A stretch of DNA of 43,629 bases, taken from the NCBI GenBank assembly GCA_002197525.1, contig NFUN01000061.1, positions 1 through 43,629 on the forward strand. Reading direction: 5' to 3'. This document shows positions 1 to 43,629 of the stretch, in pieces. The position numbers and the translations under genes are program-made. Each line of letters opens with the position of its first letter. Positions within the stretch are counted from its first letter, which is position 1. The notes under the pieces are model-generated. The model had not been told where the DNA came from and did no database searches. It was given only the letters and a program-made list of their open reading frames with translations. The DNA comes from Acidobacteria subdivision 13 bacterium RH2 MAG17b (GTDB taxonomy: Bacteria; Acidobacteriota; Terriglobia; UBA7540).

Positions 1-3
1 GAC

Positions 4-96
<93 letters not shown>

Positions 97-226
97 GCGC
101 GGGCTGCTCACCAGCTTATCACGGAAAATCCGCGCGCTGGCCGCCGCTACAACAACCAAACTGCACCACTACCGGCTGCTGGCTGGCCGCTCAATCTGGC
201 GGAAACCGCAACCTGGCCAGCGAACG

Positions 227-760
227 TCAAAAGAACAGGTACTTTCGCCATCGCTCGTCGGATTTTCCCATCAAGCGCATGAGCTGGCGGCTGGTGTGCA
301 GAGTAAAAGGCCGCGGGGGGCGCAAAAGTTCGAGGCCGGCCTCCTCGGGCAGCCGGTCGCCCTTCCGGTTGTTGCAGGGATGGCAGCAGGCAACGAGATT
401 GTCCCAGTCGGTCTTTCCGCCACGCGAGCGCGGAACCACGTGATCGAGCGTCAGCTCCCCAGCGGGTAGAGTGCTGCCGCAGAATTGGCAGGTGTAACGG
501 TCGCGCAGCAGAATGTTCTTGCGTGAGAGGGCGCGTGTTTGGCGCGGAATGTGACGGAACTCGCGCAGGCGGATGACGGAAGGGATGCGAATCGTCATGC
601 GCGACGAGTGGACGAAGTTACCGTCCACTTCTTCCGTCGTCGCAACACCCTTGAAGATCAGCACCACGGCGCGCCGTACCGCGGTGACATTGATAGGCTC
701 GTAGGAAGCATTTAGGACAAGCACCGGCGCTTGCAACACACGTTTGTCAGATTCGGGCAC
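227..760 (-). CDS. HNH endonuclease family protein
   Basis: Protein of 177 residues with a C-terminal HNH domain. CxxC pairs at C91/C94 and C126/C129 would bind structural zinc. The catalytic ββα-metal core is visible as [13 protein letters not shown] (D106, H107), then N121 and the NNRKG tail. The first 85 residues are a family-specific N-terminal region. Small standalone HNH proteins of this type are common on bacterial chromosomes; whether they act in restriction, repair or mobile-element control is not established. The best start is GTG at 760; no in-frame ATG lies just upstream and the ribosome-binding site is weak. It is codirectional with the comF-like and dksA-like genes upstream. Family assignment is secure, biological role unknown. 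Confidence 0.9.
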
Positions 761-862
761 CGTCTGTTCACCATGACTGCGTTCTGCCGGCTGCCGCCGG
801 GTTTCTTCAACCCCCGGACCCGCAGCCCGAGTTACCCGCTGCTTTACTCATCATTATTATCA

Positions 863-1753
863 TCATCCCGCCGGTGGCTCGTCAACAGGCGTCGCCGGAC
901 GACCCGCGTCGGGGAACTGCGGCGTGGCCCGAGCAAGCGTCAGCCCCAGCACCTGGCTTGCTCCAGCTTGCTTCAGCGCGCGAGCACAAGCTGAAATCGT
1001 GGCGCCGGTGGTCATGACATCATCGATCAGGATCACTGAACGGCCCCGGACGCGCTCCGGGTGGCTGACAGCGAACGCGCCGCGCACGTTCTCAAAGCGG
1101 GTGCGATGGCTTAAGCCGGTCTGCGGCCGGGTAGGGAGGGTGCGGCGTAAGCAACTGCTATCAAGCTGCGGCGGCTGTACGCCGCCACGCCCGAGCTTCC
1201 GGCGAAGGCCGTGCGCCAGCAGATCCGCCTGATTGAATCCTCGCTCGCGCTGCCGCGCCGCGTGCAGAGGAACCGGAACGATCAACGGCTGCCCATCAAG
1301 CAAGCGCGATGAAATGCCGGGCCATAGAGAAGCCAACAGCTTCCCAAGGGTGCGGCCCCAGCGTTCGCGCCGGCGGAATTTCACTTCCAAAATCAGCTCG
1401 CGGAGCGGGAACATATAGACGCCGTAGCTCCTCGCCAAGTCAAAATCCGAGGTTCCATTGCGGCACGGCCCGCACAGAGCTTCCGATGAGTCCGCCGCGT
1501 GAACCGAAGCGAATGGGAGTCCGCAACGAGCGCAACCTGCCCCCTGCCACGGCTTCAGCGTTTCCCAGCAGCTTGTGCAGACGCTGATCCAGCCGGGGCT
1601 TGAGGCCTCCTGACCGCAGACTGGGCATAGCGTAGGAAAAATAACAGCGAGGAAGCCTGCTGCGGCCTTAGAGACTGGCGAGGGCCACCGCGAAGCGGGA
1701 CTCTGGGGAACGGTGGAGGAACCGAGGGGAGTAGGAACGGTCGGCATCGGCAT
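863..1753 (-). CDS. ComF family phosphoribosyltransferase-like protein
   Basis: About 296 residues. The N-terminal part holds four zinc-type cysteine pairs (C43/C46, C59/C62, C74/C77, C94/C97), as in ComF/GntX proteins. The C-terminal half is a type I phosphoribosyltransferase domain with the PRPP-binding signature VILIDDVMTTGAT at about residues 240-252. In transformable bacteria ComF helps pass single-stranded DNA inward after uptake; in many others the family has no assigned role. The ORF opens at an ATG at 1753, but AAGGA lies directly against that codon and 5-6 nt before a second in-frame ATG at 1747, so 1747 is the likelier start. No other competence genes are visible, so a competence role cannot be inferred from context. 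Confidence 0.88.
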   Translation of the reverse strand: MPMPTVPTPLGSSTVPQSPASRWPSPVSKAAAGFLAVIFPTLCPVCGQEASSPGWISVCTSCWETLKPWQGAGCARCGLPFASVHAADSSEALCGPCRNGTSDFDLARSYGVYMFPLRELILEVKFRRRERWGRTLGKLLASLWPGISSRLLDGQPLIVPVPLHAARQRERGFNQADLLAHGLRRKLGRGGVQPPQLDSSCLRRTLPTRPQTGLSHRTRFENVRGAFAVSHPERVRGRSVILIDDVMTTGATISACARALKQAGASQVLGLTLARATPQFPDAGRPATPVDEPPAG

Positions 1754-1830
1754 CCTTATGGGCAGGGACGGCAGGCGATCGGGCCGCTTGGTTCAGGCAG
1801 AGAGGGCGTGAAGCCCCAAGCGAAATCCCG

Positions 1831-2184
1831 TCAGAGTTCGCCCTGGTCTTGCTTGGCCTGGCATTCAATGCAGTGGCGAGCCCAAGGGACAGCTTCCAGA
1901 CGCTTCGTCTGAACGTCATCATGGCATTCTACGCAAACGCCATATGTGCCTACCTTGATTCGTTCAAGAGCTTCATTCACCAGAACCAGAATCTGGCGGT
2001 TGTCGTTGCTCTGGTGAAATAAAAATTCCTTGGTATAGGCGTTGGCCGCCTTGTCCGCGAGATCCTGCGTGCCTTCTTCATCGGCCTCGCGGCCTTCCTG
2101 ATCGGATTGCGATACCCTTTGAAGAAGCTCGTTTTGCTTTTCAAGCAAGCGCTTACGGTAAAGTTCAACTTTCTTCTTATCCAT
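1831..2184 (-). CDS. DksA/TraR-family C4 zinc-finger regulator
   Basis: Protein of 117 residues. A predicted N-terminal coiled coil carries the acidic tip motif D41-L-A-D-K-A46, matching the DxxDxA of DksA that reaches the RNA polymerase active site through the secondary channel. The C-terminal finger is C84-x2-C87-x17-C105-x2-C108. At 117 residues it is shorter than E. coli DksA (151) and longer than TraR, so it belongs to the broad DksA/TraR group. The likely role is modulation of transcription initiation, possibly with ppGpp; that part is family knowledge. It lies upstream of the comF-like gene on the same strand with a gap of about 80 bp. Confidence 0.9.
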   Translation of the reverse strand: MDKKKVELYRKRLLEKQNELLQRVSQSDQEGREADEEGTQDLADKAANAYTKEFLFHQSNDNRQILVLVNEALERIKVGTYGVCVECHDDVQTKRLEAVPWARHCIECQAKQDQGEL

Positions 2185-2397
2185 AGCCCTTCCGACATCC
2201 CGTGACGCGATGAGGTTATAAATCCCTTAGTCTACGAGTTGAGGACCTCCAAGTCAAGCGCCTGTGCTTGCGCACTGCCCAAGGACTTTGTTATTCTCCG
2301 GCTCCGTCATACAATGTGGACTCGGGTGCCACCAAGCGCGGCCGCTCTTGAGCTAATCGGTGCGCTGAGGCGCCGGCGCAATTCTCATTTAGCGGAT

Positions 2398-2486
2398 GCG
2401 GGGGTGGCGGAACTGGTAGACGCAAGGGACTTAAAATCCCTCGGCCCGCAAGGGCTGTGCGGGTTCGATTCCCGCCCTCCGCACCA
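2398..2486 (+). tRNA. tRNA-Leu (anticodon UAA), CCA encoded
   Basis: The 89-nt molecule has acceptor stem GCGGGGG paired with CCTCCGC, an anticodon stem AGGGA/TCCCT enclosing loop CTTAAAA (anticodon TAA), a long variable arm, T-arm GTTCGATTC and an encoded CCA. It decodes UUA and UUG. The antisense strand gives an open frame containing ESNPHSP, a well-known spurious translation of leucine tRNA genes. Confidence 0.96.
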
Positions 2487-2876
2487 GGCTTTTCTATTGC
2501 TCATATTCACCTCGGGTTGAACACGCCTCCCTGCGTTCAGGTTGTTCAGCAATCCGTTCACATCACGGCGCCAGGGCTGCCGAATGGCCTCCTGCCAGTC
2601 TTTGGGGTAGGCACAATAGCTTTCCTGCGTAGATCCCAAAGAGTTTCGTGCGCCGGCAAGCGTCTGCAACGCAGGGTTGCATCTGTGCGCGTTGAAAGCT
2701 AATACAAACGCATTGGTTGATGTGACGCCACTCTGGTGCGCCGGTGTCTCCACCGGCGAAAAACCGGCGATGACGACATCGCCGCACCAGCAGGCATCAC
2801 GCCACTTAATGCGTTTGCATTAGGTTGCTGAACTAGGCACTTCATAGGCTAACAATATTACCCACTGGGCGCTCAA
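2487..2876. other. Intergenic region with one 125-bp repeat copy
   Basis: Between tRNA-Leu and the lipoprotein promoter there is no convincing gene. Positions 2699-2823 are the 125-bp terminal-inverted-repeat element listed separately. The remaining 200 bp next to the tRNA encode a minus-strand open frame with no recognisable motif. It could be a gene remnant, since the 3' side of a tRNA is a common integration site, but no integrase signature is visible. Confidence 0.5.
2699..2823 (+). repeat. 125-bp palindromic element, copy A (MITE-like)
   Basis: The element begins CTAATACAAACGCATT and ends AATGCGTTTGCATTAG, so its ends are near-perfect inverted repeats. Inside are a second inverted pair (GTGACGCCAC / the complement of ATCACGCCAC) and a GC-rich core with CGCCGGTGTC and ACATCGCCGCACCAG. 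The same 125-bp unit recurs at 31940-32064 (inverted) and 42664-42788 (same orientation). All three copies have exactly the same length. It encodes no transposase and would have to be moved in trans. Confidence 0.9.
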
Positions 2877-2905
2877 TTGACACCTTCGAGAACCCTCTGT
2901 TAAAT
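2877..2905 (+). promoter_or_regulatory. Candidate sigma-70 promoter for the lipoprotein/ABC cluster
   Basis: A perfect -35 box TTGACA (2877-2882) is followed after 17 bp by TTAAAT (2900-2905), a 4/6 match to TATAAT. Initiation would fall near 2912, about 27 nt before the proposed CTG start of the first gene. It begins about 50 bp after the 125-bp element ends. Confidence 0.5.
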
Positions 2906-2938
2906 TCGAGGACAGGTCGAGATTCGCCAAGGGGTTTT

Positions 2939-3835
2939 CTGCCGATACGCCAGCGGTTTCAAAACATCCCCGTCCTCTTTCTGCTCGCCCTGCAAACGTT
3001 GGGTTGCGCCGTGAGCCAGACACGGCACATCGCCCGGTCTCAAGCGCCGTCCCCGCCGCGAGAGGCTTCTGTGGCGCAACTGGTCGCGGAGATTAATTCG
3101 CAAAGCGGCGCCGTCCGCAGCTTCACGGCCACGGTGGACTTGGAACCGTCAGCCGGATCGGCGTACTCCGGCGTAATTAAGCAATATCACGATGTGCGCG
3201 GCTTCATTCTGACCGAGCGGCCCGAATGGATCCGCATGGTAGGGCAGGCGCCTGTTGTACGCACCGACATCTTCGATATGGTTTCCGACGGCAAGCGCTT
3301 TAGCCTCTACATTCCTTCCCGGAACAAGTTTTACGTGGGACCGACAACGCTGACAACGCCTTCCCGGAATTCGCTTGAAAACCTCCGCCCCCAACACGTC
3401 CTGGACGCGCTGCTGCTGCAACCTCTCGACGCCGCGCGAGCATGCTATTTTCGGGAAGAAGCCTCGCAGGGAATTGAGCAGGACTACGTGATTACGGAGA
3501 TTAGCGGCTGCGGACCAGGGCCGGTGCGCCTGAAGCGCAAAATTTGGTTTGACCGCTCAAACCTGGCAATCTCCCGCGTCCAGCTTTATGGAGTAGACGG
3601 CAGATATTTGGAGGACATTCGCTATTCCGATTACAGAGATTTCGGCGGCGTGCGCTATCCAGCGCAGATAGCCATCCAGCGGCCTGTTGAGGATTATTTC
3701 TTGACCATCAGGATTCTCAATGCGCGCTTCAACCAGCCTCTTCCGCTTTCCAAATTCACGCTCACAAAACCCCAAAGCGCACAGGAGATAGACCTGGGTT
3801 CGCCGGGCGATGCGGAGGTTTCCCATGGTCGGTAG
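2939..3835 (+). CDS. Probable lipoprotein with LolA/LolB-like fold
   Basis: A β-rich protein of about 278 residues from the first standard start (TTG 2999). The open frame continues upstream and encodes a lipoprotein signal: basic RQRF, hydrophobic IPVLFLLAL, then a lipobox-like TLGC. That signal needs a start near 2939, where only CTG is available, preceded by AAGGGG at a spacing of 4 nt. The start is therefore inferred. The mature part has patterns like LolA/LolB and DUF4292 proteins (R-P-E-W-I-R strand, then DGKRFSLYIPSRNKFYVG). Downstream, and overlapping its 3' end, is the FtsX-type permease. It may act as an outer-membrane acceptor of lipoproteins or lipids, by context only. It could equally be an unrelated β-barrel-cup lipoprotein. 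Confidence 0.7.
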   Translation: MPIRQRFQNIPVLFLLALQTLGCAVSQTRHIARSQAPSPPREASVAQLVAEINSQSGAVRSFTATVDLEPSAGSAYSGVIKQYHDVRGFILTERPEWIRMVGQAPVVRTDIFDMVSDGKRFSLYIPSRNKFYVGPTTLTTPSRNSLENLRPQHVLDALLLQPLDAARACYFREEASQGIEQDYVITEISGCGPGPVRLKRKIWFDRSNLAISRVQLYGVDGRYLEDIRYSDYRDFGGVRYPAQIAIQRPVEDYFLTIRILNARFNQPLPLSKFTLTKPQSAQEIDLGSPGDAEVSHGR

Positions 3836-4925
3836 GATGATCGTCGCCAACGTCTTCCACCGGCCTGTGCGGACGGCGGTCAGTATCCTCGCAGTTGCTA
3901 TTGAGGTGGGAATGGTGCTGCTTGTGGTGGGCATGACCACAGGCGTGTTGAGCGAAAGCGCCAAGCGCGTGGAAGGCGTGGGCGCGGAAATCATGGTGCA
4001 GCCGCCTGGAGCATCGTTTTTCCTGGGCGTCACCGCCGCCCCTATGCCTGCCAAGATCGCCGGTCGGCTGGAAGAGATACCCCACGTCGCCAAGGTGGCG
4101 CCCGTCCTTTTGCAATTCAATACCAGCGGCGGATTGAATCTGATTTATGGGATCGACATGGAGACTTTTGACCAGGTAAGCGGAGGGTTTGTCTATTATT
4201 CCGGCGGCCCGCTTAAGAACACCTGGGACATTTTGGTGGATGATTTTTACGCCCGCGCCAATAACGTGAAAGTGGGTGACACGCTGAACCTGCTGAACCA
4301 CGATTTCCACGTCTGCGGCATCGTCCAGCACGGCAAGGGCGCCCGGCTCTTCATCTCGCTCTCAACCGCGCAGCAGATGACCGGCGCGCTGGACCGGGCG
4401 TCGATCTTCTTCGTGAAATGCACGGACCCCGTTTACACAAGCGAAGTTCTGGGTTCTATCCGCAAGCTGCTGCCCCGTTACCAGGTGCTGTCGGTGAGAG
4501 AATATATGTCCATGATGACGTCGAACAGCCTTCCGGCGCTCGCGGACTTCGTCACCACCATGATCGCGGTTGCGGTGGGCATCGGATTTCTGGTCATTTT
4601 CCTGTCCATGTACACCACCATTACGGAACGCACGCGCGAGATCGGCATCCTGAAGTCCCTTGGCGCTTCCAAGATCTACATCATCCAAGCGATTCTGGAA
4701 GAGGCTGGACTGATGTCAATTGCGGGAATCGCCGTGGGTTATGCGGGCACGCTGCTTGTGAAAAGGTTGATTGTCTCGTACTTCCCGACGCTCCCGGTTC
4801 ACCTTACAATAGATTGGGTCTTGCGGGCTGCCGTATTGGCGCTAGTTGGCAGCCTAATCGGAGCCTTTTATCCAGCGCTACGGGCGGCGCAACTGGATCC
4901 GGTTGACGCGCTCGGCTACGAGTAG
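3825..4925 (+). CDS. ABC transporter permease, FtsX/MacB/LolC-E type
   Basis: About 366 residues with the topology of LolC/E and MacB permeases: one N-terminal membrane segment (about residues 17-37), a periplasmic domain of some 200 residues, then three C-terminal membrane segments forming the FtsX domain. Hallmarks are [13 protein letters not shown] in the coupling region and [14 protein letters not shown] at the C-terminus. ATG 3825 is preferred because GGAGG lies 6 nt upstream; an earlier in-frame ATG at 3810 lacks a site. The start lies inside the end of the lipoprotein gene, which suggests translational coupling. It likely pairs with the ATPase at 5039 to drive extraction or export of an envelope substrate. 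Confidence 0.9.
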
Positions 4926-5038
4926 GCGAATCCACGGCACGGTGGGTTTTTTGCCGATCCAGGCTCCTATTGCGGAAGCCTTCTGCTGTGGCTCTGCTAG
5001 GACCATCTCCCAGGCCCGGCTGCAGCGAAGTAAGCCGC

Positions 5039-5764
5039 ATGGCAGAGCAGCGCAGAGTGACGGGGAAGGCCGCCCGGCCGCGCACGAAAAAAGTGGAACC
5101 GATTATCGTCACTCACGAGTTGAAGAAGGCCTACCGGGTGGGCAAGGTGGAAACGCTCGCCCTGCGCGGCGTCAACCTGCATGTGCAGGAAGGTGAATTC
5201 GTCGCCATTGTAGGCCCCTCCGGCTGCGGCAAGTCCACGTTGCTACATTTGTTGGGAGGCCTGACTTCACCAACCAGCGGCAAGATTCTGGTTGACGGCA
5301 ACGACTTCAGCTCCATGACGGATGCCGAACGCACGCGCTTCCGCCGCCATAAGGTCGGCTTCGTGTTTCAGCGCTTCAACCTGCTCCCCACGCTGACGGC
5401 GAGGCAGAATATCCATTTGGCTCAGCACATTCAGGGTAATGGATTCAATCCTCACCGGTTCGAAATGGTCGTGGAGATGCTGGGGATTGCGAGCCGCCTC
5501 GACAACCGCCCGTACGCGCTTTCCGGCGGCGAACAACAGCGGGTGGCCATTGCACGCGCAGTCATTTGCGAGCCGAAAATCCTGTTGGCTGATGAGCCCA
5601 CCGGAAATCTGGACACCGAAAATTCCCAGGCGGTCCTCGCCATGATGCGCACCTTGAATCGCTCGCTGGAGCAGACCATTTTGATGATCACGCACAATCC
5701 TGAGGCGGCGGCGGTGGCGGATCGCATCATCCGAATGCGAGACGGCCAAATTGTTGATGATTGA
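5039..5764 (+). CDS. ABC transporter ATP-binding protein, LolD/MacB type
   Basis: A 241-residue nucleotide-binding subunit with Walker [11 protein letters not shown]-loop [10 protein letters not shown], signature LSGGEQQR, Walker [13 protein letters not shown] and H-loop THNP. The [10 protein letters not shown] form and the short length are typical of LolD, FtsE and MacB partners of FtsX-like permeases. The open frame extends back to a TTG at 4970, but the extra residues do not resemble the family, so ATG 5039 is chosen. It lies 113 bp after the permease on the same strand and is its obvious ATPase. Confidence 0.92.
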
Positions 5765-5803
5765 TTTGGAATCAGTTCTCGGTTATTTTCTAACGGTTGA
5801 AAC

Positions 5804-6265
5804 ATGGCGGAAAGCATGGAATTTCACGATAGACCCCTGCCAGGCGCTCTCGCCCCTGAAGGCTTGAGTGCGGGCCGCCGCGTCTGGGAAAAGGTGAAAC
5901 TGGTTGTCAGCCGGTCCCTTTTCTGGTCTTACGAGCGCGGTTCCTGGCAATACGACCTGATCTGCGCCTTTATTCTCGCGTTTATCTTTCTCACCCCGGC
6001 TTCATGGTTTCATGACCGGCCCACGCTCGGCCTCACGAACCTTCGCAACACCCAGGGCATCATCGAAATCGGACGAGCCAGCGATGGCTGGCACTATCTG
6101 GTGGATGCCCGCCTCGCTTCCTCCCTGGCTCCCCTTCAGCCGAAAGACGCCGTCCAGCGGATTCTCGAACTCCGCCTCCACAAGCCAGTCGAAATAAAAT
6201 CCATCATCGCTCTGCGTGACCGGAACAACGTCATCCTCGGTTATACTGTGGTGTTGGCGCGTTAA
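5804..6265 (+). CDS. Conserved one-TM protein of unknown function
   Basis: Protein of 153 residues, family not recognised. A hydrophilic N-terminus of about 50 residues precedes a single membrane helix (YDLICAFILAFIFLTPASW). A soluble domain of about 80 residues follows, ending in β-like segments (IIALRDRNNVILGYTVVLAR). It sits between the LolD-like ATPase (39-bp gap) and the LolA-like gene on the same strand, so it probably belongs to that envelope module, perhaps as an inner-membrane accessory factor. That role is inferred from position only. Confidence 0.75.
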   Translation: MAESMEFHDRPLPGALAPEGLSAGRRVWEKVKLVVSRSLFWSYERGSWQYDLICAFILAFIFLTPASWFHDRPTLGLTNLRNTQGIIEIGRASDGWHYLVDARLASSLAPLQPKDAVQRILELRLHKPVEIKSIIALRDRNNVILGYTVVLAR

Positions 6266-6466
6266 TTGGCGCGTAATTGCGAGCCTCTCCGGCGGGGTTG
6301 GTTGCCGTGCTCTATCAACAACGTCCGGTTGCCGCTTGAAACCTTCTCAACTTGGCGTTCGTCTTCATTCTTGAGGAATGTCTGAGCAGGTGAAGTCAAG
6401 CCGCTCAGCCTTACTTTTTCTGAATACCGTCTTCGAAATCCGATTCTTGCCGGGGAATGGAGGCAA

Positions 6467-7192
6467 TTGAAGCTCAGCGCTGTCCGACTTCGCGCCGCAT
6501 TCATGCTGATGGGCATCATGGCGCTGCCTGCGGGACTACGCGGCGCTGGCATGTTCAGCCAGGCCGTTCACAAGATTCCTCTCACCGTGGGCGACGTTCT
6601 GTCACATATGGACGATGCCGCGCGGCGTTTGAAGACCATTTCCGCACGCCTCAGCTATACCACCGTCACCGTGCTCGTGAACGATCGGGCCACTCAGAGT
6701 GGATATCTCTTTTTCCGCAAGGGAAGGCGTCCGGAAGTCCTGGTCCGGTTTTCCAAACCAGAGACCAAGGTGATCCTGTTCAAAAAGAACCGGGCTGAAG
6801 TCTATTACCCGCGAATCAATCAAATTCAGGAATATGATCTCGAGAAGCGCCGCGATCTACTGCAGCAGTTTCTGTTGCTGGGTTTCGGCACAGGAAGCGG
6901 GAAACTCGAGGGAACTTACCACGTGCGGTACTTAGGTGAGAAAACGTTGGGCGGAACCATGACGCCCGTTCTGGAACTGACCCCGATTCCAAAAGACGTC
7001 GCCGCCCAGCTCAGCAAAGTGGACTTGTGGATCAGTCCGCAATCATGGCTTCCCGTCCAGCAGGAGTTTTTTGAAGCCAGCGGCGATTACCTGATCGCGA
7101 GCTATAGCCATATGCGAATTAATGAACCCCTCGGATCGTCCACTTTCAAGATTCGAGCCAAGCATGGCGCCGAACGGGTGAAAATGAATTAG
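6467..7192 (+). CDS. LolA-like outer-membrane lipoprotein-sorting protein
   Basis: Protein of 241 residues with an N-terminal signal peptide (basic start, hydrophobic FMLMGIMALPAGL, Ala-rich cleavage region). It is followed by a LolA-type unclosed β-barrel pattern: SARLSYTTVTV, GYLFFRKGRRPEVLVRF, KVILFKKNRAEVYYP, and later VDLWISPQSWLPVQQEFF. Such proteins carry lipoproteins or lipids across the periplasm. The start is TTG at 6467, with GGAGG just upstream (spacing only 3 nt). It is the last gene of the plus-strand module with the lipoprotein, permease and ATPase. The family match is by pattern; confidence in a LolA-like fold is moderate to high, in true LolA function low. Confidence 0.78.
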   Translation: MKLSAVRLRAAFMLMGIMALPAGLRGAGMFSQAVHKIPLTVGDVLSHMDDAARRLKTISARLSYTTVTVLVNDRATQSGYLFFRKGRRPEVLVRFSKPETKVILFKKNRAEVYYPRINQIQEYDLEKRRDLLQQFLLLGFGTGSGKLEGTYHVRYLGEKTLGGTMTPVLELTPIPKDVAAQLSKVDLWISPQSWLPVQQEFFEASGDYLIASYSHMRINEPLGSSTFKIRAKHGAERVKMN

Positions 7193-7488
7193 CGCCGCCT
7201 AGGGCAAGGAATCACGGCGCATCGGATGCTCGCGGTTGCCGCGCAAATAACGTCTTTTCCTTACTTCAACTTAACGCATGGGTCAGCGGTTCGGGGCGAT
7301 TTTTTCTCCGTTCAGTAGGGTTGGCATTGTCAGAAGGTAGCGGGCGGGCGTAGCGTTAATGAGACGCTTGAAAGATCCACTGGGCGTTTTTATGGGTAGC
7401 ATTCAAGCCGGAAAGGCGTGAGCCGCTCATAAATGCAGTGCATCCTTCGCCTCTCCGTGCACAGCTTTACGAAAGGTTTGGATTTGCA

Positions 7489-8529
7489 ATGAACCGGTTG
7501 GCGCTTCGCCGGAAAATTCGATTCGCTCATCTCCGGCTCCGGGAGCTGCGGATGATCGCACGAGGGCTTCTCTCCACCCGGCATCCTATTGATGTTCACC
7601 TGATCCCCATCCGCAGGTGCAACCTCTCTTGCGGCTACTGCAACGAGTTTGACGATTTCTCAAAGCCCGTTCCGATCGAGGAGTTGCGGAAACGCGTCAA
7701 TCACCTCGCGAATTTAGGTGCTTCCATCGTCACGATCAGCGGCGGAGAGCCTTTGCTCCATCCTGAGTTGGATGACCTGATTCGCGCCATCCGCCGCCGC
7801 GGCATGATCGCCGGCCTCATCACCAACGGTTACTTGCTTACTCCGGACCGCGTCCAGCGGCTGAACCGCGCCGGCCTGGACCACATGCAGATCAGCATCG
7901 ATAACGTCCAGCCAGACGACGTTTCCAACAAGAGCCTTAAGGTGCTGGACAAAAAGCTTCAGGTACTTGCAGCGCACGCCGAATTCGGCGTGAACATCAA
8001 CTCCGTGCTGGGCAGCGCCATTCGCAATCCGGAGGACGCCATCGCCGTCGCCCGCCGCGCCGTGGCCCTAGGCTTTACGACTACCGTGGGCGTCATTCAC
8101 GACCATTCCGGCCAGCTCATGCCGCTGAATTCGCGGCAGCAGGAGATTTTTGACGAGGTCGCGGCGATGGATAAGCGCTCTTATGCGCGCTTCTATGAAA
8201 TCTTCCAAAGGAACATCGCGCGCGGCAAGGAAAACCGCTGGCGCTGCCGCGCCGGGAGCCGCTACCTCTACGTCTGCGAGGATGGCCTGGTCCACTACTG
8301 CTCGCAGCAGCGCGGCTATCCGGCTATTCCGCTCGAGGACTACACTCCCGCCCACATCGAGCACGAGTATTTTACCGAAAAGGCCTGCGCCCCCCGCTGC
8401 ACCGTCTCATGCGTACAGGTGATCGGGATATTTGACAACTGGCGCCACCCGCAGACTCGCAAAGCGTTTGACCGGGCCTCCACTCCCCTCGTTCAGCTTG
8501 AGTCCGAGCTTGCCGGGAAGAATTCCTAA
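7489..8529 (+). CDS. Radical SAM protein with C-terminal cysteine cluster
   Basis: About 346 residues. The radical SAM cluster motif is C44-x3-C48-x2-C51 (RRCNLSCGYC), followed by the SAM-binding GGEP and a TIM-barrel pattern. The C-terminal part has additional cysteines (WRCRAGSRYLYVC, HYCSQQ, ACAPRCTVSC), resembling a SPASM-like auxiliary cluster domain. Radical SAM enzymes of this architecture often modify peptides or act in cofactor and lipid synthesis; the substrate cannot be read here. The frame opens at a GTG at 7438, but ATG 7489 gives the more usual N-terminus and has GGA at a reasonable distance. It stands alone, with about 295 bp upstream that hold no clear gene. Confidence 0.88.
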   Translation: MNRLALRRKIRFAHLRLRELRMIARGLLSTRHPIDVHLIPIRRCNLSCGYCNEFDDFSKPVPIEELRKRVNHLANLGASIVTISGGEPLLHPELDDLIRAIRRRGMIAGLITNGYLLTPDRVQRLNRAGLDHMQISIDNVQPDDVSNKSLKVLDKKLQVLAAHAEFGVNINSVLGSAIRNPEDAIAVARRAVALGFTTTVGVIHDHSGQLMPLNSRQQEIFDEVAAMDKRSYARFYEIFQRNIARGKENRWRCRAGSRYLYVCEDGLVHYCSQQRGYPAIPLEDYTPAHIEHEYFTEKACAPRCTVSCVQVIGIFDNWRHPQTRKAFDRASTPLVQLESELAGKNS

Positions 8530-8697
8530 CCCTTTCTCATTCCGGTGGCTTGCCGCAAGGGCAGGCAATCCATGCAAGTTGCATCGTCATTGGTGCAAAA
8601 GTGGCGAGGGGCCGTCAAGCAACTCCTCTTTCTGCCGGATGTGCGGGGGCCGAAAGGCGATATGAATGCGTCATGGGGGTCGCGCGCCATTGTGCGA

Positions 8698-8717
8698 TAG
8701 CGTAGTATACTACGCTA
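8698..8717. repeat. 20-bp perfect palindrome
   Basis: TAGCGTAGTATACTACGCTA is perfectly self-complementary about TATA. It could be a dimeric regulator operator or a cruciform, but no adjacent gene start uses it: it lies about 170 bp after the radical SAM stop codon and 1 kb before the next gene. Confidence 0.6.
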
Positions 8718-8803
8718 GCTATGCTGGTGCAAGGAAAGGAAGGGCATTCCGGGAATTGGTTCTTCATGGGCTGGAAGCCCATGCCACTCCGGGTGGACGT
8801 GGG

Positions 8804-8903
8804 TTTGTAGCGCAGGGTCCGCCGTGCGACCCTGCGGTTTTTCGTTGCGCGTAAGCCTGGATGGAAGAACCGCAGCGTTAGACGGCGAACGCTGCGCTAC
8901 AAA
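8804..8903. repeat. 100-bp element with 12-bp inverted ends
   Basis: It begins TTTGTAGCGCAG and ends CTGCGCTACAAA, an exact inverted pair. Inside lies a smaller GC-rich inverted section (CGCAGGGTC/GACCCTGCG). No coding capacity. The GTAGCGC/GCGCTACA ends resemble the GCGCTACAAA segment in the core of the other palindromic elements in this window. Confidence 0.7.
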
Positions 8904-9085
8904 TCCTGCTCGGAACCTCGCAGACACGACCGAAAGCTGCGCCACCCTGCAAGCTAAAATGGGACGTCTTCTTCTTCTGACACCCTCACTGGCATCCAGG
9001 GATAGGATTCCGTGTCCGAGATGAAATTGTCACCAGCGGTAACCTGACCCCAGTACTCAGGGAGTTCCTTTGCGGGCGGTTCCGA

Positions 9086-9167
9086 TTGAATCAGCAATAT
9101 ACGAGATTCTTCGTCGCCTTCGGCTCCTCAGAATGACAGTGTGTCCGGGTTTTTCAACAAACTGTTA
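9086..9167 (+). repeat. Left arm of an 82-bp perfect inverted repeat
   Basis: This arm runs from TTGAATCAGCAATATACGAG to TTTTTCAACAAACTGTTA and is the exact reverse complement of 9457-9538. It includes the motif GATTCTTCGTCGCC...TCAGAATGACAG, a version of the widespread bacterial repeat whose translation yields HSERSEES. The arms are 289 bp apart. Confidence 0.9.
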
Positions 9168-9456
9168 GGCGACACGGAAAGTGAAGCCAGAGCGGGATTC
9201 TTCGCTGCGCTCAGAATGACAGCGGTCTGCTGTGTCTGCGCGTCGCGCCTGCGCCGCCCGGCCATTCTTATCGAGGGTCAGGTGTAAGTGCAACAGATTT
9301 ATTGGGGGATCTACGCTGGGGGCGCGGGCCTCCACAAAGTCAGTCCGCAGCGCCGAAGCACTCCTGTGGGAGCACCGGCGCTGAAATAGATGGTTTCCAT
9401 GGACCGGGCGATCGCTTGCCACGAGAATGGCGGCGGCTGTGCTAGACTCGGTGCCT

Positions 9457-9603
9457 TAACAGTTTGTTGAAAAACCCGGACACACTGTCATTCTGAGGAG
9501 CCGAAGGCGACGAAGAATCTCGTATATTGCTGATTCAAAATGAAAGCAGATCCTTTGCTCCGCTCAGGATGACAGCCCTTTTGTGTTTTTCAACAAACTG
9601 TTA
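9457..9603 (+). repeat. 147-bp element with 18-bp inverted ends (HSERSEES repeat class)
   Basis: It starts TAACAGTTTGTTGAAAAA and ends TTTTTCAACAAACTGTTA, a perfect 18-bp inverted pair. Each end is flanked outside by one further complementary base, forming TTAA on both sides. The interior holds TGTCATTCTGAG and its imperfect inverse CTCAGGATGACA, so the whole unit can fold into one long hairpin. The first 82 bp are the right arm of the large inverted repeat. No transposase is encoded. Confidence 0.85.
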
Positions 9604-9709
9604 AGAGTGTGAATACTTCAATCCCTAACGATGGCGGCGGCCAGAGGCCGCCGCACCAGCCGTGGTTTTCGCATCGAGTCCGTAAGCGACGATCCTACCA
9701 CAGACGCTG

Positions 9710-10948
9710 ATGAACCTTTTCCTCATTCCGGCAATCTTCCTCCTGATCGAAAGCTTGTGGTCCCTGCGGGGAGGGTTCCGGTTTCTTGACCTTGTACGTA
9801 AGAGCCGACGCGCTCCGCTCGGCGACTATTGCCCGCTTGCTGCGGTGATTGTTCCGTGCAAGGGAGTCGATGACGACCTGCGCCGGAATGCAGCACGTTT
9901 TCTCAGCCAGAGCTATCCCGCCACTCAGTTAATCTTCGCGGTAGCCTCACAGGATGATCCAGCCTACGGCTTTCTCGCGGACCTCGTGGCCTCTTCGCAG
10001 CGCGGGCGCGCCCCAAAGGCGCGCGTGGTTGTCGCCGGGCAAGCGGAGAGCAACGGCGAAAAAGTGAACAATCTGCTGGCGGGCGTTGCCGCCGTGAACT
10101 CCGAGGCGGAAGTGCTGGCGTTTGCGGATATTGACGCGCAGCCTTCGGCGGATTGGCTGCGCGCGCTGGTGGCGCCTCTGGCCGATCCGGCCATTACCGT
10201 GAGCACGGGCTACCGGTGGTATCTTCCCGGCGCCGGCTTCGGTTCACGGTTGCGGGCCGCGTGGGACACGGCGATTGCCATGGTGTACGGCGACCATGGT
10301 CACAATTTCGCGTGGGGCGGTTCGATGGCGATTCGCGCCGCGGATTTCCGGCGGCTTCGCGTAGCGGAGCGTTACTGGCAGCAAACCGTGAGTGACGACT
10401 ATGCGATCACTCGCGCTGTCCAGGAGTCCGGTGGAACGATCCGTTTTGAGCCGCGCTGCCTGCTCGCTTCGCGCGGCGAGACGAGCTTCGGCAATTTCCT
10501 GCGTTGGAGCAACCGCCAGATCATCATCACGCGCGTTTACGCCTCGCACTATTGGAGGAAGGGGCTAGCGTTTTATAGTCTATATGCGCTCACCTTCTTT
10601 TCCGGCCTCTCCTTGGCCGCCTGGCCGGGAGTTCCGGCCTCGCACCGGATCGCGGCGGTGGCGCTGCTCGCAGCCATTCTGGGCGCGGGCGCGGCCAAAG
10701 GAGCGGTGCGCACGCGCGTGACGCGGGAGATTTTTCCCGGCGAGCGCGAGCTTCTGCAGCGCTACGGGTCCTGCCATTGGAAGCTCGCGCCTCTCCTGCC
10801 TTGGGTCATGCTTTGGAATTTCGTTGCCGCCGGATTTAAGCGGCGGATTGAGTGGGCCGGAGCGGTCTACGAGCTGCGATCTCCGCACGAGCTGAAAATC
10901 TTGAAGCGGAGCCAGAGTGCTGCGAGCGCGGCTTCGGGCCAACGTTGA
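9710..10948 (+). CDS. Glycosyltransferase family 2/21 (ceramide-glucosyltransferase/HpnI-like)
   Basis: Protein of 412 residues. An N-terminal membrane helix is followed by a GT-A domain with VIVPCKGVDDDL, the D-x-D at AFADIDAQPSADW, the acceptor-side SDDYAITRAVQ and the final RW motif in LRWSNRQ. Two or more hydrophobic segments lie at the C-terminus (YSLYALTFFSGLSLAAW and following). This arrangement is that of the GT2/GT21 group including ceramide glucosyltransferases and HpnI, so a lipid-linked acceptor at the inner membrane is likely. The true substrate is unknown. ATG 9710 follows a repeat-rich region with no strong ribosome-binding site. It converges with the zinc-ribbon gene 9 bp downstream. 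Confidence 0.88.
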   Translation: MNLFLIPAIFLLIESLWSLRGGFRFLDLVRKSRRAPLGDYCPLAAVIVPCKGVDDDLRRNAARFLSQSYPATQLIFAVASQDDPAYGFLADLVASSQRGRAPKARVVVAGQAESNGEKVNNLLAGVAAVNSEAEVLAFADIDAQPSADWLRALVAPLADPAITVSTGYRWYLPGAGFGSRLRAAWDTAIAMVYGDHGHNFAWGGSMAIRAADFRRLRVAERYWQQTVSDDYAITRAVQESGGTIRFEPRCLLASRGETSFGNFLRWSNRQIIITRVYASHYWRKGLAFYSLYALTFFSGLSLAAWPGVPASHRIAAVALLAAILGAGAAKGAVRTRVTREIFPGERELLQRYGSCHWKLAPLLPWVMLWNFVAAGFKRRIEWAGAVYELRSPHELKILKRSQSAASAASGQR

Positions 10949-10957
10949 GGGTTCGGA

Positions 10958-11287
10958 TTAGCGAGGTCTGCGAGGAGGCTTTCCCTGATGGCGGGAAATG
11001 TAGCGGGCCGGGGTGGCGGTTCGCTTCTTCGGCGGGGCCGGCGCGGCAGGAGGTTCAACAGGGGCAGGGGGAGCGGGCATCTTAGCCACCACCTGGTCGA
11101 ACAACACCGTGCGAGGTTCCGGCTTCTTCTTGCCGCCTTCGCCATGGCGATAAGGATGCTCAGTGTGGCAGGTCTGGCAGACCACCTTCGCGACTTCGCT
11201 GTTAACCATGCCAGCGATGGCGTGGTTCAGAAGAAGCCGGCAGCGCGGGCAGTAATCGTCGATTAAATCGCCGAGCCGTTTTTCCAA
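10958..11287 (-). CDS. Small zinc-ribbon protein of unknown function
   Basis: Protein of 109 residues. Two cysteine pairs, CPRC near residue 13 and CQTC near residue 37 (VVCQTCHTEHPY), form a likely zinc ribbon. After residue 55 the chain becomes a Pro/Ala/Lys-rich low-complexity tail (PPAPVEPPAAPAPPKKR), probably disordered. It may bind nucleic acid or another protein. It converges with the glycosyltransferase gene with only 9 bp between stop codons. Confidence 0.72.
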   Translation of the reverse strand: MEKRLGDLIDDYCPRCRLLLNHAIAGMVNSEVAKVVCQTCHTEHPYRHGEGGKKKPEPRTVLFDQVVAKMPAPPAPVEPPAAPAPPKKRTATPARYISRHQGKPPRRPR

Positions 11288-11485
11288 GGCCGTCAGTCAC
11301 AAGAGACCCTTTCGCACCGGTTTCCGCGAGAGGAATCCTTCAGGGAATTATAACCTGCACCTGCGGAAAATCAATGGCGGTGTTTGGTAGTGGGTCAGTT
11401 TGGTTGTTGTAGCGGCGGCCTCGGAACGTGTGAATCGGATTGAAATGGGAGCGAAACTTCCTGTGAACGAAGGAGGTTCAAACCA

Positions 11486-11854
11486 ATGTCCGTACAGGTG
11501 AAACGGGCCTATGAGCCGCCAGCGCCCGGCGATGGGTATCGCGTCTTGGTGGACCGCTTGTGGCCGCGCGGCGTGAGCAAAGAAAAGCTCAAGATGAACG
11601 AGTGGATGAAGGAAATTGCTCCTTCCACAGAGCTGCGGAAGTGGTATGGCCACGAAGCCGGGAAATGGGCGGCATTCCGCGAACGCTACCGGCGCGAACT
11701 GAGCAAACCACCCGCGAGCGAATATCTCGAAAGCTTGGTCCAGCGAGCGCGCAACGGCCGCGTGACGCTCTTGACCGGCGCGCGCGATGCGGAGCACTCG
11801 GACGGGGCGGTGATTGCGGAGCTGATCTGCGAAAGCTTTGAAACGAAAGCTTGA
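11486..11854 (+). CDS. DUF488 family protein (YeaO-like)
   Basis: Protein of 122 residues with the hallmark RVLVDRLWPRGVSKEKL near the N-terminus, then WMKEIAPSTELRKWYGH and the C-terminal LLTGARDAEHSDGAVIAELI. These match the DUF488/YeaO family, whose function is not established. The start ATG 11486 has GGAGG at a good distance. It stands between the divergent zinc-ribbon gene and the SYLF pair. Its stop codon TGA is followed immediately by CGCG, forming a TGACGCG also seen at one end of a hairpin element elsewhere in the window. Confidence 0.9.
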   Translation: MSVQVKRAYEPPAPGDGYRVLVDRLWPRGVSKEKLKMNEWMKEIAPSTELRKWYGHEAGKWAAFRERYRRELSKPPASEYLESLVQRARNGRVTLLTGARDAEHSDGAVIAELICESFETKA

Positions 11855-11895
11855 CGCGAATGAGTCAAGTTTCCGCTGCCCCCCTCACCCCCAGC

Positions 11896-11921
11896 CCCTC
11901 TCCCCCAATTGGGGGAGAGGG
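11896..11921. repeat. 26-bp perfect GC-rich palindrome (hairpin element family)
   Basis: A perfect palindrome centred on CCAATTGG with CCCTCTCC/GGAGAGGG arms, preceded by CCCCTCACCC at 11882. The order CCCCTCACC, then CCCTCTCC hairpin, is the reverse complement of the arrangement at 26614-26661 and related to 39189-39274. It could also work as a terminator for the DUF488 gene, though no T-run follows. Confidence 0.75.
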
Positions 11922-12132
11922 CGATGCCTCGGCAAGTCTTCGGTGGAGCCTCGCTAGTATGCTAACCTGGAGATCGGGATGATAGAGACTTTGGACCGTG
12001 ATGTGAGCGTCCGCAAGCAGTGAGGGTAATACACGGACCGCAGAGCTTCCGGCTCTGCCGAGTGCATCGCCAAGGGCTGAGTCGCGTGTTTTTGTCTTGT
12101 CATCCTAACGGTGAACTAGAAAGGAGCATTCC

Positions 12133-12837
12133 ATGAAATCATACCTAATGATCTTCTTTCTTTTTACCTTGCCGGCGGCAACGCTTGCAAAGGGAAACGA
12201 ATCGAAAGCGCAAGACCAAATCCAGAAGGCCACGAACGTCCTCAATGAAATCATGGCGGCGCCGGATAAGAGCATCCCACGAGATTTGCTCAACAAGGCG
12301 GTGTGCGTGGGCATCATCCCTTCCGAACTGCACTTCGCGTTTGGATTCGGCGGCAGTTACGGGCGCGGGATGATGGTGTGCCGGCGGCACGGCAACGGAC
12401 CATGGGGCGGACCTTCCATGTTCATCCTGGGCGGCGGGAATTTCGGCTTTCAGCTTGGCGGGCAGGCGACTGACGTGATCTTCCTGGTGATGAATGCTTC
12501 GGGAGCAAAGAAATTGCTGAGTTCGAGCGTGAAGCTGGGCGCGGACGCCTCAGCGGCCGCAGGGCCGGTGGGCCGCTCCGCAGCCGCCGCGACGGATGCG
12601 CAAATGCACGCGGAGATTCTCACCTATTCGCGCTCGCGCGGCCTTTTCGCCGGAATCTCGCTTGCCGGCTCCGTTCTGAAACAGGATAGCAAGAACAACC
12701 AGAGCCTTTACGGCCGCAAACTGACGCCCAAGCAAATCCTCATCGAGCAGATCGTAGGCGTTCCGCGCGCCGCCGCGCCACTTGACCGGGCTCTGAATAA
12801 GTACTCGCCGCACGGCGGGCAGGCGTTTTCTGCCTGA
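12133..12837 (+). CDS. Secreted SYLF (Ysc84-like) lipid-binding domain protein
   Basis: Protein of 234 residues. A signal peptide (KSYLMIFFLFTLPAATLA) precedes a region containing IPRDLLNKAVCVGIIP, then the glycine-rich SYLF pattern FAFGFGGSYGRGMM, WGGPSMFILGGGNFGFQLGGQATD, VKLGADASAAAGPVGR and YSRSRGLFAGISLAGS. SYLF domains bind phosphoinositides in eukaryotes; bacterial exported versions are thought to bind lipid but the role is not established. ATG 12133 has AGGAG upstream. It is the first of a tandem pair; the next copy starts 37 bp later. Confidence 0.9.
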   Translation: MKSYLMIFFLFTLPAATLAKGNESKAQDQIQKATNVLNEIMAAPDKSIPRDLLNKAVCVGIIPSELHFAFGFGGSYGRGMMVCRRHGNGPWGGPSMFILGGGNFGFQLGGQATDVIFLVMNASGAKKLLSSSVKLGADASAAAGPVGRSAAAATDAQMHAEILTYSRSRGLFAGISLAGSVLKQDSKNNQSLYGRKLTPKQILIEQIVGVPRAAAPLDRALNKYSPHGGQAFSA

Positions 12838-12874
12838 GTGCCGCGCCAGCACCGGGTGCGGAAAGGAGAGGCGA

Positions 12875-13630
12875 ATGAGAAAATGGCCGCTCATAATCAC
12901 GATGGCGATCGTGGCCGGGTTCGGCTTGGCCCGCCAGGCGCGCGCGCAGACGAAGATAGACGACAGGGTGCAGCGCGCTGCGCTCGTGATGAACGCCATC
13001 CTGCAGGCGCCGGACAACGGCATTCCGCAGAACCTTTTGGATCGCGCGGTGTGCGTGGGCGTAATTCCTTCGGCCAAGAAGCTGGCGTTCGGCCTTGGCG
13101 CCACGTATGGACGGGGTGCGCTGGCGTGCCGCGAAGGTGGGAACGGCGCGTGGGGCGCGCCTTCGATGATTCTGCTCAGCGGCGCGAGTTACGGCTTGCA
13201 ACTGGGCGGGCAAGCCACGGACGTCGTCTTTATCGTCATGAGCGTCAAAGCGGCGGAGAGGATCATGCAGAGCAACCTGAAGTTGGGCGTGGACGTTTCC
13301 GCCGCCGCCGGACCTGTAGGCCGCCACACGGAGGCAGCCACGAACGCGCACTTCAATGTCGGTATCTTGAGTTATTCACGTTCGCGAGGCTTGTTTGCAG
13401 GGTTGTCGCTGAGCGGAGCAGCGCTGAAAGAAGATGCAAAGGCCAACCGGCAGCTTTACAGGCGCAGCCTTGAACCCAAGGAAATCCTGCTCTCGGGAAA
13501 AGTTGCGCCGCCTGCCTCCGCAAAGCCGCTCGACGGAATTCTAGAGAAGTACTCTCCGAAAGGCGGAGAGCCAGCGACCAAGGTTCCGGCGCGCCAGGCG
13601 ACTTCCGCGCCGCAACACGGCCCGCGTTGA
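12875..13630 (+). CDS. Secreted SYLF domain protein, tandem paralogue
   Basis: Protein of 251 residues, colinear with the gene just upstream: signal peptide (LIITMAIVAGFGLARQARA), IPQNLLDRAVCVGVIP, LAFGLGATYGRGAL, WGAPSMILLSGASYGLQLGGQATD, VKLG-like LKLGVDVSAAAGPVGR and YSRSRGLFAGLSLSGA. It differs mainly in a longer C-terminal tail. AGGAGAGG precedes ATG 12875. The pair looks like an old tandem duplication, since identity is moderate and spread evenly. Both probably sit in the periplasm. Confidence 0.9.
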   Translation: MRKWPLIITMAIVAGFGLARQARAQTKIDDRVQRAALVMNAILQAPDNGIPQNLLDRAVCVGVIPSAKKLAFGLGATYGRGALACREGGNGAWGAPSMILLSGASYGLQLGGQATDVVFIVMSVKAAERIMQSNLKLGVDVSAAAGPVGRHTEAATNAHFNVGILSYSRSRGLFAGLSLSGAALKEDAKANRQLYRRSLEPKEILLSGKVAPPASAKPLDGILEKYSPKGGEPATKVPARQATSAPQHGPR

Positions 13631-13641
13631 GTGCGCATTGT

Positions 13642-14613
13642 CTACTTCAAGTCCCCGGCGTAAATCTGCATAATCGTTTCCAGAAACTTCACGGCGTGAG
13701 CCTTGGGCCTCTGGAACGAGTTGCGGCCGATGATGGAGCCGAAGCCGCCTCCGTCGCGGATGGCGCGCGCCTCATCGTACACATCCTCGTCGTTGCTCTT
13801 CTTCGCGCCGCCGGAGAAGATGACGATCCGCCTGCCGTCAAAAGAGCTTTGCACAACGTGCCGCACGCGCTCTGCGAGCGTGCCGATGGGCACTGCCGCC
13901 TGCGTGTACGCTTTTTGCGCTTCCGGCTGCTCGATGTGCGCGGTGGGCAGCTTTACTTTGATGATATGCGCCCCGAGCTGGGCGGCGATCTGCGCGGCGT
14001 AAGCGACCACGTCGATAGCCGTCTCGCCGTCCTTGCTCATCGCGGAGCCGCGCGGGTAGGACCACACCACCACCGCCAAGCCGTTGTTCTTGGCTTCCTC
14101 TGCCAGGGCGCGAAGCTCCTGGTACATTTCCTTGGAATGCATCGAGCCGGGATAAATCGTGAAGCCGATGGCTACGCAGCCCAACCGCAAGGCGTCCTGC
14201 ACGCTGCCTGTTACGGCGGAGATAGGATCTTTGTCGGGGGAAAGCACGTCATGGTTGTTCAGCTTCAGGATGAGCGGAATTTCGCCCGCGTGGCGCGCCG
14301 CCGCGGCTTCCAGAAATCCGAGCGGCGCCGCATAAGCGTTGCACCCGGCCTCAATGGCAAGCTCGAAGTGATAATTCGGATCGTAGCCCGCCGGATTGAC
14401 GGCGAAGCTGCGCGCCGGCCCGTGCTCGAAGCCCTGGTCCACCGGCAAAATAACCAGCTTGCCCGTCCCGGCCAGCCGCCCGTGATTCAGCAATCGGGAG
14501 ATGTTGGTCTTCGATCCGGCATTGTCGGGTTCATACCAGCTCAGAATCTCACGCACGCGATCGGTCATCCGCCCGGCGGCGATGCGCTCCTCAACTGCCT
14601 GTACGACTCCCAT
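13642..14613 (-). CDS. fbaB: Class I fructose-bisphosphate aldolase (FbaB/DhnA type)
   Basis: About 323 residues. The archaeal-type class I aldolase pattern is present: LVILPVDQGFEHGP, ILKLNNHDVLS, GFTIYPGS, VVVWSYPRG, the Schiff-base lysine region HIIKVKLPT, and IVIFSGGAKK near the C-terminus. It interconverts fructose 1,6-bisphosphate with glyceraldehyde 3-phosphate and dihydroxyacetone phosphate. The frame opens earlier (MPRVSPTGGNV), but ATG 14613 has GGGAGGC 6 nt upstream and is preferred. It is divergent from the D-2-hydroxyacid dehydrogenase gene and links the glycerate genes to gluconeogenesis. An antisense open frame of similar length is a shadow. Confidence 0.93.
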   Translation of the reverse strand: MGVVQAVEERIAAGRMTDRVREILSWYEPDNAGSKTNISRLLNHGRLAGTGKLVILPVDQGFEHGPARSFAVNPAGYDPNYHFELAIEAGCNAYAAPLGFLEAAAARHAGEIPLILKLNNHDVLSPDKDPISAVTGSVQDALRLGCVAIGFTIYPGSMHSKEMYQELRALAEEAKNNGLAVVVWSYPRGSAMSKDGETAIDVVAYAAQIAAQLGAHIIKVKLPTAHIEQPEAQKAYTQAAVPIGTLAERVRHVVQSSFDGRRIVIFSGGAKKSNDEDVYDEARAIRDGGGFGSIIGRNSFQRPKAHAVKFLETIMQIYAGDLK

Positions 14614-14766
14614 AACATTGCCTCCCGTTGGAGATACTCTAGGCATTTATGTTAGCACGCCGGCCAGCGCGGTGAAACCGGGTAGTGGATCACCGGCTTG
14701 CCCTACCAGTGACGCGCGGCGGCACAGAAGCTATAATGCTGTACTTCCATCACCAAGGAGGCTTCT

Positions 14767-15762
14767 GTGAAACACCGCGTTTTCGCAACTCGTCCGATGC
14801 CGCAAACCGTACTCGACTTTCTGGCCCCACACTGCGACGTGCAAGCGCCGGATCAAGATGTTCCGGTCCCGCCTGTAGAGCTGGCGCGCATCTGCCACGA
14901 ACAAAAGGTCGAAGGGCTTATGGTGGCAGGTGGGGCTGTGCCTGCCGAAGTGATCCGTGAGGCTGCGCAGTTGCGCGTGGTGGCAGGCTGCAGCGTCGGG
15001 TACGACCACATAGACCTAGCGGAATGCACGAAGCGAGGGATTCTGGTGACGAACACCGCCGGCTCTCTGGATGAAACCACGGCCGATCTGGCCTTCGCTT
15101 TGTTGTTGACAGCGGCGCGGCGCGTGGGAGAAGCGGAGCGGTTCCTTCGCGGTGGACAGTGGAAGCATTGGGGATTCAGATTGCTTTGGGGTGCGGACGT
15201 GCACCATAAGACGCTCGGCATCTACGGTTTTGGAAACATCGGGCGGGTGATGGCCCGGCGGGGCGCAGGATTTTCCATGCGTATCCTTTACCACTCCCGC
15301 CATCGCGCGCCGGAAAGCGTGGAGCGCGAGATGGGCGCTGAATACCGGGACCGTGAAGCGCTGATCCGAGAGGCGGATTTTTTGAGCCTGCACGTGCCGC
15401 TCACGCCCGAGACCAGGCACATGATCGGCGAGCGTGAGCTTGGCTGGATGAAACCCACCGCGTTTCTGGTGAACACCTCGCGCGGGCAGGTGGTGGATGA
15501 GGAAGCCCTGGTGGCCGCGCTCAAGGCGGGGCGGCTGGCAGGAGCGGGGCTTGACGTCTTCGAGCGGGAGCCGCAAGTGCATCCCGAGCTGCCCAAGATG
15601 GAAAACGTCGTGCTCCTGCCGCACATCGGGAGCGCTACCGAAGAAACACGCACCAGAATGGCGATGCAAGCTGCACAGAATTTGCTTGCAGCGTTCGCGG
15701 GCGAGCGCCCGCCAAACCTGATTAACACTGAGGCGCTGCGCGCGCCAGATCGGCGCTCATAG
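14767..15762 (+). CDS. D-2-hydroxyacid dehydrogenase (glyoxylate/hydroxypyruvate reductase-like)
   Basis: Protein of 331 residues. The NAD(P)-binding motif GIYGFGNIGR, catalytic Arg in VNTSRGQVVDE, catalytic Glu in DVFEREP and catalytic His in LLPHIGSAT are all present in order. The family reduces glyoxylate, hydroxypyruvate or related 2-oxoacids. GTG 14767 has an AAGGAGG site upstream. The next gene is glycerate 2-kinase, so reduction of hydroxypyruvate to D-glycerate (or glyoxylate to glycolate) fits the context. Confidence 0.9.
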   Translation: MKHRVFATRPMPQTVLDFLAPHCDVQAPDQDVPVPPVELARICHEQKVEGLMVAGGAVPAEVIREAAQLRVVAGCSVGYDHIDLAECTKRGILVTNTAGSLDETTADLAFALLLTAARRVGEAERFLRGGQWKHWGFRLLWGADVHHKTLGIYGFGNIGRVMARRGAGFSMRILYHSRHRAPESVEREMGAEYRDREALIREADFLSLHVPLTPETRHMIGERELGWMKPTAFLVNTSRGQVVDEEALVAALKAGRLAGAGLDVFEREPQVHPELPKMENVVLLPHIGSATEETRTRMAMQAAQNLLAAFAGERPPNLINTEALRAPDRRS

Positions 15763-15858
15763 AGCGCCGCTGCGCAAATTGACACGGCGCCCACGTTCGG
15801 CCCGCTTGCGTTTGGCGCGCTACATCCCAATAATGGAAATCAGAGAGCGAAACTCATT

Positions 15859-17205
15859 ATGGCAACTCTGCGCAGGCCTTTGACGGAACCGAAGCCTACC
15901 TACGCTCACGGCAGGCAGATCGCCCAGCACATCTTCATGGCCACCATGGCGCTCGTGGACGTGCGGCGCGCCATGCTCAGCAAATTGAAATTTGAAGGCG
16001 GCGAACTCCGGGTGGGAGAGCTCGCAGTTCCGGTGGCGAAGCTTCCGCGCGTGGTGGCGGTCGGCAAGGCGGCGATGCGCATGTCTAGAGCGTTGGACGA
16101 AATTCTGTGCGGCCGGGTGGAGGCGGGAGTGGTGGTGGCTCCGGTCGAGCCGGGCAAGAAGCTGGAGGGATACCGGTATTTTCTGGGCGGGCATCCTTAC
16201 CCCACGCCAGGCAGCTTGGAAGGCGCGCAGGCGGCGCTCGAATTGGTTTCGGGACTTGCGCCGGACGACTTGGTGATCTTCTTGATTTCGGGCGGCGGCT
16301 CCGCTCTGTTCGAAAAGCCGCTGGACCCGGCAGTGACGCTCGCCGCGCTTGTGGAATTCAACCGCCTGCTCGTGACCGGCGACCTCCCGATCGAGCAGAT
16401 CAATGTGCTGCGCAAGCACATCTCGGCGGTGAAGGGCGGAAGGTTGGCGGCGGCCGCAAGCCCGGCGCGGCAACTCACCCTATACGTCTCGGATGTTCCT
16501 GAAGATTTCCCCTCCATGGTCGCTTCGGGCCCGACCATGCCGGATGAATCCACGTGCCAGCAGTGTTACGAGATCGCGGAGCGGAGCGGCCTGACGGCAA
16601 AACTTCCAGCGGCAATCCGGGAGCGAGTTGAAAAGCGCTCGCTCGAAGAGACTCCGAAGCCGGGCGACGAGCGCTTTGCGCGCTCAAGCTATTTCTGCCT
16701 GCTTTCGAACCGCGACGCGGTGGAAGCGGCGGTGAGGATAGCGGGAGACGCGGGCTTCCACGCGGAGATCGATTCTGGAGCGTGGGACGCAGATTACGAG
16801 CGGGTTGTGACGGGCTCCCTGGCGTCGCTTGACCAGTGCGTGCAGGCGCACCCAGGGCGGCCGGTGTGCCTTGTGCTCGGCGGCGAAGTCACCTGCCGCG
16901 TGACCGGGCACGGCATCGGCGGTCGCAATCTCTCCTTCGCGCTGCGCGCGGCGCAACTGATCGAAGGACTGCCGCGCGTGGCGCTGAGTGGCGCCACCGA
17001 CGGCCGCGACGGCAACAGTCCTTCGTGCGGCGCTGTGGCGGACGGGCACACTACTTCCCGCGCCCGCGCGCTGGGAATGGACGCCGCGCAGTTCCTGGCG
17101 GAGAGCGACGCTTACCACTTCTTTCGAACCCTCGGCGACACGATTGAAACGGGTTTTACGGATAACAATCTGCGCGACCTGCGCCTGCTCATGAGCTTTG
17201 AGTAG
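15859..17205 (+). CDS. Glycerate 2-kinase (class II, MOFRL/DUF4147)
   Basis: Protein of 448 residues with both class II glycerate kinase domains. The N-terminal DUF4147 part has AVGKAA, GHPYPTPGS and LISGGGSALFEKP. The C-terminal MOFRL part has LVLGGEVTC, GIGGRNLSFAL, SGATDGRDGNSPSCGA and DAYHFFRTLGDTIETGFTDNN. It phosphorylates D-glycerate to 2-phosphoglycerate using ATP, feeding glycolysis or gluconeogenesis. It is codirectional with the hydroxyacid reductase gene 96 bp upstream. About 16 bp after its stop begins the first 42-bp direct repeat bounding the STAND gene. Confidence 0.93.
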   Translation: MATLRRPLTEPKPTYAHGRQIAQHIFMATMALVDVRRAMLSKLKFEGGELRVGELAVPVAKLPRVVAVGKAAMRMSRALDEILCGRVEAGVVVAPVEPGKKLEGYRYFLGGHPYPTPGSLEGAQAALELVSGLAPDDLVIFLISGGGSALFEKPLDPAVTLAALVEFNRLLVTGDLPIEQINVLRKHISAVKGGRLAAAASPARQLTLYVSDVPEDFPSMVASGPTMPDESTCQQCYEIAERSGLTAKLPAAIRERVEKRSLEETPKPGDERFARSSYFCLLSNRDAVEAAVRIAGDAGFHAEIDSGAWDADYERVVTGSLASLDQCVQAHPGRPVCLVLGGEVTCRVTGHGIGGRNLSFALRAAQLIEGLPRVALSGATDGRDGNSPSCGAVADGHTTSRARALGMDAAQFLAESDAYHFFRTLGDTIETGFTDNNLRDLRLLMSFE

Positions 17206-17220
17206 GAACTGGCTGAGGCC

Positions 17221-17262
17221 CGCCAGCGGCTAGGCCGCTTACACCATCAGGGCGCAGCAAGC
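17221..17262 (+). repeat. 42-bp direct repeat, left copy
   Basis: Matches 19627-19668 at 40 of 42 positions in the same orientation (differences at the 8th and 22nd base). The two copies bracket the STAND NTPase gene, 2406 bp apart. The unit includes TAGGCCGCTTA and CCATCAGGGCGCAGCAAGC. Its position just after the glycerate kinase stop codon suggests an insertion or recombination boundary. Confidence 0.9.
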
Positions 17263-17345
17263 CTCGCCTGCCGACACACTGTAGGGCAGACGGCGCTTTC
17301 CCTCATTTTTGATCTGATGCAATTTCCCGGGTATGCCGAAATAGA

Positions 17346-19565
17346 GTGATTCTAAACATTCCAGCCCCGCTCGCTCTGACGGATCACGAAAAGAAGACCA
17401 TCCTTTCGTTCCTCGATGAGAAAGAGCACACGGACCTCATTGCGCAATGGCTTCAAGATTGGGGCATCAGCCCCTTCCGGGCAAAGCTCGTTGCCAAGCT
17501 CCTGATCCCCGCTCTTCAAAGGCTGCTTACGGCCACGGCGGGCCGTGCTGCTGAACGGCTGCACGAGCTGCTTCGCAAGCATTGGGACTTCTATGATGAT
17601 CTGGCCTTAAGGATTGGGAAGTGGCTATTCCTCATGATAGAAGACCGGCGCACACCCAACAAACTCATGGGTCCGTACATTGACCAGCCGCCTTCCGGCG
17701 TCGGCGCCGAAGACTGGAAGAAGATCAATGAGCAGACTAAGCAATGGCTGGTGCAGGTTGAGAAGCTCGACCTTATCGCCCTGGCGCTCGACGATCTTAA
17801 GGTCCAGGTTTCGCTCCGCATCGACCGGCCGCAACAACTCGCAAGAACGCCCCTCAGTCGCCTGCTCAGGCCCTATAACGCTTTTATTGACCTCATCGGA
17901 CGGGAGCCGGAAGTCAACTCCCTGGCTGCTTTCTGCGACCATCCGGCAGCGTTTCGATGGAAGGTATTGACCGGCGAGGGCGGGGTGGGGAAAACCCGGC
18001 TGGCGCTCGAACTGGCCAAGACACGTGAAGAAGCAGGGTGGAGCGCCGGCTTTCTTTCCGCTGAGTCTCTGGCGCATTGGGTTCGACATGAGGGCTTTCC
18101 GCGCTGGTCGCCCCTGGCAGAGACGCTGGTGGTGATCGATTATGCCGCCGCGAAGGCGGAGGATCTCAAGCCTTTGATCGAGCGGTGCGGCCAGTGGGCC
18201 GAAGACAATGAGGAATCCACGAGGCTGCGGCTTCTGTTGCTTGAGCGGCAGGCTGATCCCGACAACGGGTGGTTTCACGACCTGCAGAGCTCAGCAGAGG
18301 GCGCGCTCCGCGACCAGATCCGGGATAGCCTGGAGCCGGTGCAGGAGATTAGAGCGCCGGGACGCGACGATTCAGACGCGGTGATAGAGGCGATTCTGCA
18401 GGCTACGTTCAGGAGCTGGGCAAGGCTCCCCGGCGACCCGCCGCCCACGCTTTCGAAGCTTGACGATCAGGAATTGCGGGATCTCCGCCGAGGGACGCAG
18501 GGCCGGCCCTTGTTTTTGCAAATGGCAGCGCTCCGGGCGTGCGCCGAAAACAACACTTCCAAGCTCACCCAGTGGGGCCAAGAGGACTTGCTTCAGGATG
18601 CGGTGGGGCGCGAGCGTGATTATGTGAAGCGGCACTGCGATTCAAACTCCACCCGCGTCGTGCTCACGGAGCGTGGCATCGCCTTGCTCACGTTCACCGG
18701 GCCTTTGGCCAAAGGGACCTCCGCCTGGCTCAAGCTGCTTCAAGCGGACGCCCGCGCTTGTGGTTATCCCTATGCCCAGCCTGCCGAGATAAGCGATGCA
18801 ATTTCAGGCCTCTTGAGTGACACTGATGCCGCTGGCACACCCGTGCTCGTGCCGCTTACCCCCGATCTACTGGCTGAAGCTTTCGCGGTGACGGTGCTCG
18901 GCCGGCGCCCAGATTTGGCGGCGGGAGCCATGCAAGCGGTGCTCGATTGTTGTGGAGCACAAGCCTGGAACAACCTGCTCCGAGCCCTCGTTGATCTTTA
19001 TGGCCTGGGTGCGCTCGGTGTTATCGAGTCGTGGCTCATCGACTTGGCGCAACGGCAGCCCGTTGGAGCGCTGGCCTTGCTTGAAGCCCTGATACCCGAG
19101 CGTAGTGTAGCCCTGGCCCGCATCGCTGTCGTAGTGGGTGAAAGGCAGCTCCAGGGGCTGCCCACAACATCAGAAGCCGAGGCGGAGCAAGCCAGAATTT
19201 TTAACAACCTGGGCAATTGTTACAGCGAACTGGGGCGGCGGGAGGAAGCGCTGGGCGTGACGGAGCGAGCGGTGGCGATTCGGGAGCGGCTGGCGAAGCG
19301 GAATCCCGATGCCTTCGAGCCGGACCTGGCAGGCAGCCTCAACAACCTGGGCGTCCGTTACAGCGAGCTGGGGCGGCGGGAGGAAGCGCTGGGCGTGACG
19401 GAGCGAGCGGTGGCGATTCGGGAGCGGCTGGCGCAGCGGAATCCCGACGCCTTCGAGCCTGATCTGGCGATGAGCCTGAACAACCTGGGCAACCGTTACA
19501 GCGAGCTGGGGCGGCGGGAGGAAGGGCTGGGCGCGACGAAGCGGGCGGCCGGAGGTTCGCAATAG
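17346..19565 (+). CDS. STAND-type P-loop NTPase with C-terminal TPR repeats
   Basis: Protein of 739 residues. Residues 1-180 are a helical region of unknown family. Residues 185-600 form a STAND/NB-ARC-like NTPase: GREPEV linker, Walker A G210-EGGVGKT, Walker B LVVIDY at 261-266 and a sensor-like RLLLLERQ. From residue 620 come tetratricopeptide repeats in near-identical 46-codon units (19203-19340 and 19341-19478), with a third broken after about 21 codons and ending in a divergent tail before TAG. STAND proteins with TPRs are signal-sensing switches, and several act in antiphage defence; defence is an inference here. GTG 17346 has no good ribosome-binding site. It is flanked by 42-bp direct repeats and interrupts a glycerate gene cluster. 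Confidence 0.85.
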   Translation: MILNIPAPLALTDHEKKTILSFLDEKEHTDLIAQWLQDWGISPFRAKLVAKLLIPALQRLLTATAGRAAERLHELLRKHWDFYDDLALRIGKWLFLMIEDRRTPNKLMGPYIDQPPSGVGAEDWKKINEQTKQWLVQVEKLDLIALALDDLKVQVSLRIDRPQQLARTPLSRLLRPYNAFIDLIGREPEVNSLAAFCDHPAAFRWKVLTGEGGVGKTRLALELAKTREEAGWSAGFLSAESLAHWVRHEGFPRWSPLAETLVVIDYAAAKAEDLKPLIERCGQWAEDNEESTRLRLLLLERQADPDNGWFHDLQSSAEGALRDQIRDSLEPVQEIRAPGRDDSDAVIEAILQATFRSWARLPGDPPPTLSKLDDQELRDLRRGTQGRPLFLQMAALRACAENNTSKLTQWGQEDLLQDAVGRERDYVKRHCDSNSTRVVLTERGIALLTFTGPLAKGTSAWLKLLQADARACGYPYAQPAEISDAISGLLSDTDAAGTPVLVPLTPDLLAEAFAVTVLGRRPDLAAGAMQAVLDCCGAQAWNNLLRALVDLYGLGALGVIESWLIDLAQRQPVGALALLEALIPERSVALARIAVVVGERQLQGLPTTSEAEAEQARIFNNLGNCYSELGRREEALGVTERAVAIRERLAKRNPDAFEPDLAGSLNNLGVRYSELGRREEALGVTERAVAIRERLAQRNPDAFEPDLAMSLNNLGNRYSELGRREEGLGATKRAAGGSQ
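19203..19562 (+). repeat. Tandem 138-bp (46-codon) TPR-coding repeats
   Basis: Two full units and a partial third are nearly identical at DNA level, including synonymous positions (the GGCGGCGGGAGGAAG core is repeated three times). This implies recent amplification or homogenisation, or expansion and contraction by recombination. The third unit loses similarity after the GCGACGAAGCGG segment, where the protein ends. Confidence 0.88.
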
Positions 19566-19626
19566 GCAGCCAGGGGGTGTGCATGAGTCGGTGGTGGAGG
19601 ACCAGAACAAACCGGGTGCTGAGCGG

Positions 19627-19668
19627 CGCCAGCAGCTAGGCCGCTTATACCATCAGGGCGCAGCAAGC
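19627..19668 (+). repeat. 42-bp direct repeat, right copy
   Basis: Second copy of the repeat at 17221-17262 (40 of 42 identical, same strand). It lies 61 bp after the STAND stop codon and 78 bp before the start of the hydroxyacid dehydrogenase gene. No third copy was noticed in the window. Confidence 0.9.
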
Positions 19669-19746
19669 AGCGCCCCAGCGCCTTACGGTAACGAGGCTTA
19701 TACATAGCCTTTGACGCTGCGCAAAGTCTCGAACAGGAGGAGTGCC

Positions 19747-20658
19747 ATGCCGCAATCGATCGGATTTATTGGACTGGGAATTATGGGCCAGCCGATGGCC
19801 TTGAATTTGGTGAAGGCGGGATATCAGGTGACCGTGTGCAACCGCACGAAGAGCAAGGCTGAACCGCTCCAGCGGGCTGGCGCGCGTGTGGTCTCGACTC
19901 CCGCTGAGGCTGCTCGCGAGGCGGACGTCGTGATGACCATTGTCAGCGACACAGCGGCAATGGAGGAAGTGGCGCTCGGCAAAAACGGAGTGCTGGAGAC
20001 GTTGCGTTCCGGTTCCGTAGTGATTGATTCAAGCACTATCAGCCCGGTGGTAAGCCGCAAAATCGCCTGCCACGTCGCCGGCAAAGGCGCCCAGATGCTG
20101 GACGCTCCGGTGACTGGCAGCAAGCACGGCGCGGAAAAAGGCGAACTCACGTTCATGATCGGCGGCGAACGCCAGACGCTTGACCGCGTCCTGCCCATCC
20201 TGCAGGCGCTCGGCAAAAAGCACATCCACTGCGGCCCAAACGGCACAGGGCTGGCGGCCAAGGTGGCGCAGAACGCCATTCAGGCTACGATGGTTGAAGT
20301 TTTCTGCGAGGGTTTTGTGCTGGCGGCTAAGGCGGGCGTGAAGCCGGAGACGATGTTCGAGATCATCCAGTCGAGCATGGCGCGCGCCAGCTTGACGGAT
20401 TTCAAGGCGCCCTTCATTTTCAAAGGCGATTTCACGCCTTATTTCCCGCTGAAGCTGATGCACAAAGACCTGGAGCTGGCCATGGAAACGGCTTACTCGC
20501 AGAACGTGATCATGCCGGTGGCTGCGGCTGTGAAAGAGGTTTACGGAGCTGCTAAAGCCAAGGGGCGCGGCGATCAGGATTACGCCGCCGTCATCACCTT
20601 TCTCGAAGAGATTGCAGGCGTTCAAGTACGAGTGGGCGAGTCTGCCGCGAAAGCGTGA
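19747..20658 (+). CDS. β-hydroxyacid dehydrogenase, tartronate-semialdehyde-reductase-like
   Basis: Protein of 303 residues. It has the N-terminal Rossmann motif GFIGLGIMGQPMA, the substrate-binding DAPVTGSKHGAEKGELTFM and the catalytic lysine in TGLAAKVAQNAI. The family includes 3-hydroxyisobutyrate dehydrogenase, GarR/GlxR and succinic semialdehyde reductase-like enzymes. Next to glycerate kinase and a hydroxypyruvate reductase, reduction of tartronate semialdehyde to D-glycerate is the most economical role, but sequence alone does not separate the subfamilies. ATG 19747 has AGGAGG 6 nt upstream; the frame extends to TTG 19711 without family similarity. Confidence 0.9.
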   Translation: MPQSIGFIGLGIMGQPMALNLVKAGYQVTVCNRTKSKAEPLQRAGARVVSTPAEAAREADVVMTIVSDTAAMEEVALGKNGVLETLRSGSVVIDSSTISPVVSRKIACHVAGKGAQMLDAPVTGSKHGAEKGELTFMIGGERQTLDRVLPILQALGKKHIHCGPNGTGLAAKVAQNAIQATMVEVFCEGFVLAAKAGVKPETMFEIIQSSMARASLTDFKAPFIFKGDFTPYFPLKLMHKDLELAMETAYSQNVIMPVAAAVKEVYGAAKAKGRGDQDYAAVITFLEEIAGVQVRVGESAAKA

Positions 20659-20726
20659 GCAAACCGTGGGGGAGTGGCCGATCCCCCCAGGACCGCTAGC
20701 GGCTCTTCGATCTGAGGCAAGACTTG

Positions 20727-20987
20727 CTAGCGCCTGTCGTAGTGAAGCGCTATGCGGCACTGTTCGATGGCGGCATTGGTTAATTCGAGAGCTTTGGCGC
20801 GATGGCCGCCAAAATCATGCGCGCCGTGCGCGAGGTGCGCGCGCGCATTCATCAGCGCCCTTAACGCGATGCGGATTTGGGGGTGCGGCTCAGGCGGCGT
20901 ACCGGCCGCTGTCGCGCGCGGAACGGGATGGGCCAGAAGCATGGCGAGCGCGAGAACAACAAAGCAAGTGATGCTTTTGATTTTCAT
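20727..20987 (-). CDS. Small secreted protein of unknown function
   Basis: Protein of 86 residues. A clear signal peptide (KIKSITCFVVLALAMLLA) is followed by a short mature helical protein with HPQIRIALRALMNARAHL, then HDFGGHRAKALELTNAAIEQCRIAL. The alternating Ala/Leu heptads and the HDFGGHR signature recall a widespread family of small exported proteins of unknown role; I know that only as a pattern. The gene is minus strand between two plus-strand genes. Confidence 0.75.
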   Translation of the reverse strand: MKIKSITCFVVLALAMLLAHPVPRATAAGTPPEPHPQIRIALRALMNARAHLAHGAHDFGGHRAKALELTNAAIEQCRIALHYDRR

Positions 20988-21238
20988 TCAGCCTCCTCAA
21001 TTCAGAAGTTGGAATTTTGCAGCATACGGGGGCAGGCATCGCCGCCAACCCGACTACCCATTACTTATTGATAACTATTGTGGGGATCGTAGCATGACCC
21101 GCCTTGTTAAACACGCGAAAAAAGCAAAAGTTGCGGAGCACGCGCCGGGCGCTTCGCAGGCGGCCTTGGCACGGCAACCGGAACGATCCTGAAGCATCCA
21201 ATCAATGTAATCCTGTAAAGGCGAACGTGGACTTGCAT

Positions 21239-22798
21239 ATGAATCTTCCAGACTTTCGTAACGAACCGCTAAGCGATTTCAAGGGCAATCCGGAGCACGA
21301 CCGGAAAATGAAGGGGGCACTGCGGGAAGTCGCCCAGGAGTTGGGCCGGGAGTATGACCTTGTGATCGGCGGCGAACGGGTGAAGACGCCGGAAAAGTTC
21401 ACGTCCGTCAACCCCAGCCGCAAAAACCAGGTGGTAGGCAGCTTCTCAAAGGCTTCGCCAGAGCTTGCGGAGCGGGCGCTTCGCGCGGCAGAGGAGTCCT
21501 TCGGTTCTTGGAGCCGCGCGCCGGTCGAGCAGCGGGTAAAGCTCGTGCTGGACGCAGCCAAGATCATCCGCGAGCGAAAGTTTCAATACGCTGCGTGGCT
21601 GGTGTATGAGGTTGGGAAAACCTGGCCAGAGGCGGATGCAGACGTGGCCGAGGCCATCGACTTTGCAGAATTCTACGCGCGCGAGATGCTGCGTCTGGCG
21701 AAGCCGCGCCCCCTGGTCCCCGTGCCGGGAGAGCGAAACACGCTACGCTACATTCCGCTCGGCGCCGGAGTCGTAATTCCGCCGTGGAACTTTCCGCTTG
21801 CCATCACCGTGGGGATGACGACGGCGGCGATTGTGACCGGCAACACGGTGGTGCTGAAACCATCGAGTGACGCTCCCACCACCGCCTACAAATTTTTTGA
21901 AGCGCTGGAGCAAGCCGGGATGCCGCTGGGAGTGGTGAATTACCTTCCCGGGCCGGGTGGCAGCGTGGGCGACAGCCTGGTGGGCCATCCGCGCACGCGC
22001 TTTATCGCCTTCACCGGCTCGAAGGATGTGGGCTTGCGGATTCACGATCTCGCTTCAAAGCGCGCGCCGGGTCAGATCTGGGTGAAACGCACCGTGCTTG
22101 AAATGGGGGGCAAGGATTCCATCGTGGTTGACAGCGAAACCGACCTCGATCTGGCCGTCGAGGGCGTGGCCGCCGCCGCCTTCGGCTATCAAGGGCAGAA
22201 GTGTTCCGCCTGCTCGCGGGCCATCGTGGTGGAAAAGGTTTACGAAGCCTTCCTAAGCAAGCTGAAGGAGCGGGTGGAAAAAATCCGCGTGGGAGCGCCG
22301 GATGACCCCGAGAGCGACATGGGTCCGGTGATCAACGCCGGCGCCAAGAAATCGATTTTGAACTACATCGAGATTGGCAAAAAGGAAGGCCGGCTCCTGA
22401 CCGGCGGCGGAGGGGGTTCTGCTACCGGCCAATTCGTGGAGCCGACTGTGATTGCGGACGTGCCGCCCACGGCGCGCATCGCACAGGAGGAAATTTTCGG
22501 GCCGGTGCTGGCCGTCATCCGGGCCGCGAACTTTGACGAGGCGCTCAAGATCGCAAACAACACGGAGTACGGCCTTACCGGAGCGGTTTACACCAAGAAC
22601 CGGCACAAGATCGAGCGGGCAGCGGAAGAATTCCACGTCGGCAACCTCTATTTCAACCGCAAGTGCACGGGCGCCATGGTGGGCGCTCATCCGTTCGGCG
22701 GCTTCAATATGTCCGGGACGGATTCCAAGGCCGGCGGCTACGACTACCTGCTGCTGTTCCTGCAAGCAAAAACTCTGGCGGAAAAGCTGGCCCCATAA
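21239..22798 (+). CDS. Aldehyde dehydrogenase, probable L-glutamate γ-semialdehyde (P5C) dehydrogenase
   Basis: About 519 residues of the NAD-dependent aldehyde dehydrogenase superfamily. It shows PPWNFPLAI, KPSSDAPTTAYKF, FTGSKDVGL, catalytic Glu in LEMGGKDS, catalytic Cys in GQKCSACSR and the C-terminal PFGGFNMSGT. The N-terminus (about 45 residues ahead of LVIGGERV) and the QKCSACSR form match the RocA/PruA group, which oxidises glutamate semialdehyde to glutamate. The frame extends to 21104, but those residues are not family-like; ATG 21239 is preferred. No proline dehydrogenase is seen nearby. Confidence 0.87.
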   Translation: MNLPDFRNEPLSDFKGNPEHDRKMKGALREVAQELGREYDLVIGGERVKTPEKFTSVNPSRKNQVVGSFSKASPELAERALRAAEESFGSWSRAPVEQRVKLVLDAAKIIRERKFQYAAWLVYEVGKTWPEADADVAEAIDFAEFYAREMLRLAKPRPLVPVPGERNTLRYIPLGAGVVIPPWNFPLAITVGMTTAAIVTGNTVVLKPSSDAPTTAYKFFEALEQAGMPLGVVNYLPGPGGSVGDSLVGHPRTRFIAFTGSKDVGLRIHDLASKRAPGQIWVKRTVLEMGGKDSIVVDSETDLDLAVEGVAAAAFGYQGQKCSACSRAIVVEKVYEAFLSKLKERVEKIRVGAPDDPESDMGPVINAGAKKSILNYIEIGKKEGRLLTGGGGGSATGQFVEPTVIADVPPTARIAQEEIFGPVLAVIRAANFDEALKIANNTEYGLTGAVYTKNRHKIERAAEEFHVGNLYFNRKCTGAMVGAHPFGGFNMSGTDSKAGGYDYLLLFLQAKTLAEKLAP

Positions 22799-22874
22799 GC
22801 TGTGCAGCGGCGGAGTGAAACCAGTTTCCGCTGATATCCATGCCGCGGCCTTCAATCGTTCCCTTCACACTAGT

Positions 22875-22997
22875 ATTGAGGTTTACAAATTATAGTGACA
22901 ACATCCGCTGGTGCGGCGCTGTCCTCAGCGCCGAAAGACACCGGTGAGGACACCGGCGCTACAAAAAAGGCCGTCACTATAATTTGTAATTCTCAAT
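22875..22997 (+). repeat. 123-bp palindromic element with 25-bp inverted ends
   Basis: Ends pair over 25 bp with two mismatches: ATTGAG..TTACAAATTATAGTGAC on the left, the complement on the right. The interior carries GGTGCGGCGCTGTC, CAGCGCCG and GGACACCGGCGCTACAAA. That core is nearly the same as in the 125-bp elements, although the termini are different. Confidence 0.88.
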
Positions 22998-23009
22998 AAT
23001 CTTCACAAA

Positions 23010-23078
23010 ATAGCGTGACGGCGCTTCTTCTGTAGTGGCGCTCTCTGAGCGCCGCTGCAGCGTTTGTTGTCACACTAT
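23010..23078. repeat. 69-bp palindromic element
   Basis: Ends ATAGCGTGAC and GTCACACTAT form a 10-bp inverted pair with one mismatch. Inside is GTGGCGCTCTCTGAGCGCC, another hairpin. It lies 12 bp after the 123-bp element, whose ends share the ATAGTGAC-type sequence, and may be a shorter relative. Confidence 0.7.
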
Positions 23079-23100
23079 CTTACGATCCAGGCATTCACCG

Positions 23101-24888
23101 CTATTTTCGGGTTTGTGGTTTTGGGTAATAGTGCTCGTACGTTCCGGCCAAAATCCTTTTCATTTGCGCGTTGGCGTACTGCCAAGGGTCCTTGCCATAA
23201 TCCGCATAGCTGCCTGGAACGTTGATGCCCGGAACTTCCGGAATCCAATCTTCTGCCAAAATCTTGTCCGGGTCGCCGTGGCGGGCCGCCAGCGCGCGGA
23301 CCTCCGGGTCATCGAGAGCCGTCAGGTGTCCCTTGTCCACCAACGTCACCCACTCGCCGGTGCTCCGCCTGCGGAGCTTGTAGGTGATGAAGTAATTGTG
23401 GATGTGGAAGTCGTGCCCGGCTGGAAGTTTGTGTTCCGTGCAGAACTCGTTCCATTTCTTAGGCGGACCGTAGGAGCCGGGCTCGTTCGGCATCTCGTTG
23501 CCGAATCCCCAATGGAACACGCCCGAGCGGTAGCGTTCATACGTCAGGCAGTAAACTCCCGCGTGGCCGCTTCCATAGAAGTCCGAAGGGTTGCGGAAGT
23601 ACTTGGGCAGGGTTCCGAGAGCCAGTTCCCACAAATGCCAGTACCCAGGGTGATTGTAGTAAGGGTAGGTTAGATCGTTGATGTGCGGATAGTTCATAAA
23701 CTCGCGAATGACATCGCCATAAATTCCGCCGCCTTTTACCTCGCTCATGGTGGCGTCTTTGAAATGGATTTCCATGCGCGGGAAGAATCCGCCGGAGCCG
23801 TTCGTTCCGGCCACCACGCCGTTAACCATGGCGATGGGTTCGCGCGGCGTCCAATGCTTGTGCGGCTGCGGGTAATGCTCAAAGCTGTAGCTATACTGGC
23901 CCGTGGCCGAGTCTGGAAACATCAGCAGATGTCCGCGCCAATAGGCGTTATGCGACCATCGCTTGGCCATCTCCTCCGGAACTTCCCAGCCGATGTCGGT
24001 GCCCTCGGCGCCCGTGATGTGAACTTCGGCCGCGTCGGCCAACGGTGCCAGAGTCTTCGCCTCGATCAGGTGAAAAACATCGGCCGGATAAGTCGGCAGT
24101 TCGCTCATCAGGTCCCAGTGATTGGTGAACGGGCACATTCCCATGAACTTGCTTTCAAAAGGCGCCATATAGCGCCCGTAGAAGCCGCCGCCGTATTTCC
24201 CCCAGTAAACCGCGTTGATTTCCGGGTGCTTCGTCAGATAATCCGCGATGTGCGGACCCATGCCCGCCAGGGTAAATTTTTTCGGCAGCCCCTGCAGGCT
24301 GGCAGGCAGCTCCGTGCGCTTCGGAAAGAGCTTCTCATAAAGATACGGACTCTTCTGCTTCAGGTAGTTCACCGGAACGCTTTCGTCAGACCAAACGCGG
24401 GGATCGGCGATCCAATAGTTCCGCGCTTCCAAATAGCCGTAATTCGCGCCTGGGATTACGGTGGCCCGGCGCACCTCCTCCGCCTCCTCCCGCGTCGCCC
24501 CTACGAACGTGTAATCGGGAAGGAACACCGTGTTGATCTTTCGCTCCTTCAGGGCTTTCTCGACCGCCTCCACCATGAGCGGCTCGGCCGTGACGTCTGT
24601 CACGATCAGCATCGTCTGCCCCGGATTGAGGTGGCCCATCCCCACGCCCTGAACCCCGCCCGTAGCGCTCGCGAGCACGCGCGCGTTCGGCATCACCTCG
24701 GCCAGCGTAGGCTTTACGCCCGGATTCAAATACGAGGGGAAACGCGGCGCAGGACAACCCATCGTCTTGCCACCACTCTGCACCTGCGGCTGGCTATGCG
24801 CCGCCGCGAGCATCGAGTCCACCGGATAACCGGCGGCTACCGAGCCCGCCATTACAACCTTCATGAATTCGCGCCGATTCGGCTTCAT
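23101..24888 (-). CDS. Tat-exported protein, possibly M29 aminopeptidase/NicX-like
   Basis: Protein of 595 residues with a twin-arginine signal (NRREFMKVVMAGSVAAG), so it is exported folded. The rest is not clearly assigned. Several segments recall M29 aminopeptidases and the related iron enzyme NicX: VHITGAEGTDIGW, an internal glycine-rich GVVAGTNGSGGFFPR followed by a FKDATMSEVKGGG strand-turn, and HLWELALGTLPKYF then GVFHWGFGNE near the C-terminal third, where the family has its metal-site elements. Many His and Glu residues are available for a metal site. The relationship is a distant pattern match. It neighbours a secreted VOC protein on the same strand, consistent with periplasmic work on small molecules. 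Confidence 0.7.
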   Translation of the reverse strand: MKPNRREFMKVVMAGSVAAGYPVDSMLAAAHSQPQVQSGGKTMGCPAPRFPSYLNPGVKPTLAEVMPNARVLASATGGVQGVGMGHLNPGQTMLIVTDVTAEPLMVEAVEKALKERKINTVFLPDYTFVGATREEAEEVRRATVIPGANYGYLEARNYWIADPRVWSDESVPVNYLKQKSPYLYEKLFPKRTELPASLQGLPKKFTLAGMGPHIADYLTKHPEINAVYWGKYGGGFYGRYMAPFESKFMGMCPFTNHWDLMSELPTYPADVFHLIEAKTLAPLADAAEVHITGAEGTDIGWEVPEEMAKRWSHNAYWRGHLLMFPDSATGQYSYSFEHYPQPHKHWTPREPIAMVNGVVAGTNGSGGFFPRMEIHFKDATMSEVKGGGIYGDVIREFMNYPHINDLTYPYYNHPGYWHLWELALGTLPKYFRNPSDFYGSGHAGVYCLTYERYRSGVFHWGFGNEMPNEPGSYGPPKKWNEFCTEHKLPAGHDFHIHNYFITYKLRRRSTGEWVTLVDKGHLTALDDPEVRALAARHGDPDKILAEDWIPEVPGINVPGSYADYGKDPWQYANAQMKRILAGTYEHYYPKPQTRK

Positions 24889-24956
24889 CTCGTTGCTCCT
24901 CTCGTATTTTCAAGCTGTGTGCTGCACGGCGTTCGGTAGATCAACAATGCCCGAGT

Positions 24957-25907
24957 CTATCGCCCTATGATTCCTACCCTCACCCCGTCTAGTTTATGCG
25001 GATCGAACCACGAAACTTTCCAATTGAACCACTGCGTGGCCGCCGGAAGGGAAAAGTGCGATGCAGTCGCCTGGAAGTTGCTCGTGCCCATCAAGAATCC
25101 GATCGGACAATCGCCAAAGCGGGCCAGGCGCGCAGCCAGCCACGAATGCGGCTCAAGTGGAGCGCCCAGAATGACGGGCGTTCCTTTGAAGTACGCCAGC
25201 TTGGCGCCGAAGCGGGAATCGGCGCTCACTTCAGGCGCTGGCCAGCCGTAGACGCGCCGGAATAACGCAATGCCTGAGTCCAAATTCTTCACTCCAAGTA
25301 CAACCATTTTGACGCCCGTCAGGTCCGTCCCCTTGGTGCTCGCTGAGACGTGATCGCGATAACTTCGCGGAGTAACATCCTGAATCAGAAATGGCAGCTT
25401 GGCGCCTGGCTCGCCTTGTCCCAGGTTTGCCCTTTCCCATTTAATTAGGACTCCGTCCGGCCTCTTCCTGGCGCCCGGCGCTGGTCCCGTGACCTTAATG
25501 CCCAAACGGGAGAAGCGTTCTACCGCGCTCTTGATGTCAGGGACGTAAGCCGCCCACGCGCAGGAGCCAATATTCCCGTTCATGGATTTGGCCCAGTCGG
25601 CTCCTGCTGGCGCCGGCGGCGTTATGGGCGACATCAAGCCAATGTAGGTGCCATCTGGAAAACCGACGAGCGCCATTTGCGTAACCGCGCCCGGGTGCGG
25701 CCCACCGTAATCGGACTTTAGCCCCACACTGGCAAAACCCTGCCGCACGGCCGTGAGGTCAGAAACGCAAACCAGGGCGTGATCGAACTTGACGGCGACC
25801 GGCGCGGAGGGACCGGGCGGTTGGGCCTTGGCGGTTAGGCCGCTGGCTAAAACAAACATCAAGCTGGCGGCAAATGCCAAAAGGCGGTGAATCCTGCAAT
25901 TTCTCAT
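24957..25907 (-). CDS. Secreted glyoxalase-like (VOC) protein
   Basis: Protein of 316 residues. A signal peptide (LLAFAASLMFVLASGLTAKA) precedes two βαβββ-type modules: KFDHALVCVSDLTAVRQGF, WAAYVPDIKSAVERFSRLGI, and in the second half MVVLGVKNLDSGIALFRRVYG. This matches the vicinal oxygen chelate fold, closest in style to the glyoxalase-like domain of about 200-300 residues. Substrate unknown. It lies upstream of the Tat-exported gene on the same strand (68-bp gap), suggesting a two-gene unit. Confidence 0.83.
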   Translation of the reverse strand: MRNCRIHRLLAFAASLMFVLASGLTAKAQPPGPSAPVAVKFDHALVCVSDLTAVRQGFASVGLKSDYGGPHPGAVTQMALVGFPDGTYIGLMSPITPPAPAGADWAKSMNGNIGSCAWAAYVPDIKSAVERFSRLGIKVTGPAPGARKRPDGVLIKWERANLGQGEPGAKLPFLIQDVTPRSYRDHVSASTKGTDLTGVKMVVLGVKNLDSGIALFRRVYGWPAPEVSADSRFGAKLAYFKGTPVILGAPLEPHSWLAARLARFGDCPIGFLMGTSNFQATASHFSLPAATQWFNWKVSWFDPHKLDGVRVGIIGR

Positions 25908-26136
25908 GAAAGTCTCCTTGCTAACCAGTGGTTAAACTGTCCTGTCCTCTTCTTCTAGCCTTCGACGAGCATGCCTCGGCCAACGCTCATGCGCATATCT
26001 CAATCGCCCGAACTGAGCGGCAAGCCGCGGGAGGAGCAACCAGCCCTTTGATTGGGCCTTTTGGAAATCCGGCGATGCGCGATTATGCTAGCCGCTGCGC
26101 ATAAGCAAGTCAATGCAGATCAAAGCAGCGGTAACG

Positions 26137-26769
26137 TCAAGCTGCTTGTGTAAAAGCATGGAGGATGCGGTTTCGCCAATCTTCATTGAAGCGGTTATAG
26201 ATCGTGGAAATAATCCGGTCCACGCTCTGCACGTTGACAAAGCAGACCATGGGCCGCGTCCTTCGCCGGACCTCGACGAAGCAGCGTTCAATCACGTTCG
26301 TGGTCCGCAGGCTGCGCCAGAGGCGGCGGGGAAAGTCAAAGAAGCTGAGCCGCTCCGGCAAGTCCTGCTCCAGCCGCTTCACCCTCGCCGGATAGCAGTC
26401 CTTCCAGTGGGCCTGGAAGACCCGGAAAGCGGCTTGCGCCTCCTTGCGGTTCTCGGCCCGGTAAATGGCCTGCGCGTCGCTCTTCACCGCCTCGTAATCC
26501 CGCTTGCGAACTTTCTCCAGGATGTTCCGCATCTTGTGCACCCAGCAGCGTTGATGCAGCAGGTGCGGGTAGACGCTCTGGATCGCCGCAGCTAAGTGCT
26601 GCTGTGACGCGGTCCACCCTCTCCCCCTGGGAGAGGGTGGCGCGGAGCGCCGGGTGAGGGGAAATACGTAACCGTAATTCCGAACAGCAGCAGCTAAGCC
26701 TTCACACCCATCCGTGACGATCAGATTCAGGTTCTTCCCTTCCAGCCCGCGCCGGTAGATATCCTGCAA
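26137..26769 (-). pseudogene. IS256/Mutator-family transposase, truncated and frameshifted
   Basis: The open frame of 210 residues shows LNLIVTDG, QRCWVHKMRNIL and TTNVIERCFVEVRRRTRPM, all typical of IS256-family DDE transposases. The N-terminal half is absent. Upstream on the same strand, LLGFLRSDGES is readable in another frame, so a frameshift lies near 26775-26790. A 34-codon insertion between LAAA and LAAAIQSVYP interrupts the conserved TDG-to-QRCWVHK spacing; it is caused by the 93-bp hairpin element at 26597-26689. The protein is unlikely to be active. Confidence 0.85.
26597..26689. repeat. 93-bp hairpin element inserted in the transposase, with 9-bp target duplication
   Basis: GCAGCTAAG occurs exactly at 26588-26596 and 26690-26698, bracketing 93 bp that begin TGCTG and end CAGCA. 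Inside is a strong hairpin at 26614-26640 with arms CCACCCTCTCCC/GGGAGAGGGTGG, then CGCGGAGCGCCGGGTGAGGGG. Insert plus duplication is 102 bp, so the transposase frame is preserved. Confidence 0.85.
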
Positions 26770-26866
26770 TAACCCTTCCCAGGCGCTTGGCTTTCCCCGT
26801 CGCTGCGCAGGAAACCGAGCAGTTGCCGGCTCCCAACCAACTTACACCCTCCTCGCTTTTACACAC

Positions 26867-27226
26867 ACAAATTTACGTCACCGTGGGAAAAGATTTTCCC
26901 AAATTGGAGACTCTCAGTTAACTTTAAGGAAGCGCTTGCCTTCGACTCTCTAATGTGTATAATACCAACGCGGTAAGTTACGGCCCAAACATTTAGCTTA
27001 GCGAGTGGTTCCCGGAGTAGCTTCGTGGTACCCGGCAGGGACGCAACCGCCTTTGGAAATAGAATCATAACGGTGGTTGCGTTTGACTGGCATAAAAACG
27101 CACTCGACTGGCGTGAGGACCGGAGACTCATCCAAGCATTTGGCAAGGTGATTGCTTGACTGGTATGTGACGCTGACAGCGCCCGGCTTTTAGAGCGGGC
27201 CTGGAGCGCCATGAGGGTAGGGGACC
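26867..27226 (+). other. Long leader upstream of the PEP-CTERM-like gene
   Basis: No gene. It contains the palindrome GGGAAAAGATTTTCCC (26886-26901), a promoter at 26936-26963, and about 255 nt of transcribed leader with several possible hairpins, including a 10-bp stem CGCAACCGCC/GGTGGTTGCG at 27042-27081 and GCCCG/CGGGC near 27181-27201. No known riboswitch consensus fits. Confidence 0.5.
26936..26963 (+). promoter_or_regulatory. Candidate promoter with perfect -10 box
   Basis: TTGCCT (26936-26941) and TATAAT (26958-26963) are separated by 16 bp. Transcription would begin near 26970 and leave an unusually long leader before the ATG at 27227. Confidence 0.55.
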
Positions 27227-28168
27227 ATGTCGCGGCATCGCCGTCATCACTCTCGCCACAAATTCCGTGCGACCAGGGGCCTATACCTTGGGATTGCAGG
27301 GTTGTTTGCCGCTGCGGCTTTCGTTACGTTCGCCGCGTTTTCTCCCGCTTCGTCTACGTTAACGCTTTCGGCGCATTCGATCTGGCGCCAGGCGCTGGCG
27401 TTTGGGAAACGTGAGCTGCGACAGGCGGATGCACAGAATTCCCAGCGGCTCGTGCTACCGTATTCGATCATCGCGGGTGGCGTGCACAGCCCGCAGGAGT
27501 TGCGCAAGGCGATCGAGGAGGATCCCGTCGCTGGCGCGCAATACGCGGACTTCGATCCGGCGAAAACCAAACTGGTGAAGCTGCAGCACGACGAATATGC
27601 TTATGTCTCATTTCGAGTTGGAGACGACGTTTATTGGACCAGTCACAAAGTGAAGCTGTGCAAGGGTGAGACGCTTATCACCGATGGGAAGCGTTACGGC
27701 TGCGCCCGCTGTGGTAATCGCATATCGAAAACCACCCGTCTTCCGTTCTACCGGCACGAGCCATCTGCCGAGACGCTGAACACGCCGGTCAAACCGACCA
27801 TAGAGACGGAAGCCTTCTCCGCGGTTGCTCCTCCAGGTTTGGCGTTCCTGAAGGGTCTGCCGGCTAGCCCCAGCCTGTCCATGTTTCCTCCGGGAGTACG
27901 CGAAATGGCTTCGACAGCTCCCACTACGTTCACACCCATCGGCTACGATCCTCTTTTGTCTCCTCCTCCTTGCGAGCCCAGCGCTAAATGCACCAAGACC
28001 AAACAGCCTCCGCCAGCTTGTTCTACACCCGCTGATTGCGGCCAGCCCACTCCGCCCCCGCCTTCGCCGACTCCGGAGAGTGGCGACTGGGTTCTGGTGG
28101 CTACCGGCCTGGCTGCACTTGGCCTGGTTCGAGCGCTCAAATGGCGGGCGGCCCATACAGGGGTTTAG
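27227..28168 (+). CDS. Exported protein with PEP-CTERM-like sorting signal
   Basis: Protein of 313 residues, family not recognised. The His/Arg-rich start (SRHRRHHSRHK) precedes a membrane segment (LYLGIAGLFAAAAFVTFAAF). The middle contains a compact domain with Cys residues (VKLCKGE, YGCARCGNRI), possibly a small zinc knuckle or disulphides. A long Pro-rich stretch with CEPSAKC and CSTPADCGQ follows. The C-terminus is PESGDWVLVATGLAALGLV, then a basic RALKWR, which has the layout of a PEP-CTERM signal (Pro-Glu, membrane helix, basic tail), with PES in place of PEP. Exosortase would cleave it; none is in the window. Start ATG 27227 has an AGGGTAGGGG site. Confidence 0.75.
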   Translation: MSRHRRHHSRHKFRATRGLYLGIAGLFAAAAFVTFAAFSPASSTLTLSAHSIWRQALAFGKRELRQADAQNSQRLVLPYSIIAGGVHSPQELRKAIEEDPVAGAQYADFDPAKTKLVKLQHDEYAYVSFRVGDDVYWTSHKVKLCKGETLITDGKRYGCARCGNRISKTTRLPFYRHEPSAETLNTPVKPTIETEAFSAVAPPGLAFLKGLPASPSLSMFPPGVREMASTAPTTFTPIGYDPLLSPPPCEPSAKCTKTKQPPPACSTPADCGQPTPPPPSPTPESGDWVLVATGLAALGLVRALKWRAAHTGV

Positions 28169-28324
28169 TTAAATAGCGCGGCGCCGCGGCTCTGACGCCG
28201 CCTTGGGCCATCGGCGTGAGTGCATGGACCGTCTCCGCAAGCCCTTTCGCGGTTCGGCTCGATTCGTGTCGCAGAACCCGCGCCGTCACTGCTATGAACG
28301 CAAACAGCCGATAGCGTCGCCTGC

Positions 28325-29098
28325 CTACTTCTTCTTGTGTTTTTTCTTGTTCTGCGACTGCTGAGCCGTCAGCAAGCCGAGCGCTTCAAAATACTGATCG
28401 CGGTAAGAGGCGTCTGTGGGGTCTAGCCGGGTTGCCAAGCGAAATTGATCCAGGGCGGGGCGAATCTCTCCGGTCTTTTCCAAAGCGTAGCCCAAACCAT
28501 TGTGCAGGTCGGCGCTATTGGGGTCGTGGCGGATGGCCTCGATCAGTTCCACGCGGGCGCGCTGCCAGTCGCGAACCATAAGAAACGTCATGCCTAGCTC
28601 ATGGTGAAGATTGGGGTTTTCCGGGTCGATCTCTATGGCGCGCCGTAGTGTGTTGATTGCCTCGGGGAATTGGCCGTTCGAGCGAAAATCCGCTGCCTCG
28701 CGAAAGAGCCTTCGCACCTCCATATTCCGTTCAGCAAGTGCGAGGGATGAGTTGTCCGCGCCACTCGAAGAGCCAGACGTCTGCGCCTTGAGTTCCATAT
28801 CTGACCCCGGCTGAGGCGAGATAAAATACGTCTGCGCAGGCCGCCCTGGACAATCGACGTGGACATAATGGTCGGACGGGGTCACATCGGTTAGGCTGAG
28901 GTCGCCTCGTGTATTGGTCTGGTCGTTCGGGGTCCCGTCAACATCCACAGCGCACCCCGGCTTGCCAGAATGAATTTCGACCTTTGCAAAACGCGGGCCG
29001 CGCTTTCGCAGTGGCGTGGCCAGAAGACAGGATGCCGCGGCCGCAACGGCCAGGGAAGCTTTCAGAACACTCCCTCGGACTGCGGCCTGACGGATCAC
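28325..29098 (-). CDS. Exported tetratricopeptide-repeat protein
   Basis: Protein of 257 residues. An N-terminal hydrophobic segment (LKASLAVAAAASCLLATPL) is followed by a β-rich domain of about 80 residues (VEIHSGKPGCAVDVDG, HVDCPGRPAQTY) that resembles a PEGA-like carbohydrate-binding fold. At least three TPRs come after residue 125 (AINTLRRAIEIDPENPNLHHELG, ARVELIEAIRHDPNSADLHNGLG, ALDQFRLATRLDPTDASY). The C-terminus is a lysine cluster. It probably serves as a periplasmic scaffold; no partner is evident. It is convergent with the PEP-CTERM-like gene. Confidence 0.82.
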   Translation of the reverse strand: MIRQAAVRGSVLKASLAVAAAASCLLATPLRKRGPRFAKVEIHSGKPGCAVDVDGTPNDQTNTRGDLSLTDVTPSDHYVHVDCPGRPAQTYFISPQPGSDMELKAQTSGSSSGADNSSLALAERNMEVRRLFREAADFRSNGQFPEAINTLRRAIEIDPENPNLHHELGMTFLMVRDWQRARVELIEAIRHDPNSADLHNGLGYALEKTGEIRPALDQFRLATRLDPTDASYRDQYFEALGLLTAQQSQNKKKHKKK

Positions 29099-29250
29099 GG
29101 CGGAATCATCTTAACATAATGGCGCAGCACGTGTTCCCGGCCCGACCGATGCTTCGAGGGCTATGAACCCTCGATCCGGGGCAATCAAGCTGGTATGCTA
29201 TGGATAAGGCCTGCGTTCGAGGCCACAGCGGAAGGCGCCCGAGGTGATGG

Positions 29251-30402
29251 TTGGACTTCGATCTGTCTGAAGAGCAGAAAGAAATCAAGCGATCCGTCCG
29301 GGAATTCGCTGAACGAGAGGTGCGTCCCCACGTTTCTGAATGGGACGAATCCCAGATCTTCCCGCAGGAAATCATTCCTCAATTGGCCAAGTTGGGATTG
29401 ATGGGAGTTACCATCCCAGCCGCATACGGCGGCGCAGGACTCGGATACGTCGAATACGCCACGATCGTAGAGGAACTGGCGCGCGTAGATGGTTCAGTGG
29501 CCATCATCGTGGCGGCCCATAACTCTCTGTGCATCGGGCACATCGATGTCGCTGGAACCGAGGAGCAGAAGCGGAAGTATCTGGTTCCGCTCGCGCGGGG
29601 CGAAAAGCTCGGCTGTTGGAGCCTGACGGAGCCGCAAGCAGGGAGCGATGCGGGCGGAACACGCACCACGGCGCGGCTTGAGGGGGACACGTGGGTGCTG
29701 AACGGTTCGAAGACGTTCACTTCAAACGGCAGCTACGCAGATGTTTGCGTTGCCATGGCGGTGACCGACAAGACAGCGCATAAACACGGCATTTCCGCCT
29801 TTATTATCGAACGTGGAACTCCAGGGTTTCGCTCTGGAAAAAAGGAAAACAAGATGGGCTTGCGGGCAAGCGACACGGCGGAGATCATCTTCGAGGATTG
29901 CCGCATCCCCAAAGAGAATTGCCTGGGTAAGCCGGGCGAGGGTTTCATTGACAGTTTGAAGGTGCTTGATAAGGGGCGCATCTCCATAGCCGCGCTCGCT
30001 GTGGGCATCGCGCAGGGCGCTTTCGAAGCGAGCCTGAACTATGCGAAGCAGCGGCAGCAGTTCGGAAAGCCCATTGCTGAGTTCGAGGCCATACAGTGGA
30101 AACTTGCAGACATGGCCACGGAGATTGAAGCGGCCCGGCTTCTGACCTTACGTGCTGCGGCGCTTGCCGACCGCGGTTTGCCGCTAACCCGGGAAAGCGC
30201 CATGGCCAAGCTCATGGCCGGAGAGATGGCGGTGAGAGTGGCGAACGAAGCGGTGCAGATACACGGCGGCTACGGTTTGATCAAGGATTATCCGGTTGAA
30301 AAATTCTACCGCGACGTCAAGTTGTGCACCATCGGCGAGGGCACGAGCGAGATCCAGCATCTCGTAATCGCACGCGAGTTGCTGCGTAGCTCTGGAAAGT
30401 GA
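29251..30402 (+). CDS. Acyl-CoA dehydrogenase
   Basis: Protein of 383 residues of the FAD-dependent acyl-CoA dehydrogenase family. It carries [15 protein letters not shown] and [17 protein letters not shown] (FAD and substrate loops), RKQQFG-like [37 protein letters not shown] and the C-terminal [15 protein letters not shown], where the Glu of GEGTSE is the usual catalytic base of short/medium-chain enzymes. The start is TTG at 29251, with AGGTGA just upstream. It is followed by meaB and methylmalonyl-CoA epimerase, which suggests degradation of branched-chain or odd-chain acyl groups to propionyl-CoA. Confidence 0.93.
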
Positions 30403-30477
30403 CCTGCTTTAGCGCCGCCCCGGAATCGGAGAACTGAGCTGCCCCGAGAGTTGGTGACTCCGGGCGCTCTCCTTGGC

Positions 30478-31446
30478 ATGGCTGAGCCATATGAAGATTG
30501 GGCCGCAAGGATTAGAGCCGGTGACCGCCGGGCGGTTGGCCGGGCTATCTCCCTGATGGAGAGCGGTGATCCGTCGGCCATTCCTCTCCTAAAATTGCTG
30601 TTTCCCTCCAGCAACACGGCCCATGTGCTCGGCGTAACTGGGCCGCCGGGCGCGGGGAAGAGCACGCTGGTTGAAAAACTTGCCGCCGGTTATCGTGGCC
30701 GGGGCCTGAAAGTAGGCATTCTGGCCGTGGACCCGACTAGCCCTTTCAGCGGCGGCGCGCTTTTGGGCGACCGGATCCGCATGCAGGGCCTTTCTACCGA
30801 TGAGGGAGTCTATATTCGCAGCATGGCGACTCGTGGCTGCCTGGGTGGAATCGCGGCGGCAACAGGTGATGCAATAACCGTACTCGAAGCCGCCGGTTGC
30901 CAGATCGTATTGGTGGAGACTGTAGGAGTGGGCCAGGACGAGGTCGAGGTTGCCGATCTAGCTGACGCCACCCTCGTGATTCTTGTGCCCGGCATGGGTG
31001 ATGACGTGCAAGCGTTAAAGGCTGGGATTCTGGAAATTGCGGACCTCTTTGTGATTAACAAGGCAGATCATCCTGGGGCAGGCCGCCTTGAGCATGATCT
31101 CCGCTCGACGATGGCGCTCGCGCCGCGCAGTGACGGCTGGACTCCGCCGATTCTGCAAACTGTTGCTACCACCGGCCAAGGGGTGGACGGGGTGGGAAAG
31201 GCGCTCGATGACTTCCGCGCCTATCGTGGAACAGGCCCCCTGCACCAGAAACGCCAGCGTGAGAAGTGGCGTCGCCGGCTGCTCGATCTGATCCGGCAAA
31301 AACTCTTCGAGTGCTGGACTCAAAAAAGGTTGATGAGCGGATCAGTGGACGCTCAAGTTGAAAGGATCACGCGGAGGGAGCAGGATCCTTATTCCGCGGC
31401 AGAGGAACTCGTCAGAGACTTTTTCGTTGAGCCATTAAAGCATTGA
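30478..31446 (+). CDS. meaB: MeaB GTPase (methylmalonyl-CoA mutase chaperone)
   Basis: About 322 residues of the G3E P-loop GTPase family. Walker A is GPPGAGKST, followed by the conserved AVDPTSPFSGGALLGDRIRM, the MATRGCLGGIA segment, switch VETVGVGQDEVEVADLAD and the guanine-binding NKAD. MeaB uses GTP to gate cobalamin loading and protect methylmalonyl-CoA mutase. ATG 30478 is chosen over GTG 30451 because the N-terminus then begins with the typical AEPYEDWAARIRAGDRRAV. The epimerase gene follows about 100 bp downstream; the mutase itself is not in the window. Confidence 0.92.
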   Translation: MAEPYEDWAARIRAGDRRAVGRAISLMESGDPSAIPLLKLLFPSSNTAHVLGVTGPPGAGKSTLVEKLAAGYRGRGLKVGILAVDPTSPFSGGALLGDRIRMQGLSTDEGVYIRSMATRGCLGGIAAATGDAITVLEAAGCQIVLVETVGVGQDEVEVADLADATLVILVPGMGDDVQALKAGILEIADLFVINKADHPGAGRLEHDLRSTMALAPRSDGWTPPILQTVATTGQGVDGVGKALDDFRAYRGTGPLHQKRQREKWRRRLLDLIRQKLFECWTQKRLMSGSVDAQVERITRREQDPYSAAEELVRDFFVEPLKH

Positions 31447-31542
31447 TACCAATTGTGTTATTGGCGATTTCTTGCAGACATTGCGGATAACAGATCGCGT
31501 TTTGATGATTCAATGCGTCAATCCGGCAATGAACCGATTTTT

Positions 31543-31938
31543 ATGAGGATTCATCATCTCGGCATAGCCGTGAAATCTCTCGCCGAAGCGGTTCCGGTCT
31601 TCGAAAAGCTTCTGGGCGAAGCGCCAGTCGCAGAGGAAGCCGTCCCCGAACAGAAGGTGCGCGTGGCGGTTTTTGATCTCGAGTGTGGCCGTATTGAGCT
31701 TCTTGAGGCCACAGCGCCGGACTCGCCCATCGCGCGGTTTGTTGCGGAGCGCGGGCCGGGAATCCATCACCTGACCCTGGCTGTTCCTGATCTGGAAGCC
31801 GCTCTAGCGAAATATGAGACAGCTGGTTTCCGGCTAGTGGACCGCTCCCCGCGCGCTGGCGCCGGGGGCAAACGGATTGCTTTTCTTCATCCTCGCAGCA
31901 CGGCGGGTGTACTTATCGAGCTCGTTGAAGAATCGTGA
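31543..31938 (+). CDS. mce: Methylmalonyl-CoA epimerase
   Basis: Protein of about 131 residues, the usual length. The VOC-fold motifs HHLGIAVKSLAEAVPVFEKLLG at the start and GPGIHHLTLAVPDLEAAL in the middle provide metal-binding histidines. Glu residues lie in IELLEA and VLIELVEE. It interconverts (2S)- and (2R)-methylmalonyl-CoA in propionate metabolism. The frame extends upstream to about 31453, but ATG 31543 gives the standard N-terminus. A 125-bp palindromic element begins 1 bp after its stop codon. Confidence 0.92.
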   Translation: MRIHHLGIAVKSLAEAVPVFEKLLGEAPVAEEAVPEQKVRVAVFDLECGRIELLEATAPDSPIARFVAERGPGIHHLTLAVPDLEAALAKYETAGFRLVDRSPRAGAGGKRIAFLHPRSTAGVLIELVEES

Positions 31939-31939
31939 A

Positions 31940-32064
31940 CTAATACCAACGCATTAAGTGGCGTGATGTCTGCTGGTGCGGCGATGTCGTCATCGCCGGT
32001 TTTTCGCCGGTGGGGACACCGGCGCTACAAAGTGGCGTCACATCAACAAATGCGTTGGTATTAG
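31940..32064 (-). repeat. 125-bp palindromic element, copy B (inverted)
   Basis: Inverted relative to copies A and C. Ends are CTAATACCAACGCATT and AATGCGTTGGTATTAG, with both termini changed together to CC/GG where A has CA/TG. It begins 1 bp after the epimerase stop. Read on the plus strand it contains an ATG-initiated open frame running into the MBL gene. Confidence 0.9.
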
Positions 32065-32146
32065 TATTGCCATCGCATGGGCGGCCACGGTAAAAAGCAT
32101 CGAAAGGCTGCGGTTTAACTGGCTTGGAAGGAAAGGTCAAGATGGG

Positions 32147-32980
32147 ATGAGATTGGGACGATTCGAAATTTATGCACTGACCGATGGAACCTTTACCTTG
32201 GACGGGGGCCAGATGTTCGGAGTGGTTCCGAAGCCTTTGTGGGAGAAGAAGCTTCCGGCTGACTCCCAGAATCGCTTGCGATTGGGTTTGACTTGCCTGC
32301 TGGTGCAAACCGGCAAGCACAATATTTTGATTGAAACAGGAATCGGCGACAAGTTTGATGCGAAGCGTGCAGACATTTACGGCATCGATCACTCATCGAC
32401 TACACTGCTAGCCTGTCTTGACGGGCGCGGCGTCAGGCCGGAGGAAGTCAATCTGGTAATCAATACTCACCTTCACTTCGACCATTGCGGCTGGAATACC
32501 CGGCGTGAGGGATCCGCCTTGCTTCCCACTTTTCCCCGCGCCCGTTACTTTGTACAGCGAGGCGAATGGGATCACGCGCTCCAACCTACCGAGCGGGACC
32601 GGGCCAGCTATATGGAAGAATGCTTCGCCGCCGCTGAGCGGCAAACCGAATTTCTGGAAGGCGATGGCGAGATCGCGCCAGGAATCCATGTGGAGGTTCT
32701 TTCCGGCCACACGCGGCACATGCAGGGAGTGCGGATTACATCCGAAGGCCAGGAGGCTTACTTCATCTCGGATCTCGTTCCCACTTGCGCTCATCTGCCA
32801 TATCCATGGATTATGAGTTTTGACCTTTACCCCCTTGAGACGCTGGCGAACAAGAAGCGTTTGCTGCCCCGTCTTGCGGCGGAAGGCGCCCTCGTGGTTT
32901 TTCCGCACGACCCGGCGATTCGCTGGGCGCATTTGGAAGAGCGGGACGGGAAAATCTCCGCGATCCCAATTTCTTCCTAG
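32147..32980 (+). CDS. MBL-fold (metallo-β-lactamase superfamily) hydrolase
   Basis: About 277 residues. The metal motif THLHFDHCGWN supplies HxHxDH; further ligands are likely the His of SGHTRHMQGV and the Asp of YFISDLVP, with a late FPHDP histidine. The FDLYPLETLANKKRLL segment is common in quinolinate- and AttM-type branches of the family. The open frame runs back into the 125-bp repeat at 31976, but that part is repeat-derived. ATG 32147, after an AAGGAAAGG site, is the real start. Substrate unknown; lactonase or thioesterase-type reactions are possible. Confidence 0.88.
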   Translation: MRLGRFEIYALTDGTFTLDGGQMFGVVPKPLWEKKLPADSQNRLRLGLTCLLVQTGKHNILIETGIGDKFDAKRADIYGIDHSSTTLLACLDGRGVRPEEVNLVINTHLHFDHCGWNTRREGSALLPTFPRARYFVQRGEWDHALQPTERDRASYMEECFAAAERQTEFLEGDGEIAPGIHVEVLSGHTRHMQGVRITSEGQEAYFISDLVPTCAHLPYPWIMSFDLYPLETLANKKRLLPRLAAEGALVVFPHDPAIRWAHLEERDGKISAIPISS

Positions 32981-33091
32981 CTTTGATTGATTTTAATCAG
33001 CCATAGACAACGGCAGGATTTTTGTGCCTCAATAGAACGTTTGACGCCTATCGACTGCGGAGATTCGGAAAGGTTAAGGTGGTCATCGACC

Positions 33092-33955
33092 ATGTCCCAG
33101 GTGGAAATTGGAATCATCGGCGGCAGCGGGATCTATCAGATGGAGGGCCTGAAGCGTAAGCGTACGGTGCGGGTCGCGACGCCTTTCGGCAAGCCGTCGG
33201 ACGCCTACGTTTTGGGAGAGCTTGAAGGGCGCCGGGTGGCGTTCCTCGCCCGCCACGGCAAAGGGCATGTACTGCTCCCCTCGGAGTTGAATTTTCGCGC
33301 CAACATTTATGGTTTCAAAAAGCTCGGCGCAGAACGCATTGTGGCTTTGAGCGCCGTGGGTTCGTTGCGCGAGGATATCAGGCCGATGGATATGGCGATC
33401 CCATCGCAGTTCTTTGACCGCACCAAGGGGCGTATTTCCACATTTTTCGGAGGCGGCTTGGCCGCCCATATCAGTTTTGCCGACCCGTTCTGCCCAGCAG
33501 TGCAAGACGCCTTGGAGGAATCCTGTAAGGCGGCCGGAGTCACCCATCATCGCGGCGGAACTTATTTGTGCATGGAAGGCCCGGCGTTTTCCACCAAGGC
33601 GGAATCTTACGCTTATCGCGCGTGGGGCATGGACATCATCGGCATGACCAACCTGCAGGAAGCAAAGCTTGCCCGCGAGGCGGAGCTTTGCTACGCCACG
33701 CTTGCCATGGTCACGGACTACGACTGCTGGCATGAAGAACACGACGCGGTGACGGTGGAGCAGATTTACGAATATCTGCAGCGTAACGCTGAGAACGCCC
33801 AGAAAATTATCCGCCATACGGTAAGGCGGCTCCCCAAGGAGCGCAACTGTAAATGCGGTTCTGCCCTGGCTCACGCATTCATTACCGACCGGCGCAAAGT
33901 GCCTGCCGCGACGCGGAAGAGGCTGTTCTTGATTGCCGGGAAATATTTCAAATGA
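33092..33955 (+). CDS. mtnP: S-methyl-5'-thioadenosine phosphorylase
   Basis: Protein of 287 residues of the type I purine nucleoside phosphorylase family, MTAP branch. Characteristic parts are GIIGGSGIYQMEGL, phosphate-binding ARHGKGH, ALSAVGSLRE, YLCMEGPAFSTKAES, GMTNLQEAKLAREAELCYATLAM and VTDYDCW, the last typical of MTAP. It cleaves methylthioadenosine to adenine and methylthioribose 1-phosphate for methionine salvage. ATG 33092 is used; the frame extends upstream to 32987 without family similarity. A PfkB kinase gene follows. Confidence 0.92.
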   Translation: MSQVEIGIIGGSGIYQMEGLKRKRTVRVATPFGKPSDAYVLGELEGRRVAFLARHGKGHVLLPSELNFRANIYGFKKLGAERIVALSAVGSLREDIRPMDMAIPSQFFDRTKGRISTFFGGGLAAHISFADPFCPAVQDALEESCKAAGVTHHRGGTYLCMEGPAFSTKAESYAYRAWGMDIIGMTNLQEAKLAREAELCYATLAMVTDYDCWHEEHDAVTVEQIYEYLQRNAENAQKIIRHTVRRLPKERNCKCGSALAHAFITDRRKVPAATRKRLFLIAGKYFK

Positions 33956-34036
33956 GCGCGCCGCCTGAGGCATTGCGGCACAGTGGAAGGTTATTCCCGC
34001 CTCGGATTCGAGGCGGTGAAGGAGGAATGATTAGCG

Positions 34037-34942
34037 ATGGCGTTGTTAGTGGTGGGTTCGGTGGCTTTTGACAGCATCCGGACGCCTTACGGCCAGGCTG
34101 AAGCAATTCCAGGCGGTTCGGCGACCTATTTCTCGGTGACCGCGAGCTACTTTACACCGGTGAACGTGGTGGCCGTGGTGGGCGAGGATTTCGGCGAAGA
34201 GCATCTCAGGTTGTTTCGCGGGCGGCGCATTGACCTGCAAGGTCTGGAGAAGGCCCAAGGCAAAACGTTCCGGTGGCGCGGGGAGTACACCGGGGACATG
34301 AACGAGGCGCAAACATTGGAGACACAGTTGAACGTGTTTGAATCCTTCGCACCCAAGATTCCGGAAGCCTACCTCAGTTCCGAGTTCGTGTTCCTTGGGA
34401 ACATCGACCCGGTTTTGCAACTTCATGTGCGGAAGCAACTTCCAAAAGCCCGCCTCGTTGCATGCGACACGATGAACTTCTGGATCAAGGGCAAGTCCAG
34501 CGATCTCAAGAAAACCCTGGCGTCCGTCGATGCCTTGGTCATCAATGAAGGCGAGGCGCGCATGCTCTCGGGTGCGGACAATCTGCGCCGTGCAGCGGCG
34601 GAGATTCAGCGGCTTGGCCCTCGCATCGTGATTGTGAAGCGGGGCGAACACGGCGCCTGCTTTTTTGAAGGCAAGTCCATCTTTTTCGCACCTGCTTTTC
34701 CTCTTGAGGAAGTCCATGATCCGACGGGTGCAGGGGATTCGTTTGCCGGCGGCTTCATGGGTTATCTAGCTCAGCAAGGAGACCTTTCTGAAGCGCACCT
34801 GCGGCGGGCGCTGGTCTACGGCTCGGTGATGGCCAGCTTTGCCGTTGAAAAGTTCGGTCTGGAGCGGTTGCTGCACGTCGAACCACGCGAGATTCACGAA
34901 CGCTTCCGCGAGTTCAAAGCTATGACGCATTTCGATGTATGA
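34037..34942 (+). CDS. PfkB-family sugar/nucleoside kinase
   Basis: Protein of 301 residues. It has the N-terminal PGGSATYFSVTASYF, INEGEARMLSG, IVIVKRGEHGA and the catalytic DPTGAGDSFAGGFMGYL, which carries the anion hole and the base Asp. Ribokinase-type kinases phosphorylate sugars or nucleosides; the substrate is not evident. Being just downstream of mtnP it may handle a nucleoside or pentose in purine or methylthioadenosine salvage, by context. Its 3' end overlaps the following GT-C gene by 8 nt. Confidence 0.9.
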   Translation: MALLVVGSVAFDSIRTPYGQAEAIPGGSATYFSVTASYFTPVNVVAVVGEDFGEEHLRLFRGRRIDLQGLEKAQGKTFRWRGEYTGDMNEAQTLETQLNVFESFAPKIPEAYLSSEFVFLGNIDPVLQLHVRKQLPKARLVACDTMNFWIKGKSSDLKKTLASVDALVINEGEARMLSGADNLRRAAAEIQRLGPRIVIVKRGEHGACFFEGKSIFFAPAFPLEEVHDPTGAGDSFAGGFMGYLAQQGDLSEAHLRRALVYGSVMASFAVEKFGLERLLHVEPREIHERFREFKAMTHFDV

Positions 34943-36518
34943 GGCGGGCGCGCCAGGTACCGGCCGGCGGGAGGCTCCTGCTATCTCGCGAAAGGCAGCG
35001 GCGCTATGCTGGATCGCTATTCTGGCTGTCGATGGCGCGAGCCTCGCCATTTTCCAACTTTGCGGCCTCAGCAACCTCTACGGCGATGGCATCTCGCACG
35101 TCGAGGCTGCGCGGCGCATCTTCGATTCCCTGACTCCAGGCTACGCGGAAATCGGCAGAGTCTGGCTTCCCCTGGCACACCTGTTGGCGGCGCCGCTAGC
35201 GATCAATGACACGTTGTGGCGCACAGGGCTTGCTGGCAGCCTGATTTCAGCCGCCGCGTTCGCAGGGACCGCATGGCTGGCCTTCTGGTTGTCTTGCGCG
35301 ATGGGCGGTTCTCTCGCGCCGGGCGTTTTGGCGCTGTCTGCCTTCTTGCTTTCGCCCAATTTGCTTTACGCTGCCACGACGCCGCTCACCGAGCCGCTGG
35401 CAATCTTTTGGGCTACCCTGACGGTATGCGCGCTCTTCCGCTTTCAACAGACCGGAGGGTCAGTTGCGGGCGCGGGCCTGGCGGCTTTTTGCGGGACGCT
35501 CACCCGCTATGACGGATGGTATCTGCTGCCCTTCGCCGCAGCGTTTGTATTTTTCTGCCGTTCGCGGGCGCTAAGAGACCGGATCGGAGAGACGCTCCTT
35601 TTCTGCTTGATTGCAGGCGCTGGCCCATTGCTTTGGCTGTTGCATAACGCTTATCGCTTTCATAACCCTCTGGATTTTTATCAAGGTCCGTATTCAGCCA
35701 AGGCTATTTATGCGGTCCAAGTGTCTACGACGGGATTCCGCTATCCAACGGACGGAAGCTTGTGGATTTCCGCGCACTACTACATCGAGGACCTCAAGCT
35801 GATTTTCGGCGCTTGGCCGCTGGCGCTAGCCACGGCGGGCTTCATCGCTTGGGTCTTGGACCGGCGGCTTCGAAGCCGGCGCTCAGCCGCGCTGCTATTG
35901 TTGATTCCACTGCTCTTTTATTCACAGGCGTTGGCGTATGGCGGCGTGCCCATTTACGTACCGGCATTGGCTCCGCACACCTATTACAATTTGCGGTACG
36001 GGCTTGAGATGGCGCCTGGTCTGGCTGTGTTCACTGCGTTTGTGCTCTCGTCCCGCCTCGGAAAGGCGGGGCGCACGGGCGTGGTGGTTGCGGCTTGCGG
36101 ATTGCTGGCACTACAGGCAGGAGCGATGCTCCGCTTTGGGCCGCGGGGCTTGGCGACAGTTCAAGAGGGCATTCTGAATACACCCTGCAAGTCGCCGGCG
36201 GAACTGGACGTAATTCGTTTCTTGCGCAGGCATTATGAAGGAGAGACTGTGCTGCTAGCCTCCGGGGAATGGCCGTGTATCATGCCTCAGCTCGGAATCC
36301 CATTTCGAAATACGCTGACCGAAGCGAACCAGAGGTATTGGCGGAAGCTGCGTTTTGGCGCATCGCGATACGTGGGGCTCATCGTCGTTAAGAGAGGCGA
36401 CAGCGTGGATGAACTGATGAGAACCTACCCTGGCGCGTTCGCGGATTTCGAGCTGGCTAGTAAGGACGTTCTTCCGCACGGTTCGTATGTTGAAATCTAT
36501 CGCCGTACGCTTCGTTGA
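34935..36518 (+). CDS. GT-C-type membrane protein (glycosyltransferase 39-like)
   Basis: Protein of 527 residues with some ten hydrophobic segments. The first extracytoplasmic loop has YGDGISHVEAARRIFDSLTPGYAEIGRVWLP, where the acidic D and the E of ISHVEAARRI sit as in the catalytic loop of GT-C glycosyltransferases. A large C-terminal soluble domain of about 140 residues (IRFLRRHYEGETVLLASGEWPC onward) follows. The likely role is transfer of a sugar from a polyprenyl-phosphate donor across the inner membrane; acceptor unknown. ATG 34935 overlaps the end of the PfkB gene, suggesting translational coupling. Confidence 0.78.
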   Translation: MYEAGAPGTGRREAPAISRKAAALCWIAILAVDGASLAIFQLCGLSNLYGDGISHVEAARRIFDSLTPGYAEIGRVWLPLAHLLAAPLAINDTLWRTGLAGSLISAAAFAGTAWLAFWLSCAMGGSLAPGVLALSAFLLSPNLLYAATTPLTEPLAIFWATLTVCALFRFQQTGGSVAGAGLAAFCGTLTRYDGWYLLPFAAAFVFFCRSRALRDRIGETLLFCLIAGAGPLLWLLHNAYRFHNPLDFYQGPYSAKAIYAVQVSTTGFRYPTDGSLWISAHYYIEDLKLIFGAWPLALATAGFIAWVLDRRLRSRRSAALLLLIPLLFYSQALAYGGVPIYVPALAPHTYYNLRYGLEMAPGLAVFTAFVLSSRLGKAGRTGVVVAACGLLALQAGAMLRFGPRGLATVQEGILNTPCKSPAELDVIRFLRRHYEGETVLLASGEWPCIMPQLGIPFRNTLTEANQRYWRKLRFGASRYVGLIVVKRGDSVDELMRTYPGAFADFELASKDVLPHGSYVEIYRRTLR

Positions 36519-36552
36519 CGATGGCAGTTGAATTGACTGAATCAGGTGACAA

Positions 36553-37506
36553 ATGAAAAAGGCTTTTGAAATTCACTTCACGAAGCTTCACGGGCTTGGC
36601 AACGATTTCATCGTTGCGGATGCAGGCCAAATCGCGGGTAAAGGAAGAGCCACAGGATTGCGGGGAAGTGGAAATCTTCCGGGCACTGCCCTTTTGAGCC
36701 GCTTGGCGCGCGCCATTTGCGAACGTCACACGGGCGTCGGGGCAGACGGTTTCCTGGTGGTTTCCCCGTCGCGCGCAAGAGGCAACGATGCGCGAGTTCG
36801 ATTTTTTAATGCCGACGGCAGCGAAGCGGAGATGTCCGGGAACGGTATACGTTGCGTTGCGGGATTTTTATCGTTGACTCGGGATCAGATGCGAACGCTA
36901 CGCATCGAAACCCGCGCCGGCCTGAAACCCATCGAGACCATTGAGGCAGGTGACGGACGGTGGATATTCCGGGTGGCGATGGGCCGCCCAATCCTTGAGC
37001 CGGAAAAAATCCCGTTTCAAGCGCCAAGGATTACCGGACCAGTGGTGGGTTATTCACTGCTTACCAAGCTCGGAAAGTTCCGCGTGACAGTGACCTCCAT
37101 GGGCAATCCGCACTGCTCGCTCTTTTTGAAAAATTTTGACGGCGTTGACTGGCGCGCGATTGGCCGCGAGATTGAGAGCCATCCGTTTTTCCCAAATCGA
37201 ACGAACGTGGAGTTCGTGCGAGTGATCTCCCGCCGTGAGATTGAGGTGAGATACTGGGAGCGCGGGGTGGGCCAAACGGCTTCTTCAGGAACCGGATCTT
37301 GCGGGGCGGTGGTAGCTAGCATACTGAACGGCTACACGAGCCGCCGGGTAGGGGTGCGGACCGTGGCGGGCATGCTTGGCGTCGAGTGGCCCGAAGGTGG
37401 GGAAGTGATGCTGACCGGCCCGGCTGAACTCATAGCGCATGGCGTATATCGTTTTCTGCGTGGAAGGTGCCCAGGCGGCAGCGGCGTTTTGAAGAAATTT
37501 TTATGA
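36553..37506 (+). CDS. dapF: Diaminopimelate epimerase with altered active-site loop
   Basis: Protein of 317 residues: FTKLHGLGNDFIVAD, ERHTGVGADGF, RFFNADGSEAEMSGNGIRC (first catalytic Cys, C101), GNPHCSLF and NVEFVRV are all present. The second catalytic region reads GVGQTASSGTGSCGA. At the positions of the usual Glu and Cys (GET-x-(A/S)-C-G-T-G) there are Gln241 and Ser245; a nearby Cys250 may or may not take over. A 20-30 residue insertion follows VADAG. The enzyme makes meso-DAP for peptidoglycan and lysine. Identity as a DapF homologue is secure, activity less so. It precedes efp on the same strand. Confidence 0.88.
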   Translation: MKKAFEIHFTKLHGLGNDFIVADAGQIAGKGRATGLRGSGNLPGTALLSRLARAICERHTGVGADGFLVVSPSRARGNDARVRFFNADGSEAEMSGNGIRCVAGFLSLTRDQMRTLRIETRAGLKPIETIEAGDGRWIFRVAMGRPILEPEKIPFQAPRITGPVVGYSLLTKLGKFRVTVTSMGNPHCSLFLKNFDGVDWRAIGREIESHPFFPNRTNVEFVRVISRREIEVRYWERGVGQTASSGTGSCGAVVASILNGYTSRRVGVRTVAGMLGVEWPEGGEVMLTGPAELIAHGVYRFLRGRCPGGSGVLKKFL

Positions 37507-37640
37507 CGAGTACATTCGTTGACGCCTGTTCGAGGCGGAAGTTAGAATAATAGGTTCACGGGCTTCAAACGGCAAAGGCTTCGGTATCATATCCCGCCCC
37601 GGCCTAACAGCCCCACCTAAAACAGACCGAGGAATTTTGA

Positions 37641-38198
37641 ATGAATGCGAACGACCTTCGACCGGGCATGGTCATCAAGCACAACAACGAGCTCTTTTCC
37701 ATCTTCAAAGCCGAGCATCGCACGCCCGGCAACCTGCGCGCCTTCGTCCAAGCGCGGATGCGCAACCTGCGCACCGGGGCAATTTCCGACCACCGCTTCC
37801 GGTCAGAGGACGAAGTCGAGCGCGCCATCATGGATGAAGCCGGAATGCAGTACCTGTACTCCGACGGCGACTCCTATCATTTCATGAACACCGAGACTTA
37901 TGAGCAACTGCATCTGTCCAAAGAGATGATCGGAGACCGGGCGCAGTATATGATGCCGGATGTCACGCTGACCGTAACCTTTTATGAAGGCCGGCCCATC
38001 GACGTCGTCCTGCCGCCCACCGTGGACCTCAAAGTGATCGAAACGGAGCCGGGCATCAAAGGGGGCTCTGCCACCAACGTCACCAAACCCGCCAAGCTTG
38101 AGAGCGGAGTGATTGTCCAGGTCCCGCCCTTCATCTCCGAAGGTGAGATGATCCGGGTGGACACCATTAGCGGCGCCTACCTCGAACGGGTAAAATAA
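37641..38198 (+). CDS. efp: Translation elongation factor P
   Basis: Protein of 185 residues with the three EF-P domains: KOW-like RPGMVIKHNNELFSI, then QYLYSDGDSYHFMNTETYEQ, and the C-terminal PGIKGGSATNVTKPAKLESG with VPPFISEGEMIRVDT. It relieves ribosome stalling at polyproline. The loop tip that is normally PGK (modified Lys) or PGR reads P29-G30-N31, so no lysylation, rhamnosylation or 5-aminopentanol attachment site is present at that residue. ATG 37641 follows an AGGAATTTTG site. A 134-bp gap separates it from dapF. Confidence 0.95.
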   Translation: MNANDLRPGMVIKHNNELFSIFKAEHRTPGNLRAFVQARMRNLRTGAISDHRFRSEDEVERAIMDEAGMQYLYSDGDSYHFMNTETYEQLHLSKEMIGDRAQYMMPDVTLTVTFYEGRPIDVVLPPTVDLKVIETEPGIKGGSATNVTKPAKLESGVIVQVPPFISEGEMIRVDTISGAYLERVK

Positions 38199-38233
38199 GC
38201 TCAGAATTGCAGCAGGGCGCGAGGGAGAGCTTT

Positions 38234-39094
38234 TTAACGGCTCGCTGAAAAGGGAATCTGGCGCTCGGTTTCAAGCGTCAGGCCCTGCGGAGTCACTTGA
38301 TAGATCGCCTCGTGGCGCGGCGGAAGCTGCCCCTGTTGAACCGCCTGGATATACTCGTCTTCGATTAGGTAGGTCAGCGTTACGCTCTGCGGGGCGGCTT
38401 CGAGCCGTCCGGCATACAGATCCTGCCGTTGCCACACCTTTTTCAGACTCTTACCGTCGAACAAATAGAAGGCTGCCGTCAGCCGTGGCTGGCTCTTGCC
38501 CAGCCGGTTGCCATAAACGAGGAACCGGAAATCTCCTGAAGCGGACGGACTCACGAAAGTGTAATGCAGGTCAGTTCGCGTAACGAAGTGCGTGACCGCC
38601 GCCAAGCGCGAGCTGCCCGCACGGACGCGGAACAGCGCCAGCACGTTGACGCGGGCGAAGTCTGACCATCCCAGCGTATAGCCCGCCCCGATCACTTCGC
38701 CGTTCTCCCACGGGCGCACAAAAACGGCGGGATGTCCAAACACGGGATAGTGAAGCTCGGAAAAGTCCCGTTCCAGTTGCATTCGCACGCGCACGTCGAA
38801 TGGGTAGCTCGAAGGCGTGGTTGAAGAGGCGTTCTTGGCGATCCAGGCCGTAAGCGAGCCGAGCACGAGCGTCTGAATTTGATTGGGAATAGCGCCCGCA
38901 TCGTAGAGCCGGACGCCCTCGAGCTGCTTCGCCAACTGATTGATCTGGTCTGGAAGGCTCTGCGGCTTCTGGGCGCTATTGCGCGGGGAGCTTCCTGCCG
39001 CGCCCACGCAGAGCAGAAGAATCGAAACTGTGGCGATCCACACCGGCCGTCGCACGGCTAGCCGGGCTTTCACAATGTGACTTTCGTGGGACAT
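38234..39094 (-). CDS. Secreted protein of unknown function
   Basis: Protein of 286 residues, family not recognised. N-terminal basic stretch then hydrophobic VWIATVSILLLCVGAAGS, a probable signal peptide or anchor. The mature part is a mixed α/β protein with strands such as VRVRMQLERDFSELHYPVFG, FRFLVYGNRLG and AFYLFDGKSLKKVWQRQDLY, without clear catalytic motifs. It converges with efp (35-bp gap) and lies beside another secreted unknown on the same strand. It may act in the envelope; nothing more can be said. Confidence 0.72.
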   Translation of the reverse strand: MSHESHIVKARLAVRRPVWIATVSILLLCVGAAGSSPRNSAQKPQSLPDQINQLAKQLEGVRLYDAGAIPNQIQTLVLGSLTAWIAKNASSTTPSSYPFDVRVRMQLERDFSELHYPVFGHPAVFVRPWENGEVIGAGYTLGWSDFARVNVLALFRVRAGSSRLAAVTHFVTRTDLHYTFVSPSASGDFRFLVYGNRLGKSQPRLTAAFYLFDGKSLKKVWQRQDLYAGRLEAAPQSVTLTYLIEDEYIQAVQQGQLPPRHEAIYQVTPQGLTLETERQIPFSASR

Positions 39095-39188
39095 CTCTGA
39101 TTCGTGATCACTTTCACATCAAACATAGCGTTTGGAATTTTGGTGGCGCTTACGCGGCGCTCCGTAGGCCTGGGTTTTAACCCCGCTG

Positions 39189-39274
39189 TGACGGCGAACC
39201 CCTCAACCTTCCCATCCCCTCTCCCGCTGGGCGGGAGAGGGGGGACCGCGGAGCGGTGGGTGAGGGCGCCGTCA
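39189..39274. repeat. 86-bp hairpin element with 8-bp inverted ends
   Basis: Begins TGACGGCG and ends CGCCGTCA (39267-39274). Inside, CCCCTCTCCCGC/GCGGGAGAGGGG forms a hairpin, followed by GGGACCGCGGAGCGGTGGGTGAGGG. The order resembles the 93-bp element at 26597-26689. Its last three bases are the TGA stop codon, on the minus strand, of the next gene. Confidence 0.8.
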
Positions 39275-40048
39275 GTACTGGTGGACCGCCACCACCGAGT
39301 CATAGTTAAAAATCACGAACAACACGTGCGGAGGTTGCCCGTACAGCCAGTCTACCTCTTCCGTGCCGTCCGGCTTTTGCTCTCGCACCTTGCGATCCGG
39401 GGGTCCTTTGGCGGACAAAACGTCGCTGCGGTTCATGCCCACCACCACCTGATGACCCTTGATGGCGTCTTTGTATTTTGGTGGCACGGAAGGGGAGTAG
39501 AGCACGGTCGGCGCCCGGCGGGAGAAATCCAAAACCTCGCTCAGCAAGGTTTTCACTTGGCCCACGGTCGGGTTGTGATTCTTGGCCAGCAGTTCCACAG
39601 TGATATATGAACCGTTCTGAGGCGTGACCGCATCTTGGTTGGGAGCTATGGGCGTCAGGTTGGGTCCCATGCCAAGCTCTACGTGCTGCCACCAATGGAA
39701 ACCGCCCTTGCCACCCCCGTTAATCGCGAAAACGATGCTCCGGCCCTTGAACTTGATTCCTGTGATCTCAACCGGCGTGCCTGGCCCTACGGATTCGCCC
39801 TCCTTGTGAAGCTCTTTGACCGCCTGGTTCTGGTCGACTTGGCCGTCCGCGTGTACCCGAATTCCGTGTTTGCCCCAAGGCAACGGAATTTTGGCCACCG
39901 CGACTTCATGCGCCAGTCCGCGAACCAACAACAACTGATCGTAATGCCCTATGGACTGCTTTCCACACAGCGACGCAGGCGCGCAAGTAATCAGTGCGGC
40001 AGCGAAAAAGCACGTCCAGCGCTGCCGCAAACGAGGCTGAACGTCCAT
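39272..40048 (-). CDS. Secreted protein of unknown function
   Basis: Protein of about 258 residues from ATG 40048, with a signal peptide (TCFFAAALITCAPASLCG). The mature chain includes GGGKGGFHWWQHVELGMG, YITVELLAKNHNPTVGQVKTLLSEVLDFSRR and, near the end, GMNRSDVLSAKGPPDRKVREQ, then EVDWLYGQPPHVLFVIF. That last part is reminiscent of a small outer-membrane assembly-factor fold (BamE/SmpA-like: signalling of a Gly-x-x-x-x-x-V-x-x-x-x-G-P-P-D pattern). The frame extends upstream to 40117 without a signal sequence. The stop codon lies at the edge of a hairpin element. Confidence 0.72.
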   Translation of the reverse strand: MDVQPRLRQRWTCFFAAALITCAPASLCGKQSIGHYDQLLLVRGLAHEVAVAKIPLPWGKHGIRVHADGQVDQNQAVKELHKEGESVGPGTPVEITGIKFKGRSIVFAINGGGKGGFHWWQHVELGMGPNLTPIAPNQDAVTPQNGSYITVELLAKNHNPTVGQVKTLLSEVLDFSRRAPTVLYSPSVPPKYKDAIKGHQVVVGMNRSDVLSAKGPPDRKVREQKPDGTEEVDWLYGQPPHVLFVIFNYDSVVAVHQY

Positions 40049-40349
40049 GTTTGCCCTCCGGGGCGCCCAGCCGGTGTTTCCCGGCGTTCCTACGAACGGC
40101 GCTCGCCTAAACGTCATTCTAACTCTACCTGCCCGTTAAGCAAACACTTCCGCAGTTAAGCAGCGCCACGCGCGTGCCGGGGGTTTGCGTGCAGAGCGGT
40201 TCGAGGCTTTCGCGCGATGATGCCAGCGCTACGGGACAGGTGATGGCTCGATCTGCCCGGCTGAAGAGACTACGCCCTTCCATACTGCTGACCGGATTTT
40301 AGGGTGGATTCCTCAACCGAGGCGCCGCACCCGCAGCCCTTCTGCCGTT
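40049..40349. other. Intergenic region, no gene seen
   Basis: About 300 bp between the secreted unknown and the hexosaminidase gene, which are codirectional. No gene, RNA or strong repeat was recognised. Confidence 0.4.
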
Positions 40350-42431
40350 TTACTTCACCATAGGCTGGGCAGATGAGGTCTCCACCTCGCTCCAAGGTGG
40401 CAACTGATGCGTTTGGTGATACAGCGTGTGGATGTGAGTGAGCCGGTCCGCCGCTTTCTGCCAGCGGACGAGTTCAAGGTCATAGCGGATGAGGATGTTG
40501 GGCAGGAAGTAGGGCAGGTTCTCGCCGAGCCAGAGCTTGCGGTATTGCGCGCGCAAGGCCGAAGTGCGGTTGCGCATATCTTGCAGCAGGCCGTTCATGC
40601 CGTCGATCCGATAAAGCGTTTCATCGGCTTGCTTGGGGTTTGCTACGTTCGCCTGCGCTTGGGCGTAAAGGTCCGCGATGGTGGCCGCATAGATGGCCTT
40701 CTGGCCGAGCAAGTCGAACCGGCGGGCGGCGAAATCGACGTAATCGAGCAGGTCCGCGTTGCGGCGCGCGAGATGCCGGTGAGTGATAAGGTCGCCGGTC
40801 ACGCCCTCGGCCAGCAGCCGGATCTGATGCGCCGCCGGCTGCATCTGAGCATAAAATTGCTGCCCCCACGGACTCAATGCGTCAATCCAGATGAGCCAGT
40901 CTTCGCCATCCGATTGGGTTGCCGCCCGCAACGTTTGATGAATCTCCGTCAGCTTGGCAATCTCAGCGGCGAAGTTGTGGCCGTCGGCGCGATAGAACGC
41001 CCAGTCCCAGGCATCCGAAAACGGCTGGTCATCCACCGTCTGCTGCCAGCTCGCCGCCGCTCCGTAAACTAGTCCGTACCAGGCGAAGTTCACCATGCTT
41101 TCGCCATCGTCCATCCACGCGCTGTTCAAAACGCCCGCCGCGCCCAGGCTTTTGCCATCGCTCACAAACTGCCGGATGTTGGGCAGTGCGAGCGCATAGT
41201 CGGGAAAAATCCGGCTCCAATTGCTCACTCCCGGCGCCACCCACGTTTCAAGTCTGGCGTCCCGGAAAGGTTTGATCTCATTTGCATAAGATGGGCGCGG
41301 AGTGTAGTCCCAAGGCACGGCAATCATATCGTGAGGGATTTCGCTCAGGCGCTCAGGGTGCTTCACGCCCATATCGCCCCAGAATAACAGCTTGCGATGA
41401 TATGGGCGCAGCGCGCCGTCGATCTGACGGAGGGTGTTGACGTAAACCTGGCCGTAGCCGTCTTTCTGGACCATGGCCGCGGCTTGCCCTTCGCCGAGTT
41501 CCTGGGTTTCATCCGCGCCGATATGGAAGAACGGCCCTGGAAAGACTTGGGCGAGTTCGCCGAACATTTCTTTGATGAACTGAATCGAGCCTGGCGCGGC
41601 GGGCGAGAGCACGTTCCCATAAGGGACTTCAGCCAGATTTTGATAAATCTCGTTTTCGAGCGCCAGGTGCAGATGGCCGAAAGACTCCTGTTCGGGAACC
41701 ACCAAGACGTGATACTGCTTCGCGAAGCTAACGATCTTGCCAGCCTCCTCCGGCGTGATCGCTCCGCCCGGCCCGGCCACCAGCGGCAACTGCGGATAGG
41801 CGAACGTGTTTTCCATGTAGAGCGAATAAAGATTAATTTTGAATTCGGCGAGCAGCGCGATTTCGCGCTTGATCGAAGCGAGCGCCGGAATAGGTCCGCG
41901 GCTGATATCGATGCTCACGCCACGCCAGCGAATTGCCGGCCAATCCACGATGCGCACGGACGGGGAAACCGCGCCGCCTCCTGCAACAGGGTGAAGAAGC
42001 TGCCGGAGGGTTTGCACGCCGTAGAACACGCCCGCCGCGGCCTCAGCCACCACGGACGCTTGGCGCGGCGTCACAACCAAGACGTAACCCTCCGCGCGCG
42101 CTTCGGCGGGAAACGTGAGGCCCGCCTGCTCCAAAATGCGCTGGCCGTCACGGCTGCCCGCGCGCGCGAGCACGATGCGCGGCGATCCCGAAGCGCGAGG
42201 TTTGACGGCGGCCTGAACCCCGTCGATGGACTGAAGGTCCTCAGCAAGCAGTACCGCGGCAAAACGGTCCTGCTCAGACTTTCCTGGAACGCCAATCGTG
42301 ATCCGCGACTTCGTGCGAAACGCGCCCTGGTTCAATTCAAGTTGACGGGGATAAGGCGTAAGGGGAAGCTGGGCTGCGCCGGCCAGGGAGCAACACAAGA
42401 GAGATAAGAGGAGCGCACGCCGAATGATCAA
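40350..42431 (-). CDS. GH20 β-N-acetylhexosaminidase, exported
   Basis: Protein of 693 residues. A signal peptide ([19 protein letters not shown]) is followed by a GH20b-like N-terminal domain (to about 155: [17 protein letters not shown]-type [17 protein letters not shown]). The catalytic TIM barrel carries [28 protein letters not shown] and the active-site pair D307-E308 in [10 protein letters not shown], where Asp orients the acetamido group and Glu is the acid. A long helical C-terminal region of about 170 residues follows. It would release terminal GlcNAc/GalNAc from glycans or peptidoglycan fragments in the periplasm or outside. Confidence 0.9.
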
Positions 42432-42784
42432 CAGGAGTTATACCTTACCTTGGGGCATCGCAACTTGCTGCCCGGCGGGCGAGGCGGCTCTGCCCACAAG
42501 AAGTCACAAGGATCAGCCGCCGCGCCGAAGCTGAAGCATAGTTCCTGAACTTGAGCCGAGTCAATCACGGCCTCGTGATATTCTGCCTTGCGTGCGGCAG
42601 CCGTCATCGAAGTCGCTTGAATCGTTCGAACAGGAGGTCATCCGCTGCACTCGCTGCCCGCGGCTGATACAAACGCATTGGTTGATGTGACGCCACTCTG
42701 GTGCGCCGGTGTCCCCACCGGCGAAAACCCGGCGATGAGGACATCGCCGCACCAGCAGACATCACGCCACTTAATGCGTTTGCA
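42432..42784. other. Intergenic region mostly occupied by repeat copy C
   Basis: Between the hexosaminidase start and the regulator stop codon there is no gene. About 230 bp show nothing recognisable and the remaining 120 bp are the 125-bp element. Confidence 0.6.
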
Positions 42785-42788
42785 TTAG
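42664..42788 (+). repeat. 125-bp palindromic element, copy C
   Basis: Same orientation as copy A, differing at a handful of positions. Its right end, GCATTAG, overlaps the regulator gene: the TTA at 42785-42787 is the minus-strand stop codon TAA. The left end is CTGATAC rather than CTAATAC. Confidence 0.9.
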
Positions 42789-43438
42789 TCATGGAGCACG
42801 ATATTCAGCAGTGAACTGTGAACCTGCAGCCCACCGTTGTAATCAATAAAGCCCAACTTCCTGAACTTGTTCATGAAGAAGCTGATCCTGGACCGCGTAG
42901 TACCAACCATTTCCGCCAGAGTTTCCTGGCTGATGCTCGCAATGAGGGTCTCGGGTTTGCCTTCCTTGCCGTAGTGGGCAAGCAGCAAGAGGGCCCGGGC
43001 CAGCCGTTTCTCACTTGAATTAAATAACTGGTCCATGAGATCCTCTTCCACCCGAATGGTGCGCGATAGCAGATAGGACGTGAAGAAAGCAGCGAACGCG
43101 GGTTCTTCGTGAAGGAGTCGCACCATCGCCTCCCTCTTGAATCGGACTAGGGTAGACGGCTCGGCGCATGTTGCGGTTGAGAAGCGCAGTTGTTGCCCTG
43201 CCAGGCAGGCCTCGCCCAGAAAGCTATGCGGCTCTAAAATGGCGACGACGGCCTCTTTACCGCGCTTCGAGACAACGGACAGCTTGACTTTGCCTCTCAG
43301 GGTGTAAAAGACGGCGTCAGCAGCGTCTCCTTGGGAAAAGATGACCTGCTTTTCCCGGCACTCCCAAATCGTCTTTCCGCGGTCGGCTTTTGCGAAGAAT
43401 GCCTTGGGATCAAACGGCAGAGTTTGCTTACGCGCCAT
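42785..43438 (-). CDS. Crp/Fnr-family transcriptional regulator
   Basis: Protein of 217 residues from ATG 43438, chosen because GGGAGGC lies at a good distance; the frame upstream belongs to other sequence. The N-terminal cyclic-nucleotide-binding-type domain has IFSQGDAADAVFYTLRGKVKLSVVS and EPHSFLGEACLAGQ. The C-terminal winged helix has SISQETLAEMVGTTRSRISFFMNKFRKLGFIDYNGG, with recognition helix around TRSRISFFMNKF. No N-terminal cysteine set for an Fe-S cluster is present, so it is not a classic FNR. Its stop codon is supplied by the palindromic element copy C. Confidence 0.9.
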   Translation of the reverse strand: MARKQTLPFDPKAFFAKADRGKTIWECREKQVIFSQGDAADAVFYTLRGKVKLSVVSKRGKEAVVAILEPHSFLGEACLAGQQLRFSTATCAEPSTLVRFKREAMVRLLHEEPAFAAFFTSYLLSRTIRVEEDLMDQLFNSSEKRLARALLLLAHYGKEGKPETLIASISQETLAEMVGTTRSRISFFMNKFRKLGFIDYNGGLQVHSSLLNIVLHD

Positions 43439-43496
43439 TAAAGCCTCCCGACGTGGAGTTGCAGTCTGGCACAGGGTAAAACCAATTAGATGATTC

Positions 43497-43629
43497 TCAA
43501 GTTTGATCCGGCATGGCAACCAAGTCCTTGTAGATGACGGTGTTGGTGGCCAGACAAGCGCGGGCCAGGCGATGGAAGAGATTGACCTCCATGGTGCGAC
43601 GATTAAGACGATAAGCAAACTCGGCGACA
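43497..43629 (-). pseudogene. C-terminal end of an IS1595/ISXO2-like transposase (partial at window edge)
   Basis: Reading from the window edge on the minus strand, 43 codons end in TGA at 43497-43499. They include VAEFAYRLNRRTMEVNLFHRL, matching the C-terminal E-F-x-(F/Y)-R-x-N-R-R signature of IS1595-family DDE transposases. Whether the gene is intact lies outside the window. It ends about 60 bp upstream of the Crp/Fnr start. Confidence 0.65.

Follow-up and report, generated by a model that had tools for sequence, protein, structure and literature searches.

In the window, by which we mean the whole 43,629-nucleotide stretch of DNA analysed, a gene for a STAND-like NTPase with TPRs lies between two direct repeats, and the bounded segment separates a glycerate kinase (GK) gene from a tartronate-semialdehyde-reductase (TSR)-like gene. 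The question is whether this segment is a one-gene cassette that moves at its repeats, as an earlier note proposed, or a gene that was added here once. On balance, we favour the second answer: a 2.4-kb segment whose only gene is an orphan of the STAND-like NTPase/TPR type would have been inserted a single time, leaving 42–57 bp duplications at its ends.

The direct-repeat pair

The two 42-bp sequences described in the earlier note, at 17221–17262 and 19627–19668, are in the same orientation and identical at 40 of 42 positions by direct comparison, and both a repeat search and BLAST recover them. The repeat search extends the pair to 17212–17268 and 19618–19674 (both given on the + strand; spacing 2406), and the repeat is better described as 57 nt at 88% identity, with a 42-nt core in each copy. 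The pair is far beyond chance. When one flank is compared with the other without gaps, the best 42-mer match is 40, against a maximum of 26 among 30 shuffles; in addition, the pattern of a 32-base core has two matches in the window and none in 100 shuffles. Over the 57 nt, the two copies have 7 differences, a divergence of 12%.

With the upstream copy as BLAST query against its own whole genome, the second copy is found at E = 3.8e-14 and there is no further significant match; the genome (assembly about 90% complete) thus holds two copies only, both at this locus. The repeat is absent from all other genomes of the family and order that were searched. Neither the 19-base core in the genome collection nor a 20-base version in viral contigs has an exact match, in searches that may not include the records of the own genome.

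A sample of stretches from the own genome, 472 kb in total, gives an estimate of the base rate of such pairs. The sample contains about a dozen further short direct-repeat pairs, 37–122 nt long and 0.6–7.4 kb apart, and direct repeats near genes are therefore common in this genome. Most of the sampled pairs belong to dispersed intergenic families with many copies, and some lie in paralogous coding sequence. This richness would favour a reading in which the two copies are members of a dispersed intergenic family that flank the gene by happenstance. However, the pair is strictly local, unlike most of those sampled, and the genome-wide count of two largely refutes that reading, which we consider very unlikely. 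For the same reason, the 42-mer is rejected as a dispersed repeat, which the earlier note had named as a finding that would refute its proposal.

The repeats do not appear to be a structured RNA either. Rfam gives no structured-RNA match at E ≤ 1, and the folding of the copies is not clearly better than that of shuffles (z = 0.18 and −1.51).

The enclosed NTPase/TPR gene

Exactly one coding-like ORF lies between the repeat copies (17346–19565, + strand), and its codon-position G+C signal runs throughout. ORF and profile analysis thereby bear out the earlier description of a single NTPase/TPR gene flanked by GK and a TSR-like gene. The ORF begins with GTG, has no evident Shine-Dalgarno sequence, and encodes 739 residues with an intact P-loop (Walker A, GEGGVGKT) and a Walker-B-like motif (LVVIDY). 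In Pfam, AAA_16 scores 28.9 bits, slightly below its cut-off of 32.6, and nSTAND_NTPase5 is marginal (E = 0.01); NCBIfam gives sub-threshold matches only. TPR_10 and TPR_12 are above cut-off, indicating C-terminal superstructure-forming repeats, and the PDB relatives of this part are kinesin-light-chain TPRs. A single-sequence structure model has a mean pLDDT of 45 and is unusable outside the TPRs.

STAND NTPases with TPR sensor domains (Avs, or bacterial NLR-like, and other STAND proteins) have a P-loop NTPase core and, behind it, an array of helical repeats. The protein shares this order. It differs from them in its sub-cut-off AAA_16 score, its marginal nSTAND match, its short TPR array and its lack of a PADLOC match: PADLOC returns no family at E ≤ 0.1, so no known antiphage defence system is matched, and profile searches detect no known effector domain. 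We infer a sensor function from this architecture: the gene product would probably act on its own, as an ATPase sensor in the cytoplasm, in which the TPRs would bind a ligand, the P-loop domain would switch, and the uncharacterised N-terminal region would signal.

The TPR part is encoded by three 138-nt DNA units (19178–19591, + strand), which are 100, 87, and 66% identical to the first unit. Similarity and frame are lost in the third unit near 19542, so that the array amounts to no more than about two and a half units. Past this frame shift, another frame is open through the downstream repeat to a stop after 19700. The open frame would fit an origin of the repeats by gene duplication, in which the downstream copy would once have encoded the C-terminus, now in a shifted frame, and the upstream copy would be what is left of the 3′ end of a second, tandem gene copy after most of it was deleted. 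Such an origin is improbable, since Pfam gives no match for either tail, even at E = 10, and nothing else of the gene has a duplicate upstream. When the tails are compared with the TPR units, with some of the reference units out of frame, 392 of 500 and 411 of 500 shuffles score as high. With no signal in Pfam or relative to shuffles, the repeats are rejected as a TPR-coding remnant.

The GK–TSR junction in relatives

The left neighbour of the segment is GK (15859–17205, + strand; DUF4147 and MOFRL), and the right neighbour is a TSR-like gene of the 3-hydroxyisobutyrate-dehydrogenase family (19747–20658, + strand; NAD_binding_2/NAD_binding_11). For the latter, the ATG at 19747, which follows AGGAGG, is a more likely start than the listed TTG at 19711; in most relatives, the alignment starts at about residue 13 of the longer ORF. 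Of the 39 family genomes, 33 have GK, and the GK–TSR gap was scored in the 27 relatives for which the retrieved stretch includes both genes. In 23 of these 27 the gap is 15–295 nt and the two metabolic genes are direct neighbours, as the earlier note had expected of the pair without the NTPase gene. The gaps of the three congeners (3 of 3) are 126, 32, and 104 nt. If the gene and one repeat copy were taken away, GK and TSR would lie 135 nt apart in the window, which is a normal gap.

The NTPase gene itself is present in 1 of 39 family genomes; a search of the other 38 does not find it. Its absence from the rest of the family, together with the short GK–TSR gaps, indicates that the gene was added in this lineage. 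Loss of the gene in all other family members would explain the same distribution less simply. These comparisons with family members give good support to an accessory insertion of the gene.

The remaining four relatives (L018, L020, L024, and L025) have GK–TSR gaps of 583–935 nt with other inserts, none of them with flanking repeats, indicating that the junction tolerates insertion. By reading of its sequence, the L018 gap contains a short-chain-dehydrogenase-like gene.

As to the empty site proposed as a check on the cassette, the junction is empty in relatives, but no single copy of the 42-bp repeat is recognisable in their gaps, which cannot be aligned with the flanks in the window. As the gaps share no alignable sequence with these flanks, the missing single copy proves nothing.

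Beyond the family, 396 genomes of the phylum contain only two weak relatives of the NTPase gene, at 31% identity. The TPR part of the distant relative L047 is also encoded by 138-nt DNA repeats, of which there are about 14 units; neither L047 nor L048, another distant relative, has flanking direct repeats. A scan of the genome collection with the NTPase protein confirms no relative. The viral collection holds no close relative, phages hold none, and plasmids give one short match only. Close viral, phage, or plasmid relatives of the gene are thus lacking, and the genome, viral, phage, and plasmid searches identify no candidate donor. The G+C content of the gene (0.620) is no different from that of its neighbours (0.596–0.649), so composition gives no sign of a recent foreign origin.

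Insertion or movement at the repeats

Islands that lie between imperfect direct repeats and lack a recombinase have been described before. The microcin H47 island of E. coli is 13 kb long, carries several genes between imperfect direct repeats of 144–148 bp, and has no recombinase inside; relatives have empty sites, and excision and integration have been shown experimentally, providing a precedent for excision at repeats with neither RecA nor an encoded recombinase (PMC3191183, PMC5426353). Like this island, the segment in the window is a chromosomal accessory segment with imperfect direct repeats, no internal recombinase, and empty junctions in relatives. Unlike the island, it is 2.4 kb long and has one gene and repeats of 42–57 bp, and any excision is hypothetical.

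The repeats could be attachment sites at which a recombinase acting in trans moves the segment as a circle. The direct orientation of the copies, the one gene exactly between them, the empty junctions of relatives, and the recombinase-less islands of such form (PMC3191183, PMC5426353) speak for this possibility, as do tyrosine recombinases encoded elsewhere in the own genome. No recombinase is detected inside the segment or in the neighbouring genes that were scanned. Against movement in trans, a second site or cassette with this repeat is found neither in the own genome and the family nor, by its 19-base core, in the genome collection, nor in the viral contigs; the copies are by now 12% apart over their 57 nt; attC boxes are absent; and the distant relatives of the gene have no such repeats. 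We therefore regard it as possible but doubtful. The narrower proposal of a minimal recombinase-less cassette, in which host enzymes recombine 42–57 bp attachment sites around an orphan sensor NTPase, has in our view only a slim chance of being correct.

The segment resembles an integron gene cassette in having a single gene and, at each end, a short direct repeat of about 57 nt. It differs in that neither repeat has GTTRRRY or RYYYAAC core sites nearby, that a hairpin in copy 1 is disrupted in copy 2, and that no TIGR02249 (IntI) match exceeds the curated cut-off in the own genome (assembly about 90% complete). An integron attC is rejected for lack of the R′/R″ core sites and of an integron integrase above cut-off. 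A tRNA-adjacent att site is likewise rejected, as the two tRNAs of the window (4–96 and 2398–2486) are both far from the repeats.

Of the earlier proposal of a one-gene cassette, the accessory insertion into a normally continuous GK–TSR pair is supported. Movement by recombination at the repeats is not supported, given that the searches yield no second instance of the repeat and no close relative of the gene, that the distant relatives have no such repeats, that the segment and the scanned neighbours show no recombinase, and that attC core sites are absent. A new element with these boundaries finds no backing either, as neither gene nor repeat recurs in the collections searched.

Under the single insertion that we favour, the 2.4-kb segment would have entered the short GK–TSR intergenic region in one event that left, or used, the 42–57 bp duplication at both ends. 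The route may have been illegitimate repair or integration, a single crossover of a circle, or a recombinase in trans, which look alike at the sequence level. The 7 differences in 57 positions and the short, frame-shifted TPR array suggest that the event is old and argue against a recent or active one. Weighing against insertion with duplication, the repeat could have arisen otherwise, and no one-copy empty site is found. The repeats, putative att sites at most, might allow rare host-mediated deletion; the excision of the microcin H47 island makes rare loss at such repeats plausible.

This would then be a case in which one lineage gained an orphan STAND-like gene at an intergenic site that tolerates insertion. 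Gains of this kind are ordinary in bacterial accessory genomes and lend no support to a new mobile element. If the repeats were true attachment sites, the segment would be one of the smallest cassettes with a sensor gene and could serve to test mobility without a recombinase.

Repeats of other kinds are also seen. A palindromic intergenic family has copies in the window at 2734–2791, 22902–22996, 31969–32031, and 42699–42759, and in many sampled contigs. On L079, another strictly local direct-repeat pair (57 nt, 89%; 7337–7393 and 12063–12119, 4.7 kb apart) has one copy overlapping the 3′ end of an ORF. The adjacent paralogous genes at 12133–12837 and 12875–13630 of the window are about 65% identical in DNA over 448 nt, an apparent tandem duplication.
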